A DNA stretch of 64,000 nt from Hydrogenophilales bacterium 16-64-40 (GTDB lineage Bacteria > Pseudomonadota > Gammaproteobacteria > Burkholderiales > Thiobacillaceae): contig NCGX01000004.1 of the NCBI GenBank assembly GCA_002256995.1, positions 83,528-147,527 of the forward strand, in the 5' to 3' direction. Each line of letters begins with the position of its first letter. Position 1 is the first letter of the stretch. Of the stretch, positions 1 to 64,000 are shown one piece after another. Made by a program: the position numbers and the translations under genes. The notes beneath the pieces are model-generated. The model searched no databases, was not told the origin of the DNA, and saw only the letters and a program-made list of their open reading frames with translations.

Positions 1-1
1 T

Positions 2-103
2 CGCTGGGTCATGGAATTGCCGGACTTCGACGACAACCCCGAGCACTCCGGTGAGAAAATCCTCGAAGCGATCCAGATGGCGTGGATCGACGAAGTCAGC
101 TAA
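2..103 (+). CDS. C-terminal end of an unidentified protein (cut by window start)
   Basis: An open frame enters from the left edge and stops at TAA 101-103, giving the last 33 residues of a protein. The tail is acidic and ends MAWIDEVS. The family cannot be recognised from so short a piece. A small hairpin follows directly after the stop codon, which fits the end of a transcription unit. Codon use is GC-rich like the neighbours. Confidence 0.5.
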   Translation, partial: RWVMELPDFDDNPEHSGEKILEAIQMAWIDEVS

Positions 104-401
104 ACAGCCGCTTTCGCGGCCCCAGTTCTTCGCCCGTCGCACTGGCGATCGGCGGCAGCCTGGCAGCAGCGCACCGTTTCCGGCGCCTTGGCGCAGGCAG
201 GTGACGCGTCATTCGCCGCCTCAGCCGGCAACTTGAAGTCCTCGTAATATTCAGGAAACCAGAAGCGCAGGAAAAGCGCCGGTTTTGTCTGACGCATCTT
301 GCGGTGCAGGGTAAGGTGGTCGCGGCAACACAAAATCGGGCCCAGTCAGCGTTGCACATACACGGGCTGATATGCAGGACGGCGTAGGAGGCATTCCTAA
401 G
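104..401. other. Intergenic region before the aldo/keto reductase
   Basis: Apart from the small hairpin at its left end, this stretch holds no convincing gene. An open frame on the minus strand (about 77 codons, 100-333) has no good ribosome binding site and matches no family I know. The right end carries the ribosome binding site of the next gene. Confidence 0.4.
107..120. terminator. Short hairpin after the first gene, possible weak terminator
   Basis: GCCGC (107-111) and GCGGC (116-120) form a 5-bp stem with a TTTC loop, three bases after the stop codon of the first gene. On the minus strand the loop reads GAAA, a stable tetraloop. No clear T-run follows, so termination is only a possibility. 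Confidence 0.3.
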
Positions 402-1325
402 ATGGCAAACATCCCGAATATCACACGCCGCAGGCTGCTGATCGCTATCGCGGCAGCGCCACTGCTCGGGCCTGCGATGGGGCGGGCGCAGCAGGCGCGT
501 CCCGCCACCCGGGCCATCCCGTCGAGCGGTGAGGCGGTGCCGCTGGTCGGCCTGGGCAGCTGGATCACCTTCAACGTCGGCCACGACCGCGTTGCGCGGG
601 ACGCCCGCGCCGAGGTGATGCGCGCCTTCTTCCAGGCGGGCGGACGGCTGATCGACAGTTCGCCGATGTATGGCTCGGCGCAGGAAGTCATCGGCTACGG
701 CCTGAAAAAATTTGGGCGTCCGGCCGACCTCTTCGCCGCCGACAAGGTGTGGATTTCCGACGGCGAGGCAGGCCGCGCGCAGATGGAAGCCTCGCGCCGG
801 CTGTGGGGAATTCCGCGCTTCGACCTGATGCAGGTGCACAACCTGCTGGTATGGCAGGCGCACCTGCCGACGCTGTTCGCCATGAAGGCGGCCGGTCAGT
901 TGCGCTATGTGGGCATCACCACCTCGCACGGCCGCCGCCACGGCGACTTGGCGCAGATCATGGCCAGCCAGCCGATCGATTTCGTCCAGCTCACCTACAA
1001 CCTCGTCGACCGCGAAGTCGAGCAGCGCCTGCTGCCGCTCGCGCGGGAACGCGGCATCGCCGTCATCGTCAACCGCCCGTTCCAGCAGGGGTCGCTGATC
1101 CGCAGGCTCGAACGCCATCCGCTGCCGCCGTGGGCGGCCGAAATCGACTGCAGCAGCTGGGCGCAGTTCGCCCTCAAGTTCATCATTTCGCATCCGGCCG
1201 TCACTTGCGCGATTCCGGCGACCACGCGCGTCGACCACGTGCTGGAAAACACGGGGGCGGCCACCGGGCGCCTGCCGGATCAGGCCATGCGCGCGCGCAT
1301 GGCCGCAGTCGTGGCCCGGCTCTGA
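402..1325 (+). CDS. Tat-exported aldo/keto reductase
   Basis: This is a 307-residue NADPH-dependent oxidoreductase of the aldo/keto reductase family. The N-terminus carries a twin-arginine-type signal (TRRRLLIAIAAAPLLG, ending near AQQA), so the enzyme is probably exported folded to the periplasm. The usual catalytic tetrad can be placed at Asp85 and Tyr90 (LIDSSPMY), Lys115 (AADKVW) and His146 (LMQVHN). The start at 402 is preferred over an in-frame ATG at 372 because GGAGG at 387-391 sits at proper spacing and because it places the signal near the N-terminus. The stop overlaps the start of the DUF6064 gene by one base, so the two are probably cotranscribed. The substrate cannot be told from sequence. 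Confidence 0.88.
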   Translation: MANIPNITRRRLLIAIAAAPLLGPAMGRAQQARPATRAIPSSGEAVPLVGLGSWITFNVGHDRVARDARAEVMRAFFQAGGRLIDSSPMYGSAQEVIGYGLKKFGRPADLFAADKVWISDGEAGRAQMEASRRLWGIPRFDLMQVHNLLVWQAHLPTLFAMKAAGQLRYVGITTSHGRRHGDLAQIMASQPIDFVQLTYNLVDREVEQRLLPLARERGIAVIVNRPFQQGSLIRRLERHPLPPWAAEIDCSSWAQFALKFIISHPAVTCAIPATTRVDHVLENTGAATGRLPDQAMRARMAAVVARL

Positions 1326-2008
1326 TGTCCGAGTGGTGGACCTACGGCCCGCGCGATCTGCTGATGTTTTCGGCCCAGACGTATTACCGGCTGTTCGAGC
1401 TCTACAACCGTGATCTGTGGCCGTTGCAGATGCTTGCGCTTGTGCTGGGCGTTGTCGTGCTGGCGTTATGGCGGCGCGGCGGCGACAGGGCAGGGCGCGC
1501 CATCGCCATGATCCTGGCAATGTGCTGGCTGTGGGTCGCCTGGGGCTTCCACTGGCAGCGCTACGCCAGCATCAACCTGGCTGCCGGCTATTTCGCGCTG
1601 GCCTTCGTTGTCCAGGCTCTGCTGCTGCTGTGGCTGGGGGCGCTGCGCGGCCGGCTCACGCCGACCGCGGCCACGCGGCTGCAGCAGCGTGCCGGCCTCG
1701 GGCTATTGCTGTTTGCCCTTCTGGTTTTTCCCTTGATCGGGCCGCTGCTGGGGAGAAGCTGGACGCAGGCAGAAGTGTTCGGCATGGCGCCCGACCCCAC
1801 CGCGCTGGCGACGCTCGGCGTGCTGCTCTTTGCCGGCGTGCGGCCGGTGTGGGGGCTTTTCCCGATTCCCGTGGCCTGGTGCCTGCTCAGCGGCATCACC
1901 CTGTGGGCGATGGAGTCCCCCGACTTTGCGGTCGCTCCGCTGGTGGCGGTGATCCTCGCAGCCGGCGGTGCCTTGAGGCGTGCGCGGGCGAGACGGTCAA
2001 TCGGGTGA
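1325..2008 (+). CDS. DUF6064 family integral membrane protein
   Basis: This 227-residue protein has roughly six hydrophobic segments and a short N-terminal soluble stretch (MSEWWTYGPRDLLMFSAQTY). The opening and the spacing of membrane helices resemble the DUF6064 family, whose function is unknown. Its ATG overlaps the stop codon of the aldo/keto reductase by one base (TGATG), which points to translational coupling and a shared role at the membrane or periplasm. A strong hairpin terminator lies about 70 bp downstream. The family assignment is from memory of family members and is moderately sure; membrane location is clear. Confidence 0.75.
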   Translation: MSEWWTYGPRDLLMFSAQTYYRLFELYNRDLWPLQMLALVLGVVVLALWRRGGDRAGRAIAMILAMCWLWVAWGFHWQRYASINLAAGYFALAFVVQALLLLWLGALRGRLTPTAATRLQQRAGLGLLLFALLVFPLIGPLLGRSWTQAEVFGMAPDPTALATLGVLLFAGVRPVWGLFPIPVAWCLLSGITLWAMESPDFAVAPLVAVILAAGGALRRARARRSIG

Positions 2009-2079
2009 TGGATCGTGTTTCCGGCAAGTTTGGCTTGCTGTCGCGCTACATGGCTAGACCCTTGCAGCGCGAAAATAAG

Positions 2080-2100
2080 AACCCCGCTCCGGCGGGGTTT
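2080..2100. terminator. Intrinsic terminator between convergent genes
   Basis: AACCCCGC (2080-2087) pairs perfectly with GCGGGGTT (2092-2099) around a TCCG loop. It has A's on the left and TTT on the right, so it can work in both directions. It lies between the DUF6064 gene (plus) and the DUF302 gene (minus), whose 3' ends face each other. Confidence 0.8.
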
Positions 2101-2179
2101 ATCGTGAGCGCGGCTGGGTTCGGCCTTGGCGGATGTGGACTTAATTCGCATCCCGCAGGTCGACGCCGCGAATAGCGGA

Positions 2180-2632
2180 TCACGGCTTGATAGCAGCGTC
2201 GCTAAGCCCCGCCAGGGCCTTGCTCATCTTGGCGACGATGTCGTCACGATCACCAATGCGGTGGCGCTTGGCGATGTAGGCCGGGTCGTTGTAGGTCAAC
2301 CACACTTGACCTTTTGCGTCCTCCCAGGCCAAGGCCTTCAGGGGCAGGTCGATGCCGGCTGTCTGATTGCTGGTGAACATGTGGGTGCCCAATTTTGGGT
2401 TGCCGAACAGGAGCAACTCGGTGGGGCGCAAGGGAATGTCGACCTCCTTGCCCTTCTCGCTGTGATTCCAGCGTAGCGCGACACCGATACCATTTTTCTC
2501 CAGGGCCGCTTCCAGGCGATCGAGGGTCACTTTCACGCTGTGCGCACTCTTCTTGGTAATGAGGCCGTCATTGCCGGCCTGGGCAAACCCTGCCGCCAGC
2601 AGCAGCGCTACGACTGTCATAAATTTTTTCAT
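2180..2632 (-). CDS. Exported DUF302 domain protein
   Basis: A 150-residue protein with a typical Sec signal peptide (MKKFMTVVALLLAAGFAQAG) followed by one DUF302 domain. The domain shows the usual layout: LDRLEAAL, a central strand LLLFGNPKLGTHMF, and LPLKALAWED. DUF302 proteins are small, often periplasmic, of unknown function, and common in sulfur- and metal-metabolising proteobacteria. The start at 2632 is chosen over an upstream in-frame codon because it puts the signal peptide at the N-terminus and has GGAG upstream. It is divergent from tadA, with about 210 bp between them. Confidence 0.88.
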   Translation of the reverse strand: MKKFMTVVALLLAAGFAQAGNDGLITKKSAHSVKVTLDRLEAALEKNGIGVALRWNHSEKGKEVDIPLRPTELLLFGNPKLGTHMFTSNQTAGIDLPLKALAWEDAKGQVWLTYNDPAYIAKRHRIGDRDDIVAKMSKALAGLSDAAIKP

Positions 2633-2816
2633 CCTGCATTTCTCCATGAATATTGTTCGTGTCCGGTGCGCCGATTGCCACGAAACAGATAAAGGCGCGG
2701 ACACGAGGTCCAGCGTTGAAAAATAAAAGCGGAAGGTAAAGCCGTATCCCCCGCCCTGTGTAGTTGCTGACCGGTCGCCCCGGCTCTTAACCGTAGATTA
2801 CACTGTTAAATTGTAG

Positions 2817-3853
<1,037 letters not shown>

Positions 3854-4025
3854 GGATCGGGCCTTCGACCGGCCTGTCCCGAAGACATCGCTTGAATGGC
3901 TGAGAACGAAGGGGGCGGCTTGCGTGCCGCTCGTTGGTGATCCGTGCGACAGGCTCCGCCGAATGACAGGCGCCTGGTGTGAACGGGCGTTGCGGGCTTG
4001 AGCCTTCGCAGTGCCGTATCGGTGT

Positions 4026-4283
4026 TTACCTTCTTTGCATCGCCGGCCGCGGACCGGAGTTGGTGTCCTTGTGGCGGAAGTTGATGCGACCTTTGGTGAG
4101 GTCGTAGGGCGACATTTCGATGGTGACCTTGTCGCCGGCCAGGATGCGGATGCGGTGCTTGCGCATTTTGCCGGATGCGTAGGCGGTGATTTCGAAGCCG
4201 TTGTCCAGGGTGACGCGAAAGCGGGTTTGCGGCAGCACTTCGCTGACGACGCCTTCCATTTCTACAAGTTCTTCTTTTGCCAT
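4026..4283 (-). CDS. infA: Translation initiation factor IF-1
   Basis: An 85-residue S1/OB-fold protein beginning [18 protein letters not shown], the expected IF-1 core with [11 protein letters not shown] and [10 protein letters not shown]-1 binds the ribosomal A site during initiation. The C-terminal tail (after HKDTN) is about 13 residues longer than the enterobacterial protein, a form typical of betaproteobacteria, which often carry an infA copy outside the ribosomal protein operon. The gene stands alone on the minus strand, downstream of mscS, with a 365-bp gap upstream that holds a large hairpin. Confidence 0.95.
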
Positions 4284-4648
4284 GTTTTGATTCCTTATGA
4301 TGCTTGGCCGATGGCGCGACGAAGCCGTGCACCGGCGTGGGGGTGTGCGAAAGTCTCAGTGGGAACTGCGGCAGCCGCGCCGGGGGTTGCGCGGCGCGGC
4401 TGCTAATGAGGAGAGCCGACAAGATGCCCGCCAGGGGCCGGAGGGACAAACCAAAAGACTAATGCACTCAATAGTATGGGGGGGATGGCCTGTCTTGGCA
4501 AGGCAGGCGGCATGCGCCCACGGTGGGCCTGGGCTGCGGCGTCCTGAACGGCCGGACGAAATCGATTAAGCCGCCAACCGGCGGTGTTTCATGCGCAGGC
4601 ATGGCGGCAAAGTGGCCGCAAAATCGCCGGATTTGCCTGTTTGTTGCG
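4284..4648. other. Long leader/intergenic region upstream of infA
   Basis: This 365-bp gap lies between the stop codon of mscS and the start of infA, both on the minus strand. I see no gene in it. It contains a perfect 11-bp inverted repeat (listed separately) inside what would be the infA leader. No promoter could be assigned with confidence. Confidence 0.5.
4371..4403. repeat. Perfect 11-bp inverted repeat in the infA leader
   Basis: GCAGCCGCGCC (4371-4381) and GGCGCGGCTGC (4393-4403) are exact reverse complements around an 11-nt loop. No T-run follows on either strand, so it does not look like an ordinary terminator. It lies about 90 bp upstream of the infA start, on the transcribed side, and could be a leader structure or a processing site. 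Confidence 0.6.
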
Positions 4649-5782
4649 TCAGCCCGCCTCCCGGCATAGGGCGGGTGGCTCCCCCGAACCGGTCTGCGCC
4701 ATGTCCGGGCCGGACTCGATATGCAGGGTGCGGGTGGGGAAGGCGATTTCCGCGCCGTGGGCCTGGATGATGGCCGCGACTTTCAGCAGTACATCCTGTT
4801 TGACCTCGTGGAAGTGCACCCACTCGACGGTTTTGGTGAAGGTATAGATGAAGAAATTCAGTGACGACGCAGCAAATTCGTTGAAATTGACGATCAGGGT
4901 CGCATCGGTGTCGATCTCTGGGTGGGCCTGGAGCATGGCCTTCACGTCGGCCACGATGGCAGCCATCTTGTCGAGATCGGCATAGCGGATGCCGATGGTT
5001 TCCTTGATGCGCCGGTTGGTCATGCGGGTGGGGTTTTCCACCACGATGGTGGTGAAGAGGGCGTTCGGCACGTAGATCGGATTCTTGTTGAAGGCGCGCA
5101 CACGGGTGTGGCGCCAGCCGATGTATTCCACTGTGCCTTCGATCTGCTTTTCCGGCGAGCGGATCCATTCACCCACCGCAAATGGGCGGTCCAGGTAGAT
5201 GGTCAGGCCGCCGAAGAAGTTGGCCAGCATGTCCTTGGCGGCGAATCCCACGGCAATGCCGCCGATGCCACCAAAGGCCAGCACGCCGGAAATGCTGAAT
5301 CCCAGGGTTTGCAGGATGACCAGGGCGGAGATGATGACAACCGTGAATCGACCCAGCTTGGAGAGGGCATCGAGCGTGGTGTAGTCCAGCGCATCCTCCA
5401 TCGCCGCGCTGCGGGTCATGATGGTGTGGGTGGCGTGGCTGATCAGCTTCAACAGGAACCAGGCCAGCGCGGCGACGATGACCGTGTCGCGGGTGGGGAC
5501 GACAAAAGCGAAAACCGGTGCGCCGCTGTGCTCGTGCATGATCTGAAGGGCGAAGGCCACGCCCGTGACCCAGACGATGAGCGTCAGGGGTTTGCGGGCG
5601 GCCCTGATCAGGGCATCGCCCCACACGTTCGAGGTGCGCGTGGCGGCGACTTTCTCGATATGACGCAGCAGGTAGAAGGCGCCGATATTGATGGCGATGA
5701 CCGTGACAATCACCATCAGCACCTGCGGAAGCCAGGAGGCGGCCAGGAAGGATTCACCGAGTTGTTGTGCCAGATCGTTCAT
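4649..5782 (-). CDS. MscS-type mechanosensitive ion channel
   Basis: A 377-residue small-conductance mechanosensitive channel. About four to five transmembrane segments occupy residues 15-180; the pore-lining helix is the glycine/alanine-rich stretch ending GGIAVGFAAKDML. It is followed by the beta domain (DRPFAVGEWIRSP, GTVEYIGWRHTRVR) and the alpha/beta C-terminal domain. The channel opens under membrane tension and protects cells from osmotic downshock. The start at 5782 gives a normal N-terminus for the family; an earlier in-frame start would add about 50 residues with no family support. The gene is divergent from the lipoprotein gene at 5992. Confidence 0.9.
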   Translation of the reverse strand: MNDLAQQLGESFLAASWLPQVLMVIVTVIAINIGAFYLLRHIEKVAATRTSNVWGDALIRAARKPLTLIVWVTGVAFALQIMHEHSGAPVFAFVVPTRDTVIVAALAWFLLKLISHATHTIMTRSAAMEDALDYTTLDALSKLGRFTVVIISALVILQTLGFSISGVLAFGGIGGIAVGFAAKDMLANFFGGLTIYLDRPFAVGEWIRSPEKQIEGTVEYIGWRHTRVRAFNKNPIYVPNALFTTIVVENPTRMTNRRIKETIGIRYADLDKMAAIVADVKAMLQAHPEIDTDATLIVNFNEFAASSLNFFIYTFTKTVEWVHFHEVKQDVLLKVAAIIQAHGAEIAFPTRTLHIESGPDMAQTGSGEPPALCREAG

Positions 5783-5991
5783 GAGCGGGATTTTTCTGTA
5801 CGCGTGGGGTTGAGGGGGCAGGAACAGCGGCGATTCTATTTGAAAGTCATGCTCGTTTCTGCCCATCTTACCGGTCGCCGCACCAACGTGCCGAATGAGG
5901 GGATGGACTGCGCCTTGAGTGTCCGGGAGCAACACTATGTGTTCGATTATTGACTAGACTGGATACTCCAAAATCAAGAAGGAGTTTGACC

Positions 5992-6450
5992 ATGAATCAG
6001 CGAATTGCATTGCCATTGCTGCTGTGTGTGGCCCTGGTTGGAGGATGCGCCGAAATGGGCAGCCTCGGCGGGACGAAATATGGCGAGACGGATAGCACGG
6101 CGGCGAGCCAGTCGGAACGTGACGGCACCATCGCCCAGCTCGAAAACATCCAGGTGGATGACAACTACAAGCTTGGCGTGGGGACGGCCGTTGGCGCGGT
6201 TGCCGGCGGCCTGCTTGGCGCCGGGGTGGGCGACAGCACCGCCGCCACGGTGGCGGGTGCGGTGTTGGGCGGTGCGGCCGGCACCTATGCCGAGAGCAAA
6301 ATGGCCAAGAAGGATGCGCAGCGGATCACCGTCAACATGGTGACCGGTGGGCGCGTGACGATTACGCAACCGGTCGACACTCGCCTGCGCGAAGGCATGC
6401 GCGTGCGCGTCGAGGGCAGCGGCGAGAACGCCCGCGTGGTGCCGCGATAA
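5992..6450 (+). CDS. Glycine-zipper outer-membrane lipoprotein
   Basis: A 152-residue lipoprotein. The signal peptide ends in a lipobox (LVGGC), so the mature protein starts at a lipid-modified Cys. Residues 60-105 form a glycine-zipper two-helix domain (GVGTAVGAVAGGLLGAGVG, then GAVLGGAAGTY), as in the SlyB/Pcp and OmpA-like 17-kDa antigen families. The C-terminal part is a short beta-rich tail with RVTITQP and RVRVEG. AAGGAG at 5979-5984 sets the start and rules out the in-frame ATG at 5950. Such proteins stabilise the outer membrane; a specific function cannot be given. Confidence 0.88.
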   Translation: MNQRIALPLLLCVALVGGCAEMGSLGGTKYGETDSTAASQSERDGTIAQLENIQVDDNYKLGVGTAVGAVAGGLLGAGVGDSTAATVAGAVLGGAAGTYAESKMAKKDAQRITVNMVTGGRVTITQPVDTRLREGMRVRVEGSGENARVVPR

Positions 6451-6533
6451 GTGTGGCGGTGGCCGTTTGCGCCACCCGCCGCAGCCGCGCGGCTATCGCG
6501 TCCGGCCTGCCTCAGTGGCGGCCGGCACCTCAA

Positions 6534-7073
6534 TCAGCTTGCGCTTTTCACATCATAGATGTAGCCGTAGATGGGGATGTCGCCGGGCACCAGGGGATGG
6601 TTGCGGATGCGTTGCACGTCCTCAAGCACGCTCTGCTCCTGGTTGGGAATGGTGAGCCAGCTGATGTGTTCGCCTTCGGGCGAGCCGCCCCCGCCGCCGG
6701 CATCGTGCCAGCCGCTGGCGTCGACGCTGGCGGTCTTGAGGCTGCTGCGCAGCAGTTTTCGCATGACGTCGTCGGTGAAGGTTTCCATGCCGCAGTCGGT
6801 GTGGTGGATGACGAACCACGCGCGGGTGCCCAGCAGCTTGTAGGAAATCACCAGCGAACGGATGGCGTCGTCGCTGGCGCGGCCGCCTGCATTGCGGATG
6901 ACGTGGGCATCGCCCTCGGCCAGGCCGGCATACTTGGCCGGATCAAGGCGGGCATCCATGCAGGTGAGGATGGCGAAATGCCGGCCAGGGGGCATCGGCA
7001 GCTTGCCCTTGTCGCCGAAATTGGAAGCGTAGGCCTGGTTGGCTGACAGGACTTCGTTCACGACTGTGCTCAT
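6534..7073 (-). CDS. Beta-class carbonic anhydrase
   Basis: A 179-residue beta-carbonic anhydrase that interconverts CO2 and bicarbonate. The zinc ligands are visible as Cys38 ([10 protein letters not shown]), His91 and Cys94 (HHTDCGM), and the catalytic Asp40-Arg42 dyad is intact. The protein is shorter than the plant-type enzymes and resembles the small bacterial branch. A glycine-rich insertion ([11 protein letters not shown]) near residue 125 is notable. In an autotroph it could supply inorganic carbon for fixation, but this window holds no carboxysome or Calvin-cycle gene. It converges with the lipoprotein gene. Confidence 0.93.
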
Positions 7074-7319
7074 GCTGTTCTCCTTGTCGAATCACATTCC
7101 GCGAAGCGTGGAGGCGGACGGCTGTCGCGGGGTCGGCCGTCTGCGGTGTCGCCAGGGCTGACGCGGCCATCGCGAGCGCCAGACACACGATCGGGAAAAT
7201 GCAGTATAGGCAGCCGAAATCGCTCACGTAGGCACGTCAACAAAGCCGACCGCGCGATTCGCGTAGCGGCTGCTCAACTTCTATGCTGAAGATGTGTCGA
7301 TGTAATGTGAGGGCCTGCC

Positions 7320-7595
7320 ATGAGTCACAAACACGAGAGTCTGTTGCGGTCCATTTTCGAAGGCCCGGTGAGCGCCAATGTTCATTGGCGCGAGGTGGAA
7401 TCGATGCTGACGCATCTGGGCGCCAAGGTGGAGCCGCACCACGGCGCGAGCTTTCGCGTGATCCTGAATAGGGTGGAGGGATTCATCCATCGCCCGCACA
7501 ACAGCAACACCTGTACCAAACAGGAGCTGCGCCATGTGCGTGATTACCTGGTGTCGGCTGGGGTGGACCCGTCGCAGGGCGAGGCGGGAGAATAA
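7320..7595 (+). CDS. HicA-like mRNA interferase family protein, no HicB partner
   Basis: A 91-residue protein with the double-stranded RNA-binding-like HicA fold. The pattern HWREVESMLTHLGAKVE, then HGASFRVILN and HRPHNS, fits the family, and the catalytic-type histidine lies in the HHGAS stretch. HicA toxins cut mRNA and are normally held by an adjacent HicB antitoxin. No HicB gene lies upstream or downstream here: the neighbours are carbonic anhydrase and fdnG. Lone HicA-like genes of this type are common in proteobacteria and may not be toxins. Confidence 0.75.
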   Translation: MSHKHESLLRSIFEGPVSANVHWREVESMLTHLGAKVEPHHGASFRVILNRVEGFIHRPHNSNTCTKQELRHVRDYLVSAGVDPSQGEAGE

Positions 7596-7814
7596 CGAGG
7601 CCCGCCCTTCAGGTGTGGGTTTGTCCGTTGCTGCCCGGGTGAGGCTTCAAGCAATGACGCTTTTGTCAGGTGAAGGTTTGCCGGATCAGCTTCGCCTACA
7701 GTCGGTCACGGATTCGTCCATCAAACCCCCATATGAGTTTTAAATTTTGCTATTTGAATTTTTTATTTCTATAGTTTTTTTTATGGTTGATTGATCCATG
7801 AAAAGGGGACGACG

Positions 7815-10800
7815 ATGCAAGTGAACCGAAGACAGTTCTTCAGAATCTGCGCGGCGGGGGTCGGCAGTTCCAGTCTCGCGGCGCTGGGCTTTGCACCCGG
7901 CGAGGCGCTGGCGCAGGTGCGTGCATTCAAGCTCGCCCGCGCCACCGAAACCCGCAATACCTGTCCCTACTGCTCGGTGGGCTGCGGCGTTCTGCTATAC
8001 AGCCTGGGCGACAAGTCCAAAAACGCCTTCACCGAAATCATCCACATCGAGGGCGATCCGGATCATCCGGTGAACCGTGGCACCCTGTGTCCGAAGGGTG
8101 CTGGCCTGCTCGATTTCGTGCACAGCCCGAACCGACTCAAGCGACCGGAATACCGTGCGCCCGGCGGCAAGGAATGGACGCCCATTTCCTGGGACGACGC
8201 CTTCACCCGCATCGCCAGGCTGATGAAGGACGACCGCGACAAGAACTTCATCGCCAGGAACGAAAAAGGTAAACGGTGAACCGCTGGGTTTCTACCGGCA
8301 TGCTCGCCGCGTCCGCCTCCAGCAACGAAACCGGCTACCTGACGCAGAAGATCGCGCGTAGCCTGGGGATGCTCGCATTCGATAATCAAGCACGTATCTG
8401 ACACGGCCCGACGGTGGCAAGTCTTGCCCCGACGTTTGGCCGAGGAGCGATGACCAACCATTGGGTTGACATCAAGAACGCGGACCTGGTTTTGATCATG
8501 GGCGGCAATGCCGCCGAGGCGCACCCGTGCGGCTTCAAGTGGGTGGCCGAAGCGAAGGCGCACAGAAAAGCCAGGTTGATCGTGGTCGACCCGCGCTTCA
8601 CCCGCTCGGCTGCGGTGTCCGATTTCTATGCGCCCATCCGCGCCGGCTCGGATATCGCCTTTCTGGGCGGACTCATCAATTACCTGCTGTCAAACGACAA
8701 GATTCATCACGAGTACGTGAAGAACTACACCGACTTCAGCTTCCTGGTGAATGAGGCATACACCTTCGAGAACGGCCTGTTTTCCGGCTATGACGCGGAC
8801 AAGCGCAAGTACGACAAGACCACCTGGGGCTACCAGATCGGCGAGGACGGCTACGCCATCACCGATCCCACCCTGCAGCACCCCCGCTGCGTCTACCAAC
8901 TGATGAAGGCGCATTACAGCCGCTACACGCCGGACATGGTCAACACCATCTGCGGCACGCCGAAGGAAGCCTTCCTCAAGGTGTGCGAAATGATCGCGGA
9001 GACCTCGGCGCCCAACAAGACCATGACCATCATGTATGCGCTGGGCTGGACGCAGCACTCGCAGGGCTCGCAGATGATCCGCACCGGCGCCATGGTTCAG
9101 CTGCTGTTGGGCAACATCGGCGTGGCCGGCGGCGGCATGAACGCGTTGCGCGGGCACTCCAATATCCAGGGTCTGACCGATCTGGGCCTGCTGTCCAACC
9201 TGCTGCCCGGTTACATGACGCTGCCGGGCGATGCGGAGCAGGATTACCCGGCCTACATCGCCAAGCGCGCCTTCAAGCCGCTGCGGCCGGGCCAGATGTC
9301 CTACTGGCAAAACTATGTCAAGTTTCATGTCAGCACCATGAAGGCGTGGTACGGCGACGCCGCCACTGCGGACAACAACTGGTGCTATGACTGGCTGCCC
9401 AAGCTGGACAAGCCCTACGACATCTTGCAGGTGTTCGAGAACATGAACAACGGCGAGATAAACGGCTACGTCTGCCAGGGCTTCAATCCACTGGCGTCGG
9501 CGCCATGCAAGGTCAAGGTGTCGGGCGCGCTGTCCAAGCTGAAATACCTTGTCACCATCGATCCCCTGGCAACGGAAACGGCCGAATTCGGGCAGAATCA
9601 CGGCGAGTACAACGACGTCGATCCCGCCAAGATCCAGACCGAAGTGTTCCGCCTGCCGTCGACCTGCTTCGCCGAGGAAGACGGCAGCCTGGTCAATTCC
9701 GGACGCTGGCTGCAGTGGCACTGGAAGGGCGCCGAGCCCCCCGGCGACGCGCTGTCGGACCAGGAAATCATGGCCGGCATCTTCCTCAAGATCCGCGAGC
9801 TGTATAAGAAGGATGGTGGCGCCTTCCCCGATCCCCTCCTCAACCTGAGCTGGAAACATCGGCGTCCGGCCTTCCCTGCGCCGGAAGAGCTAGCGAAGGA
9901 GTTTTCCGGCAAGGCACTGAAGGATGTGACCGATCCCAAGGATCCGACCAAGGTGCTGGTCAAGGCGGGCGAGCAGATCAACGGCTTTGCCGAATTGCGC
10001 GACGACGGTTCCACCGCGTGCGGCTGCTGGCTCTTTGCCGGTGCCTGGAGCGAGAAGGGCAACCTGATGGCGCGGCGCGACAATTCCGATCCCTTCGGCA
10101 TCGGCCAGACCCTGAACTGGGCCTTCGCCTGGCCGGCCAACCGCCGCATCCTCTACAACCGCGCCTCCTGCGATCCAGCCGGCAAGCCGTATGACGCCAC
10201 GCGCAAGCTGATCGGCTGGGACGCCGGCGTGGGCAAGTGGACGGGCTCGGACGTGCCCGACTTCAAAGCGGATTCGGCGCCGGAAGAGGGGATGAATCCC
10301 TTCATCATGAATCCCGAGGGGGTGGCGCGTTTCTTCGCCGTCGACAAGATAAACGACGGGCCTTTCCCGGAACACTACGAGCCTTTCGAGTCGCCGCTGG
10401 CGAACAATCCGCTGTTCCCGGACAACCCGCTCGCGCGGGCCAGTCCGGCCGCGCGGGTGTTCAAGGGCGACTGGGAGACCTTCGGCAAGGCCGACAAGTT
10501 TCCATTTGTCGCCACCACCTACCGCCTCACCGAGCATTTCCACTTCTGGACCAAACACACGTTGAGCTCGGCCATTATTCTCAGCCGGAACAGTTCGTGG
10601 AGATTGGCGATGAGTTGGCCAAGGAAATCGGCATCAAGTCCGGCGACCACGTGCGGGTGAAATCCATGCGTGGCCATATCGTCGCGATCGCCGTGGTCAC
10701 TAAGCGACTGGCGGCGCTGACCGTGGGCGGCAGGCGAACTCACACGGTGGGCATCCCTATCCACTGGGGCTTCACGGGGGTGGCGAAAAATGGCTACCTC

Positions 10801-10887
10801 ACCAATACCCTGACGCCCTTCGTGGGCGACGCCAACACCCAGACGCCGGAGTTCAAGGCGTTCCTGGTGAACGTCGAGAAAGTGTGA
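7815..10887 (+). CDS. fdnG: Formate dehydrogenase-N alpha subunit, selenocysteine-type, with two frameshifts
   Basis: This is the large molybdopterin subunit of membrane-bound formate dehydrogenase, oxidising formate in the periplasm. It has a Tat signal (NRRQFFR) and a 4Fe-4S site (CPYCSVGCG, then TLCPKG). The in-frame TGA at 8399-8401 stands where the family has catalytic selenocysteine, and falls at codon 196 once the first shift is corrected. The frame is broken twice. At about 8271-8278 one base appears lost (GGTAAACGG), switching to the frame that reads [10 protein letters not shown]. At about 10555-10562 (AAACACACG) the frame changes again before QPEQFVEIG. Corrected length is about 1023 residues, normal for the family. 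The start at 7815 has AAGGGGA upstream. The rest of the operon is intact, so sequencing errors are as likely as decay. Confidence 0.88.
8399..8442 (+). promoter_or_regulatory. UGA selenocysteine codon with bacterial SECIS-like hairpin
   Basis: TGA at 8399-8401 is followed at once by a foldable segment. CGGCC (8404-8408) pairs with GGCCG (8438-8442), ACG (8411-8413) with CGT (8433-8435), and the apical stem GGCAA/TTGCC (8416-8420 with 8424-8428) closes a small loop containing GTC. The loop context AAGTCTT resembles the SelB-binding loop of E. coli fdhF and fdnG. The protein around the codon (QARI-Sec-HGPTV) matches the selenocysteine site of FdnG. Confidence 0.85.
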
Positions 10888-10897
10888 GGAGACGACC

Positions 10898-11773
10898 ATG
10901 GCATTGCAATCTCTCGACATCCTGGCCCGTTTCGCCACCACCACGCCGCCTCCCAAAGTTCGTGCCGAAGCGACCATCCCGGTCGCCAAGCTGATCGACA
11001 TTTCCAAGTGCATCGGCTGCAAGGCCTGCCAGGTGGCCTGCATGCAGTGGAACGATCTGCGCGACGAGGTGGGCGAGAACGTCGGCGTGTACGACAACCC
11101 CGCCGACCTCAGCGACCAGTCGTGGACGGTGATGCGCTTCTCGGAAGTAGAGGTGCAGCAGGGCAAACTCGAATGGCTGATTCGCAAGGACGGCTGCATG
11201 CACTGCGCCGATCCCGGCTGCCTCAAGGCCTGTCCGTCGCCGGGGGCGATCGTGCAATACGCCAACGGCATCGTCGACTTCCACGAGGAACACTGCATCG
11301 GCTGCGGCTACTGCCTCACCGGCTGCCCGTTCAACATCCCGCGCATCTCGAAGAAGGACAGCAAGGCCTACAAGTGCACCTTGTGCTCCGACCGCGTGGC
11401 GGTGGGGCTGGAGCCGGCCTGCGTGAAAACCTGTCCGACCAGCGCCATCGTGTTCGGCTCCAAGGCCGACATGATCCATCACGCGGAAGGGCGCATCGCC
11501 GACCTCAAGGAGCGCGGCTACGCCAACGCGGGGCTGTACGACCCGCAGGGCGTCGGCGGCACCCATGTGATGTACGTGCTGCAGCACGCCGACCAGCCCG
11601 AGCTTTATTCGAACCTGCCGAAGGACCCCAGCATCAGCCCGCTGGTCAGCCTGTGGACGGGCATCACCAAACCGCTGATGAGTCTTGGCATCGGGCTCGC
11701 CGTCTTTGCCGGCTTCTTCCATTTCGTCACGGCCGGACCCAAGGAAGTGGAGGAAGAGGAAAAAGCGGATTGA
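10898..11773 (+). CDS. fdnH: Formate dehydrogenase-N beta (iron-sulfur) subunit
   Basis: A 291-residue electron-transfer subunit that carries electrons from FdnG to the cytochrome b subunit. Four Cys groups are visible for 4Fe-4S clusters: [35 protein letters not shown] and CTLCSDR with a later CVKTC. A single C-terminal membrane helix ([14 protein letters not shown]) anchors it. It starts 10 bp after fdnG with GAGGAG upstream and is followed 42 bp later by fdnI. The open frame is intact, unlike fdnG. Confidence 0.95.
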
Positions 11774-11815
11774 GTCGATCCGCAACGTCTCTTCCACCGA
11801 CATCTAGGAGCGATC

Positions 11816-12433
11816 ATGAGCACTTTTATACAACGCTACACCGCCCGCGAACGCAGCAATCACTGGATTGTGGCCATCGCCTTCATCCTTGCCGCGCTGT
11901 CGGGGCTGGCGCTGTTCCATCCGGCCTTTTTCTTTCTGGTGAACCTGTTCGGCGGCGGTCCCTGGGCGCGCATCCTGCATCCCTTCATCGGCGTGGTGAT
12001 GTTCCTCTTCTTCATCGCCATGGCGGTCCGGTTCTGGGGACACAACCGCATCACCCCGGCCGATCGCCAGTGGATGAAGCGCATCGGCGACGTGGTGTGC
12101 AACCGCGACCAGGGCCTGCCCGAAGTCGGCAAGTACAACGCCGGCCAGAAAGTCCTGTTCTGGACCATGGTGGTGAGCATTCCGGTGCTGCTGCTCTCCG
12201 GCATCGTCATCTGGCAGCCCTGGTTCGCACCGTTCTTTCCCATCGGGCTGATGCGCCTGGCTGTCGTCGTGCACGCGCTGGTGGCCTGGATCCTCACTCT
12301 CGGCATCGTCGTGCACATCTATGCGGCGATCTGGGTCAGGGGAACGGTCCGCGCGATGACGCGCGGCACCGTGTCCGAGGCTTGGGCCAAGCACCATCAC
12401 CGCGCCTGGTACCGCCAGATGACCGGGAAATAG
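11816..12433 (+). CDS. fdnI: Formate dehydrogenase-N gamma subunit, cytochrome b556
   Basis: A 205-residue membrane protein with four transmembrane helices and conserved histidines in the first and last (RERSNHWIVAIAF, VHALVAWILTLGIVVHIY). They bind two b hemes and pass electrons to quinone. AGGAGCGATC before the ATG is a clear ribosome binding site. With FdnG and FdnH it forms the formate:quinone oxidoreductase. The gene is intact and of normal length. Confidence 0.94.
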   Translation: MSTFIQRYTARERSNHWIVAIAFILAALSGLALFHPAFFFLVNLFGGGPWARILHPFIGVVMFLFFIAMAVRFWGHNRITPADRQWMKRIGDVVCNRDQGLPEVGKYNAGQKVLFWTMVVSIPVLLLSGIVIWQPWFAPFFPIGLMRLAVVVHALVAWILTLGIVVHIYAAIWVRGTVRAMTRGTVSEAWAKHHHRAWYRQMTGK

Positions 12434-12497
12434 GTTCGACTTGAATTTTGAGTCGATTGTCTAGATTAAAAACCTCACAAGGAAAATTGATCAATCC

Positions 12498-13412
12498 ATG
12501 ACCACGACCCTCCTGCAGCCCGGCCAGATCGAAGCGGCGGCCGGCAGCATTCCCGAACTGCGGCTGCCGCCCGCCGACCTGTTTCTGATGCGTGCCCGGC
12601 GGCTTGAGCAACTGGCGGAAGGCCATGCGATGGGCGCCTACCTGCGCTTCGCCGCCCAGCTGGCACGGGCGCAGCAGGAAAGGCTGAACGCCGGCCCGGC
12701 GGGGGAGTTGCCCTCGCCCGAACGGCTGGCGCAATGCTTCGAATACCTCATGCCGCCCTTGGCGCCGGCCGGATTGGCGCGGCCGGCTGGCTGGCGCGAC
12801 ACCGCCAGGCAGCTGGCTAAAACGGTTCAACCGCTTCTCACCGCAGCCGGCCAGGCTGCGCTGCAGCCGGTGGTGGAAGGCGCGGACGCCTGGCTGGACG
12901 AGCAGGCCACCTGGCTGCTCGATATCGATACCCAACACCTGAATGCTGCCGTGACGCCGGTGATCGGCGCCGCTCTGCAGGTGCACTGGACCCATCTCGC
13001 GCGCCAGCTCGACCCTGCCCTGGTGGCGCGCCCCGAACACCCCAACCTGTGCCCGGTGCGCGGTGCGCATCCGGTGAGCTCGGTGGTGCGCATCGGCGGC
13101 GCCGAAAACGGCCTGCGCTACCTGCACTGCACGTTGTGCAGTGCAGAATGGCACGTGGTGCGGGCCAAGTGCAGCAACTGCGACAATACCCGCGGCATTG
13201 CCCATTATCATCTTGAGGGCGGCAACCGGGTCGTCGATGCCGAGAGCTGCCCGGAGTGCCAGAGCTACCTCAAGGTCATCCACCAGGACAAGGACCCGCT
13301 AGCCGACCCGGTGGCCGACGACCTCGCCAGCCTGACGCTCGACCTGCTGATGGACGAGGTGGATTTCGTCCGCAGCGGTGTCAACTGGTACCTGATGCAA
13401 GGCCACTCTTGA
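12498..13412 (+). CDS. fdhE: Formate dehydrogenase accessory protein FdhE
   Basis: A 304-residue cytoplasmic assembly factor needed for active formate dehydrogenase N or O. Its C-terminal half holds the paired zinc-binding or rubredoxin-like motifs LHCTLCSAEW, RAKCSNCDN and ESCPECQSY. The N-terminal half is helical. It follows fdnI by 64 bp, completing an fdnGHI-fdhE operon. FdhE interacts with the catalytic subunit before Tat export. A palindromic ATTGATCAAT lies just before the start codon; its relevance is unknown. Confidence 0.94.
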   Translation: MTTTLLQPGQIEAAAGSIPELRLPPADLFLMRARRLEQLAEGHAMGAYLRFAAQLARAQQERLNAGPAGELPSPERLAQCFEYLMPPLAPAGLARPAGWRDTARQLAKTVQPLLTAAGQAALQPVVEGADAWLDEQATWLLDIDTQHLNAAVTPVIGAALQVHWTHLARQLDPALVARPEHPNLCPVRGAHPVSSVVRIGGAENGLRYLHCTLCSAEWHVVRAKCSNCDNTRGIAHYHLEGGNRVVDAESCPECQSYLKVIHQDKDPLADPVADDLASLTLDLLMDEVDFVRSGVNWYLMQGHS

Positions 13413-13575
13413 TCACGCCAGAAGGCCGAACGGTTAAAAGCCGTCTGTAGCTGGGGGCCGGTGCAAACAAGTCACCTCGCCGTGCCGTAAGCGGGATCCA
13501 CCGCGTGGGGTGCCTCCGGCAGCTGTTTGCCCTGAATCAATGAGAGGATGGGGCCGATCATGGCGACGCCTCGGT

Positions 13576-14082
13576 TCACTCAACCGGTATGGTGATAACG
13601 TGGCGCTTGCTGGCTTCGGCCTTGGGCAACTCGACCCGCAACACGCCATTCTTGTAGCTTGCCTTGGCCTCTTCGGCCTTCACTGCCATGGGCAGGGGAA
13701 CCACCCGGCGGAAGCGGCCATAGGCGCATTGCATGACGCGCCAGCGGCCCTCGGTTTCCTGCCGTTCGAAGCGTTTTTCGCCCTTCACCACCAGGGCGTC
13801 GTCGAGGACCTCGATGTCCATGTCGGCCTTTTCCATGCCCGGCACCTCCAGTCGCACCCGCAGACTGTTTTCGTCCTCGAACACGTCACCGCCGAGCAGC
13901 GCCCAGCCCTGGGTCGGAAGATAGGCGTCGTCATCCACCTCGTTGGGTGCGGGCAGGTTGGTTTTTTCGCCCGGCTTGAAGCGGGTGAGCGCCCCGGCAG
14001 CGGATTTCCACAGGTGGCGCCCCCCTTCGGATACGTTCTCCCACAAAGAACCAACACTTTCTTTCAAATCATCCAGTTTCAT
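13576..14082 (-). CDS. Hsp20 family small heat-shock protein
   Basis: A 168-residue protein with a C-terminal alpha-crystallin domain (about residues 75-165): SLRVRLEVPGMEKADMDIEV, then YGRFRRVVPLP and KNGVLRVELPKAE. Small heat-shock proteins bind unfolding proteins and hold them for refolding. The N-terminal 70 residues are an extension that includes WENVSEGGRHLWKS. The start at 14082 has AGGAG upstream; an in-frame codon 12 residues earlier lacks this. It converges with fdhE. Confidence 0.9.
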   Translation of the reverse strand: MKLDDLKESVGSLWENVSEGGRHLWKSAAGALTRFKPGEKTNLPAPNEVDDDAYLPTQGWALLGGDVFEDENSLRVRLEVPGMEKADMDIEVLDDALVVKGEKRFERQETEGRWRVMQCAYGRFRRVVPLPMAVKAEEAKASYKNGVLRVELPKAEASKRHVITIPVE

Positions 14083-14255
14083 AATGTGCTCCTGCAGATC
14101 AGGTGGGGTGGCCGTCACCGGGACACGGCGGCGTGGTCAGTCCGCCCCACGAGGAAGCGGAACGACCCGATGGTCGTTTCAATGTAGGCTTTGGAGGGGC
14201 GTTTTCAATGCTTGAACTGACACGCGCCTGTCACGCCCGTACAGGAGGAAGGCAC

Positions 14256-14795
14256 ATGCAATTCAAGGACGCGGCCGCAACGCCGCAGCCCGTCGATATC
14301 GGGTATGGCCCGTTTTTTGGCGCCCGGCGGCCCTGGTGGATCACGGGGGCAGTCGACATCCATTGGCCGGCCATGCTCCTGCTCGTCTTCTCGCTGCATC
14401 TGGCGTTGCTGGCCCAGCTGGGGCTGTCACGCGTGCGTGAATTCGACGCCGACCAGACCGCCGCCCCCGAGGGTCTGGCCCGGGCGCTCGGCAAGATCGA
14501 ACGGGCTTCCCGCGCCTGGCAGGCGTGGTTGCTGCCCGGCTGGGGCAACCCGGAGCCGTCCTGGCTGCGCACCCATCCGGCCACCGACGAGCGCATCCGA
14601 CGCTTGAATGCGCTCTCCCATCACGCAGCGGAAACCCTCTGGCAGGACGGGGGCGCGTCCAGCCCCGGCACCCCCCCGTGCGCCGCTCGCCGCGCTGGCA
14701 TCCGGGCGGGATCTGGCACTGACAACGCGAGGCGCCCTTGCGCCGCCAGTCTCAACAACCCGGTGGCTTTTTTCTTATTAAACAATAATAAATAA
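14256..14795 (+). pseudogene. Remnant of an M48 family metallopeptidase (HtpX-like C-terminal region)
   Basis: The frame reads a membrane helix (WPAMLLLVFSLHLALLAQLG) followed by LSRVREFDAD and later PSWLRTHPATDERIRRLN. These are the characteristic C-terminal motifs of M48 peptidases. The HExxH zinc motif and the upstream catalytic domain are absent, and about six residues expected after FDAD (the AARLTGD stretch) seem missing. The tail after residue 130 is low-complexity and unlike the family. A good ribosome binding site (AGGAGGAA) precedes the ATG at 14256, so a truncated product could still be made. It cannot be an active protease. Confidence 0.6.
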
Positions 14796-14879
14796 GACAA
14801 TCTTCATGTGCCATGTCACGTCTGGGTGGTGCATGCACACGCACAACGCATGTATCTCAAGCCGATGCAGCGCCCTTTT

Positions 14880-16409
14880 TCATTGCTGCGCGTCGATGCG
14901 AACGATGTCAGCCCGTTCGTCGGCGGCGAGCGGCTCTTCCGTATCGAGTTGATGCTGCAGCACGGCGAGGTCGGCTTCCGAAGCGTCGCCGCCTGAACGT
15001 GCGCGCTGGACGATGCGCTCGCGCAGGGTGGCGAGGGGGACGGGGAAATCGAGGATACGAAATTCGACATCGCGCGTCCGCGCCACGTCGCGCAGCAGGT
15101 CGCGCTGCCAACGCGCGGTGAAAGTGGCGTCGACGATTGCCGGCCAGCCAGCATCGAGGATTTGGCCGGCCAGGTGCGCCAGATGCTTGTAGGTGTTCTG
15201 CGTGGCGTCGGCCGCGTACAAGTTTTCGCCGACGCCGGAGCCGCTGCGCGCCTGGGCGTCGAGTCCGGCGAGGCGCTTGCGTTCGACATCGGAGCGTAAG
15301 CGGATCGCCCCAGGCGTCTGCATCAGTTTTTGGGTGACGGTGGTCTTGCCGGAACCCGACAGGCCGTGGGTGACGTCGAGGCGGACGGGCAGGGGGCGCG
15401 TCAGGGTGGTGGCGAGGTTCAGCAGCGCGCGTACTTCGGCGAGCGCTGTATCGCGCTTGGCCCCGACGGTCTGCGCGCTGCGAATGGCAGCGACCTTGGC
15501 TCGCACCAGCGCGCGATACACCGCGTAGTAGCGGAGTAGCGCGGTCCCTGAGTAGTCGCCGGTGCGTTCCAGCCAGCCGTTGAGGAAGAGCCAAGCCCAG
15601 TCGGCATGGCCGCGTTGCAGCAGATCCATATAGCAGAACGCGACCTCGGACTGGATGTCGATCCAGCGCAGTTCGGGGTTGAATTCGATGCAGTCGAACA
15701 CCAGCAGCTGGCCATCGACCCAGGCGAGGTTGCCGAGGTGGAGATCGCCGTGGCATTCGCGCACGAAGCCGTCGCGCTTGCGCGCGGCCATCAGCGGCGA
15801 CAGGCGCGCATGCTCGGCTTCGCTCCAGCGCTGCAAAGCGTCCAACTGCTGCCGGTCGGCGGGGGCATCGAGGCGCGGGGCGATCTGCGCGAAGTTCTGC
15901 GCCACCGGCTGCCAGACCTTTTCCGGGTTGCCCCAGGGGCTGTCCAGCGCGGCGCGCTTGCAGCCTTCGAGATGGAAGCGGGCGAGGGTGGCGGCAATGG
16001 CTTCGACGTGTTGCGCGGTCATCCCGCCCTCGGTGTCGAGCCGGTCGAGCGTGGCGTCCGGCGGGAACTGGCGCATCTTCACCGCGTACTCGAAGGTCTC
16101 GCCGCTGCCGTTGACGCGCGGGGCGGCCGGGGTGCCGGTGATCGGCACCACGTCGAGGTAGATGGCGGGCGCGAGCCGCCGGTTGAGCTGCACTTCGTCG
16201 CAGCAGGCGTGCAGGCGCTTGTCGAGACTGCTGAAATCGAGGAAGCCGAGATTGAGCGGCTTCTTGATTTTGTAGGCGAATTCACCGGTGAGCAGGACCC
16301 AGGAAATATGGGTTTCGATCAGCCGGACCGGACCGGCCGCGTGGTCGTAGCAGGCCGGGGCCTGCAGGCCGCGGATCAGTTGAGGCAGATCGTCTTTCGA
16401 TCCCGGCAT
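14880..16409 (-). CDS. APH-like kinase domain fused to a P-loop ATPase
   Basis: A 509-residue two-domain protein. Residues 1-330 form an aminoglycoside-phosphotransferase-like domain with Brenner motif HGDLHLGN (220-227) and VFDCIEFN (Asp239). The C-terminal domain (340-509) is a P-loop kinase of the Zeta-toxin/AAA_33 type with Walker A GLSGSGKTT (349-357) and a conserved DATF stretch. The family is common in proteobacteria and annotated as bifunctional aminoglycoside phosphotransferase/ATP-binding protein; the true substrate is unknown. The gene at 24072 is a paralogue of the first domain alone. It lies 45 bp downstream of the DksA-type gene. Confidence 0.85.
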   Translation of the reverse strand: MPGSKDDLPQLIRGLQAPACYDHAAGPVRLIETHISWVLLTGEFAYKIKKPLNLGFLDFSSLDKRLHACCDEVQLNRRLAPAIYLDVVPITGTPAAPRVNGSGETFEYAVKMRQFPPDATLDRLDTEGGMTAQHVEAIAATLARFHLEGCKRAALDSPWGNPEKVWQPVAQNFAQIAPRLDAPADRQQLDALQRWSEAEHARLSPLMAARKRDGFVRECHGDLHLGNLAWVDGQLLVFDCIEFNPELRWIDIQSEVAFCYMDLLQRGHADWAWLFLNGWLERTGDYSGTALLRYYAVYRALVRAKVAAIRSAQTVGAKRDTALAEVRALLNLATTLTRPLPVRLDVTHGLSGSGKTTVTQKLMQTPGAIRLRSDVERKRLAGLDAQARSGSGVGENLYAADATQNTYKHLAHLAGQILDAGWPAIVDATFTARWQRDLLRDVARTRDVEFRILDFPVPLATLRERIVQRARSGGDASEADLAVLQHQLDTEEPLAADERADIVRIDAQQ

Positions 16410-16453
16410 CGTGATGTTTCCACTTTGACTCAATGGTGTGGATGGCAGCCGCA

Positions 16454-16852
16454 TCACATCTTCGGGTGCCCTTCCTGCGCATACTCCCTTTCGCGTTTTT
16501 CCTGGCACACGATGCAGCGCTTGGCGGTCGGGTAGGCCTGCCGGCGGGTAAAACCGACGTCATCCCCGCAGTCGGTGCACACGCCGTATTCCCCGTTCTT
16601 GATGCGCTGGAACGCGGCCTCGATATCGCGCATGCCCTGTATGTGGCGGTCCAGAATCGCCACGTTGAAGTCCGCCAAGGCGTTGGCCATCGACTCGTCG
16701 CCGGTGTCGCCAGGTTCGCTGTTGAGCAGGTCGATGCGATGCTGATCGCCCGAGTTTTCGAGTTCACTGCGCACTTCGCGCAACAGTACCTGGTTATCCT
16801 CGTTCAATCGCTTCGTGAGTTGATCAAGCTGGGACTGGTTAAGGGGTGCCAT
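16454..16852 (-). CDS. TraR/DksA family zinc-finger protein
   Basis: A 132-residue protein with an N-terminal coiled coil and a C-terminal C4 zinc finger (Cys92, Cys95, Cys113, Cys116; VCTDCG and RCIVCQ). This layout is that of DksA and relatives that insert into the RNA polymerase secondary channel. The acidic tip equivalent to DksA's DxxDxA is not obvious: the tip region reads ESMANALADFN. It is therefore likely a DksA-like regulator rather than DksA itself. Confidence 0.88.
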   Translation of the reverse strand: MAPLNQSQLDQLTKRLNEDNQVLLREVRSELENSGDQHRIDLLNSEPGDTGDESMANALADFNVAILDRHIQGMRDIEAAFQRIKNGEYGVCTDCGDDVGFTRRQAYPTAKRCIVCQEKREREYAQEGHPKM

Positions 16853-16935
16853 CGAACCTCCTGCGCATGTACGGTTGTAAATGAACCTGCTTCATGTATC
16901 CGGATAGCAAGCTCCTGTTTCAAGCATAAGCCAAA

Positions 16936-17685
16936 TCAGGACCTGCGCGTCCCGCTGCCTCTTAAATCCGGCAACGCACTCGCTGTGATTGCTTGACATA
17001 AAGATTCGACCACCAGGCTGCGCAGGGCACCCCATGGGCGCCCGCCGCGCAGGACATGCTTGTGATTGATTTCCAGTTCGATGCCGACATACGCGTCAGC
17101 CGGGAAGCGGCGACGCAGGAAGGCGGTTAAACCGTCCGACCTGCCCGTGTAGGGGTAATTGCGGCGCACCCTCCATTCAGGTGCCGACGTCTTGAGACAG
17201 GCCTGCCAGCGGCGGCACAGCTCGGCTTCGCCGGGTCGCGCCGGATCGTAGAGCAGGCCGATGTCGGCGTTGCGGACTTCACCGTCGAGTTCCGGCGTGA
17301 AACTGTGCGAGGAAAGGTGGATCACCCGGCTGCCGTGCGCAATGGCGTCGGCGATATGCGCCTCGACCTGGTTTCGGAAAGGCAGGTAATGCTGTTCCAG
17401 GATTTCGCGGCGAACGTTCGCCGGTGCATTCCGGGTGGCCTCGGAGTACAGGTGCGGATGGCCGATGGAGCGGTTGAGGTCGATCAGCAGGCGGCTGGTG
17501 GTGGAGACGAACAGCGGCGCGGCCAGCGCCCCGGCCATCTGCCGGGCCAGAGTCAGCGCACCGGGATCATAGCCGCGATGGCTGCGCAGCAATGCCTCGA
17601 ATCCCGCAAACAAGCTTGCGTAGCGGGGCGGAATGCGGTTGCCGCCATGCTCGCAGGTGATCAGGATGTGGTCTGGCCTTGCCAT
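16936..17685 (-). CDS. N-formylglutamate amidohydrolase family protein
   Basis: A 249-residue hydrolase with the family motifs ITCEHGGNRIP (residues 9-19), DLNRS and SSHSFTP. The family removes formyl or related acyl groups from N-substituted glutamate with a metal-bound water. It is the last gene of a four-gene operon (C39 peptidase, RimK-like ligase, GCS2 ligase, this gene) and starts three bases after the GCS2 stop codon. In this setting it probably trims or recycles a glutamate-containing product rather than serving histidine degradation, since no hut gene is nearby. That role is inference. Confidence 0.85.
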   Translation of the reverse strand: MARPDHILITCEHGGNRIPPRYASLFAGFEALLRSHRGYDPGALTLARQMAGALAAPLFVSTTSRLLIDLNRSIGHPHLYSEATRNAPANVRREILEQHYLPFRNQVEAHIADAIAHGSRVIHLSSHSFTPELDGEVRNADIGLLYDPARPGEAELCRRWQACLKTSAPEWRVRRNYPYTGRSDGLTAFLRRRFPADAYVGIELEINHKHVLRGGRPWGALRSLVVESLCQAITASALPDLRGSGTRRS

Positions 17686-17688
17686 GCC

Positions 17689-18930
17689 CTAGCTGCCGAC
17701 GAACAGCTTTCCCGCTTCCAGGCAGTCGCACAACTCGACGTAGACCGCGTGCGAGCGGTCTTTCGAGCACGCCGGGCCGACCGCCCGCAGGATGCGGCGG
17801 GCAAGCGGCCCGTGTTCCAGCATCACGCGCAAGGTCTCGACCCAGAAGGTGGAGCGGTTCAGCGCTGTCCGGTTGATGAGGTGCCGCCACAGTTCGCCCG
17901 CCCGATATTGCCGGTCGGACAAGCCGAGCAGCCGCAAATACCCGGCATCGTCGATCACCGCCTGATCGGCGTCGCGGATGCAGGCGAGCAGGATGTTCGC
18001 CAGGGCGTCGGTGCCGAAGGCCTGCTGCATGGCGAGCGTCGACCACTTGTCATCGTAGAGCGCCCGGATCACGGCGGTGGCGGCGGCGGCAATCGCAAGG
18101 TCTGCCTGCGGGCATTCCTGCACGTCGATCACGCGGATCTCGATGGCGTTGCGTTCGAAGCGCGGGATGGCGCCGCGGGCGTTGAGCCATTCGTGCCGCA
18201 ACACGCCCTCCGGGTCGAGCGGCGCGATGTCGCGGTACATGGGGTCCAACACCTGCGCCGCGTATTCGGCACGGCTGTTGAGCGTGTCCGGGATCACTTG
18301 GCCGATCACCGACGGCACCCTGCCAACTGCGGTGCGGTAGGCCTCCATGCGGCGGTCAAGCGCGCCGCCAGGCGCGCCGTCGGCGAAAGGGGAGCTGGCG
18401 GCGAGTGCCGGCAGGATGGGCAGCAGCAGCCGCACCGCGGCGTGCAGGCGGGCGAATTCGGCGTCGTTGGCGAAGGGCAGGTTGAGGTGCATGCTCTGCA
18501 GGTTGGCCTGGCCGTGCTGCCGGCAATCGAAGATGCGGTCGTAGGCCTGGAATATCGGCGCGTTGTCGTGGGGCCACAAACGCATTTCGGCGGCGGGGTC
18601 CATCCAGGGATGCATGGCGCCGGGCATGAGCCGCGCGCCCAGCGGATGCAGCAGGCGGTTGACCTGCTTGACCTCGGCCTGGAAGCCCGCCACCAGCGGT
18701 TCGAGCGCGGGATCGGGATGCTCGTTTTTGATTTCGACGAGATGCAGCACGATCTCGTTGGACCATCCGAATTTTCCACGGTCGACTGACGAAACAATCT
18801 GGCCGCCCGCGGCCGCTTGCAGCAGCGCGTCGGCAATCGGCATGACCGCAAGGGTTTGCCGGTCCACGATCATGTATTCCAGTTCGATGCCGTAGCCGGC
18901 AAACGCATGCAGCGCGGCGGCGGCTTCCAT
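17689..18930 (-). CDS. Glutamate-cysteine ligase family 2 (GCS2/YbdK-like) carboxylate-amine ligase
   Basis: A 413-residue ligase of the GCS2 superfamily. Near the N-terminus GIELEYMIVD carries the metal/ATP-binding acidic residues. LNLPFAND, HEWLNARGAIPRFERNAIEIRVIDVQ and the C-terminal helices fit the fold. Members make gamma-glutamyl or other amide bonds using ATP. It overlaps the stop of the RimK-like gene by one base and precedes the N-formylglutamate amidohydrolase by three. Two amide-forming ligases of different folds in one operon suggest stepwise synthesis of a small peptide or tag. The substrate is not known. Confidence 0.85.
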   Translation of the reverse strand: MEAAAALHAFAGYGIELEYMIVDRQTLAVMPIADALLQAAAGGQIVSSVDRGKFGWSNEIVLHLVEIKNEHPDPALEPLVAGFQAEVKQVNRLLHPLGARLMPGAMHPWMDPAAEMRLWPHDNAPIFQAYDRIFDCRQHGQANLQSMHLNLPFANDAEFARLHAAVRLLLPILPALAASSPFADGAPGGALDRRMEAYRTAVGRVPSVIGQVIPDTLNSRAEYAAQVLDPMYRDIAPLDPEGVLRHEWLNARGAIPRFERNAIEIRVIDVQECPQADLAIAAAATAVIRALYDDKWSTLAMQQAFGTDALANILLACIRDADQAVIDDAGYLRLLGLSDRQYRAGELWRHLINRTALNRSTFWVETLRVMLEHGPLARRILRAVGPACSKDRSHAVYVELCDCLEAGKLFVGS

Positions 18931-20399
18931 CAGGCGTTCACCCGCTTGCGCGCCTCGATGCGGCGCACGAACGAGCCCATGATCTCGCGGTAGAGGGCGT
19001 CCTTCAGCACGCCGTCCTCGTTGCCGGCGTCGACGTTGGGGTTGTCGTTGACCTCGATGACGTAGCAGCGGTTGCCGATCTGCTTGATGTCGACGCCGTA
19101 GAGGCCGTCACCGATCAGGTTGGCGGCCTTGAGGGCAATCTTCACCACTTCTTCCGGGGCTTCGGCCACCGCCACGGCCTTGACCGGGCCTTCCTGGTAG
19201 CCGGTGCGGCCGGGCTCGCGCTTGACGATTTGCCAGTGCCCGGCGGCCATGAAGTACCTGCACACGAACAGCGGCCGCCGGTCGAGGATGCCGACGCGCC
19301 AGTCGAACTCGGTGGGCAGCCATTCCTGCGCGACGATGAGCTCGGATTTCTGCATGAGTTCGTTCACCTTCACGAGCAATTCCGCTTCCGATTCCACCTT
19401 GGCCACGCCAACCGAGAACGAGCTGTCAGGCTGCTTCAACACGCAGGGCAGTCCGAGGCTAGAAACGATCTGGTCCACGTTGTCGTGGTGCACCATCAGC
19501 GTGCGCGGCGCGGGAATGTTGTGGCGGGTGAGCAGTTCGGCGAGATAGACCTTGTTGTTGCATTTAAGGATGGACTCGGGGTCGTCGATCACCACCAGGC
19601 CTTCCGCGCTCGCCCGTCTTGAAAAGCGATAGGTGTAGTGGTTGGCGAACGTGGTGTCGCGGATGAACAGCGCGTCGAACTCGGGCAGCCGGGCGAGATC
19701 GGCGCGGGTGATGAATTCCGCGGCGAGGCCGACGTCCTCCGCGGCCTTCTCGAATTTCTGCAGCGCACGCGGGTTGGAGGGCGATTCAGCATTGGCGGGG
19801 TCGTGCAGGATGGCGAGGTCGAAACGCGGCGCAGCCCGCTTGTGCGCGTGATGGCGGCGGCCCATGAAATAGGCGGTCGCGGCCTCCACCACGAAATCCT
19901 GATGCGACGGCGGGATGTCGCTGGCGGCGATGGCGCGCACGCTTCGGAGGCGCCACAGGTCGCGGCGACGCTCGAAATGGGCGCGCAGCAGGGGCGCCTG
20001 CAATCGGCTGAAGAGTTGATGGCTCAAGGCTTCGTGGCGGCTGGCCACGTTGCGGCCGAAGTAAATGCTGAGCTCGAACGTGTCCGACTTGATGGGGGCG
20101 AGCGACTTTTGCACCAGATCGTCGAGATCCTCGGTGAGCAGCCGCACCAGGTTCTGCGACTTCAGGTCCTCCATCGTGCTCACCTTCGGCAGCGGCTTGT
20201 GGCCGCGCGCCTCGGCCAGCAGGGAGACGTAGTAGCCGAGGCTCTGGTAACGGTAGGATTTGCACAGATTGAACACCTTGACCGGGCGCCCCTCGCCATA
20301 GGCGGGGGCGGTCAGATAGGCGCGCGCCGGGACGACGCTCACCCCGGGAAGGTCGAGCGGCCAGTCGCGCGGATTGTCGACGACGATGAGGATGCTCAC
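18930..20399 (-). CDS. RimK-like ATP-grasp ligase with N-terminal RimK-associated domain
   Basis: A 489-residue protein. The C-terminal 200 or so residues are an ATP-grasp domain: KVYLAELLTRHNIPAPRT, VLKQPDSSFSVG, and the metal-binding EVNDNPNVDAGNED. The first 160 or so residues form the separate domain found in long RimK-like proteins (NLCKSYRYQSLGYYVSLLAE). The best-known relative, RimK, adds glutamates to ribosomal protein S6. This longer form is different and typically sits with a C39-like peptidase and a GCS2 ligase. Start is GTG at 20397-20399, overlapping the peptidase stop by four bases. Confidence 0.88.
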   Translation of the reverse strand: MSILIVVDNPRDWPLDLPGVSVVPARAYLTAPAYGEGRPVKVFNLCKSYRYQSLGYYVSLLAEARGHKPLPKVSTMEDLKSQNLVRLLTEDLDDLVQKSLAPIKSDTFELSIYFGRNVASRHEALSHQLFSRLQAPLLRAHFERRRDLWRLRSVRAIAASDIPPSHQDFVVEAATAYFMGRRHHAHKRAAPRFDLAILHDPANAESPSNPRALQKFEKAAEDVGLAAEFITRADLARLPEFDALFIRDTTFANHYTYRFSRRASAEGLVVIDDPESILKCNNKVYLAELLTRHNIPAPRTLMVHHDNVDQIVSSLGLPCVLKQPDSSFSVGVAKVESEAELLVKVNELMQKSELIVAQEWLPTEFDWRVGILDRRPLFVCRYFMAAGHWQIVKREPGRTGYQEGPVKAVAVAEAPEEVVKIALKAANLIGDGLYGVDIKQIGNRCYVIEVNDNPNVDAGNEDGVLKDALYREIMGSFVRRIEARKRVNA

Positions 20400-21130
20400 G
20401 CTGCCCCCTTCGGCGCCGCCTGGGGCGGGTAAATGACCAGCAGGTTGGCGTCATGGGTGACGATGCCGAGCAGCACCGCGCCGATCACGCGATCGATGCT
20501 GACCCAGTATTCGTGCGAGGGACTGTAGGGGTGCAAGCCGTAGGGGTCGGCCACCAGCACGCTGCGCTTCTTGCGGTCGTAGCCCGCGATCACCACAAAG
20601 TGCCCGGCCGGCAGGCCGCGAATGTCGTCCGGCACATCGTCCGGCCCGTATTCGCGCGCCGCGCGGTACAGGTAGGTGGAACTCAGGCCGGTGATGATGG
20701 GCAGGTTGCGGCGCAGCAGGCCGCGGATCAAGGGACGCGAGAGATCGGTCAGGCGCAGGCGCCCACCCAGGCGCAGGAATTCCAGGTAACCCTCGGTGAC
20801 GTGCTGCAGCCTGGCGTCATGTTTCTTCTCCCCGCGCTGGCGCTCGAGGCGCTCGGCGATGTCCACCCCTGGCGCAAACCAGGTGGGGTCGAACACCGTC
20901 AGGTTGTAGCTGTAGATGGTGGCTTGGTAGCCCTGGCGCAGGGCATCGCAGGCCAGGAAAATCGCAAAGGTGCCGCCGTGTTCCAGCTTGCGGGTGCGGG
21001 CGATCACCCCCGCAAGCGGCACTTCCTCGCCCCAGTAGCGATAGACGGCATGCAGGCAGGTCGGGCCGCAGGTCGTCTCGTCCGGTTGCGGCAGCATCTT
21101 GACCGGCAAACGCAAGATGATCGGATGCAT
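20396..21130 (-). CDS. Peptidase C39-like (papain-fold) protein
   Basis: A 244-residue protein with a bacteriocin-processing-like papain fold. The catalytic triad can be placed at Cys21 (TTCGPTC), His177 (PAGHFVVI) and Asp195 (VADPYG). No signal peptide, ABC or membrane domain is present, so it is a free cytoplasmic protease or transpeptidase, not a C39 exporter. It is the first gene of the four-gene amidoligase operon and overlaps the RimK-like gene by four bases. It may process the substrate of the ligases or act as a deconjugating enzyme. No small precursor peptide gene is obvious next to it. Confidence 0.85.
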   Translation of the reverse strand: MHPIILRLPVKMLPQPDETTCGPTCLHAVYRYWGEEVPLAGVIARTRKLEHGGTFAIFLACDALRQGYQATIYSYNLTVFDPTWFAPGVDIAERLERQRGEKKHDARLQHVTEGYLEFLRLGGRLRLTDLSRPLIRGLLRRNLPIITGLSSTYLYRAAREYGPDDVPDDIRGLPAGHFVVIAGYDRKKRSVLVADPYGLHPYSPSHEYWVSIDRVIGAVLLGIVTHDANLLVIYPPQAAPKGAA

Positions 21131-21218
21131 GAAGCAGGCTTCGCCTAAAAGCTACTCGGGTTGCCCGACCGGATGGACGGCGACGGCACCCCGTCGCTGC
21201 CCCGAAAACACCCGGCTG

Positions 21219-21713
21219 CTAGCGTTCCCACACCACGCGCAGCAGGTTCTCCTGCTCGTTGTAGTGATATTTCAGTTCGCCCTGATAGGCATGGTGCAGC
21301 GCCTCGCCGATGCCGCGGGCGAGATGGATGTCAGTGGTGGTGATCTCGACGCCGTCGTCCTGATCCTCGATGTTCATGATCCGCTTCAGGGGATGCTCGG
21401 CCTTTGCGCGTTCTTCCTCGTTCCTGGCCAGGTGCAGCAACTCCTCGCGGTGATCCTTGAAGAACGCACCGCTCACGGTCACATAGCCGGCCGGGAATTC
21501 GTCCTGAATGCGATGACAGGCCGGGCACATTTCCTCGTGGGCCCCGGCAGGCTTTGTCAGCCATTGCCAGCGCCCGTCGTGGAACACGGCGGCGCATTGC
21601 GGGCATACCGTGGGTTCCGGCAGCTTGTGCTTGGCCTTGTAGGCGTCGTGCCGGTCTTCCTGGACCAGACGGTCGCGCCGGACAGGGTGGAATTCAGTGA
21701 ATCGGTTTTTCAT
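21219..21713 (-). CDS. BCAM0308-like zinc-ribbon protein
   Basis: A 164-residue protein with a CxxC pair (VCPQCAAVF) and a second pair (MCPACHRI) forming a zinc ribbon in the first half, and an acidic, NIEDQDDGVEITTTD-type C-terminal part. It resembles the BCAM0308 family of small conserved proteins in betaproteobacteria; function unknown. AGGAG upstream sets the start at 21713. It lies 88 bp upstream of the C39-like gene on the same strand, so it may be cotranscribed with the amidoligase operon, though the gap leaves this open. Confidence 0.7.
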   Translation of the reverse strand: MKNRFTEFHPVRRDRLVQEDRHDAYKAKHKLPEPTVCPQCAAVFHDGRWQWLTKPAGAHEEMCPACHRIQDEFPAGYVTVSGAFFKDHREELLHLARNEEERAKAEHPLKRIMNIEDQDDGVEITTTDIHLARGIGEALHHAYQGELKYHYNEQENLLRVVWER

Positions 21714-21747
21714 CTTGCGCTCCTGTGTTGACACATAAAAAGTTGAC

Positions 21748-22643
21748 TTAAATCCACTCCTTTTCCGCGGCGGCGCGCTGTTCTCCCCACAGTGCGCCCG
21801 GCGGCAGATCGAGCACGGAATGCGCGCCCGCCTGGAGAAACGGCAATGCGCGCGCTGCGGCAAGCATCATCCGCGCGGCGAGCCCCGCCTCGTCGTAGCG
21901 GGCTTCCAGCAAAAAAGCGGCATGGCCGGTGTCTGCCGGCGCGGCGCGGCGTTCGAGCGTCACGCCATGGCTGGCGGCTTCCAGCGCGGCGAGGCGGGGA
22001 ACCGGGAAGACCAGGGTCTGTTCATCGAGAAAGAGGGGGTCATGAACGATGGCATCGGTCACGGCCGCCGCGTCGGCCGAGGGCTCCAGTTCAACATAGA
22101 CGTAGCGCTGGGGGTGGCCTTCCACCGAGCGGGATTCCGTCGCCAGCGCCTGTCTCACCCCCGGGATGTCCGTTGCCGCCAGCGTGTGGTGCAGGCTCGG
22201 CACGATGTGCCGGCTGGTTTCCGTATGCCCGCCGGGCGCCAGCAGCGCGAAATGGCTGCGTAACAGGGAGAAGACGCCGGGGTCGCATCCCGCGCCGACG
22301 ACGGCCGGCAACTTGTGATGGAGCGCGGCGCGATGGATTTCAGCCTTGTGTGCGAGGAACGCCTCGCCGTGGAGGCGCGCGCATTCCACCACCGGAATGC
22401 GGCTCTGCAGCAGGTCTTTCGCGATCCCCAAGACCGCGTCGAGCGGCACGCAAATGAGCGCGGCATCGACCTCGTTCAGTTCGCTGATGTGGGTCACGGC
22501 AGGGCTTTCAACCAGGAAGCCGGCGCGCTGCCCGGGCGCTGCACCACCCCCGCCAGAACGCTGGCCGGGTCGGCCTGGATGGCTTCGGCGCATTGGCGTC
22601 CCACATTTCCCGGACCGATGATGGCAAGCCGTGTTTTTTTCAT
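21748..22643 (-). CDS. Diaminopimelate dehydrogenase-like protein, frameshifted
   Basis: The gene starts at 22643 with a clear Rossmann fold (LAIIGPGNVGRQCAEAI). After VVQRPG the reading frame must change, at about 22531-22536 (CCCGGG), to continue with PAVTHISELNEVDAALICVP and the substrate domain. One missing base in this run restores a smooth 298-residue protein. It resembles meso-diaminopimelate dehydrogenase, an NADPH enzyme of lysine/peptidoglycan precursor metabolism. GAGCDPGVFSLLRS and VPSLHHT fit that family, but substrate is unproven. Read without correction the protein ends after about 49 residues. Whether this is decay or a sequencing error cannot be decided here. Confidence 0.7.
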
Positions 22644-22651
22644 GTTGTGAT

Positions 22652-22678
22652 GCCGACACTGGTCGGCTCGTTTTTTTT
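22652..22678 (+). terminator. Hairpin followed by eight T's, terminator-like on the plus strand
   Basis: GCCGAC (22652-22657) pairs with GTCGGC (22662-22667) around ACTG, then TCG and a run of eight T's (22671-22678). This is a good intrinsic terminator shape on the plus strand, but the genes on both sides are on the minus strand. There it lies in the leader of the DAP-dehydrogenase-like gene. It may stop antisense transcription. Confidence 0.5.
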
Positions 22679-22731
22679 CGGAAAGGCTTATCGTTGATTC
22701 AGCTTAGGACGCGGAAAGGGCAGTGAAGGAT

Positions 22732-23247
22732 TCAGCGCGAGGGATTTTCCAGCAGCCTGAGCATTTCGCGCATGAAGGCGGGCAGGTCGGCGGGCTGCCG
22801 TGAGGTGACGAGTTTGCCGTCCACCACCACTTCCTGGTCTTCGTAAAGGGCGCCTGCCTGTCTCAGTTCCTCGGCAACCGAAGGCGCGCAGGTGGCGCGC
22901 CGCCCCACCATCACGCCGGCGCTGATCAGGATTTGCGGTCCATGGCAGATGGCGGCGACCGGCTTGTCGCTGCGCATGAAATCCTGTGCGATCGCGACGG
23001 CGGCCGCCTCCTTGCGCAGGCTTGCGGGCGCCTTGCCGCCGGGGAGCACGAGCAGGTCGTACGCGCCCGGATCGACATCCCGCAGCGCCTTGTCCGCGAC
23101 GACCTCGTAGCCATGCTTGCCGTGGATTTTCCCCCTGGAAATCGAGGCGACATCGACCGCCAGCCCGGCCTCCTGCAACCGATAGAACGGAAACAGAAGC
23201 TCGGAATCCTCGAAATGATCGGCGCTGAGAATCAGGGCATTTTTCAT
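22732..23247 (-). CDS. DJ-1/PfpI family protein
   Basis: A 171-residue protein of the DJ-1/PfpI superfamily. The nucleophile elbow is AAICHGPQ (Cys101, His102), preceded by LLVLPGGKAP. The members most like it (YhbO/PfpI-type) are annotated as stress-protective deglycases or intracellular proteases, and the activity is debated. The start at 23247 is chosen because an upstream in-frame codon adds residues with no homology. It follows the 53-residue membrane protein gene by four bases, so they likely share a message. Confidence 0.88.
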   Translation of the reverse strand: MKNALILSADHFEDSELLFPFYRLQEAGLAVDVASISRGKIHGKHGYEVVADKALRDVDPGAYDLLVLPGGKAPASLRKEAAAVAIAQDFMRSDKPVAAICHGPQILISAGVMVGRRATCAPSVAEELRQAGALYEDQEVVVDGKLVTSRQPADLPAFMREMLRLLENPSR

Positions 23248-23251
23248 GGCA

Positions 23252-23413
23252 TCAGGCCTTGCGTTCCAGGGCAATGCCGACCAGTTCGATCACCACGCCC
23301 AGCGCCAGCACCGCCAGGCCGCCCCACACCTCGGGCGCCAGGAACATCATCGCGCCGCCCAGCACCACCAGAAACAGCGCCAGGGCACGCCTTGAACGTC
23401 GATACCTCAACAT
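23252..23413 (-). CDS. Small two-helix membrane protein (53 residues)
   Basis: A short frame begins MLRYRRSRRALAL and ends ALERKA. Two hydrophobic segments (LALFLVVLGGAMMFLAP and GGLAVLALGVVIELVGIAL) are separated by a turn, with a positively charged N-terminus. Upstream on the minus strand, GAAGGAACATTCGAC gives a possible ribosome binding site. The stop lies four bases before the DJ-1/PfpI gene. The composition is clearly protein-like; no family is recognised beyond small predicted inner-membrane proteins. Confidence 0.6.
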   Translation of the reverse strand: MLRYRRSRRALALFLVVLGGAMMFLAPEVWGGLAVLALGVVIELVGIALERKA

Positions 23414-23446
23414 GTCGAATGTTCCTTCGCATCGAGCAGGGACGGG

Positions 23447-23947
23447 CTACTCATAGCGCAGCAGTTCTTCGGCGAGGGTGTCTTCGCCAAATTGTTCGAT
23501 CAAGGCGTCGATTTCAGTTAACAGCGTATCGTCCTCGTCGTCCTCCAGGTCGCCATCGCCCACCATCCGCGCGCCCAGGCCGGCCAGAATGGCGTCCCTG
23601 ACGGTGGACAGCGTGGGGGGATTTTCGCGGTTCTCGTCGCCGACCACCGCCTCGATCGCACGCGACAAGGATTCGCTGGCGCTGGCCTGCACAAAATCGA
23701 TCGCAAGTGCCGATCCGCCGAATTCCTCGACCAGGACATCCAGTTCGTCGAGGATCGATATATCGACATCGAAGTGATGCAGTCGCTCGGCCTCGTTGAA
23801 ATCGTCCGGCAACAGGTCGGCGAGAAAGCGGCGCACTGCGATGAGGGAAACGGGTTGCTCGCATTCCGGATCGTTGACCCGGCTGCTGAGCAGTGCCGAC
23901 AAACGTGAACTGACGCGGCTCGAAACATCGATTGGATTACGGATCAT
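23447..23947 (-). CDS. Acidic hypothetical protein
   Basis: A 166-residue acidic protein with no membrane segment or signal. It contains two similar pieces: DELDVLVEEFGGSALAIDFV and EIDALIEQFGEDTLAEELLR. This suggests an internal duplication of an alpha-helical unit of about 70 residues. The start at 23947 is chosen because the sequence from MIRNPIDVSSRV is compact; an ATG 18 codons upstream is possible. I do not recognise the family. Confidence 0.6.
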   Translation of the reverse strand: MIRNPIDVSSRVSSRLSALLSSRVNDPECEQPVSLIAVRRFLADLLPDDFNEAERLHHFDVDISILDELDVLVEEFGGSALAIDFVQASASESLSRAIEAVVGDENRENPPTLSTVRDAILAGLGARMVGDGDLEDDEDDTLLTEIDALIEQFGEDTLAEELLRYE

Positions 23948-24071
23948 GGCGTTTCCTGCTTGTCTGGGATCACATTGAGGAATCGTGATTTTCAAAACCA
24001 CTGCTTACTTGAAGGTATAGCAGATGACCTCTCGAACAGGGGCGGGCGCGCGGCTCGCCTATGCTTAAGCG

Positions 24072-25127
24072 ATGGACAAAAGCTGCCCCCCACGCGTTTC
24101 GAACCGGCCGGAGCAGGCCGCCGTCAGCCTCGAAGCCAAGCTCGGCTTCCTCGGCCGCCCGGATGCCTACCCCGAGGCGCCGGCGCGGGTGGACGCGGTG
24201 GAGACCCATATGTCCTGGGTTTTCCTCATCGATTCCCATGCCTACAAGCTGAAAAAGCCGGTGCGCTACGACTACCTCGACTTCAGCACGGTCGAGGCGC
24301 GGCGCCTCGACTGCGAGGCGGAAGTTCGGCTCAACCGTCGCCTCGCCGCCGAGGTCTACCTGGGGGTGGTTCCGCTGGTGCTGGACGCGGCAGGCCGCTT
24401 GCGCCTGGACGGGGCCGGCGAGACCGTCGACTGGCTGGTGCGGATGCGGCGGCTGCCGGCGAACCGCATGCTCGACCAGCTGCTGCGCAACGGCGCGGTC
24501 GAGCAGCCGGAAATCAGGCGGCTCGCCCAGCGGCTTGCCAGTTTCTACGCCGCGCTGCCCGCGGAACCGTTCACGCCCGAGGCGTATCGGCAAGCCCTGG
24601 CCGGGCGGATCGAGGACAACCTGCGCGAACTCGGCAGCCCGGAATTCGGCCTGCCCCCCGAGATGCCGGCGGCGCTCGCCCGCTCTCAGCTGCGCTTCCT
24701 GCAAAGCCACGCCGATTTGTTCGACCAGCGTGTGCAGGCGGGCCGCATCGTCGAGGGCCATGGCGACCTGCGGCCGGAGCATGTGTGCCTGCTGGCCGAA
24801 CCGATCGTCATCGATTGCCTGGAATTCAACCGCGAATTCCGCATTCTCGATCCGGCCGACGAACTGGGGTATCTGGCGCTGGAGTGCGAGCGGCTGCACG
24901 CGCCGCAAGCGGCCCGCTGGCTGCTGGACGGCTATGTCGAAGCGAGCGGCGATGCGCCGCCTCCGGCGATGCTGCATTTCTACCAGAGTTGCCGGGCGAT
25001 GCTGCGCGCCAAGCTGGCCCTCTGGCACCTGCGCGACGACGGGCGGCATCGGCCGGAAAAATGGCTTGCCACGGCCAGGGACTACCTCGAATGGGCGCAA
25101 CGGCACGCCGACTCGGCCGCAGGCTGA
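24072..25127 (+). CDS. APH-like kinase domain protein
   Basis: A 351-residue protein of the aminoglycoside-phosphotransferase-like family with HGDLRPEH (230-237) and VIDCLEFN (Asp248). It matches the N-terminal domain of the fusion protein at 14880 (compare THMSWVFLIDSHAYKLKKP with THISWVLLTGEFAYKIKKP), but lacks the second P-loop ATPase domain. In the catalytic loop the usual Asn after HGDLxxxN is replaced by His (HGDLRPEH), so kinase activity is in doubt. Substrate unknown. It converges on the PRPP synthetase gene with six bases between them. Confidence 0.82.
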   Translation: MDKSCPPRVSNRPEQAAVSLEAKLGFLGRPDAYPEAPARVDAVETHMSWVFLIDSHAYKLKKPVRYDYLDFSTVEARRLDCEAEVRLNRRLAAEVYLGVVPLVLDAAGRLRLDGAGETVDWLVRMRRLPANRMLDQLLRNGAVEQPEIRRLAQRLASFYAALPAEPFTPEAYRQALAGRIEDNLRELGSPEFGLPPEMPAALARSQLRFLQSHADLFDQRVQAGRIVEGHGDLRPEHVCLLAEPIVIDCLEFNREFRILDPADELGYLALECERLHAPQAARWLLDGYVEASGDAPPPAMLHFYQSCRAMLRAKLALWHLRDDGRHRPEKWLATARDYLEWAQRHADSAAG

Positions 25128-25133
25128 CCCGGC

Positions 25134-26120
25134 TCAGACCTGCAGCAGTTCGACCAGCGAGCCGCCGCTGTGCAGGCGGTTGATGGCCTCGGCGAACAGC
25201 GGCGTGGATGCCAGCACTTCCACCCGGCTGCCCAGCAGCGCCGGCGGCAGGCGGAAGGGCGGGATGGAGTCGGTGATCAGCACCTTATCCAGCGCCGGGT
25301 CGGCCAGCACCGCGCCCGCCGTGCCGACGAACATGCCGTGGCTGGCTGCGGCGTAAACCCGGCTGGCCCCCAGTGCCTTGCAGGCGGCAGCGGCCCGCGC
25401 CAGGGTGGTGCCGGTGCCGATCAGGTCGTCGAGGATGATCGCGGTCATGCCGCCGACATCGCCCACCACCGCTTCGCCCGACACCACGCCTTCGCTGCGG
25501 CGCTTTTCCATGAAGGCAGCCGCGATGGGACGGCCGAGCGCCTGGCTGAGGGCCTGGCGGAAGGCTTCGGCCCGCTTCACCCCGCCGGCGTCGGGCGACA
25601 CCACCACGATGGGTTCGTCCGCCAGGTGCGCCGTGAACCAGGCGACGAACAGGCCCTGGGCTTCGAGGTGCTCGGCCGGGATGCGGAAGGCATTCTGGTA
25701 GGCGGCCGGGTTGTGGACGTCGAGGGTGACCATGCGGTCGGTGCCCACGGCCTCGAACAGCTGGGCCATATAGCGGCTGCTGACCGGGTCGCGCGACTTG
25801 GTTTTGCGGTCCTTGCGGGAATAGGCCAGATAGGGGCACACGGCGGTGACCCGGCCGGCCGAGGCGTCCTTCAGCGCGCCGATGAAAAACAGCAGGCGGA
25901 CCAGCTTGTCGTTGGCGCTCATGCCCGGCTCGCCATAGAGCGACTGGATCACGTAGACGTCCTTGCCGCGCACGTTTTCCAGCGGCCGCGCCTTGTGCTC
26001 GCCGTCCTCGAATTCCCGTTCCTCATGGCTGGCGAGCGCGACCCCCAGCGCCGCGGCCACCCGTTCGCCGTAGGCGCGGCTGGCATCAAGAGCAAACAGG
26101 CAAAGCGCGTCCGGGGTCAT
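25134..26120 (-). CDS. Ribose-phosphate pyrophosphokinase family protein
   Basis: A 328-residue enzyme of the PRPP synthetase family, which makes phosphoribosyl pyrophosphate from ribose 5-phosphate and ATP. The PRPP-binding loop is [13 protein letters not shown] and the N-terminal flag region contains [18 protein letters not shown]. It is more divergent than the housekeeping Prs and resembles a second copy found in some betaproteobacteria. It is divergent from the nicotinamidase/nicotinate phosphoribosyltransferase operon, which consumes PRPP, so the pair makes metabolic sense. The start has GAGGAG upstream. Confidence 0.87.
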
Positions 26121-26205
26121 CGGTGTCTCCTCAATGGCGGCTGGCAGCATTTTCATAATATGCCAGACTCAAATGCAGCGTCTGCCCACAACCAAGGCGA
26201 GAACC

Positions 26206-26376
26206 ATGGAACCCAAGGAATGTTTTTACAAGGAGCAGTTCGGCTACTGCTGGCTGGTGGATGGCCAGTGGCTGTTTCAGGCGGTGGATGTGGCCGAGCA
26301 GCCGCTGGGCGAACCGGTCAAGGTCGAGCTGGGAGAACTGGTCTTCCATCACAACCAGGACGAAGAATTGCACTAG
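26206..26376 (+). CDS. Small hypothetical protein (56 residues)
   Basis: A short acidic protein starting MEPKECFYKEQFGYCWLVDG and ending HHNQDEELH. AAGGCGAG upstream gives a plausible ribosome binding site. It is the first frame of the NAD-salvage operon and lies 55 bp before the nicotinamidase. Two cysteines (CFYKEQFGYC) are spaced by eight residues. No family recognised. Confidence 0.55.
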   Translation: MEPKECFYKEQFGYCWLVDGQWLFQAVDVAEQPLGEPVKVELGELVFHHNQDEELH

Positions 26377-26431
26377 CGCTGCGAACCGGATAGCCGGGCG
26401 CGCGCCCGCATCGGGCGAGAGGAAAGCCGAC

Positions 26432-27046
26432 ATGAACGCTGCAAGCAAATCATCCGAACCGGAACGCTGGCAGCTGCAGCCCGGCGACGTGCTGCTGGTC
26501 ACCGACATCCAGAACGATTTCCTGCCGGGCGGGGCCCTGGCGGTGGCGGGCGGCGACGAAGTGGTGCCGGTGCTCAACCGCTATGTCGACGCATTCCAGG
26601 CGCAGGGCCTGCCGGTCTATGCCACGCGCGACTGGCATCCCTTGCGCCACTGCTCCTTCCACGCGCAAGGCGGGCCGTGGCCAGTCCATTGCGTGGCGGG
26701 TACCCACGGCGCGGACTTCGCGGCGGCGCTCACGCTGCCGCCCGACACCACGGTGACCTCCAAAGCGACTTCGCGGGATCGGGAAGCCTATTCCAGCTTT
26801 CAGGGCACCGATCTGGACAGCCGCCTGCGCGCGGCCGGCATCCGCCGCCTGTTCATCGGCGGGCTGACCACGGATTACTGCGTGCTCAACACGGTACGGG
26901 ATGCCAGGCGGCTCGGCTACGAGGTGTTCGTGCTGGCCGACGCGATCCGCGCAGTGGACGTCCGGGCCGGCGACGGCCAGCGTGCCGAGGCGGAGATGGC
27001 CAGTCTCGGCGCGCAGTTCATCACGCTGGACGGCCTGGATGCATGA
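26432..27046 (+). CDS. pncA: Nicotinamidase (isochorismatase family)
   Basis: A 204-residue amidase that converts nicotinamide to nicotinate in NAD salvage. The catalytic triad is visible as Asp25 (VTDIQNDFLPGG), Lys111 (TSKAT) and Cys150 (TTDYCVLNT). The metal site is in TRDWHP. GAGAGGAAAG precedes the ATG at 26432. The stop overlaps the ATG of the next gene, nicotinate phosphoribosyltransferase, by four bases (ATGA), which is the next step in the pathway. Confidence 0.93.
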   Translation: MNAASKSSEPERWQLQPGDVLLVTDIQNDFLPGGALAVAGGDEVVPVLNRYVDAFQAQGLPVYATRDWHPLRHCSFHAQGGPWPVHCVAGTHGADFAAALTLPPDTTVTSKATSRDREAYSSFQGTDLDSRLRAAGIRRLFIGGLTTDYCVLNTVRDARRLGYEVFVLADAIRAVDVRAGDGQRAEAEMASLGAQFITLDGLDA

Positions 27047-28406
27047 ACCCTGCCAACAGCGCCCTGCTCACCGATCTTTACCAGCTCACCATGCTGCAGG
27101 GCTATCACGACGCCGGCATGGCGAAGACCGCCGTATTCGAGTTCTTCGTGCGCCGACTGCGCCCGGGCCGCGGTTTTCTGCTGGCGGCAGGGCTCGAACA
27201 ATCGCTGGACTATCTCGAGCAGCTGCACTTTTCTCTCCTGACGAACTGGAATGGCTGGCGTCGACCCAGCGCTTCAGCCGCGATTTCCTCGCCTCGCTGG
27301 AAAACCTGCGCTTCAGCGGCGACGTCGATGCCATGCCCGAAGGCACGGTGTTCTTTCCCGACGAGCCGATCCTGCGCGTGACCGCGCCGATCGCCGAGGC
27401 GCAGCTGGTGGAAACGCGGCTGATCAACCTGCTGCATCTCGAAACCCTGATCGCTTCCAAGGCCGCGCGTTCGGTGCTGATGGCGCCTGACAAGCTGCTG
27501 GTCGATTTCGGGCTGCGCCGCGCGCACGGAGCGGAGGCGGGCCTGCTGGCAGCGCGCGCCAGTTACATCGCGGGTTTTGCCGGCACCTCGAATGTACAGG
27601 CCGGCCGGCTGTTCAGCATGCCGCTGTTCGGCACCATGGCGCATACCTTCATCCAGGCGCACGATGACGAGGCGCTGGCGTTCGAGCATTTCGCCCATGC
27701 CCAGCCCGACAACGCGGTGCTGCTGATCGACACCTGGGACACCGAGGCGGCGGCGCACAAAGTGGTCGCGCTGGCGCCGAAGCTGACGCACGCCGGCATC
27801 CGCATCAAGGGGGTACGCATCGATTCCGGCGACCTTGCCGAGCATGCGCGCCGGGTGCGGGCCATCCTCGACGCCGGCGGGCTCGAACACGTCATCATCT
27901 TCGCCAGCGGCGACCTCGACGAATACGAACTGCGCGACATGCTCGCCGCCGGCGCCCCGGTGGACGGCTTCGGCGTCGGCACCCGCGTCGACACGTCCAG
28001 CGACCAGCCGTATCTCGACTGCGCCTACAAGCTGCAGGAATACGCCGGCCGCGCGCGCCGCAAGCGTTCCGAGGGCAAGGCGACCTGGCCCGGGCGCAAG
28101 CAGGTCTACCGTCGCCATGACGCCGACGGCCGCATGGCGGGCGATGCGGTGACGCTGGAAACCGACGTCCAGCCCGGCGAGCCGCTGCTGCTGCCGGTGA
28201 TGCGCGGTGGCTGCCGCCTGGCGCCTGCGCCGTCGCTGGCGGAGGTCCGGCACCACGCGGCGGACAACCTGGCACGGCTGCCGCAAGCCTTGCGTCGCCT
28301 GGAAGCATTCGACTACCCGGTGGAGATTGCGCCATCGCTGCACCAGCTCGCGGCCGAGGTCGACCGCGAAACAATGTCCGCCACAGCGTCTAGATTAAAA
28401 ACATGA
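27043..28406 (+). CDS. pncB: Nicotinate phosphoribosyltransferase, frameshifted
   Basis: The enzyme joins nicotinate to PRPP to give nicotinate mononucleotide. The first frame (from ATG 27043) reads MNPANSALLTDLYQLTMLQG and runs to YLEQLHFS. The second resumes with SPDELEWLASTQRFSRDF, and includes GTSNVQAGRLF, HTFIQAHDDE and RIDSGDLAEHARR. The switch lies in the TTTTCTCTCC stretch at about 27228-27238, where a 2-nt insertion or 1-nt loss explains it. Corrected length is about 453 residues, normal for the family. As written it would end early. The gene overlaps pncA and the Lon-family gene by four bases each. Confidence 0.85.
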
Positions 28407-30817
28407 GCCCAATTGCCCCGCTTGCCCCCGACCGCCTGTATCGCGCCTGCGATACCGGGCATTTCACCTTCACGACCACCGCCGAGCTCGACGACCTCTC
28501 CGAAGGCATCGGTCAGATGCGCGCCATCGACGCGGCGCATTTCGGCATCGGCATGCGCCATGCGGGCTACAACCTCTACGTCATGGGGCCGCCGGGCAGC
28601 GGCAAGCGCTATCTGGTCCGCCAGCTGCTCGATCGGCGGGTGGGGACAGAGGCCAAACCCGCCGACTGGTGCTACGTCCACAATTTCAGCCAGCAGCACA
28701 AGCCGCGCGCGATTCGGCTGCTTGCCGGCATGGGCACCCGCTTCCATGCCGACATGCAGCAGCTGGTGTCCGAGCTGCAGGCCACGATTCCGGCGGTGTT
28801 CGAGGGCGATGAATACCGCCGTCGCCTCGCCCAGATCGACGAGGAATACGGCGAGCGGCAGGCGCGGGCATTCGTCGAGGTCGGCGAGGAGGCCGGCAAG
28901 CTCGGCGTCACCCTGCTGCGCACGCCGAATGGCTTCTCCTTTGCGCCGGCCAAGGGCGACGAGGTGATGAGCCCGGAAGACTACGAAAAGCTGCCGCAGG
29001 AAGAGAAGGAACGCTTCGAGCGCGACATCGGCAGCCTGCAGGAGAAGCTGGAGAAGGTCATCCGCCAGGTCCATCAATGGCGGCGCGAACGCCTCGAACG
29101 CGTGCGCAAGCTCAACGAGGAGGCCGTGCTGTTCGCCGTGGGCCACCTGATCGACGATCTGCGCGGCAACTATGCGGATTACCCGGCGGTGTGCAGTTAT
29201 CTGGACGAGGTGCAGCAGAACGTCATCGAGAGCATGGACGAGTTCCACCATCCCAGGGAAGCCCAGACCGGGCTTGCCGCGCTCACCCGCGAACCGCCCG
29301 ATTTCAACCGCTTTCGCGTCAACCTGCTGGTGGGGCGGGATGGGACCGAAGGCGCACCCGTGGTCTACGAGGACCATCCCACCTACCAGAACCTGATCGG
29401 ACGCGTCGAGCATATTGCCCAGCTCGGCGCGCTGGTCACCAACTTTCTGCAGATCAAGCCGGGCGCGCTGCATCAGGCCAACGGCGGCTACCTGCTGCTG
29501 GACGCCATCAAGCTGCTGACCCAGCCGTTTTCCTGGGAAGGGCTCAAGCGCGCGCTGTCCACCCATGAGATCCGCATCGAGTCGCTCGGCCAGATGTACA
29601 GCCTGGTCAGCACCATGTCGCTGGAGCCGGAACCGATCCCGCTCGACGCCAAGGTGATCCTGATCGGCAACCGTCTGCTGTATTACCTGCTCGCGCAATA
29701 CGATCCGGAGTTTGGCGAGCTGTTCAAGGTGGCGGCGGACTTCGAGGACGAGGTCGTGCGCAGCGCGGACAACGATCTGCTGTACGCGCGTCTGGTCGGC
29801 ACCCTGGTGCGGCGGGACAAGCTGCATCCGTTCGACCGCGATGCGGTGGCGCGGGTGATCGAGCACAGCGCGCGCCGCGCCGAGGACGCGGAAAAACTCT
29901 CCACCCATGTGCAAAGCCTGGCCGACCTGGTGCGCGAGGCGGATTACTGGGCGGCGCAGGAGAAGCGCGAGGTGGTGACGCGCGCCGACGTCGAACGCGC
30001 GATCCAGGCGCAGATCAAGCGCTCCGACCGTTTGCGCGAACGCTCGCACGAAGCCATCCTGCGCGGCATTCTGCATATCGACACCGACGGCGAGCGGGTC
30101 GGGCAGGTCAACGGCCTGTCGGTGTTCCAGCTCGGCGACTTCAGCTTCGCCCAGCCTTCGCGCATCACCGCCAACACCCGTCTGGGCGACGGCGAACTGG
30201 TCGACATCCAGCGCGAGGTCAAGCTGGGCGGCTCGATCCACTCCAAGGGCGTGCTCATCCTGTCGTCCTTCCTGGCCGCGCGCTACGCCGCCGAACAGCC
30301 GCTGTCGCTGGCCGCCAGCCTGGTGTTCGAGCAGACCTACGGCCAGGTCGAAGGCGACAGCGCCTCGGTGGCTGAGCTGTGCGCGCTCTTGTCCTCGCTG
30401 GCGAATGTGCCGATCCGGCAGTCGCTAGCGGTGACCGGCTCGGTCGACCAGTTCGGCCGGGTGCAGGCGATCGGCGCGGTGAACGAGAAGATCGAAGGCT
30501 ACTTCGACATCTGCAACCAGCGCGGTCTCACCGGCCGACAGGGCGTGCTGATCCCCGCGTCCAACGTGGCGCACCTGATGCTGCGCCAGGACGTGGTCGA
30601 CGCCGCGAAGGCGGGGCGCTTCCACGTCTATGCGGTGGAAACGGTCGACCAGGCGCTCGAACTGCTGACCGGCGTTGCCGTCGGCACGCCCGACGCCGAG
30701 GGCAGCCTCGATCAGCGCGTGGCCCAGCGGATCAAGCATCTGGCCGAGTTGCGGCGCAAATACGCGAAAAAGGCCGAATCCGGTTCCGGCGGCGGCTCGG
30801 AGCAAAACGATGAATGA
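28403..30817 (+). CDS. Lon-family ATP-dependent protease (LonB/YcbZ-like)
   Basis: An 804-residue AAA+ protease. The N-terminal ATPase part has Walker A GPPGSGKR (62-69), a long coiled insertion (residues 180-240), and the C-terminal Lon domain has the Ser-Lys dyad Ser653 (EGDSAS) and Lys696 (VNEKIEGYF) at the right spacing. The protein has the AAA_32-type layout of the LonB/YcbZ branch and lacks the N-terminal domain of classical Lon. It overlaps the frameshifted pncB and the stress-protein gene, so protein turnover may be coregulated with NAD salvage. Confidence 0.9.
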   Translation: MSPIAPLAPDRLYRACDTGHFTFTTTAELDDLSEGIGQMRAIDAAHFGIGMRHAGYNLYVMGPPGSGKRYLVRQLLDRRVGTEAKPADWCYVHNFSQQHKPRAIRLLAGMGTRFHADMQQLVSELQATIPAVFEGDEYRRRLAQIDEEYGERQARAFVEVGEEAGKLGVTLLRTPNGFSFAPAKGDEVMSPEDYEKLPQEEKERFERDIGSLQEKLEKVIRQVHQWRRERLERVRKLNEEAVLFAVGHLIDDLRGNYADYPAVCSYLDEVQQNVIESMDEFHHPREAQTGLAALTREPPDFNRFRVNLLVGRDGTEGAPVVYEDHPTYQNLIGRVEHIAQLGALVTNFLQIKPGALHQANGGYLLLDAIKLLTQPFSWEGLKRALSTHEIRIESLGQMYSLVSTMSLEPEPIPLDAKVILIGNRLLYYLLAQYDPEFGELFKVAADFEDEVVRSADNDLLYARLVGTLVRRDKLHPFDRDAVARVIEHSARRAEDAEKLSTHVQSLADLVREADYWAAQEKREVVTRADVERAIQAQIKRSDRLRERSHEAILRGILHIDTDGERVGQVNGLSVFQLGDFSFAQPSRITANTRLGDGELVDIQREVKLGGSIHSKGVLILSSFLAARYAAEQPLSLAASLVFEQTYGQVEGDSASVAELCALLSSLANVPIRQSLAVTGSVDQFGRVQAIGAVNEKIEGYFDICNQRGLTGRQGVLIPASNVAHLMLRQDVVDAAKAGRFHVYAVETVDQALELLTGVAVGTPDAEGSLDQRVAQRIKHLAELRRKYAKKAESGSGGGSEQNDE

Positions 30818-31610
30818 GCCGCCGGCCCGCATCAGGATCTGGGTGGCGCTGGACGAGTCGCCACGCAGCGCGGCAGCGCTGATCGCGGCGGCCGCGCTGG
30901 CGGCCGCATTCGATGCGGAACTAGCCGGGCTGTTCGTCGAGGACATCGACCTGCAGCACCTGAGCGGCCTGCCCTTCGCGCGCGAATTCAGCGTGCTGAC
31001 CGGCGCCGGCGCCCCCTTGTCGCCAGACGACATGGAGCGCATCTGGCGGCGCGAGGCTGCGGCCGCGCAGCGTCTGCTGGCCGAAGCTGCCGGCCGCTCG
31101 CAGCTGCGCTGGTCGTTTCGCGTGGCGCGCGGCAGGGTGACCGCGGAAGTGAATACGCTGGCGCAGGCCTTCGATCTGATCGTGCTGGGCAAGCGCACAG
31201 GCATCGGCGTCATGACCGTTGTCCACACCATGGCCCGGCTGACCGAGCGCCAGACAAAAGCGGGGCCGGTGCTGGTGCTGTTCGAGGATCTGCCGACCTC
31301 CTCTCACAGCCTGGAGACGGGCGCCATGCTGGCACGCAGCAACGGCGCCGAACTGGTGCTGCTGATCAAGGACGGCGACGAGAACGCGTACCGGGCCGCC
31401 TGCGTCGCCGCGCTGAGCGGACTGAAGGCGCGCGGGATGGCCGGGCGGTGCGTGCGCCTGAATGCCATCGAGGGGGACAACCTGGTTCAGGCAGCGCGCC
31501 GCGAACGGGCCGGCTGTCTGGTGCTGGCCGGCCGCGAACGCTTCCTCAGCCAGGCCGGTTTCGAGCGGATGCTGGATGCGATCGAATGCCCGGTCGTGTT
31601 GGCTCGCTAG
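30810..31610 (+). CDS. Universal-stress-like protein
   Basis: A 266-residue protein with an alpha/beta fold: RIRIWVALDESPRSAAALIAA at the start and LIVLGKRTG in the middle, as in UspA. It contains two weak tandem Usp-like halves; the second half (HSLETGAMLARSNGAELVLL) is less like the family. ATG 30810 overlaps the end of the Lon-family gene by eight bases. Usp proteins bind ATP or AMP and are induced in stress or starvation. Confidence 0.7.
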   Translation: MNEPPARIRIWVALDESPRSAAALIAAAALAAAFDAELAGLFVEDIDLQHLSGLPFAREFSVLTGAGAPLSPDDMERIWRREAAAAQRLLAEAAGRSQLRWSFRVARGRVTAEVNTLAQAFDLIVLGKRTGIGVMTVVHTMARLTERQTKAGPVLVLFEDLPTSSHSLETGAMLARSNGAELVLLIKDGDENAYRAACVAALSGLKARGMAGRCVRLNAIEGDNLVQAARRERAGCLVLAGRERFLSQAGFERMLDAIECPVVLAR

Positions 31611-31845
31611 GCGAAAACGCAATCACGCCAGCCGCGCGGCAAGGTGGACGCCGAGTACGAGTACAAGGAAATGAGGAAATGCGCTAGGTGACCCTGCCCC
31701 TTACCGGCGCCGTGCTGGGAACTACACTGAAGGAAGGCGCATTTCCCGGAAACAGGCACGTTTCAAACGGACGGGAAACCCGGCATCACTTGCGCGCCAT
31801 TGTCACCGAGCAATTTTTAAACAACCTGAACGAAAGGAAGACGAG

Positions 31846-32394
31846 ATGAAAACGCCCCTGCAAATCACGTTTCGAGGGTTTGAGCATTCTGAGGCGCTGG
31901 AGACGCATATCCGCGAAAAAGCCGACAAGTTGGAGACTTTCTTCGAGCCGATCATGTCCTGCCGGGTGGTGGTGGAATTGCCTCACCAGCACAAGAACCA
32001 GGGCAAACTTTTCAACGTGCGCCTCGACATTGGCGTGCCGGGAAGCGAGATCGTGGTGAACCGCGACGAGCACGAAGACGTGTATGTCGCTCTGCGCGAT
32101 GCCTTCGATGCGGCAAAGCGCCAACTCGAGGACTATGGCCGGCGCCTTCGCCGTGAGACCAAGGCCCACCCGCAGGAATACACTGGCCTGGTGGCGCGCC
32201 TGGTTCCCGAGGAAAGGTATGGCTTCATCCGCCGTGCCGACGGCAATGAGCTGTATTTCAGCTTCGACAATTTGGTGAACACCACCTTCGATCAGATCAA
32301 GACAGGCGACGAGGTGAAGTTCATCGAGGAACTGGCCGCCGAGGGCCCGCAGGCCAAGCGCGTCAGCGTCGGCCAGCACCACATTCCGCTGTAA
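31846..32394 (+). CDS. Ribosome-hibernation HPF/RaiA protein with a C-terminal cold-shock-like domain
   Basis: A 182-residue fusion. Residues 1-105 are an HPF/RaiA domain (ITFRGFEHSEALETHIREKA; VALRDAFDAAKRQLEDYGRRL) which binds the 30S subunit and stops translation in stationary phase. Residues 110-175 are an OB-fold of the cold-shock type (GLVARLVPEERYGFIRRADG, LYFSFDNLV, GDEVKFIEEL). AAGGAAG before the start is a clear ribosome binding site. The fusion recurs in proteobacteria and suggests that ribosome hibernation is linked to RNA binding. Confidence 0.85.
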   Translation: MKTPLQITFRGFEHSEALETHIREKADKLETFFEPIMSCRVVVELPHQHKNQGKLFNVRLDIGVPGSEIVVNRDEHEDVYVALRDAFDAAKRQLEDYGRRLRRETKAHPQEYTGLVARLVPEERYGFIRRADGNELYFSFDNLVNTTFDQIKTGDEVKFIEELAAEGPQAKRVSVGQHHIPL

Positions 32395-32454
32395 TTTTTT
32401 AACAGAGAGAAGAACGAAAAGAAACGGCTTCCGGATAGTCCGTTGGGCGTGGGC

Positions 32455-32478
32455 GGGGCGCCCTCGCCCCGATTTTCG
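32455..32478 (-). repeat. REP-like palindromic repeat, single unit
   Basis: On the minus strand the unit reads CGAAAATCGGGGCGAGGG followed by CGCCCC. The same core appears at 36336 and 41321. The palindromic part can form a hairpin. It lies downstream of the HPF gene, between convergent genes. Confidence 0.7.
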
Positions 32479-32517
32479 TACTGGGCCTTGTGCTTAGCGC
32501 TTTGTTTTAAACGTAAT

Positions 32518-33192
32518 TCAGGATTCGGACGCGGGCAGGCGGCGTAAACGCAGCCCCTCGCGCACCAGCGCCGACTCGAAATCGGCGAAGCCGGCCGCTG
32601 GCTGCCCGTCGGTTTCCCAAAGGTGCCGCAGCCGGGCAAGCGCACGATCCGGATCTGGCGTGCCGGCCCGCAGATAACCCAGCGCGGTCGCGCCACTGAT
32701 TGCCAGCGGCGACAGCGGCGGCTCGGCCTTGGCCCAGATGCCGCGCAGTTCGCGCAGATAAATGCCGACCGTGGTGTCGCCAATCCCCTTGCCCAGGGCC
32801 TTGATCCGGCGCTCCAGGTCGCGCGGGTCGGCGGCGGCGTCATGCAGGGCATCGAGGCTGCCGCCGTAATCGCGCATCAGCGCAACACACATGTCCAGCA
32901 GCTTGGTGGCGGTCTTGTAGTCGTAGCGCACATAGCCGCCGGCGTCGAGGATGCCCACCAGACCATCCCAACCGGTGGCCACGATGCGGTCCGGGGCAAG
33001 CACGTCGCGGACGGCAAATTCGCGCCAGGTACGGGTGGCAAGCGATTCGGAAATACGCGTGCCGTACAGCACCGCTGCGAGGAACCACTTGAAACGCTCG
33101 CCGCCATCGGCTGCAGCGAGATCGATGCCGAGTGTGCCGGCATAGCGTCCGCCCCGGCTTTTAACCAACTCGCCCGGGGCGGTATCGCTCAT
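32518..33192 (-). CDS. Hypothetical protein, possible helix-hairpin-helix family
   Basis: A 224-residue soluble protein. A segment near residue 130 (LERRIKALGKGIGDTTVGIYLRELRGIW) has the spacing of a helix-hairpin-helix as in the HhH-GPD superfamily of DNA repair proteins. The Lys/Asp catalytic pair of that family is not clear. The start at 33192 is preferred over an in-frame codon 19 residues upstream because that extension runs through a tandem repeat. No firm function. Confidence 0.6.
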   Translation of the reverse strand: MSDTAPGELVKSRGGRYAGTLGIDLAAADGGERFKWFLAAVLYGTRISESLATRTWREFAVRDVLAPDRIVATGWDGLVGILDAGGYVRYDYKTATKLLDMCVALMRDYGGSLDALHDAAADPRDLERRIKALGKGIGDTTVGIYLRELRGIWAKAEPPLSPLAISGATALGYLRAGTPDPDRALARLRHLWETDGQPAAGFADFESALVREGLRLRRLPASES

Positions 33193-33197
33193 GCCTT

Positions 33198-33230
33198 CCC
33201 GACCCTGTCCCGACCCTGTCCCGACCCTGT
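33198..33230. repeat. Three perfect tandem copies of an 11-bp unit
   Basis: CCCGACCCTGT is repeated at 33198-33208, 33209-33219 and 33220-33230 with no mismatch. The array lies just upstream of the minus-strand gene that starts at 33192. Such a repeat can change copy number by slippage and alter spacing in the leader of that gene. Confidence 0.8.
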
Positions 33231-33266
33231 CCACCGGTTCGCGATGCACGCGGTCGGGCAGGTGGA

Positions 33267-33530
33267 TTATTGGCTCGGTGGGGTGCTGGGCATGTCGCCG
33301 GGCATCGGTTCCTCAAGCGGTGGGGGCATGTCGCCGGGCGCAACGGGCTCCGCAGGCGGCATGCTTTCCGTCCAGGGGGGCGGTGCTTCAGGCATGGGCT
33401 CGATTGGGGCCTGCGGCGCTGGCGCTTCCGGTTCCATCACTTCCGGCGCCTCCTCCTTCTTCTGGCAACCGGCCAGCCCAAGGGCCAGCAATGCGGCGAT
33501 GAGGACCGATTGTTTCATTTTCTGTTTCAT
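33267..33530 (-). CDS. Proline-rich lipoprotein
   Basis: An 87-residue protein. The signal peptide ends in a lipobox (LGLAGC), and the mature part is Pro/Glu-rich and low-complexity (PEVMEPEAPAPQAPIEP), probably extended and unstructured. AAGGAGAGGTGAC precedes the ATG. It is likely a small outer-membrane lipoprotein. The similar composition of unrelated lipoproteins prevents a family call. Confidence 0.7.
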   Translation of the reverse strand: MKQKMKQSVLIAALLALGLAGCQKKEEAPEVMEPEAPAPQAPIEPMPEAPPPWTESMPPAEPVAPGDMPPPLEEPMPGDMPSTPPSQ

Positions 33531-33726
33531 GTCACCTCTCCTTTCGAAAATGGCCGGCGTTTAAGGCCGCTGGCCACAGGCCCGGATAATTTCAAGCGCG
33601 GCCTTCACCAAGATGGGGCAGAGTTCGCCTTGTTTTGCAGTCCAGCGTCGGTACCCGCCTTGGAGACCGGCTTTGCCCTCCGCCACCACCCTGCGCCTGA
33701 GATCAGGGTTTGCCTTCAGCGCCAGG

Positions 33727-34053
33727 CTAATACCCGGACGAAGGCTGGGCCGGTTTCGGCTGCATGGTCGCCCCTGGCTCGGCCTTGGGTTGATCGCTGG
33801 CTTTCTTGGTGAGGTATTTGTCGAATTCGTCCGGGTCAAGCTGTCCATCCCCATTGATGTCGGCGGCTTTGAAGGCCAGGTCGTCCTTGCCTTTGGCCTC
33901 GAATTCGTCAAGGGAGAGATAACCATCCTTGTTGGTGTCGAAATCCTTGAAGGACATTGCTTTGCGATCGCCGGCGGCATGCGCAGGCAACATCGCGACG
34001 CCCAACAGGAGTGCGGCAAGTCGGGTTTGGGTTTTGCTGGTTCCTGATTTCAT
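33727..34053 (-). CDS. Exported EF-hand calcium-binding protein
   Basis: A 108-residue protein with a signal peptide (LAALLLGVAMLPAHA) and two EF-hands: DTNKDGYLSLDEF and DINGDGQLDPDEF. Both have the standard calcium-loop pattern, so it likely binds Ca2+ in the periplasm. GCAGGAGAGA precedes the start at 34053. The C-terminus is Pro- and Gln-rich. Its partner is unknown. Confidence 0.88.
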   Translation of the reverse strand: MKSGTSKTQTRLAALLLGVAMLPAHAAGDRKAMSFKDFDTNKDGYLSLDEFEAKGKDDLAFKAADINGDGQLDPDEFDKYLTKKASDQPKAEPGATMQPKPAQPSSGY

Positions 34054-34313
34054 GCGTCTCTCCTGCATTTTCGGTTCTGCTGCAATTGGGCCGCAGTCCA
34101 TTGCGGCCCGCCATCAGCCAGGCGCCAAGAACAAAACCGCCTGCGCGAGGGGGATATTGTTTCGGTTTACATGGCGCTTGATACCTGATGAAAAATGAAA
34201 ATTGAGCAGATTTTTGTATATAGATGACTTTTTGCATTTATCCAGAACAGGCGACTTTTTCAGCCCGAATCTGGTTCGACAGCGGACCACACGATATCCA
34301 GCCAGTCGCCTCC

Positions 34314-36038
34314 TCACAGGGTGGCCTTGAGCAGGCGCCGCAGCGCTGCCAGCGGTCGCGTGTTCAGGACATCGTTTTTCTCCAGCCAGCCGCGCCGGGC
34401 CTGGCCGACGCCATATTTGAGATTGGAGAAATCGGAAGTGCTGTGGGCGTCGGAATTGATGCTGACCAGCACGCCTTCCTCCTTCGCCATCTGGCAGTGG
34501 CTGTCGAGCAGATCGAGGCGCTCGGGGTGGGCGTTGAGTTCGAGGAAACAGCCGCGATCCTTCGCGTGGCGAATAATGCGCAGCATGTCGACGTCGTAGG
34601 GCTCGCGGCGTTCGATCAGGCGGCCGCTGGGGTGGGCCAGCAGGGTGAAGTGGGGATGGTCCATCGCGCGCAGGATGCGCTGGGTCTGCTTCGCGCGCGA
34701 CAGATGGAACTGGCTGTGCACCGCGCCGACCACCAGGTCGAGCCGGCCCAGCACTTCGTCCGGCAGGTCGAGGCTGCCGTCTTCCAGGATGTCGACCTCG
34801 ATTCCCTTCAGCAGCGTGATGCCATCGAGCTCGGGGTTGAGGCGGTCGATCTCGTCGCACTGGCGGGCCAGCCGCAACGGATCGAGGCCGTGCGCCACGG
34901 TGAGGTGGCGCGAGTGCTCGGTGATGGCGAGGTATTCCAGCCCCAGCGCTTTCGCCGCCAGCGCCATCTCGCGCAGGCTGTCGTGGCCATCGGTCGCCTT
35001 GGTATGCGCATGCAGGTCGCCGCGCAGGTCGGCGAATTCCACCAGGCAGGGCAGGCGTCCGCCGCGCGCCGCCTCGATCTCGCCGCGGTCCTCGCGTAGT
35101 TCGGGCGGAATCCACGGCAGGCCGACGCTTTTGTAGACCGATGCCTCGTCTTCGCCGGCGATGCGCTCGCTGCCGCGGAATACGCCGTATTCGTTCACCT
35201 TGAGACCGAGCTTTTGCGCGATGCGGCGGATCGCGATGTTGTGGGCCCTGGAGCCGGTGAAGTAGCACAGCGCTGCGCCGTAGCTCGCCTGTGCGACCAC
35301 CCGCAGATCGACCTGCAGGCCGCTTTTGAGCACGACGCTGGCGCGCGTGCTGCCGGCGGACAGCACCTCGGCCACCTCGTCGTAGGCGGTGAAGCGCTGC
35401 ATCACAGGACTGCCAGCGGCGGCCGTGACCAGGATATCGAGGTCGCCCACCGTCTCGCGCATGCGGCGGAAGCTGCCGGCCACCGTCACCTGGTTGACGC
35501 CGGGGATGGCCTGCAGAAAGGCAGTGAGCGCATCGGCGTACTGCGCCGCCACCGCCAGCTTGAAGCGGCGCGTCTGGCTGGCATGCGCTTCCACTGCCTG
35601 CAGAATGTTGAGCTCGGTCTTTTCGCCGAAGCCGGGCAGGGTGCGGATGCGGCCGTCGCGTGCTGCCCGGTACAACTGCTCGACCGTCTGCACCTCGAGG
35701 TCGTGGTACAGCGCCTTGACTCGCTTCGGCCCCAGCCCGGGAATCTGCAGCAATTCGGTGACGGCCGGTGGCAGTTCGCGGCGCAGGCGCTCAAGCAGGC
35801 TGCAACGGCCGGTCGTGACGATTTCGCGGATTTTCTCAGCGAGGTCGGCGCCGATCCCCGGCAGCCGGGTCAGATCCTCACCTTTTTCCAGCAAACTGCG
35901 CGCCGACTGCGGCAGTTCGCCCAGCGTGCGCGCGGCGTTGCGATAGGCGCGGATGCGGAACGGGTTGGCGCCCTGGATTTCCAGGTGGTCGGCGATTTCC
36001 TCGAAGACGGCGGCGATGTCGGCGTTGTGGACGGGCAT
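34314..36038 (-). CDS. polX: DNA polymerase/3'-5' exonuclease PolX
   Basis: A 574-residue family X polymerase. The N-terminus holds helix-hairpin-helix motifs and the nucleotidyltransferase palm (GSFRRMRETVGDLDILV; VDLRVV), with the metal-binding Asp residues present. The C-terminal PHP domain contains DLHAHTKATDGHDSL and further His/Asp motifs, giving 3'-5' exonuclease and apurinic endonuclease activity. PolX acts in base-excision repair and gap filling. A small gene fragment with its own ribosome binding site lies just upstream. Confidence 0.95.
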   Translation of the reverse strand: MPVHNADIAAVFEEIADHLEIQGANPFRIRAYRNAARTLGELPQSARSLLEKGEDLTRLPGIGADLAEKIREIVTTGRCSLLERLRRELPPAVTELLQIPGLGPKRVKALYHDLEVQTVEQLYRAARDGRIRTLPGFGEKTELNILQAVEAHASQTRRFKLAVAAQYADALTAFLQAIPGVNQVTVAGSFRRMRETVGDLDILVTAAAGSPVMQRFTAYDEVAEVLSAGSTRASVVLKSGLQVDLRVVAQASYGAALCYFTGSRAHNIAIRRIAQKLGLKVNEYGVFRGSERIAGEDEASVYKSVGLPWIPPELREDRGEIEAARGGRLPCLVEFADLRGDLHAHTKATDGHDSLREMALAAKALGLEYLAITEHSRHLTVAHGLDPLRLARQCDEIDRLNPELDGITLLKGIEVDILEDGSLDLPDEVLGRLDLVVGAVHSQFHLSRAKQTQRILRAMDHPHFTLLAHPSGRLIERREPYDVDMLRIIRHAKDRGCFLELNAHPERLDLLDSHCQMAKEEGVLVSINSDAHSTSDFSNLKYGVGQARRGWLEKNDVLNTRPLAALRRLLKATL

Positions 36039-36047
36039 GGAACGGCT

Positions 36048-36170
36048 CTACCCGTGGCGTGGCAGGCCCGCCCCGCCGCCCACGGTCAGGCCCTGCTCGA
36101 GTGTGGGGAGTTCAGCGACGATCGTCCTGGAGATTGCCTTGTTGGGTGCCAGGAAATTGATCCGTCTCAT
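36048..36170 (-). pseudogene. Truncated fragment of a DUF1269-type protein (40 residues)
   Basis: A short frame begins MRRINFLAPNKAISRTIVAE, which resembles the N-terminus of DUF1269 proteins (typically MRRxYFLVPD...A..IVDEL), and then departs into GLTVGGGAGLPRHG. AAGGAGAGACAGC before the ATG is a strong ribosome binding site, so the piece could be translated. The rest of the gene is missing. It sits 9 bp upstream of polX. Confidence 0.55.
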
Positions 36171-36501
36171 GCTGTCTCTCCTTGGATGCACGGGATCGGG
36201 ATCGGCGGGGGCTCGCGCTTTCCTGTCTCGACTCCCACGCTTTTTAATATTCCCGGTTCTTCGGCATCCCGCAGGCGTGTGCGGTTGTAGGAGGCCCGCC
36301 CTCGGGCCGGTGCTGTGGAGCGTGCAACGGCGCGCAAATCGGGGCGAGGGCGCCCCTCCCACAGCGCTGACCAACATCAACAAATAGCGATGAGGATGAG
36401 AAAGCCTTCAATATAGACATGGCAAAGTCTTGGTTGCAGCATCTATCTTGAAAGTTGGTGCAGCCGCAACCGTGCTGCGACTTTCATGGAGCGATCGCAA
36501 A
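36171..36501. other. Intergenic region with a REP pair
   Basis: About 330 bp between the DUF1269 fragment and the gene at 36502. It contains a pair of REP-like units (listed separately) and otherwise no gene I can support. The right part, around 36400-36490, is somewhat richer in A and T and may hold the promoter of the downstream gene. Confidence 0.5.
36285..36363. repeat. Inverted pair of REP-like elements
   Basis: The left unit reads TTGTAGGAGGCCCGCCCTCG on the plus strand (from 36285). The right unit, read on the minus strand, has TGTGGGAGGGGCGCCCTCGC (ending 36336). The two are similar and face each other, as in the bacterial interspersed mosaic elements of other proteobacteria. The same core is found at 32455 and 41321. 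Confidence 0.7.
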
Positions 36502-36789
36502 ATGACTGCAAACAAGGATGAAATCGATCTCGAAAAGGCCCGGCTCGATCCCGGCTCGGTGTTCGCCGACCCCGAGGCGTTGCGTGATCACGGTGGATTG
36601 ACGCGGGAACAGAAGATCGAGCTGTTGCGCCGCTGGGCCTACGATGCCAGCGAGCTTGCCGTCGCCGAAGAAGAGGGCATGACGGGCGGCGAGCCTTCGC
36701 ATCTGTCAGGGATTCTTGCCGTGCTTCATGCCCTGACGGGAGGCTACGATGTCGAACACAGCCCGCCCACAAAGCAGAAGGGCGTGTGA
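36502..36789 (+). CDS. Conserved small hypothetical protein
   Basis: A 95-residue protein (MTANKDEIDLEKARLDPGSV) with a helical middle part, LTREQKIELLRRWAYDASELAVAEEEGM. The size and the RRWAYDA..L..AEEEGM signature recall a family of small proteins found in proteobacteria near stress genes; function unknown. GGAGCG precedes the ATG at 36502. It lies upstream of the CheB-CheR kinase gene. Confidence 0.65.
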   Translation: MTANKDEIDLEKARLDPGSVFADPEALRDHGGLTREQKIELLRRWAYDASELAVAEEEGMTGGEPSHLSGILAVLHALTGGYDVEHSPPTKQKGV

Positions 36790-36934
36790 ATCCGGCTGTT
36801 CTGCCCAGCGTAGTTATTTGCTACTATTCCTGCACTTGAAAAAGTTTGTGCATGACGATGCCGAATATCCGTATCAGACGGGCCGCCAGGGAAATTTGAT
36901 GATCTTGTCGTTCCGTTATCCCGCTTCCTGATCG

Positions 36935-39900
36935 ATGCCCGTTAAAAAAGCCGCATCGGTCGTCAAACCCGGCCCCGTCAAAACCGAGCGCGCCAAACCC
37001 GCTGCCAGCCGCAGGAAGCCCGCGTTACCGCCACCGCCTGAAGACATCGCCGCGCAGCCGCTTCAGGCCGTGGTGGGCATGGTCGCTTCGGCGGGCGGGC
37101 TAGAGGCCTTCAAACAGTTTTTCCAAGCGATGCCGGCGCATAGTGGCATCGCTTTCGTACTCATTCCCCATCTCGACCCCAAGCACGAAAGCCTGATGGC
37201 CCAGTTGCTGGGCAAGCAAACCGCCATGCCGGTGGCGGAAGCCGAGGACGGTCAACGCCTCGAAGCCGACCATGTCTACGTCATCCCGCCCAATCATTAC
37301 CTGACCCTGCACAAGGGGGTCATCCAGCTGAGCGCGCCGCCTGATCGGGGTGCCGGCCAGACCGCGATCGATCCCTTTCTGCGCTCACTGGCAGCGGACC
37401 AGCAGGAACGCGCCATCTGCATCATCCTGTCCGGCACCGGCAGCCACGGCTCGCTTGGGCTCAAGGCCGTCAAGGCCGAGGGCGGCATGGCCATGGTGCA
37501 GGAGCCGTCCAGCGCCGAGTACGACCGCATGCCGCTCTCCGCCGTCGACACCGGGCTTGCGGACTACGTGCTGCCGCCCGGCCGGATGCCGGAAGAACTG
37601 CTCAAATACGTGCGGCACTTCGTGGCAGGATCCGCCGCGTTGCCCGAGCCGGCCGCTGCCCAGAACGATCTGACGCAGGTCCTTGCCCTGCTGCGGGCGC
37701 GTACCAAGTTCGACTTCCGCGCCTACCGCAAGCGCATGCTGCTGCGCCGCGTGCTGCGGCGCATGGGGCTCAACCACCTGGAGCGGCTCGCCGACTATCT
37801 GGCGCTGTTGCGCGAGCGGCCGGACGAACTCAGCCAGCTGGGCAAGGACTTGCTGATCAGCGTCACCAGCTTTTTTCGCGACCCCGAAATGTTCCAGGTG
37901 CTGGAAACCCAGGTGCTGCCCGAACTGATCGAATCGCGCGACACCCCGGTACGGGTGTGGGTGCCCGGCTGCGCCACCGGGGAGGAGGCCTACTCGATCG
38001 CCATGCTGCTCATCGAGCGCATCGCCGCGACAGGCAAGGCCTGCCCGATCCAGATCTTTGCCACCGATGTGGACGAGGGCGCCCTCGAAGTAGGCCGCCG
38101 CGGCATCTATCCGGACGCGCTGGTGGCGGACCTTTCGCGCCAGCAGCTGGAACGATTTTTCACCCGGGCCGATGCCCATCACTGGCAGGTGAGCAAGCAG
38201 TTGCGGGAAACCGTGCTGTTCGCGCCGCAGAACATTCTGGCCGATGCGCCGTTCTCCAAACTGGACCTGGTGAGCTGCCGCAATCTGCTGATCTACCTGG
38301 AGCCTGAGGTGCAGCAGAAGCTGCTGCAGTTGTTCCATTTCGCCCTCAACGAGGGCGGTTACCTGATCCTAGGCCCCTCGGAAAGCATCGGGCGGCACGT
38401 TGAGCTTTATCGGCCGGTTTCCAAAAAATGGCGAATCTTTCATCGCGTGCACACGGAGCGCCTGGCCCGGGCCGGTTTTCCGGTTCAGGCCGGCACGCGG
38501 ATGAGCGAGCTGCAGCCCGCGCCGCCACCGGTTCCTGTCCCGCATAAGAATCTGAACGAGCTGACCCGTAAGGTTCTGCTGGAGGAATTCGCGCCCGCCG
38601 CCGTGGTGATCAACCGGCGCTACGAGGTGCTGCATTATTCGGGACCGACCCAACTGTATCTGCAGCAACCCGGCGGGCCGCCGTCGCACGACCTGCTGAC
38701 CCTGGCCTTGGCCGCGTTGCGGCCGCGCATCCGCGCCGCGGCGATCAAGGCCATCAAATGAGGAAATGCGGGTTGACGTCGGCGGCATCCGCATCAAGCG
38801 CGCAGGGCATTTTGTCCTGGTGCGCCTGTCGGTTCAGCCGATGCCGGGCAAGCTGGCAGACGAGCGGCTGTTGCTGGTTGTTTTCCAGGACGAGCCGAAG
38901 GCGGACCAGGCAGCGGCCGCAGGCGACGAACAGGCGAGGACCGACGAGCAGCTGGTGCGCCAGCTGGAGTACGAGCTGAAGACCTCGCGCGAGGATCTGC
39001 AGAGCACCATCGAGGAACTGGAGAGCAGCAACGAGGAACTCAAGGCTTCCAATGAGGAAGTCATGTCGATGAACGAGGAGCTGCAGTCCACCAACGAGGA
39101 ACTGGAGACCTCCAGGGAGGAGCTGCAGTCGCTCAACGAGGAACTGAGCACGGTCAATTCCCAGTTGCGCGACAAGGTGGACGAGCTGGAAGATTCCAAC
39201 GACGACATGACCAATCTGCTGTCCAGCGTCGATAACGCCACCCTGTTCCTCGGGGTCGACCGCACTATCCAACGCTTCACGCCCAGCGCCACCCGCCTGT
39301 TCAACCTGATCGCCACCGACGTCGGCCGCCCCATCGACCACATCACCGCCCGTTTCGAGGATCCTGAATTGAAGCGGGATATCGAGCGGGTGCTGCAGGA
39401 TCTGACGCCCTGCGAGCGCGAAGTGTCGCGCGACGACGAGCAATGGTTTCTGCGCCGCATCACGCCTTATCGAACCGGCGACAATCGCATCAGCGGCGTG
39501 GTGCTGAGCCTGACCGATATTAGCGTGCTCAAGCGGACCGAGCTGGAACTGCGTGATCTGACGGCACATCTCGAGCAGCGGATGAGCGAGAACGGTGCGC
39601 AACTGCAACACGAGCGCAATTTCATCGACGCCATCCTGAATACGGTGGGCGCCCTGATTCTCGTGATCGACACCGAAGAACGCGTGGTCCGGTTCAACAC
39701 AGCCTGCAACACCATGACAGGCTATGACTTTGCCGAATTCCAGGGTAGCCCAAATTGGCAGAACCTGATTCCCGCCGACGAACAAGACGGGGTGCGCCGC
39801 GTCAATAACAGGCTGCGGTCCGGCGAGGATCATATCCAGCATGAAAATCACTGGATTCAACGCGACGGCACCCCGCGCCTCATCAGCTGGTGCAATTCGG

Positions 39901-40697
39901 TGCTGCGGGACGAGGCGGGGCAGGTTCAGTACATCATCGGCACCGGCACCGACATCACGGAACAGCGCCGTGCCGAGTACCGGGCGCGGGAAACCCTGGA
40001 GGAGGCCTCCCGCCTGCAGCGTCTGCAGACCGCCAACGAACTGGCGACCCTGCTCGCCCACGAGCTCAACCAGCCGCTCGCCGCCATTGCGACCTATGCC
40101 GAGGCCGGCCTGCAGCTGCTGGGCCAGACGCCGCTGGCGCAGGACAAACTGACGCGCAACCTGGAGCAGATCAGCCAACAATCCCTGCGTGCCGGGGAAG
40201 CCATCCGTCATATGCGCGCATTCGTCGGCCGGGGCAGGCTCGACCCGGTGCCGATGGACCTGAATGCGGTGGCGCGCAGCACCCGCACCATGATGTCGCC
40301 GAAGGCCCGCACCCGGGGAATCGACATCGTGCTCGACCTCGACGGGATGCTGCCGCCGGTCATGGGGGTGGATGTACACATCGAGCAGGTGCTGCTCAAC
40401 CTGCTGCGCAACGCCATCGACGCCATCCGCGACGCAGGCATGACCAGCGGCAGCATCACCGTGACCACGCGCCGGGTAGAAAACATGGCCCAGGTCAGTG
40501 TCATCGACAGCGGTCCGGGCATCGATGCGGCGATGGCCGACAAGGTGTTCGAGCCGTTTTCCAGCCGCAAGGAATATGGGCTGGGGGTGGGGCTGCGCAT
40601 CAGCCGCAGCCTGATCGAGGCTCACGGCGGCCGGCTGTGGGTCGAGCCCCACAGCCCCGGCGGCATCTTCCATTTCGTTCTGCCATTCGCCCCATGA
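36935..40697 (+). CDS. CheB-CheR methylesterase/methyltransferase fused to PAS histidine kinase, one frameshift
   Basis: Corrected, this is a 1253-residue signalling protein. Domains in order: CheB-like methylesterase (residues 45-230; GSGSHGSLGLKA-type motif, SGTGSHGS), CheR methyltransferase (about 245-500; VPGCATGEEAYSIAM, SCRNLLIYL), a Glu/Asn-rich coiled coil (EELESSNEELKASNEE repeats), PAS domains, and a histidine kinase with H-box AHELNQPLAAI, N-box LNLLRNAIDAI and GLGVGLRIS. The first frame stops at TGA 38759-38761. Removing T38759 gives IKEEMRVDVGG and restores one frame. As written the second part would need its own start, for which the spacing is poor. It overlaps the response regulator gene by four bases. 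Confidence 0.87.
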
Positions 40698-41296
40698 ACC
40701 CCACCGTATTTGTCGTCGACGACGACGCCGCGATGCGCGATGCGCTGGCCCAGTTGCTGGAGACGGCCGACCTGCAGGTGGAAGCCCATGCCGACGGCCC
40801 CGCTTTCCTGGCGGCCTTTGAGGCCAACCGCCCGGGCTGCCTGCTGCTGGACATGGCCATGCCAGGCATGAACGGGTTTGAAGTTCAGGCGGCGCTGAAC
40901 GCGCGCGGCCTGAGCATTCCCATCATCTTCCTCACCGGACACGGCGACATTCCCATGGCCGTACAGGCGGTGCAGGCCGGTGCCGTGGATTTCCTGGAAA
41001 AGCCGATTCAGGGCGCCGCACTGCTCGAACGGGTGCAGCGGGCCCTGGCGCTTGACCAGGAATGGCGACTGACACAGAGCCGCACCCAGGCCATCCGGCA
41101 GCGCTATGCCAGCCTGACTTCACGCGAGCGGGAGTGCATGGCGCTGGCGGTGTCCGGCCACACCAGCAAGGAGATTGCACGGAATCTGGGCATCAGCCCG
41201 CGGACAGTGGAGGTTCACCGTACCCATGTCATGCACAAGATGGGCGCCGCCAACATGGCGGAGCTGGTCAGCATGGCCGCTTGTTGCATCCCCTGA
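40694..41296 (+). CDS. FixJ/NarL-type response regulator
   Basis: A 200-residue regulator: receiver domain (VFVVDDDAAMRDAL; phospho-acceptor Asp in LLLDMAMPGMNG; LTGHGD; EKPI) and a LuxR-type helix-turn-helix (LTSRERECMALAVSGHTSKEIA...ISPRTVEVHR). It is coupled to the upstream kinase by an ATGA overlap and is surely its partner. The targets are not known, but the rpoS-like sigma gene lies 540 bp downstream. Confidence 0.93.
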   Translation: MNPTVFVVDDDAAMRDALAQLLETADLQVEAHADGPAFLAAFEANRPGCLLLDMAMPGMNGFEVQAALNARGLSIPIIFLTGHGDIPMAVQAVQAGAVDFLEKPIQGAALLERVQRALALDQEWRLTQSRTQAIRQRYASLTSRERECMALAVSGHTSKEIARNLGISPRTVEVHRTHVMHKMGAANMAELVSMAACCIP

Positions 41297-41320
41297 GGGT
41301 TTGATCCCGGCTTGACCGTG

Positions 41321-41390
41321 CGAAATCGGGGCGAGGGCGCCCCTGCTACAACTTCCAGGCTGTTGTAGGCGCCCCCGCCTGGGGGAGGCC
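41321..41390. repeat. Inverted pair of REP-like elements downstream of the response regulator
   Basis: The left unit (41321-41350) reads CGAAATCGGGGCGAGGGCGC followed by CCCTGCTACA. The right unit (41361-41390) reads TGTTGTAGGCGCCCCCGCCT followed by GGGGGAGGCC, in the opposite orientation. The pair can fold as two hairpins and may end transcription of the regulator gene. Confidence 0.7.
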
Positions 41391-41833
41391 GTAAAGCCTA
41401 CTCCAGGCGGAATCCTCGGGCGCGCAGCCTGCAAGCGCGAAAATCCCCTCTCGCTCAATCCTTAAAGCGTTCCTCTTCTACGTTGTTTTACTGAGCGTCT
41501 TTACGAATGATGTCGCTCAGAGGCAATAGGTAATCTGTACCAATCCATTTTCGGCTAGCGGTCCTTCGGGCACCCGCGCTACGTCGGGGCTCGTTCTGAC
41601 GGGCTGCTATGGGGTCGGTAACCAGAAGAGGAAAAGCATCATGGCCAAACGTGTCAAACAGCCCGCCTACGCAGTAACGGTCGGGCACTTCCTGGATGTA
41701 TCGCAGGCCCACCTGGCCATTCGGCGGACGTCGCCCCCCACGCAGGGGAGACGGCATCGCTCAGGCTGGATATGTGCCACGCCCGCTTCCGGGCGCCGCC
41801 ACCCTGTACGGCAATTCCAGATTGGAGGTGAGT
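41391..41833. other. Upstream region of the rpoS-like gene
   Basis: About 440 bp with no well-supported gene. A 68-codon frame begins at 41641 ([17 protein letters not shown]) behind GAAGAGGAAAAG, but it runs into the start region of the sigma-factor gene and loses protein character after 30 residues. The region may hold an rpoS promoter and a long leader, as is usual for rpoS. Confidence 0.4.
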
Positions 41834-42787
41834 ATGTGGTCCGATAATTTTCACGAGCCGGAAGTCGGCTGCGATGCCCCGGAAGAAATCGAAACAGCAG
41901 AAACCCGGGGCGGTGAGGCTGAAGCCGAGAGCCATGTCGACGATGCGTATGCCCACGACATCACCCAACGCTACTTCGAAGACATCGGCCGTTTGCGCAT
42001 ATTGAATGCCAACGAGGAACAGGACTACGCCCGGCGCATGAAGCGCGGCGATCTCGAGGCGCGGGACGTGCTGATCACGCACAACCTCCGGCTCGTCGTG
42101 TATGTCGCCAAACGCTATCTGGGGCGCGGCCTGCCGCTGCTGGATCTGGTCGAGGAAGGCAATCTCGGGCTGATGCACGCCCTGGAAAAATTTGATCCGG
42201 ATCGAGGCTTCCGCCTGTCGACTTACGCCACCTGGTGGATCCGGCAATCGGTCGAGCGGGCCCTGATGAATCAGTCGCGCACCATCCGCCTGCCGGTGCA
42301 TGTGGTCAAGGAACTCAACGTCTGCCTGCGTGCCCGCAGCAAGCTGGACAAGCAGGGAATGGCGGATCCCGGGTGCGAGATGGGGGCGATCGCCCACCTT
42401 ACCGGCAAATCCGTGGAGGCGGTGCGCAGGGTCATGTTGTTGAACCGGCCGCCTGTTCCGCTGGATGCTCCCCTCGACATCGACCCCGACCTGAGCCTGG
42501 GTGAGGCCATCGCCGACGAGCGTTGCGTGCCTCCCGACGAGCGCCTGTATCAGGCCGAACTCGAATGCTATGTGACGGAATGGCTGGGCAAACTTTCCGA
42601 CAAGCACCGCTGGGTGATCGAGCGTCGTTTCGGGCTGAACAACCACGACATGGCCACCCTGGAAGAACTGGCCAGGGACCTCAAGGTCACCCGCGAGCGG
42701 GTCCGGCAGATCCAGGTGGAGGCACAGAAGGAACTCGCCATCGGCCTCAGGGAAAAAGGCGTGCACAAAGAGAATTGGCTGTCGTGA
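41834..42787 (+). CDS. rpoS: RpoS-like sigma-70 family sigma factor
   Basis: A 317-residue sigma factor. Region 1.2/2 reads [60 protein letters not shown] and [18 protein letters not shown]; region 3 [13 protein letters not shown]; region 4 ends in a helix-turn-helix ([20 protein letters not shown]). The length and [11 protein letters not shown] resemble RpoS, the general stress sigma factor, more than RpoD (which is twice as long). GGAGGTGAG precedes the ATG. Some positions differ from enterobacterial RpoS, so a paralogous stress sigma factor is possible. Confidence 0.85.
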
Positions 42788-42833
42788 TGCCCTGCGAGAT
42801 GACAGCGAACACGCCCCCACAGGCGGCCAGACC

Positions 42834-43187
42834 ATGAGCCGCATCTTGATTGCCCTGGACGGCCACTCGATCAAACGGTCGGTGCTCAATGCCATCTTCG
42901 ATTACTGCAGGAAGATGAGATTCAAGGTCAGTGTCCTGCTAGTCGACGGAGACAGCGCGCCGTCGCCGGCATTGACGGATTTTCTGGACCAGTTGAAACA
43001 GGCCGGACTGAGTGGCCGCCTGTTCCGGCAAGCCGGTTGCCTTGGTCAGGCTGTACTGAACTTTGCGAGTCGCCACAAGGACATCTCCCTGATCCTGGTC
43101 GACAGCATGAAAAACTGGGGCGGCGGCGTCCCGTTGAAGGCCCTGTCGCCGCCTGTTGGCGTGTTCAGTGGGATTGTCGCGACCTGA
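42834..43187 (+). CDS. Short Usp-like protein
   Basis: A 117-residue protein with the opening RILIALDGHSIKRSVLNAI and a later ISLILVDSMKNW, which fit a short Usp-like alpha/beta fold. It lacks the typical glycine-rich ATP-binding end (G-x2-G-x9-GS), so ATP binding is doubtful. It sits 47 bp after the sigma-factor gene and before the GGDEF gene, in a stress and signalling context. Confidence 0.6.
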   Translation: MSRILIALDGHSIKRSVLNAIFDYCRKMRFKVSVLLVDGDSAPSPALTDFLDQLKQAGLSGRLFRQAGCLGQAVLNFASRHKDISLILVDSMKNWGGGVPLKALSPPVGVFSGIVAT

Positions 43188-43220
43188 GGGCAGCACGGCT
43201 GGGGCGGCGGAAAGGATGCA

Positions 43221-44186
43221 ATGAATCATCTACACCGAAACAGGAATCATTTTTTTATGCCACGCGCTTTCTTGGGCTCGACATCGGACGCCCGCGCTGT
43301 GGATACGCCTCTTTCGGACGTATTCGAGCATTTCCCGGATGCGCTCATTCTGGCCGATGGTGAAGCACGGGTGTCTTATCTGAACCCGGCAGCGGAGCGC
43401 TTGCTCGGCTTGTCGCTGAACAACACACACGGCCATGCGCTGGACAAGGTGCTCACCCTGCAGGACGGGGAGACACGGCACCCCGTTCAAATAGGCGACT
43501 TCCCCGGTCAGCACACGCCCTTCGCCGGGTCCTTCCATCTGCTCGTGCGCAACGGCGGCGGCGCCATTCCCGTGCAATGCAGTGTTGCACTGACTAGAAG
43601 CGGGTCCGGGGCGACGGCCGGTTACATGATCGTGCTGCGGAATGCCAGCGGTCTGCAGCAGTACATCGACAAGCTGGTCACGCAGTCGATGCACGACGAG
43701 CATTCACGCCTGCTGCGGCGCGCCGAACTGGTCAAGCGCTTGTGGCGTTTGCTGCAGGAGACGGACGAAAGCGAGCCCCAGGCTTTCATGTTCCTCGATC
43801 TGGACAACTTCAAATCCGTCAACGACACAGCCGGTCACGCGGCGGGCGATCTCGCCATCCGCCAGATCGCAGCGCGCCTCAAGGACCAGGTGCGCGGCCG
43901 GGACACGCTGGCACGGCTGGGAGGCGATGAGTTCGGCCTGCTGCTGGAACGCTGCCCGGCGGAGCGTGCGCGCCAGCGCGCGGTGCAGCTGCATCGGGCG
44001 GTGGAGTCCTATGTCCTGCGCTGGAACGGCAATTCGTATCGCCTCGGTGTCAGCATCGGCCTTGCCCTCTTCAAAACGCACCAGCACAGCCTGAACGGCA
44101 TCCTGGCCGCGGCGGATGCGGCGTGCTATCAGGCCAAGCGTAATGGCAGCAGTGGGCCCCACATCCAGGAAATCGAACTCGATTGA
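43221..44186 (+). CDS. PAS-GGDEF diguanylate cyclase
   Basis: A 321-residue protein. A PAS domain (DALILADGEARVSYLNPAAERLLG) is followed by a GGDEF domain with RLGGDEFGLLL, intact for c-di-GMP synthesis, and FLDLDNFKSVNDTAGHAAGD. No membrane helix is seen, so it is cytoplasmic. An I-site (RxxD, five residues before the GGDEF) is present: RGRDTLARLGGDEF contains RGRD. The ATG at 43221 is preceded by AAAGGATGCA. Confidence 0.9.
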   Translation: MNHLHRNRNHFFMPRAFLGSTSDARAVDTPLSDVFEHFPDALILADGEARVSYLNPAAERLLGLSLNNTHGHALDKVLTLQDGETRHPVQIGDFPGQHTPFAGSFHLLVRNGGGAIPVQCSVALTRSGSGATAGYMIVLRNASGLQQYIDKLVTQSMHDEHSRLLRRAELVKRLWRLLQETDESEPQAFMFLDLDNFKSVNDTAGHAAGDLAIRQIAARLKDQVRGRDTLARLGGDEFGLLLERCPAERARQRAVQLHRAVESYVLRWNGNSYRLGVSIGLALFKTHQHSLNGILAAADAACYQAKRNGSSGPHIQEIELD

Positions 44187-44291
44187 GTACCTGGGAGAGG
44201 GTGTGTTGAAACAGGGCGCAGGAATCGGAAACCATGATTCCAGATTAGCCCCAGCCAGTGTTTTCACTGGATAACGGAATGGAGTGAGTTG

Positions 44292-45278
44292 ATGCAGGAC
44301 AAGCATACTTGGGCGGTGGTGTTGGCGGCGGGTGAAGGCAAACGGCTTGCGGCGCTGACGGCGGACGAAACGGGCCAGCATGTGCCCAAGCAATATTGTT
44401 CGCTCCACGGCGGGCCGTCGCTGTTCGGACTCGCGCTGGCGCGGGCAGGCGCCCTCGTTCCCAAGGACCGGGTCTGTGCGGTCGTGGCAAAGGGGCATGA
44501 GCACTGGTGGCGGCAGCAATCCCTTGAAATGCATCCGGACAACCTGATCGTCCAGCCGCGCAACCGCGGCACGGGTAACGGCGTGCTGCTTGCCCTCGCG
44601 TACATCCTTAAGCGTGACCCGCAGGCACGGTTGATCTTTCTGCCCGCCGACCATCATGTGCTGGCCGAGGACACCTTGATCCAGGCCATGTCGTCCATGC
44701 TTGCCGGGATGCCGGCCCATGCCCGGGAAATTTTCCTGCTTGGGGTCGAGCCTGACGATGCCGACCCGGAACTGGGCTACATCATCCCGCAGAAGGCGGC
44801 CCACACGAGCGCGCAGGGGGTCCGACATTTTGTCGAGAAGCCCTCCCGGGGCGTGGCGAACAAGCTGATTCAGGAAGGCGGCCTGTGGAATAGCGGCATT
44901 TTCGCGGCGGCGGGGGACCTCCTGCTGGAACTGTTCAAGATGCGTTTCCCGGACAACGCCCACGACATCCTCACCACGACCGCCAGGATAGCCGACCCCA
45001 CCAATCCGTCGTGGGCACTGGGCCATCTATACGGGCGGATCTCAGACATCGATTTCTCCCACCATATCCTGCAGTTCCAGGTGGCGGATTTGCAGGTGCT
45101 TCCTGCGCCGCATTGCGGCTGGTCGGATCTCGGTACGCCGCATCGGGTGGCCGAACGGGTGAATCTGCTGTCCGGCAACGCACCCAGCGCCAACGATCCT
45201 TTTGGGGAAACCGCTTTTCTTGACCTGGCGGACGCAGTGAGCCGGACTGACGAACGCGTTGCGCAGGCGGTTCTCTAG
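44292..45278 (+). CDS. Mannose-1-phosphate guanylyltransferase-like sugar nucleotidyltransferase
   Basis: A 328-residue nucleotidyltransferase with the N-terminal signature VVLAAGEGKRLAAL and the later VPKQYCSL, FLPADHHV, GYI-IP and HFVEKPS motifs. These match the GDP-mannose pyrophosphorylase branch, which makes sugar nucleotides for polysaccharide. GGAG precedes the ATG at 44292. The C-terminal isomerase part of bifunctional AlgA-type enzymes is absent. The sugar used is not certain. Confidence 0.82.
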   Translation: MQDKHTWAVVLAAGEGKRLAALTADETGQHVPKQYCSLHGGPSLFGLALARAGALVPKDRVCAVVAKGHEHWWRQQSLEMHPDNLIVQPRNRGTGNGVLLALAYILKRDPQARLIFLPADHHVLAEDTLIQAMSSMLAGMPAHAREIFLLGVEPDDADPELGYIIPQKAAHTSAQGVRHFVEKPSRGVANKLIQEGGLWNSGIFAAAGDLLLELFKMRFPDNAHDILTTTARIADPTNPSWALGHLYGRISDIDFSHHILQFQVADLQVLPAPHCGWSDLGTPHRVAERVNLLSGNAPSANDPFGETAFLDLADAVSRTDERVAQAVL

Positions 45279-45455
45279 TGGACTGCAGGCCCTGGAAAGG
45301 GTCGTCTGAAGCCGCCAGTTCGGTTTATTTTTTACCGCGCCGGGCAAAGATGAAACGACGTTTGCCTGTTGGAATCGCGATGACCTGCCCACGCGCCATC
45401 ACGGACGGGTGCCGGCTGGCGGCCCATGAAGATGGCCTATCTTCGAGGAGACATC

Positions 45456-45908
45456 ATGTTCAAGCGCATTCTGGTGGCGGTCGACGGGAGTCAGACCGCT
45501 GAACTTGCATTGCAGACGGCAATCGGGCTTGCCACCGCATTGCAGGCGCAATTGCGGATCGTGCACGCGGCCGATATCGCGAACATCAATCAGGACGCCG
45601 AGTTTCCCAATCAGTCCCGGATGGCGGAAAGCATCGTCAAGAACGGGCGGGACATCCTGTCCAGTTCGGAGGCGAGCGCGATGTCCGCCGGCGTTGCTGC
45701 CGAAACGACCCTCATCACGATCGACACGCTAAAAAAGCGCATTCCGGAGGTCATTGCCGAGGATGCCGAAACCTGGCCGGCCGACTTGATCGTCATCGGC
45801 ACGCACGGGCGCCGCGGGCTGGCCCGACTGTTCCTCGGCAGCGTCGCCGAAGGCGTCGCACGCGTGGCGAGCAAACCGGTCTTGCTGGTTCGTGAAGAAC
45901 AGGAGTAA
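45456..45908 (+). CDS. Universal stress protein UspA family
   Basis: A 150-residue Usp protein: [18 protein letters not shown] at the start and [25 protein letters not shown] at the end, which is the ATP-binding G-x2-G-x9-G(S) motif. GAGGAGACATC precedes the ATG at 45456. It lies about 180 bp after the nucleotidyltransferase gene. Confidence 0.93.
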
Positions 45909-45966
45909 CTTCTCGTGAGTTCCTCAGCAAACACTGCAAGAGATTGATTTTTATAAATTACGAAGC

Positions 45967-46000
45967 CACGCGCACCGGTCAAGACCCGACGGTGCGCGTG
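45967..46000. terminator. Perfect 11-bp inverted repeat between convergent genes, probable terminator
   Basis: CACGCGCACCG (45967-45977) and CGGTGCGCGTG (45990-46000) are exact reverse complements with a 12-nt loop. The plus side is followed by CGGAATTTT and the minus side by a T-poor GCTTCG then AATTTATAAAAATC. It lies between the UspA gene (plus) and the VOC gene (minus), as expected of a shared terminator. Confidence 0.55.
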
Positions 46001-46067
46001 CGGAATTTTCAAGGGGTCATGCGGGTGCCGAATTGCCGCATCACAAATACGCCCTGCAGCCGATGGC

Positions 46068-46448
46068 TCAATCGCCTGCCTCATGGTCTTTCGGTTTCCA
46101 CAAGGCGAAAGTGGCGCCCGTTGGATCAGTCATGATGCTCATCCAGCCATACTCGCCAACCTCCACGGCGTTCTGCACGATGGTTGCCCCCAGCGATCTG
46201 GCTTTTTCAGTCATGGCAGCGACATCGTCCACGCCGATATAGGCCAGCCAGTGTGCGGGCACGCCCGGGGCCGGGTTGCTCATCATGCCGCCGCCGGTGC
46301 CTGAGCCCACGTTGATCATGGTGTAAGTGCCGCCGCCGCCGGGCATGGGCAGGTCCTGCAACTTCCAGTCGAACAGGCCGGAATAAAATGCCTTGGCCTT
46401 GGCGAGATCGCCGGTATGCAGTTCGATATGCACAAATGGGTTTGCCAT
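46068..46448 (-). CDS. VOC (glyoxalase/bleomycin resistance) family protein
   Basis: A 126-residue protein of the vicinal oxygen chelate fold: NPFVHIELHTGDLAKAKAFY at the start and GEYGWMSIMTDPTGATFALW at the end. The metal-binding His and Glu positions are partly visible. Specific activity is not predictable. TAGGAGAACGACC upstream gives a strong ribosome binding site at 46448. The frame is open further upstream, into the nnrU remnant, so a fused product is also possible. Confidence 0.87.
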   Translation of the reverse strand: MANPFVHIELHTGDLAKAKAFYSGLFDWKLQDLPMPGGGGTYTMINVGSGTGGGMMSNPAPGVPAHWLAYIGVDDVAAMTEKARSLGATIVQNAVEVGEYGWMSIMTDPTGATFALWKPKDHEAGD

Positions 46449-46631
46449 GGTCGTTCTCCTATATGCGCGCCCGACGAGCGGGACGCCGATCAATCCGCCA
46501 TGCAGCCAGAGCACGAAGGCGGCATAGAGCGCCAGGCCGCCGGCGACCATGCGGTTGCGCCAGGGGTCGTTGACGATGGACACCGAATGCGCGCCGAAGA
46601 AGAGGATCAGCCCAAGCACGAGTGCGTTCAT
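46449..46631 (-). pseudogene. Remnant of nnrU with an internal deletion, in frame with the VOC gene
   Basis: The piece starts MNALVLGLILFFGAHSVSIV, the N-terminus of NnrU, and after about 30 residues jumps to LYAAFVLWLHGGLIGVPL, the family's C-terminal helix. About 120 residues between are missing. NnrU is a membrane protein linked to nitric-oxide or denitrification metabolism. The remnant runs without a stop into the VOC gene. The deletion is in frame. Confidence 0.55.
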
Positions 46632-46661
46632 CCGTTGCCCCCGGATCGGTGCCGTCCCGGT

Positions 46662-47072
46662 CTACGAGAACCAGCGCAGGAAGGCGGCAGCCGTCAGGGC
46701 GGTAGCGCCCAGTGCGGCGAGGGCCTGGAAGCTGCGTTTCACACCCGTGCTGCCCCAGTGCTTGCCTCGGATGAGGTAGAAGGCGGCCAGCAGGAATCCC
46801 GTTAATGCCGCCGCGACTTTGGCGCCCAGGGCGGTCATGGCAATGCGGCTCAGGTCCGGCGTTTCGCCGTAGTAGTAGAGGCTGGTGAGGCCGAACAATC
46901 CGCCGCTGATGATTTGCGCGCCCCAGGCGACGAGGATCAGCCAGGCAAATGTGCGCCCGTCCTGCAGGCGCGACGCAGGCCACAGCACGAACACCGCACC
47001 GCCCAGCACGGCGGCGGCGCCGAAGTTGTGCACCACCTGAGTCAGGGCATAGGCGAGGTTTTCAGACCACAC
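46662..47072 (-). CDS. Four-helix membrane protein of unknown function
   Basis: A 136-residue protein with about four membrane helices. It begins with a GTG start (47070-47072), MWSENLAYALTQVVHNFGAAA, and contains VAWGAQIISGGLFGLTSLYYYG. The conserved His in VVHNF might bind heme or a metal. It follows the periplasmic protein gene at 47076 by three bases, so the two are cotranscribed. No family assigned. Confidence 0.7.
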   Translation of the reverse strand: MWSENLAYALTQVVHNFGAAAVLGGAVFVLWPASRLQDGRTFAWLILVAWGAQIISGGLFGLTSLYYYGETPDLSRIAMTALGAKVAAALTGFLLAAFYLIRGKHWGSTGVKRSFQALAALGATALTAAAFLRWFS

Positions 47073-47075
47073 GGC

Positions 47076-47420
47076 TCAGTTCACCGTGACCTGGACGCAC
47101 TTTTCGATGCCGACGGGAACGTGGGCCTTGTTCACCACCTTGACGCAGAGGTCGCGCTTGCCGGACGACAGGGTTTCCAGCGTGTAGCTGCCCTTGAGCT
47201 TGCGCAGGATGCCGACTTCCTTGCCGTCGACGTAGACGTGGACATGGTCTCCGCGCGGGCCGGGATCGACCGCATAGACCAGCTTGTTCTCGTCCATCGC
47301 GTCGAGGGTGGCGCCGTCTGCCGGCGACGTGATCTGCACCTTGCCTTGGGCCAGGACGGTAGCCGGAAAAGCCAGCAAGAGGCCGAGCGCTACGGGCGCC
47401 AGGAAATGTTTTCTGTTCAT
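47076..47420 (-). CDS. Small periplasmic protein
   Basis: A 114-residue protein with a signal peptide (LAPVALGLLLAFPATVLAQG) and a beta-rich body (KVQITSPADGATLDAMDENK, DHVHVYVDGKEVG) that recalls Ig-like domains. Two cysteines (DLCVKV and EKCVQV) may form a disulfide. AAAGGAGCTCGTC precedes the start. It is followed by the membrane protein gene, suggesting a pair acting at the inner membrane. The function is unknown. Confidence 0.75.
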   Translation of the reverse strand: MNRKHFLAPVALGLLLAFPATVLAQGKVQITSPADGATLDAMDENKLVYAVDPGPRGDHVHVYVDGKEVGILRKLKGSYTLETLSSGKRDLCVKVVNKAHVPVGIEKCVQVTVN

Positions 47421-47488
47421 GACGAGCTCCTTTCGATTTTCCACGCGACGGCTCGCCGGACAGGCGCCCCCGCGTTCATGGATGGTTC

Positions 47489-48793
47489 TCAGGCCGCCTG
47501 CTGCTTGTACTCGACCCACTTGGCAACCTGCTCGTCCCAGTCGTCCGAGCGGAAGTAGGGGTTGGAGCGCGGCTGGCTGACCATGTTGGGATCGACCGGG
47601 ATATTCATGGCCTCAAGGAAGTTGCCCAGCCCGATGCGCTCGATCATCTCGCCGGTGCGCTCGTGGTCGAGCGCGTTCTCGGCGAAGAAGTCGAGGACGT
47701 TGCGCGCCAGCTCGTTCAGCTTCTCGAAGTCCTCGTCGGTCTCCAGCTTCATGAACGGAATCACCACGGTACCCATGGTCGCGCCGATTTTCAGCACGCC
47801 CTAGCCGCCGACCAGGATGGTCACGCCGCGGTCCTTGCCGGGCAGCAGGCCGCCGGGGATGACGTTGAGGCAGTGCATACAGCGCACGCAGTTCTTGTTG
47901 TCGATGCACAGGGTGTTGCCGTCGCCGAGGCTGGCCACCGAGGTGTGCGGGTCGGCCTTCACCTCGCCGGACGGCACCACCGTGATCGCCCTGGTGGGGC
48001 AGCGGCCGACCACGTCGTTGTAGAGGTCGTGCATGCCGTGCACCTGGTAGTAGTCCTGCACCAGCTTCTCGTCGACGCGGATGTTGTCGCGCCAGGTGCC
48101 GATGGTGGCCATGTCGGAACGCTGGATCGCGTTGACGCAGTCGTTCGGGCAGCCGGAAAACTTGAACTTGAACTTGTACGGCAGCGAAGGACGGTGCATG
48201 TCATCGAGGTTGTTGTTGATGACCGTGCGCAGCGCGCGCGCTTCGTCGAAGCACGACATTTCGCAGCGCGCCGCGCCGACGCAGGACATCGAAGTGCGCA
48301 GCGCGGGGCCGGCGCCGCCGAGGTCGAAGCCCATCTCGTTGAGGCCGTCGAAGGCCTTCTGCACGTTCTCGGTGCTGATGCCCTGGAACATGATGTCGCC
48401 CGACTGGCCGTGGAAGGCGATCAGGCCGGAGCCGCCGGCCCCGACCCAGACGTCGCACAGCTTGCGCAGCAGGTCGGAGGAGTAGTGCATGCCGGCCGGC
48501 GGCTGCACGCGCAGGGTGTGGAATTCGGACGCCTCGGGGAACAGCGGCTTGCCGGATTCGTCCTTCAGCTCGGTGAAGCGCGGGATGATGCCGCCGCCGT
48601 AGCCGAACACGCCGACCGTGCCGCCTTTCCAGTAGCCCTTGCGGGTTGCGTAGGAGGTTTCCAGCTGGCCCAGCAGGTCGACCATCATGTCGTTGTCCTT
48701 GGCCAGGCGCTTGAGTCCGGTGACGAAGCTCGGCCAGGGGCCGCTCTCGAGTTGGTCGAGCATGGGGGTGTCGTGGGGAGTGCGAGTGGACAT
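47489..48793 (-). pseudogene. dsrA: Lone dissimilatory sulfite reductase alpha subunit with an in-frame amber codon
   Basis: The frame reads DsrA from MSTRTPHDTPMLDQLESG. Siroheme/4Fe-4S cysteines are present (MSCVGAARCEMSC and SGCPNDC), as is the ferredoxin-type CIDNKNCVRCMHC. At 47801-47803 the frame meets TAG (codon 331 of 434), between ILVGG and GVLKIGATMGTV, which are contiguous in DsrA. A single-base change from a Lys or Gln codon would explain it. No dsrB follows, although DsrA works as DsrA2B2. A lone broken dsrA points to loss of function. The start at 48793 has GGAG upstream. A substitution error in sequencing cannot be ruled out. Confidence 0.8.
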
Positions 48794-49010
48794 GGCAGTC
48801 TCCAATCGGTAACGAAGACCTTCCCCAATATAGACAATACTTGATTGTTTTTGTCGGGATAACCCAAATGGGTAGTGCCCGGGTTTGCCGGGTGCATAAG
48901 AAAAATTTCTGGCGCGCAAGAGACCGCATTGGCGGCGCGCTCATCCCCTTGTCTACTGGATGTCCGGTGCTATAAATCCGATCCCTCCATACACTTTCAA
49001 GGAGCAGATG
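48794..49010. other. Divergent upstream region of dsrA and the 49011 gene
   Basis: About 217 bp between two divergent start codons. The left part is AT-richer (TAATACTTGATTGTTTTT-like stretches near 48830-48860) and may hold the dsrA promoter. No operator or other element could be named. Confidence 0.4.
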
Positions 49011-49412
49011 ATGCGTAGACCACTTATGATCCTGCTGCTGGCCGGGCTGTTTTCGAGCGCCGCGCTGGCCCTCGACGATGTCGTGACGGTCAAGCTCGCG
49101 GCGCAGAACAATTCAGGGCAAAACGGCGTCGCCACCCTGTTCCCGCAAGGGGACAAGACCCGGGTGGTGATCGAGATTCCCAACGCGCCCGCCGGCGTGG
49201 TCCAGCCCGCCCATATCCATCTGGGAACCTGCGACAAACTGGACAAGGCGCCGAAGTGGAATCTGGAAGCCGTCAAGGGCGGGCGCTCCGTGACCATGGT
49301 TCCCGTGGCGCTGGATACCATCCTGAAAGACAAGACGGCGATCAACATCCACAAGAGCGCAGCAGAGGCGCAAATTTACGTCTCCTGCGGCAACATCATC
49401 GGGGTGATGTAG
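49011..49412 (+). CDS. Exported CHRD-like protein
   Basis: A 133-residue protein with a signal peptide (LMILLLAGLFSSAALALDD) and a beta-rich body containing PAHIHLGTCDKL, which resembles the HIH-G-C signature of the CHRD domain. AAGGAG spaced six bases before the ATG at 49011 sets the start, although ATG 49008 is adjacent. Probably periplasmic. The match to CHRD is partial. Confidence 0.6.
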   Translation: MRRPLMILLLAGLFSSAALALDDVVTVKLAAQNNSGQNGVATLFPQGDKTRVVIEIPNAPAGVVQPAHIHLGTCDKLDKAPKWNLEAVKGGRSVTMVPVALDTILKDKTAINIHKSAAEAQIYVSCGNIIGVM

Positions 49413-49462
49413 CGGCCGGGCGGTCGCGGCCCGGAACGGCGGCCGGCTCTCCGTGGACGGCT

Positions 49463-50197
49463 CTATCGGCCCACGGCCAGCTGGTTGATGACCTGGTCGA
49501 CGGCGAACAGGCACCAGGCATCCTGTTCGGCCCGGTCTTTCTCGGCCTGGGTGGCGACCAGGCCCTCCAGGGTCACCACGTAATCGTGGGTGTGGACGCG
49601 GATCTGCTCGGGGTGGGGAATCATCGGGTCCATTTCCAGCACCAGCGACAGGGCATCGCTGACTTCATCGTCGTTGTCCTGCTCCGGCGGCAGCACCTCC
49701 AGCGCGTCCACCACGTCGCGACAGCCGGGCACCCACCACGCCAGCACGCCGGCCAGGCGTTTGTGCGAAAGGCTGATGACCCAGCCATCCAGCGTCACCA
49801 CCCCATCCTTCACCGCGGCCAGGATGTCGCCGCTGGCGTCGTCGTCCAGGATTTCCTGCACGGTGACGGTTTCACCCTTCTTTAGCACGCGCAGCGAACA
49901 GTTCTTCAAATCGCGCGCGTCGAACAGGGCAGTTTCAAGGGCATCCAGAATCTCGCCGTCGGCCTTGTGTTCCGCAAGCGCCACATGCAGCCGGTCGATC
50001 ACGCCGCGCACATCGGCAACCGCGGCCGCAAGTTCGAGGGCGCGCTTTTTCGCGGCAATGCTCTCCACGTCGCCTTCCATCACCAGCACGCTGTCGTCGG
50101 TCAGGTCGAGGTGGACGGGCCAGCGATGCAGGTTGATGTGGGGTTCGCGTTCAAGCGCCGCCCGCACTGTTTTGAGGATTGGGTTTCCGTTTTGCAT
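49463..50197 (-). CDS. BON-domain protein with three BON-like repeats
   Basis: A 244-residue protein with BON-type units: LHRWPVHLDLTDDSVLVMEG, ILAAVKDGVVTLDGWVISLSHK, and IRVHTHDYVVTLEGLVATQ. BON domains (bacterial OsmY and nodulation) bind phospholipid membranes. No signal peptide is seen, unlike OsmY, so it may act in the cytoplasm. It is downstream of, but separate from, the AP/EEP fusion gene. Confidence 0.75.
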   Translation of the reverse strand: MQNGNPILKTVRAALEREPHINLHRWPVHLDLTDDSVLVMEGDVESIAAKKRALELAAAVADVRGVIDRLHVALAEHKADGEILDALETALFDARDLKNCSLRVLKKGETVTVQEILDDDASGDILAAVKDGVVTLDGWVISLSHKRLAGVLAWWVPGCRDVVDALEVLPPEQDNDDEVSDALSLVLEMDPMIPHPEQIRVHTHDYVVTLEGLVATQAEKDRAEQDAWCLFAVDQVINQLAVGR

Positions 50198-50250
50198 GGT
50201 GTGGCACCTCCGAATTCAACATAGCACATGGGGTTTGCCGTTCTTGCGCC

Positions 50251-52671
50251 TCAAGGGGTGTCGCCGGGGCCGCCGGGAAAGCGGATTTCCGCGAGCAGGG
50301 GCAGGTGATCGGAGGCGACGCGCGCCAGCGCCGAACTGGGGATATCGATGGCGGAGACTTCAAGCGCGGGGCTGATGAAGATGTGGTCGATGCGCATGGT
50401 CGGCAGGCGGCTGGAAAAAGTGGCTTGGGGGCGGTGATTTTGCGCCCGGGTCTGAGCCTCGACGAGCTGGCCGCCAAGCCTGCGGCACACCGGCGATGAC
50501 GGCAGTGCGTTGAGGTCGCCGCACAGAATCACCGGTTCACGGCACTGCTCGTTTGCCAGCCAGTCGCTGCCGAGCAGGGCCTCGACCTGGGCGGCGCGTT
50601 CGCGCGGATAGAGGCCAAGGTGAGTGTTGATGATCTGAACCTCCCTGCCGTGCAGGTCGACGGCGACCCACAGCGCGCCGCGCGGTTCCAGGCGCGGCTT
50701 GTCGGCGAGTCCGGGCAGCGGACCGGCCTTGACCAGGCGCTGCGGCAGATGCGTCAGGATGGCATCACCGTAGCGTTCCTCCTCGAGGTGCATGGCCGGG
50801 TGGAAATGGAACTCCATTTCCAGGTAACGGGCGATCAGCTGCGCCTGGTCCATGCCCTGGCTGCGCTCGCGGCCCACGTCAAGCTCCTGCAGCGCCACCA
50901 CATCGGGCCGGGCGCGGGCAATCACGCGGGCGATGCGTTCGGCATCGAGCTTGCCGTCCATGCCGACGCAGCCGTGCACGTTGTAGGTCATGACGCGCAG
51001 GCAGTCCGTCCGGGTGGCGGCAATCCGCTTGCGGGCGGCACGGGCCTGGTGGTCCGGGCGCCCCAGATGCTGCAACGCGGCTTTGCGAAGGTCGGTCGGA
51101 CGCAGATAGTCGTGTTCGCGCGCCGGCAGCGGCGTGTCCTGCGGAAGCAGGGCGAAGCCGTGGGTCTCGTCTGGCGAGGCGCCGGCGTGCGCGCCGCATT
51201 CCGTGGCAAAGCTGATCGGGGCGACGCCGTGGCGCCAGCCGAGCAGCACGAGGTCGCCGGCCTCCGCATGTTCGCAGAGGCGCACCAGGTCTTCGCCGAC
51301 TGCGTCGAGAAACGGATGCTGCGCGCCCAGCAGCAGGGCGCGGTCCTGCGGCAAACGGAATTCGCCGGCCTCGGTGCGGGCGCACAGCTTCCCCGGGCCC
51401 GCCACACTGAGCACGAGCGGAACCAGGTGCGTGCGCGCCAGTTCGCGGGCGACGAAATCGCGCGCGTCGTGCGTCATGTCCTGCGGCAGATAGACATGGC
51501 CCACGGGCCCGAGGGCGGCGACGAGCGGGTGCGCCTCCTCCGCTTCCTCGTCATTGATGCCGAGCACCGAGAACAGATGCTGGATTTTCCGGCCGCCCAG
51601 GAAACGAACCCGCTGGGTCTGGATCCCCCCCGCGCCTTGAGGGCGAACGTTCAGCCCCGTGGTGCCCAGCTTGTCGAATGCCGCTGTCACCGCATCCTCC
51701 AGGCTGTAGCCCTGGACCGCCTGGTAGGACCGGACGGCGGCCTGCCCGTGATCGGAATAGACCCAGACCTCGTAGTGCCGCCATGCGGCATGGTTGGCGG
51801 CGCGCCACAGGCGGGCAACGGCGTCGTCGATCCCCTTCAGCGTCCAGTGGGCAAACAGCGAGCGCGGGCCGCGTCGGTGCGACTGTTCGTCGTAACCGAG
51901 GAAATTGATGTGGATGATGGGCAGGCCCCGGCTGATGTCGATCTTGCCGCCGATGACGCACAGCTCGCGCAGCAGGATGGAAATGGCGACCCGCGTCGGG
52001 ATGAATTTCAGTTCCTTGAAGAAGTCGTATCCGCGGACCAGGCCGCGCACGAAGTCATACAGCGCCAGCCCCAGCTCCAGCAGCAGCAGGACGGCGACAC
52101 GCACAAAGCTGTAGAAGTTGCTGAGCAGAAACGCCAGCAGCACCAGCGGGTTGGCCGCGCGCAGCGTCGACCCCCAGCCCATCGCCGAGGAGCAGAAATG
52201 CGGTTCCGCCGCGCCGCCGGCGTAGTTGTCCGAATAGGCACTGCCGCCGGCGAGCAGCGCCTCGTTGCCGGTGCCGGAGAGCATCGCCTCGACCCGCGCC
52301 GCCACCTCCGGGTCGTACATGCGCACGATCCGGCGCGATTCGTGGTCGCGGAAGGAGAACGCCGGGACGGCCCCTTTGACCCCATAGAAGAGTTCGCCCT
52401 GGACTGCGGGCGTCGTCGACGGCAGACCCGAATAGTGTGCATGCAACTGATAGTGCTCGCGCCTGAGCAGCCGCCGCAGGAAGGGCAATTCGCCGTGTTT
52501 CAGGGCGCGTTCGAACTGCGGATGAGCGAGCCCGTCGATCTGGATCATGATCAGCCCCGGCCGCGTCGGCGACCCCTCCGTGACGGGCAGACGCAGCAGG
52601 CGCGCCAGCCAGACGCTGCGACTGAGGTTGCGCCGCAGGCGCCGGAAAAAGGTCTCGATTCGGCTGAGCAT
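50251..52671 (-). CDS. Alkaline-phosphatase-superfamily domain fused to an EEP (endonuclease/exonuclease/phosphatase) domain
   Basis: An 806-residue protein. The first 500 or so residues resemble type I phosphodiesterase/nucleotide pyrophosphatase (GLIMIQIDGLAHPQFERAL, with the metal-binding IDG; IYSDHGQ-type motif VYSDHGQA), with a hydrophobic insertion (residues 180-220) that looks like one or two membrane helices. The last 250 residues are an EEP domain: VMTYNVHGCVGMDG, ALQELDVGRERS, INTHLGLYPRER, LCGDLNALPSS and SDHLPLLAEI, all five catalytic motifs present. It may cut a phosphodiester in a lipid or nucleic acid. It is the last gene of the envelope cassette. Confidence 0.82.
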   Translation of the reverse strand: MLSRIETFFRRLRRNLSRSVWLARLLRLPVTEGSPTRPGLIMIQIDGLAHPQFERALKHGELPFLRRLLRREHYQLHAHYSGLPSTTPAVQGELFYGVKGAVPAFSFRDHESRRIVRMYDPEVAARVEAMLSGTGNEALLAGGSAYSDNYAGGAAEPHFCSSAMGWGSTLRAANPLVLLAFLLSNFYSFVRVAVLLLLELGLALYDFVRGLVRGYDFFKELKFIPTRVAISILLRELCVIGGKIDISRGLPIIHINFLGYDEQSHRRGPRSLFAHWTLKGIDDAVARLWRAANHAAWRHYEVWVYSDHGQAAVRSYQAVQGYSLEDAVTAAFDKLGTTGLNVRPQGAGGIQTQRVRFLGGRKIQHLFSVLGINDEEAEEAHPLVAALGPVGHVYLPQDMTHDARDFVARELARTHLVPLVLSVAGPGKLCARTEAGEFRLPQDRALLLGAQHPFLDAVGEDLVRLCEHAEAGDLVLLGWRHGVAPISFATECGAHAGASPDETHGFALLPQDTPLPAREHDYLRPTDLRKAALQHLGRPDHQARAARKRIAATRTDCLRVMTYNVHGCVGMDGKLDAERIARVIARARPDVVALQELDVGRERSQGMDQAQLIARYLEMEFHFHPAMHLEEERYGDAILTHLPQRLVKAGPLPGLADKPRLEPRGALWVAVDLHGREVQIINTHLGLYPRERAAQVEALLGSDWLANEQCREPVILCGDLNALPSSPVCRRLGGQLVEAQTRAQNHRPQATFSSRLPTMRIDHIFISPALEVSAIDIPSSALARVASDHLPLLAEIRFPGGPGDTP

Positions 52672-52724
52672 GGGCTATTGGCTCACGCCCAGTCTTGAAC
52701 TGCCCCCAGGCCGCGCGCGCTGCA

Positions 52725-54011
52725 TCAGTCCTCCCTTTCGGAAAACAGGCCGCCGCCGAGGGCCGCATCCCCCGCGCCGGCCACGCTTTTCAGGATGTCC
52801 CATTCCGTCCTGATCGCGGTCATGACCTCTTCCCACGCGCTTTCGTCCTTGCCGGATTCGGCGCCTGCTCCGGACCTGAGCGCTTCGTAACACGCGAGGG
52901 CCTTGTCCGCCGAGCGGGGCATGGAAAAGGCCTCGGCGGTGTCGCGTGCGACCTGCTTCAGCTCGCGCAGGGATTCGGAAGGCAACGCGAAAACCCACTG
53001 CAAGGCGGCGCTGAATGCCTCGGGCGTGGCCTCGTTCAGCAGGCGGCCGTTGTGCCGGTCCCGCACCACTTCCCGGGCGCCGGGCGCATCGAGGGCGACC
53101 ACCGGCAGGGCGGCCGCCATGGCTTCGGTCAGCACCATGCCCTGCGTCTCGCTGGTCGACGCGAAGGCGAACAGGTCCATGGCGTGCAGGGCGTCGGCCA
53201 GTGCCTGCTGTTGCAGGATGCCGGCAACATGCAGCCTGGCTTCGAGGCTCGCCCGGGCAAACACGCCGCGCATGGCAGCTTCGGCGGGGCCGCTGCCGAT
53301 CACCAGAAAATGCGCGTTTGGCTGGCTGCCGACAAAGTCGGCGACCGCCCGGGCCAGGAATTCCAGGTTCTTTTCCGGCGCCAGGCGGCCCAGGTGGCCG
53401 ACCACGAAGGCGTCCTGCGGAATCCCCATCTGCCGGCGAAAGGCGGCACCGTCGCCGTGCGCGAAGTGCGCCAGGCGCACGCCGGTGGGCACCACCGCGA
53501 TCGGCGTGACGACGCCGCGCTGCTGCAGCAGGTCGCGGATGCTCTCGCTGGGGGCGAAGACCTGGTCGGCGAGGTTGGCGTAGCGGGTGGCCAGTTCGAT
53601 CGTGAAGCGCTTCAGCGCGGGGGAGTCGCCGGGGACATAGTGGGTATAGCGCTCGTACAGGGTGTGGTGGGTGAACACCAGCGGCAGCCCCCGGCGGCGC
53701 GCGATCCGCACCGCGGTCATGCCGAGCAGGAAGGGGTGCTGGGCGTGCACGATGTCGGGGCGGAAGGCATCGAGCGTGTCGGACAGCGACGGATGGATCG
53801 GCAGCACCACCGAGAAATCGCTGGCGTTGAAATTCTGGATCGCGGGAATGCGCACCACGTCGACCTCGTCCTTGGGCATGTCGGGAAATTCGGGCGCCAC
53901 CACCAGCACCCGGTGCCCGCGCGTGCGGTATTCCTCGGTGAACGCCGTGACCGAGCGCGCCACGCCGCCGACGTGCGGGGTGAAGGTGTTGGTCAGGATG
54001 AGGATGTTCAT
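52725..54011 (-). CDS. GT4-type glycosyltransferase
   Basis: A 428-residue glycosyltransferase of the GT-B fold, family 4. The N-terminal domain starts NILILTNTFTPHVGGVARSV and the C-terminal domain has GHLGRLAPEKNLEFLARAV, ASTSETQGMVLTEAMAAALP, with the retaining E-x7-E motif. It likely moves a sugar to a lipid or polysaccharide acceptor. The ATG at 54009-54011 overlaps the stop of the upstream gene by four bases. Confidence 0.9.
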   Translation of the reverse strand: MNILILTNTFTPHVGGVARSVTAFTEEYRTRGHRVLVVAPEFPDMPKDEVDVVRIPAIQNFNASDFSVVLPIHPSLSDTLDAFRPDIVHAQHPFLLGMTAVRIARRRGLPLVFTHHTLYERYTHYVPGDSPALKRFTIELATRYANLADQVFAPSESIRDLLQQRGVVTPIAVVPTGVRLAHFAHGDGAAFRRQMGIPQDAFVVGHLGRLAPEKNLEFLARAVADFVGSQPNAHFLVIGSGPAEAAMRGVFARASLEARLHVAGILQQQALADALHAMDLFAFASTSETQGMVLTEAMAAALPVVALDAPGAREVVRDRHNGRLLNEATPEAFSAALQWVFALPSESLRELKQVARDTAEAFSMPRSADKALACYEALRSGAGAESGKDESAWEEVMTAIRTEWDILKSVAGAGDAALGGGLFSERED

Positions 54012-56269
54012 GCCCCCGGCGCCCCCTTGACGAGAACGACGGAGCCTGCGCCGGCTTGCGGGCTGGCCGGCGCGTAGCCGGGCAGGCGGACCTCGATCGG
54101 CGGCGCGCTGCGGTGCCAGTCGCCCTGCCACTCGACGCGGGGCGGGTGGCCGGGGACCGGCGTGATGCTGATCGACACCGGGCCAAACCGTGTCGGCGCG
54201 GGGCCGAAGCGGATCGGCGTTTCCTGGTCGAGCCAGCGCGCCGGAACGCCGGCGCACAGGACCAGTCGGTCGCCTTCCTCGCGCACGAAGCAGTTGCGGA
54301 TCATCAAGAGCCACTCGGCGGCGGCCCACACATGGTGGCCGTCGCCCATGCAGCCGCCGCCGGTCAGCGGATGGATCGCCTCCGGCCACTGGCCGGTCGG
54401 CGAAGCCAGGGCGGCGACCGCATCCATCAGTTCGAGATAGCGCGGGTCGCCGGCACGCAGCAGCACCTGGGCGACATGCAGGGTCAGGTAGGCGTTGAGG
54501 CCGGAATGGATCATGTCCTGGTAGAACGCACCCTTGACGAAACAGCGCTCGAGCAGGAACTCGACGCAATCGAGCAGGCGGGGATCGTTCGCCGCATAAA
54601 GCTGCACCGGATAGCCGCACGCCAGCGAGCCGATGGCGCCGGCATCCAGGCGGCGATAGGGCGACGCCGGCATGGCCGGACGGCCGAGCCGTGCTTCGCA
54701 GTTGGCCAGGCTGCTCTCCACCGCCGCTGCAAAATCGTCGGCAGCCTGCGCGAATTCCCGGCTGTGGGCGGGGTCGGCTTTTTCCAGCATGGCTGCCGCC
54801 GCGCGCAGACCGGCGACGCCCCAGAAATCGTCCCAGTAGTAATAGTCGTTGGGCCCCAGGTGCTCGGCGCTGAAACCGGCCGGCAGTAGCCCGGCATGTG
54901 GCGCGTCCAGATCGTTGCTGAGCCGCTTGCGCATGATCCAGCGGGCGCCGCGCCGGATCGGGCCGAGCCATTCGGCGGCGGGCGGCCGCCCGGTCAGTTC
55001 GAAAAAGCGCTGCAGGATCCACAACACCTCGCCGTTGGCGTCCCATTCGCCCTCCTGCGAGCGGAAATAGCCGAGCGCCGTCTGCCGCGCCGGAAAGCGC
55101 GCCAGCGCGCGCTCGGCACGATCGGTGAGGCCCGCGCACAGCAGGGCATGGATGATGAAGGCGGCATCGCGGAACCAGAACCGCTTGTAGGTGTAGGGGC
55201 CGGGGTAGACATCGTCCGGCGAATGCAGGATCAGGGAAGTGAGCGCGGCGTCGTAGAGAAACTGATACTGGGGGTCCGGGCAGGCCAATTGGCAGCGATT
55301 GCGCTGCGCGGTATTCCAGGCGTCGGCGGCAAGCGGCGCCGCGGCCGCGAGCGGGATGCTCGCGGTGATCTCGGCCGTTTCGCCTGCCTTGACCGGAAAC
55401 AGCGCTGCTGCGGTGACCATGCCGACGTCGCACAGGCCTGCCGTCTGGTCGTCGCGATCCTGCAGATGAATGAAGACGTCGCCGTGGCGGTAATCGGAGA
55501 CGTGATGCCGCTCGGCGGCACGACTGAATTCAACCCGTTGGGCGTCGTCGATGGTCCAGGCGTCGCGCCCCGGCGACAGGCTGACCTGGTGGATGAAGCT
55601 GATGCCTTCCGGGTTTGCCGGACGCAGCGCCAGCACCAGCCGGGCGTCGCTGTCGGCCCGCGCCTGCAGCCGCAGCTTGCACACCGGGACGCCACCTTCG
55701 AGCGCGACCCAGGCGCTGCTGGTCAAGGCCAGACCGGCCATTTCCGTTTCGGTGGTGATGCGAACGCCGGCGTCGATGTCTTGGCAGTCCATGTCCTGCC
55801 GCTGGCGGCAGTCGGCGGCCCGCGATGGCAGCAGGCAGCGCCCGTCCTCGGCCAGCAGCCAGCCGTCCAGCGACCAGCCGTCGAGCAGGGGGGTCAGCAG
55901 CCCGCGGGGATCGACGATCGGCAGTTCCGGGCAATCCGGATGGCCGACCGCGGTCCAGTTGCGGTGGGTGAGATTGATGTGAGTGATGGAAAAGGCGCGC
56001 GGGATGAAGGACACGTCGAGTGGGTCGAACTGGCGTTCGATCCAGTAGGGCCAGACCCAGTCGAGGTTGTGCTGGATGACCCGGCTGTTGATCAGGCCAC
56101 GGGCGTGGAACACCACGCCGGCGCGCAGCAGTTCGATCGGCTCGCCCACTTCGGACGGCTGGGCAAAGCTGTGCAGCCGTGCCAACAGGGCGATGGGGTC
56201 GAGAAAGCCTTGGCGGCGCGCGGCATAGCGCACGACGAAACGCCAGGGCAGCCACTTCATCCAGCTCAT
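54008..56269 (-). CDS. Large glycoside-hydrolase-like ((alpha/alpha)6 barrel) protein
   Basis: A 753-residue protein. The C-terminal half (residues 350-640) looks like an (alpha/alpha)6 toroid as in glucoamylase/debranching families, with YTYKRFWFRDAAFIIHALL, WILQRFFELTGR and DYYYWDDFWGVAGL. The N-terminal part is beta-rich. No signal peptide is seen. It may be a cytoplasmic glucosidase or a related enzyme. It overlaps the glycosyltransferase and TVP38 genes by four bases each, which shows tight translational coupling. The exact family is uncertain. Confidence 0.78.
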   Translation of the reverse strand: MSWMKWLPWRFVVRYAARRQGFLDPIALLARLHSFAQPSEVGEPIELLRAGVVFHARGLINSRVIQHNLDWVWPYWIERQFDPLDVSFIPRAFSITHINLTHRNWTAVGHPDCPELPIVDPRGLLTPLLDGWSLDGWLLAEDGRCLLPSRAADCRQRQDMDCQDIDAGVRITTETEMAGLALTSSAWVALEGGVPVCKLRLQARADSDARLVLALRPANPEGISFIHQVSLSPGRDAWTIDDAQRVEFSRAAERHHVSDYRHGDVFIHLQDRDDQTAGLCDVGMVTAAALFPVKAGETAEITASIPLAAAAPLAADAWNTAQRNRCQLACPDPQYQFLYDAALTSLILHSPDDVYPGPYTYKRFWFRDAAFIIHALLCAGLTDRAERALARFPARQTALGYFRSQEGEWDANGEVLWILQRFFELTGRPPAAEWLGPIRRGARWIMRKRLSNDLDAPHAGLLPAGFSAEHLGPNDYYYWDDFWGVAGLRAAAAMLEKADPAHSREFAQAADDFAAAVESSLANCEARLGRPAMPASPYRRLDAGAIGSLACGYPVQLYAANDPRLLDCVEFLLERCFVKGAFYQDMIHSGLNAYLTLHVAQVLLRAGDPRYLELMDAVAALASPTGQWPEAIHPLTGGGCMGDGHHVWAAAEWLLMIRNCFVREEGDRLVLCAGVPARWLDQETPIRFGPAPTRFGPVSISITPVPGHPPRVEWQGDWHRSAPPIEVRLPGYAPASPQAGAGSVVLVKGAPGA

Positions 56270-57021
56270 GCCACGTCCTCCTCGATGTCGCCCTTTTCCT
56301 CATAGCGGGCAAGCGCCCGCCGCGCGAGCCGGCTGAAGTAAATCACCACGACAACGGTGGCGACGAAGCCTGCGCCATAAAGGCTCCATTCCAGCGGCGT
56401 CCGGTCCGCGCTGCGCACACTGAGGGTGGAGAGGTCGGCGGCGATTGAACCGAGATACACGCTATAGATGGAGAAGGGAATGAAGCCCAGCAGCGAGCCG
56501 CCGACATAGCCACGCAGCGAGAAGGGCGTCAGCCCGAAGAAGTAGTTGGAGATCTTGCTGGGAAAGAACGGAATCAGGCGCGTCAGCAGCACGATCTTCC
56601 AGCCGTGCGGCGTCAGTTCCTTGCTCACGATATGAAGCCGGGAACGGCCCATGACGAACTGTCTGGCGCGTTGCCCGAACAGATGGCGCGCGATGAGGAA
56701 AGCCAGGGTCGCGCCGAGCGTCGTTCCCGCAACCACGTAAATGGACCCCTCGACGACGCCGAACACGAAACCGGCGCCGGTGGTGAACAAGACCCCCGGC
56801 AGCACCAGCACCACCACCGCCGCCATGATCAGGATGAACAACAGCGGGGCCCAGGCGCCCTGGTCATCGAACCACTGCAACAGGGCCAGCACTTGCTCGT
56901 GCACGCCGAAATAAACGAGCAAGGCGAGCACCGCAGCGACGAACAGGATGCTGGCCGCGATGCCCAGCAGCGGGGACTGAATGCGTCTGCCGGGAGGTTT
57001 GATCGAGGTGTGTTTCACCAT
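56266..57021 (-). CDS. TVP38/TMEM64 (VTT-domain) membrane protein
   Basis: A 251-residue integral membrane protein of the DedA/TVP38 superfamily. The VTT core is visible as VVLVLPGVLFTTGAGFVFG, GTTLGATLAFLIARHLFG and LTRLIPFFPSKISNYFFGL. Such proteins move lipids between membrane leaflets. It is the first gene of the 50251-57021 cassette. The start at 57021 is tentative, as its ribosome binding site is weak; an in-frame codon at 57093 is possible. Confidence 0.85.
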   Translation of the reverse strand: MVKHTSIKPPGRRIQSPLLGIAASILFVAAVLALLVYFGVHEQVLALLQWFDDQGAWAPLLFILIMAAVVVLVLPGVLFTTGAGFVFGVVEGSIYVVAGTTLGATLAFLIARHLFGQRARQFVMGRSRLHIVSKELTPHGWKIVLLTRLIPFFPSKISNYFFGLTPFSLRGYVGGSLLGFIPFSIYSVYLGSIAADLSTLSVRSADRTPLEWSLYGAGFVATVVVVIYFSRLARRALARYEEKGDIEEDVA

Positions 57022-57481
57022 CAGCCGATTTTTCAATGATGGAGACGATTCATTCCTGGCGGTTTCAAGCCGCAGAGACCCGCAAGAGGCCACGGCTGGT
57101 CATTTCGTCGCAAACGCGCATAGGCTCAGCGTAGACCAGAACCTGCCTGAATGCGGCTGGGCTGCCTTCGCCAAGCATAGCGAGGGGCAGGGGAGGCGGC
57201 CGCATTTTGCTTCCCCTCCTCCCGGAAACGGGCCTCAGGCGCTCCGCTGAGCGCGACGCCTGGCATGCCAGTTCACTTTAAAAGAACGCGGCAACGTACT
57301 GCTTGGCAAAGGTTTTCTATCCGTGAACACGTCCCGGATGGTGCGCCTGATCTGCGGACACGAAGAACACCGATGGTCATCAGGACGAATGACCTACATT
57401 CAGATAGTCAAGAACACTGACGCCCGGTCGCCTGAATTCGCCAGGCGCCCCGGGCAGAGGACAAGGCCTGGAGAACATCGG
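57022..57481. other. Divergent intergenic region between the TVP38 and SDR genes
   Basis: About 460 bp without a supported gene. It holds a perfect 10-bp palindrome TGGCATGCCA (57261-57270) and, just before it, a GCGCT/AGCGC stem. These could be operators or remnants. The right end has GGAGAAC, the ribosome binding site of the SDR gene. Confidence 0.45.
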
Positions 57482-58186
57482 ATGAAAACGACGACCAGCG
57501 TGCTGATCACCGGCGCCAACCGCGGGCTGGGTCTGGAATGGGCACGGCAGTATGCCGAGGCCGGCTGGCGGGTGCTAGCCACGTGCCGCCGCCCCGAGGA
57601 GGCCGGCGACCTCAAGGCGCTGGCCGGCCGCCATCCGCGCCTGAGCGTGCATCGGCTCGACGTGACCGACAGCGAGCAGCTGCGCACCCTGCAGCTCGAT
57701 CTGGAGGAAGCCCGGATCGACGTGCTGCTCAACAATGCAGGCGTGTATCTGGACAAGTTCATGGGGGCGCTCGGCGGGATCGACTACGAGGTGTGGCAGC
57801 GCAGCTTCGCCGTCAACACCCTCGGCGCGGTGCGGGTGAGCGAGGCATTCATCGAGCAGGTGGCACGCAGCGAAAAAAAACGGGTGGTGACGATCAGCAG
57901 CCACATGGGCGCCATCGCCGAAATCGCAGACCCCGGCAGCTACGCCTACCGATCCAGCAAGGCGGCCTTGAACGCCGCCATGAAAGGGCTCTCGCATGCG
58001 TTCGCGCAACGCGGCATCGGCGTTTTGCTGCTGCATCCGGGCTGGGTGCAAACCCGCATGGGCGGCCCCGGCGCGACGCTCACGCCCGAGCAGAGCGTCC
58101 ACAGCATGCGCGCCCTGGTGGAGCACTTCAGCCCGGCGATGAACGGCCGCTTTTTCCGCCATGACGGCAGCGAAATTCCATGGTGA
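57482..58186 (+). CDS. Short-chain dehydrogenase/reductase (SDR)
   Basis: A 234-residue SDR: coenzyme-binding LITGANRGLGLEWARQYAE (TGxxxGxG), NNAGVY, the Ser in ISSHMGAIA, and the catalytic YAYRSSKAAL (Tyr-x-x-x-Lys as YRSSK). The substrate is unknown; it resembles C-factor/CsgA-type SDRs. The start at 57482 is set by GGAGAAC. The opposite-strand gene at 58200 is its convergent neighbour. Confidence 0.92.
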   Translation: MKTTTSVLITGANRGLGLEWARQYAEAGWRVLATCRRPEEAGDLKALAGRHPRLSVHRLDVTDSEQLRTLQLDLEEARIDVLLNNAGVYLDKFMGALGGIDYEVWQRSFAVNTLGAVRVSEAFIEQVARSEKKRVVTISSHMGAIAEIADPGSYAYRSSKAALNAAMKGLSHAFAQRGIGVLLLHPGWVQTRMGGPGATLTPEQSVHSMRALVEHFSPAMNGRFFRHDGSEIPW

Positions 58187-58199
58187 AGGGATGCGCTTT

Positions 58200-59160
58200 T
58201 CATTGGCATAGGCCACTCAAGCCACGTGTCTGCAGTCCATCCGTCTCATGCCCGGAAGGCAGCGTCGCCTCCGGGTCAACCAGCCAGGCGGCCAGATCCT
58301 CCAGCACAACCCTGGCCCCAAGGTCGCGGGTGAGCATGTGGTAGCCATTGGGATAGACGGCCACTCGAGCCGAGGCGGGCAGGGCGGCGAGCATGCGGCA
58401 GGTGGGGCGCTGCGGGATGATCTCGTCACGCTTCCCATAAAGAACCAGGGCTGGCGTCGTCAGCCGGGGCGCGGCAGCGAGCGCGCGGTCCATCAAGTTG
58501 CTCAAGCCCCAAAGCGCGTCCACCCGAGTCTCCCTGAGCACCAGGGGGTCCTGGCCCAGTGCGCGCAGCATCGCCTCGTTGTCGGAGGCGATGATGCCCA
58601 GCCCGCGTCCGGAGAGCCGCAATCCGGGCGCGCTGCAGCGGGTTCATGGTCGCCCGGCCCCACACCGCTGGCGCCACCAGCACCGTCCCGTCGAACGCTG
58701 CGGGCGTTTCGGCGAGGATGCTCATGGCCACCGCGCCGCCCATGCTCTCCCCCAGCAGATAGAGTGGCCGACCGGGGTGCGCCTGGCGCAGCAGTGCCGT
58801 CACCGTCCTGGCATCGTCCATGAGCGCCGCCGAGCCGGGCCAGATGCCCCGCTGGGCGGTGGCGCCGAAGCCGCGCTGGTCATAGGCATAGGTGGCAAAG
58901 CCCTTGGCAGCAAGGAAGGGCCCCACCTCGGCGAAGGCCTGCCTGTAGTCGTTGAACCCATGCAGGGCAAGCACGATTGCGCGTGGCGCGCCTTGCGGCC
59001 GCCAGGTGCTCAGGGGCAGCTTTGCGCCGTCTGCGGCGATCACGTGGTCAGCCTCCAGGCGCGGAGCAGATAGGCGTTCCCCGCGCTGTTGCGCCAGGGG
59101 CGTGGCGCAGCCGGCCAACAACGTCAAGCACACCAGCATGTAATAGAGCCTGACGTTCAC
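58200..59160 (-). pseudogene. Broken alpha/beta hydrolase (lysophospholipase-like) lipoprotein
   Basis: The N-terminal frame (from 59160) has a lipobox (LLAGC), IVLALHGFNDYRQAF and the nucleophile motif LLGESMGGAVAM, and continues to PAVWGRATMNPLQRA. The C-terminal frame resumes with LRLSGRGLGIIASDNE and ends with YPNGYHMLTRD. The two lie in different frames around 58618-58625, and about eight to ten residues between them that I would expect in this family appear missing. That fits a short deletion rather than a one-base error. The catalytic Ser is in the first part and the His in the second, so no active enzyme is made as written. Confidence 0.72.
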
Positions 59161-59214
59161 TTGGCCGTCTCCTGCACCTTGGCTGTGTTTGATTGTTTGG
59201 CCAGCGGCAGCCGC

Positions 59215-59688
59215 TTACGGCTTACGGCCCCAAGGCATGACGGGCACCGTGGATAGGCTGTTTGCCGGCGCGCCCTCGATCAGCCTTCGGCTAATCGCAA
59301 GATAAACGAGGGTTCGGTGCACCTCGTCCCACATGCGAACGATGCGGGTTTCCTTGAAAAGAATGGACGTGTCTTCGCTAAAGACGGTTTCCGCCTTGGG
59401 CAATTTGGCCGGCAGCACGATCGGCCCGGTCTGTCGGCAGGCGAGCGAGAACTGCGAGGGGTCCTGCGCGAGGCCGAGAGACCCGGATACGCCTCCCGTC
59501 CTCGCCTGGCTGACGTGGCACGTGACGCCCCGCACTTTGGGGTCCTGGAAGGCCTCGACACAAACCTTGTGGTTGGCACCGATGAGTTTCCACGCGGTGG
59601 TGACACACCCTACGTTGTCGGCCAGGACGGGCGAGACTGCGAGCAGCAGGCTGGCGACCTGAATGGCTGCGGATGTGGGTATTTTCAT
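59215..59688 (-). CDS. creA: CreA family exported protein
   Basis: A 157-residue CreA-like protein with a signal peptide (VASLLLAVSPVLA). The family signature is visible: DNVGCVTTAWKLIGANHKVC, AFQDPKVRGVTCHVSQARTGG, DPSQFSLACRQTGPI and LVYLAISRRLIEG. It is a conserved periplasmic protein of unknown function, present in many proteobacteria. Confidence 0.9.
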   Translation of the reverse strand: MKIPTSAAIQVASLLLAVSPVLADNVGCVTTAWKLIGANHKVCVEAFQDPKVRGVTCHVSQARTGGVSGSLGLAQDPSQFSLACRQTGPIVLPAKLPKAETVFSEDTSILFKETRIVRMWDEVHRTLVYLAISRRLIEGAPANSLSTVPVMPWGRKP

Positions 59689-59837
59689 TTTCCTGGGTTC
59701 TCTACGATGTGAATCGCCGCAGGGCTGACGACATGCTCATACTTAAATATCGATCGCCGGCTCCGGCCGATGATCGGAGGATGGTGTGACTAAGCTGACT
59801 GTCCGAAACCCCCAGGCGATGGTCAGACGACGCTGTC

Positions 59838-60245
59838 CTAGCGGGTCCGGGCGGATTTCACGAACTCGAGCGAAGCCTGAAACAGATCGAGATCCTTCTC
59901 GTACTCCGCCGCATCGGCGCGGTCGATCTGCACCCATTCCCGGGTGCTGGCCATCCCGCCGGGCTGAAACGGGACGACGTCGCCCCTCGAGAACTGCAGT
60001 TCGGTCGCGGTGGCGGCGGGTAGGCGCAGTCCCACGCCGCGACCGCTGATGCAGGCGAACATTTTGTCGCTGACGAAGTAGGCATCAAGGCCGCTTATTT
60101 TTCTTGCGCTAACGCCAGGGAGTTTGAGAAGCAGGGCGTCGATCAGTGCCTTGCGACTGGATTCGGGTGTATCCAAGGGGGGATCCGCCAAGCTGTCATT
60201 GAACAAAGAGATTGAATCATAGTGGCAAAGTCCGGCACGACTCAT
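59838..60245 (-). CDS. Hypothetical protein, possibly TfoX/YjbR-like
   Basis: A 135-residue protein. The middle (VSARKISGLDAYFVSDKMFACISGRGVGLRLP) and the end (REWVQIDRADAAEYEKDLDLF) resemble the small alpha/beta proteins of the MmcQ/YjbR and TfoX N-terminal fold. The match is weak. The start at 60245 has only a poor ribosome binding site. Confidence 0.55.
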   Translation of the reverse strand: MSRAGLCHYDSISLFNDSLADPPLDTPESSRKALIDALLLKLPGVSARKISGLDAYFVSDKMFACISGRGVGLRLPAATATELQFSRGDVVPFQPGGMASTREWVQIDRADAAEYEKDLDLFQASLEFVKSARTR

Positions 60246-60511
60246 CTATTCCCGCGCATCCTCCGGCTTGAGCGTGCCCCGCTTGTGTATGACGACCCGT
60301 CCTGCGGCTCCAGTCGGCAGTTTTCAAACCGAATCTGTCGCGTCCACGTCCAAAGTAAGTTCATCACGGCCCGCAACCGTACGACAGCGCACAGACGCTT
60401 CGGAGATCACCGGATACGCTGGGCGCTCAATCTGTACGGATCACGTTTCAGGCTTCTCTCCGCATGAGCAGCCCGCTTTCCTGGCAACCATTCAATCAAG
60501 GAGCATTTTCC
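60246..60511. other. Divergent upstream region before the PRC-barrel gene
   Basis: About 266 bp between divergent genes. I see no gene, repeat or clear operator in it. The right end has AAGGAGCATTTTCC, the ribosome binding site of the PRC-barrel gene. Confidence 0.4.
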
Positions 60512-60856
60512 ATGAGCATACTTTCTTCCAGCAGCATTTCCGGCGACAAGGTCGTCAATCGTAATGGCGACAGCCTCGGCGAAATCAAGGATCTGATGAT
60601 TGATCTTGAAAGCGGGCACGTGGCCTACGCGGTGCTTGAGTTCGGCGGTTTTCTTGGCATGGGAAGCAAACTGTTTGCCGTGCCGCTGTCGGCCTTGCAG
60701 CTTGATTCCACCAATCACCAGTTCATCTTCGATCAGAGCAAGGAAAAACTGGAAAACGCGCCAGGATTCGACAAGGACAATTGGCCCAATTTTTCTGATC
60801 GCATGTGGGGCTCGGACATCCATGCGTACTACGGTGTTTCACCTTACTGGAACTGA
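60512..60856 (+). CDS. PRC-barrel domain protein
   Basis: A 114-residue protein with one PRC-barrel: ISGDKVVNRNGDSLGEIKDL (domain start), LESGHVAYAVLEFGGFLGMG, and FAVPLSALQLD. PRC-barrels occur in photosynthetic H-subunits, in RimM and in free small stress proteins. The start at 60512 fits AAGGAG upstream. It is probably a small cytoplasmic regulatory or RNA-associated protein. Confidence 0.88.
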   Translation: MSILSSSSISGDKVVNRNGDSLGEIKDLMIDLESGHVAYAVLEFGGFLGMGSKLFAVPLSALQLDSTNHQFIFDQSKEKLENAPGFDKDNWPNFSDRMWGSDIHAYYGVSPYWN

Positions 60857-60904
60857 GTGTCCTTGGCCGCACTGACCGACAGACCCGTCAACGAGGAGCA
60901 ATCC

Positions 60905-61132
60905 ATGCAAGATCCAAGCACCTGGGGTTTCTGTATCCACTGCAAGTGGTGGCAGATCGAACCCGACGCAGCACTCATGAATGATACGAAGGGTCTCTGT
61001 ATCGACCAAAAACTCCAGCCATATTTGCTGCGAGTGTCGGGCGATAGCGGCTGCAATCTGTTTGTCGATGGCGTTCCTGCGCGTGCCGCCGGCTCCGGCG
61101 ACAGTCCGCCCACCGCCACGCCAGTGCGTTGA
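60905..61132 (+). CDS. Small cysteine-containing hypothetical protein
   Basis: A 75-residue protein starting MQDPSTWGFCIHCKWWQIEP with CxxC and two further Cys (GLCIDQ, SGCNLF). The four Cys may form a small metal site, perhaps of a zinc-ribbon or rubredoxin type. GAGGAGCAATCC is a good ribosome binding site. It lies 48 bp after the PRC-barrel gene on the same strand and may be cotranscribed. Confidence 0.6.
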   Translation: MQDPSTWGFCIHCKWWQIEPDAALMNDTKGLCIDQKLQPYLLRVSGDSGCNLFVDGVPARAAGSGDSPPTATPVR

Positions 61133-61224
61133 TTTGACGCTGCCTACGCGACGCGGGGCAGCGTTGCGCAGCCGTGCAGTCACGCTCAATGCCTGACTTT
61201 TACTCTCACACTCAAGGATGCCTT

Positions 61225-61608
61225 ATGAACGATACCGAAACCACGAAGAACGACGGCGAAATGCCAATTTATGATGCGGTCAAAAATCTCAGCATGGAAG
61301 ACCTGGAACAGACCGTGCGCAAGAACGCAGGTGACCGTGATTTTCCACTGAATGACGAACACTTTGAGGTGATTTATTCGCTGGTCGAACACTACAAGCG
61401 CGACTGCGCTACGCGTGACTGTCTGGCCGCGCACGAGCACATGCGCTTTCTCGAAGAAGCCTATGAGCTCAAGGGCGGCGGCAAATATCTCTACATGCTG
61501 TTCGATGCGCTGGCCGATACACGCGGGGTGCTGATGCCGATTCACGAACTGGCCGGACTGCCGCCGCTGCATCTGGAAACTGACAAGGGGTTTGGTACCG
61601 CATATTGA
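61225..61608 (+). CDS. DsrC/TusE-like protein lacking the C-terminal cysteines
   Basis: A 127-residue protein. The middle (RDFPLNDEHFEVIYSLVEHY) and end (GGGKYLYMLFDALADTRGVL, ELAGLPPLH) resemble DsrC and TusE. Those sulfur carriers end in a conserved Cys; here the tail is DKGFGTAY and both conserved cysteines are missing. Two cysteines are present elsewhere (RDCATRDCLA). It may be a regulatory paralogue (RspA-like) or a divergent copy. It starts at 61225 with AAGGATGCC upstream and overlaps, or lies near, the start of the AsmA gene. Confidence 0.6.
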   Translation: MNDTETTKNDGEMPIYDAVKNLSMEDLEQTVRKNAGDRDFPLNDEHFEVIYSLVEHYKRDCATRDCLAAHEHMRFLEEAYELKGGGKYLYMLFDALADTRGVLMPIHELAGLPPLHLETDKGFGTAY

Positions 61609-61643
61609 GCGCATTCCCCAGCCACTCCAGATCGGAATACAGC

Positions 61644-63569
61644 ATGCGCCCTCGACGCGTACTAGGGGGACTGGCCATCGTCCTCTCCGTGGTTGCCCTG
61701 CCGATCCTGGTGCTGGCCACAACCAGCAACTGGAACTGGCTGCGCGGGCCGCTCAGCCGCTATGTTCAGGACACCACCGGTCGCACCTTGCTGCTGCAAG
61801 GCGACCTGAAGGTACACCTGGGATGGCCGCACACGCGGATACATGCAGCAGGCGTGGCGTTCTCCAATCCGCCCTGGGCGCATGAAAAGCAGATGTTCGA
61901 AGCCCGCAACGTCGGCTTTTCACTCGCCATGCTGCCGCTGTTGGACGGCCGCATTGTGCTCAACGAGGTGAAGCTGGATCGGGCCGTGGCATGGTTCGAG
62001 AAGGCTGCCGACGGCAGAAAAAACTGGCTGCTCGACCGCCAGCAGCGCGATGAAAGCGCGCGCATCACGGTCAACCATGTCGCCATCAAAGCAGGACGTA
62101 TAGGCTATAGCGACGTGCGGCAAAAAACCGCGATCAGCGCAATCGTCGCAACCCGTGACGCGTCGACCGCCACCGTCACGCCGCTGAGTGTCACCGCGCA
62201 AGGGCAATACCGCGGCCTCAAGCTCAAGGCGCAAGCCCACGGTGCCAGCGTGCTGACCTTGCGCGAGGTCAAGACGCCGTACCGGCTGAAACTGACCGGA
62301 ACAATCGGCCCGACCACGGTGCGCGCCGACGGCACCATCACCCATCTGGCCGAGCTTTCCGCGATCGATCTCGAAATCGGCCTGAGCGGCGGCAGCCTGG
62401 CCCAGCTCTATCCGCTGTTCGGCATAGTCTTGCCGGATACGCCGCCGTATGCCACGCAGGGGCGTTTGCTGCGCCAGGCGCAGCGCTGGCGATACGAGAA
62501 GTTTTCCGGCCGGATCGGGCGCAGCGACATTGCCGGCACATTGCAGGTGGACACCGGCGGCAAGCGCCGCAAACTGACGGCGACGCTGGCTTCGCGCCAA
62601 CTGAATTTGGCCGATCTGGGGCCGCTGGTGGGCAGCGATCATTCATCGGCTGCATCGGCATCCGGCGCGCTTGCCGCTGATCAACCGGCTGCAGGACGCC
62701 GGGTGTTGCCGACCACGCCGTTTCGCAGCGAACGCTGGCCGCAGATGGATGCCGATGTCACGTTCAAGGCGGCATCGATCAAGCACAACGCCGCGCTGCC
62801 GATCGATACGCTCTCCACCCGCCTGCAATTGAAGGACGCGGTGTTGACCCTCGACCCGCTGCGCGTTGGCGTCGCGGGCGGCAGCCTGGCAGGTTCGCTC
62901 ATGCTCGATGCACGCCAGCAACCGATTCGGGCGCGCGCCGACCTGAACGAACGCAAAATCCGTCTTGCCCGGCTATTTCCTACCTTTGACCAGAACAAGG
63001 CCAGCATTGGCCAGCTCAATGGCGATATCAGCCTGCGAGGGCGTGGCGATACCGTAGCAGCCATGCTGGGCAGCGCCGATGGCAAGCTGGCGATGGTGAT
63101 CAACGAGGGTGAAATCAGCAAGCTGATGATGGAGTCGGTCGGCCTGCATCTGCTTGAAATCCTGCAACTGAAGATCAGCGGCGACAAACCCATCCGCATC
63201 CGCTGCGGGGTGGCCGACTTCGACGTCAAGCAGGGCGTCATGCAGTCCAATATCCTGGTTTTCGATACCGACATCACCCGCATTGGCGGCAGCGGCAGCA
63301 TCGACCTCGGCAAGGAGCAGCTCGACCTGACGCTGACGCCAAAATCGCGCAAACTAAGCCTGGTCTCATTGCGCACGCCGATTCATGTGCAGGGCAGTTT
63401 CGTCGATCCGCAGGTGTCGCTGGACAAGACGGCGCTGGCCGCGCGTGGACTCGGCGCGCTGGCGCTGGGTCTGGTCAACCCCTTGCTGGCGTTGTTGCCC
63501 CTGATTGAAACCGGGCCGGGCCTCGACAGCGAATGCGGTCAAATGATCCGTGAAGCCCAAACCCCTTGA
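61644..63569 (+). CDS. AsmA family protein
   Basis: A 641-residue protein with an N-terminal membrane anchor (LGGLAIVLSVVALPILVLA) and a long periplasmic body. AsmA features: the repeat-rich N-terminal region (LDRAVAWFEKAADGRKNW) and the C-terminal SLRTPIHVQGSFVDPQVSLD typical of AsmA. AsmA-type proteins are bridge-like transporters of phospholipid toward the outer membrane. The start at 61644 is chosen over a TTG at 61605 because the anchor then begins at residue 6 or so. Confidence 0.9.
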   Translation: MRPRRVLGGLAIVLSVVALPILVLATTSNWNWLRGPLSRYVQDTTGRTLLLQGDLKVHLGWPHTRIHAAGVAFSNPPWAHEKQMFEARNVGFSLAMLPLLDGRIVLNEVKLDRAVAWFEKAADGRKNWLLDRQQRDESARITVNHVAIKAGRIGYSDVRQKTAISAIVATRDASTATVTPLSVTAQGQYRGLKLKAQAHGASVLTLREVKTPYRLKLTGTIGPTTVRADGTITHLAELSAIDLEIGLSGGSLAQLYPLFGIVLPDTPPYATQGRLLRQAQRWRYEKFSGRIGRSDIAGTLQVDTGGKRRKLTATLASRQLNLADLGPLVGSDHSSAASASGALAADQPAAGRRVLPTTPFRSERWPQMDADVTFKAASIKHNAALPIDTLSTRLQLKDAVLTLDPLRVGVAGGSLAGSLMLDARQQPIRARADLNERKIRLARLFPTFDQNKASIGQLNGDISLRGRGDTVAAMLGSADGKLAMVINEGEISKLMMESVGLHLLEILQLKISGDKPIRIRCGVADFDVKQGVMQSNILVFDTDITRIGGSGSIDLGKEQLDLTLTPKSRKLSLVSLRTPIHVQGSFVDPQVSLDKTALAARGLGALALGLVNPLLALLPLIETGPGLDSECGQMIREAQTP

Positions 63570-63716
63570 GATTGACAGCAGAGTCCCTGCCCACCGGGTT
63601 GGTCACCTGAAGTTGTTTCAGCGATAGCCATAAGTCCTTGCCCTTAAGGAGCGGACAGCCCAGCGTGGCCGTGGGTCATGCATCGCGCATTGGCATTTTT
63701 CGATTCAGTATTTATA

Positions 63717-63732
63717 CTGTACATATATACAG
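63717..63732. promoter_or_regulatory. LexA-binding site (SOS box)
   Basis: CTGTACATATATACAG matches the LexA consensus CTGT-N8-ACAG exactly. It lies 16 bp before the lexA start codon, so LexA represses its own gene, as in E. coli. The -10-like TATACT (63714-63719) overlaps the box. Confidence 0.9.
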
Positions 63733-63748
63733 TATCGGAGAATGACCC

Positions 63749-64000
63749 ATGCGAGACCTGACGCGTCGCCAGGAAGAAATCTTCAGCCTGATCCGGGAAT
63801 GGATCGAGACCACCGGCCTGCCGCCCACGCGTGCGGAGATCGCGCAGCACTTCGGCTTCAGCTCGCCCAACGCGGCCGAGCAGCATCTGAAGGTGCTGGC
63901 GAAAAAGGGCGTGCTGGATCTGGTGCCGGGGATGTCGCGCGGCATCCGGCTGAAAGGCGGCGGCGGGGTGCCGCTGGTGGGCCGGGTGGCGGCAGGCAGT
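63749..64000 (+). CDS. lexA: LexA repressor, N-terminal part (cut by window end)
   Basis: The 84 residues present cover the winged-helix DNA-binding domain: [40 protein letters not shown], with the LexA recognition helix and [15 protein letters not shown], followed by the beginning of the protease domain ([10 protein letters not shown]), including the Ala-Gly autocleavage region. LexA represses SOS genes until RecA triggers self-cleavage. The frame is open at the window end. Confidence 0.95.

Follow-up and report, generated by a model that had tools for sequence, protein, structure and literature searches.

The closest described systems are those built around RLAN-RimK amidoligases. In these an adjacent GNAT is found, often fused to C39, as the Pfam text on RLAN sets out. 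Iyer et al. are said to have predicted in 2009 that RLAN neighbourhoods serve peptide synthesis, with GCS2 as an occasional neighbour. The four-gene cassette described here is a variant of these RLAN-RimK systems, and so of something reportedly already predicted in 2009. As at 20 of the 32 classic RLAN loci read, RLAN-RimK stands beside a papain-fold enzyme. Unlike those systems, the cassette has a stand-alone C39 protein of another subfamily and no GNAT, GCS2 and an N-formylglutamate-amidohydrolase-family hydrolase (FGase) are regular parts of it, and its RLAN lies across a fully supported branch.

Similar enzymes are also paired in other pathways. Glutamylation of S6 by RimK-RimB likewise involves a RimK-type ATP-grasp ligase with a peptidase partner (PMC12239564, PMC10092738). 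RimB, as described in these sources, is an aspartic peptidase, whereas the cassette has a papain-fold enzyme, an RLAN domain, GCS2 and FGase, and its ligase does not reach the RimK cut-off. The Rlo operon of Pseudomonas (RloA peptidase, RloB and the ATP-grasp protein RloC) resembles the cassette in having an ATP-grasp gene beside a peptidase gene, but the peptidase is aspartic, RloB is a membrane protein, and GCS2 and FGase are not among the genes that the source names (PMC12239564). A papain-fold enzyme shares one pathway with an ATP-grasp ligase in the case of the butirosin acyl/peptidyl transferase BtrH (PMC10318531), and of CtaG, with CtaD, in closthioamide synthesis (PMC6772006). Both of these pathways use carrier proteins according to those accounts, but none was found conserved at cassette loci. 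DUF3335 is described as often fused to GNAT (PMC10318531). Glutathione synthesis (GCS and the ATP-grasp enzyme GshB) also combines a GCS-family with an ATP-grasp ligase, but the subfamilies differ. A literature search, with most subscription papers outside its scope, found no study of the four-gene cassette among the papers listed.

The window (the whole 64-kb stretch of DNA analysed) belongs to a sulfur-oxidising relative of Thiobacillus, and the nearest relatives of its GCS2 and RLAN are Thiobacillus records. Read 5' to 3', the cassette runs C39, RLAN-RimK, GCS2, FGase, all on the minus strand from 21130 to 16936:

20396..21130, minus strand: C39-like papain-fold cysteine peptidase or transferase, 244 aa, stand-alone, Pfam PF13529
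18930..20399, minus strand: RLAN-RimK ATP-grasp ligase, 489 aa, GTG start, Pfam RLAN PF14401 and RimK
17689..18930, minus strand: GCS2-type carboxylate-amine ligase, 413 aa, Pfam PF04107
16936..17685, minus strand: N-formylglutamate-amidohydrolase-family hydrolase (FGase), 249 aa, Pfam PF05013

The C39 and RLAN-RimK genes overlap by 4 nt and RLAN-RimK and GCS2 by 1 nt, and a 3-nt gap separates GCS2 from FGase. An earlier note on this DNA had described four genes in one direction, overlapping or no more than 3 nt apart, and the coordinates and strand agree on re-reading, as do its four family names with Pfam (Peptidase_C39_2, RimK, GCS2 and FGase). Its "RimK-like ATP-grasp ligase" does carry a RimK domain, but the note had missed the RLAN domain (residues 25-172), which is the mark identifying the system. 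No two cassette proteins were found fused in one ORF among the loci read, and none of the four reaches an NCBIfam cut-off. A known anti-phage defence was rejected, since the PADLOC models gave no match to the four proteins at E 0.001.

The hallmark of RLAN-RimK amidoligases, an RLAN domain fused to a RimK-type ATP-grasp domain, is present in the cassette ligase (RLAN 8e-51, 172 bits against a cut-off of 25; RimK 2.6e-10, 40.7 bits against 21). Membership of the curated RimK model NF007764 was rejected, as the ligase scores 33.3 bits against a cut-off of 331. The earlier note had named modification of S6 alone as a ground against a separate system, and here the ligase stands far from that model. 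The structural model of the ligase (pLDDT 85) best matches RimK, LysX/ArgX and D-Ala-D-Ala ligases, with 294-335 of the 489 columns covered in the 50 matches listed, which assign no fold to the RLAN domain. K283, K322, Q358, R368, D437, E449 and N451 are identical in 75/75 aligned proteins. Of the four PF08443 matches in the own genome, those to the GshB-type gene and to the cassette ligase are the strongest and the remaining two are weak (21-23 bits), so that this model shows no clear separate RimK. A plasmid search with the ligase returned 11 records, all under 60% identity.

The second ligase, the product of the only GCS2 gene in the genome, matches its Pfam family at 3e-24 (86 bits, cut-off 21). 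An alignment with E. coli YbdK takes in its IELE, HP, H148 and IEIRVID motifs, with the modest support of an hhalign probability of 51, and its matches to solved structures by sequence are weak. The cut-offs of curated glutamate-cysteine ligase and YbdK models are not reached (TIGR02050, 52.7 versus 176.4 bits; PRK13515, 53.6 versus 371 bits). E59, E66, H107, N150, E264 and R266 are identical in 88/88 aligned proteins, E16 and E18 are present in 86/88 (two gaps) and H148 in 82/88. The FGase matches its family at 4e-24 (86.3 bits, cut-off 28.9) and PDB 2odf at 3.5e-39, with the CEH, HSF and RRNxPY motifs aligned. E12, H13, N176, E203 and E205 are identical in 71/71 aligned proteins, H127 in 70/71 and D184 in 66/71. 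Where such conserved cassette residues are called catalytic, the label comes from family knowledge and from the alignments to YbdK (modest support) and 2odf.

The C39 protein matches Peptidase_C39_2 at 9e-12, has no GNAT domain and belongs to a different C39 subfamily from the GNAT-fused C39. As the papain-fold partner of RLAN-RimK it has an intact set of putative catalytic residues (Gln15, Cys21, His177 and Asp195), all four identical in 76/76 aligned cassette C39 proteins; the triad Cys21-His177-Asp195 had been read correctly in the earlier note. The best fold matches of its AlphaFold model (pLDDT 84) are the C39 domains of PCAT1/ComA and the phytochelatin synthase Alr0975, with TM by query of 0.38-0.48, and the weaker ones include CtaG structures at ranks 37 and 49. 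By sequence its matches to solved structures are weak. With C39 peptidases as well as phytochelatin synthase among its structural neighbours, the enzyme could equally be a transferase as a peptidase.

A contig scan with the GCS2 alignment confirmed 207 relatives, and the best 80 of the 207 loci were kept; as they were fetched through GCS2, the presence of that gene is by construction. All four genes occur in the same order at 53 of the 80, among them L101, where the FGase lies 5.2 kb further on. The idea of a separate system, which the earlier note had tied to the four genes being kept as a cluster across genomes, is supported by these 53/80 ordered loci. Starts lie at most 60 nt from the preceding stop in 64/65, 68/73 and 53/65 pairs, with starts trimmed to the profile. 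Phylum labels among the 53 are Pseudomonadota, Thermodesulfobacteriota, Planctomycetota, Balneolota and Sumerlaeota, although many of the records are MAGs whose taxon labels can be wrong (L085, labelled Rhizobium, groups with Thiobacillus). The Verrucomicrobiota records each miss one cassette gene. Distances among the four proteins are correlated (r 0.74-0.89 over 51 loci), which may only mirror species history.

Among the other 27 loci, 12 lack only FGase, 5 only C39 and 5 only RLAN, 3 consist of RLAN and GCS2 and 2 of GCS2 and FGase. Nineteen are explained by contig ends (7), dispersal (6) or an FGase elsewhere in the genome (6), with L110 showing both a contig end and an FGase elsewhere, and at least one gene is unaccounted for in the remaining 8 (L081, L128, L130, L132, L142, L143, L154 and L159). 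The five loci with C39, GCS2 and FGase and no RLAN belong to Nitrosovibrio (L098) and Nitrosospira (L108, L111, L115 and L120). RLAN-RimK was found elsewhere in all five of these genomes, inside the cassette group of the tree, and the 12-13 kb read around it held no match to C39 or GNAT-C39. In the Pirellulales genome of L138 the cassette is split between two sites, one with GCS2-FGase and one with C39-RLAN. Because the genes stay in the genome after leaving the operon, the four probably serve one pathway. The FGase may be dispensable to the cassette: of the 15 genomes without a copy at the locus, 8 carry a cassette-type FGase at another place, and none was found in the remaining 7, several of which are MAGs.

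RLAN was found in 72 of 398 Pseudomonadota genomes, the own genome included, and its surroundings were read in 32 of the 71 others. At 31 of these 32 classic loci a GNAT of one family lies beside or near RLAN, 20 times fused to C39 in one ORF and 11 times alone; L051 has neither GNAT nor GNAT-C39. As 15 of the 20 fusions built the profile, the independent cases are 5 fusions, 11 GNATs and the one miss. At L079 the RLAN ORF itself also has a GNAT match. None of the 32 loci carries the cassette GCS2, C39 or FGase, and the cassette C39 profile matched 0/71 of the other RLAN-positive genomes and 3/3 cassette controls. Pfam finds no GNAT in the cassette operon, and in 50 of the 80 cassette genomes no GNAT-C39 fusion covering both domains was found among the matches listed. 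The GNAT-C39 profile matched in 49 of the 50, the best listed at 62 bits and in the GNAT part only, as ordinary acetyltransferases would; a match from 17 to 204 of 382 in G452 runs through stop codons. In the RLAN tree (quick method, unrooted) a branch with 100% SH-aLRT separates the 32 classic sequences from 75 cassette or dispersed ones.

This suggests two versions of RLAN systems, a GNAT-type and a GCS2/FGase-type, and the split provides two independent handles on RLAN-RimK chemistry. That GNAT is missing where GCS2 and FGase occur would point to a changed cap chemistry. It is conceivable, though unlikely, that both are one peptide-building machine in two versions, with GNAT capping the product in the common one, and here GCS2 adding a gamma-glutamyl cap that the FGase-family enzyme removes. 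If so, glutamyl-capped peptides of a new class would serve as metabolites or cofactors in bacteria of several phyla.

For the cassette as a whole we tentatively favour, as a reading with a little under an even chance of being right, a self-contained route in the cytosol that needs neither NRPS nor tRNA and in which a short glutamyl peptide or pseudopeptide is both made and turned over, on an acceptor common to every cell. Amide bonds are expected from the two ligases, whose folds are unrelated, and their breakage or exchange from the two hydrolase-fold enzymes. GCS2 would link an amine to a carboxylate, for which the gamma-carboxyl of glutamate is the likeliest candidate, and RLAN-RimK would activate a carboxylate with ATP and add an alpha-amino acid, with Glu the likeliest. 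At Cys21 the papain-fold enzyme would form an acyl-enzyme and either cleave the product or pass it to another amine; the FGase-family enzyme would hydrolyse an N-acyl-glutamate bond, in cap removal or product recycling. It is plausible that peptidase and amidohydrolase trim or remove the product, as the earlier note had supposed. Glutamate would be the building unit by analogy with the habits of the RimK, GCS2 and FGase families. The sequences show the genes, their families, the putative active-site residues that are conserved, the kept order and the co-retention; we infer the substrates, product, step order and location, as well as a small molecule instead of a protein tag. A small glutamyl product is preferred because small molecules are what the GCS2 and FGase families work on, and because no acceptor gene was found to travel with the cassette, although the latter is also compatible with a ubiquitous protein. 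There are precedents: the synthesis of E-64 needs no NRPS and relies on an ATP-grasp enzyme and an amide synthetase (PMC12568646), and RimK makes free poly-alpha-glutamate besides tagging S6 (PMC12239564). A four-enzyme unit that keeps its order in several phyla and has conserved active sites suggests that a small molecule or a protein modification is still to be discovered, and the cassette is small enough for whole reconstitution in vitro or in E. coli, so that the question of the RLAN-RimK product is testable.

The search for an acceptor bears on this preference. Small ORFs (20-120 codons, no further than 1 kb from the cassette), compared by blastp at E 1e-4 and with a minimum of 4 loci, formed no family common beyond close relatives, in line with the earlier failure to see a small precursor nearby, with the limit that a very short peptide or an unlinked precursor could escape this test. 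Nor was a fifth conserved gene found outside close relatives, except for a generic PAS-GGDEF-EAL protein at varying places. The widest flanking family (16/81 loci) is a kinase-like gene beside Thiobacillus-type, Nitrosospira and Nitrosovibrio loci, and the second (12/81) is that PAS-GGDEF-EAL signalling protein. The cassette thus seems not to bring its own acceptor. If the acceptor were a ubiquitous protein, the lack of a precursor would follow just as well, and it is possible, though on balance rather unlikely, that RLAN-RimK and GCS2 put a glutamyl tag on a housekeeping protein and that C39 and FGase remove it. However, with 33 of 331 bits the ligase falls far short of the RimK model and it has the extra RLAN domain, and what is known of the GCS2 and FGase families also speaks for small molecules. 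For tagging there are described parallels: the Glu that RimK attaches to RpsF can be removed in vitro by RimB, as reported in PMC12239564, and the Anbu operon (ATP-grasp, alphaE, transglutaminase-like and Anbu) is a proposed, as yet unconfirmed, protein tagger in the account of PMC6376114.

A second route to a glutathione-like compound, in which GCS2 takes the part of GshA and the ATP-grasp enzyme that of GshB, beside a C39 resembling phytochelatin synthase, would use the same two kinds of ligase, and phytochelatin synthase is among the best structural matches of the C39 model. However, the own genome has GshA (PF08886, 679 bits) and a GshB-type ATP domain (PF02955, 238 bits), 387 bp apart on contig 64, and GCS2 reaches no NCBIfam glutamate-cysteine ligase cut-off. 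Glutathione synthesis was rejected on account of these separate genes, and the wider, glutathione-like route is improbable. RiPP-type (graspetide-like) modification, in which a ribosomal precursor would lose its leader to C39, could draw on the co-occurrence of a C39-fold enzyme with an ATP-grasp ligase and on the weak match of the C39 profile to the leader peptidases ComA and PCAT. It is likewise improbable given that no precursor peptide gene was found beside the ligase in the small-ORF search. That the FGase serves histidine degradation as a chance neighbour of unrelated ligases has only the family name in its favour and was rejected as far as genome completeness allows, there being no match to histidine ammonia-lyase (HutH, PF00221) in the own genome (the control matched in 5/14 genomes), and FGase following GCS2 in loci of several phyla.

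In preference to these alternatives we tentatively retain the small glutamyl product. Seen across the genus, the cassette is an accessory block: 8 of the 36 genus genomes examined, the own genome included, have RLAN, and 31 of 56 have the upstream LXA gene; C39 and RLAN follow LXA at 17 of the 30 LXA loci read. L210 and L206 have no cassette after LXA, and the next gene there is the DksA-like gene and the AAA gene, respectively. In the window, copies of a 17-nt inverted repeat lie on both sides of the cassette, the downstream copy not being seen in the relatives inspected. The promoter scan gave no sigma-70-like site, and terminator-like sites number 7 versus 3.2 expected.

Several genes lie around the four-gene cassette (C39, RLAN-RimK, GCS2 and FGase) in the window:
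14880-16508, minus strand, gene with APH and AAA_33 domains, on one flank of the cassette
21219-21809, minus strand, gene for a BCAM0308-family (lxa) protein, immediately upstream of the cassette
21748-22659, minus strand, gene whose product matches the diaminopimelate-dehydrogenase model TIGR01921 below its cut-off
24072-25127, plus strand, gene without a Pfam match, on the flank opposite 14880-16508

The lxa gene is present in 31 of 56 genomes from the host's genus, and C39 and RLAN come after it in 17 of the 30 lxa loci read. The neighbouring gene at 21748-22659 also adjoins the cassette in genus relatives; its protein scored 63.6 bits against TIGR01921, below the cut-off of 180.6, and had no match in a Pfam search. 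A Pfam search at 1e-5 likewise gave no match for the 24072-25127 protein. At the corresponding position in four other loci (L040, L041, L043 and L044) lies a gene resembling that at 14880-16508, with 32-37% identity.

The cassette is bounded almost exactly by an inverted repeat, the downstream arm of which was looked for in 11 relatives and seen in none:
16886-16902 and 21122-21138, arms of a 17-nt inverted repeat, 94% complementary, the right arm overlapping the start of C39

Many of the named cassette carriers among the best 80 of 207 GCS2 relatives (L080-L159) are lithotrophs or anaerobes, including Thiobacillus, Nitrosomonas, Nitrosospira, Nitrotoga, Desulfobacteraceae and Geobacteraceae, a pattern to which sampling bias may contribute. 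Five Nitrosovibrio/Nitrosospira cassettes (L098, L108, L111, L115 and L120) lack the ATP-grasp gene at the locus, and in these genomes it is located elsewhere. A further RLAN gene lies in L079, a locus outside those 80:
L079:6282-8285, plus strand, RLAN ORF of 667 aa

This ORF also matches the GNAT part of a profile built from fused GNAT and C39 ORFs, and is a possible RLAN-RimK-GNAT fusion.
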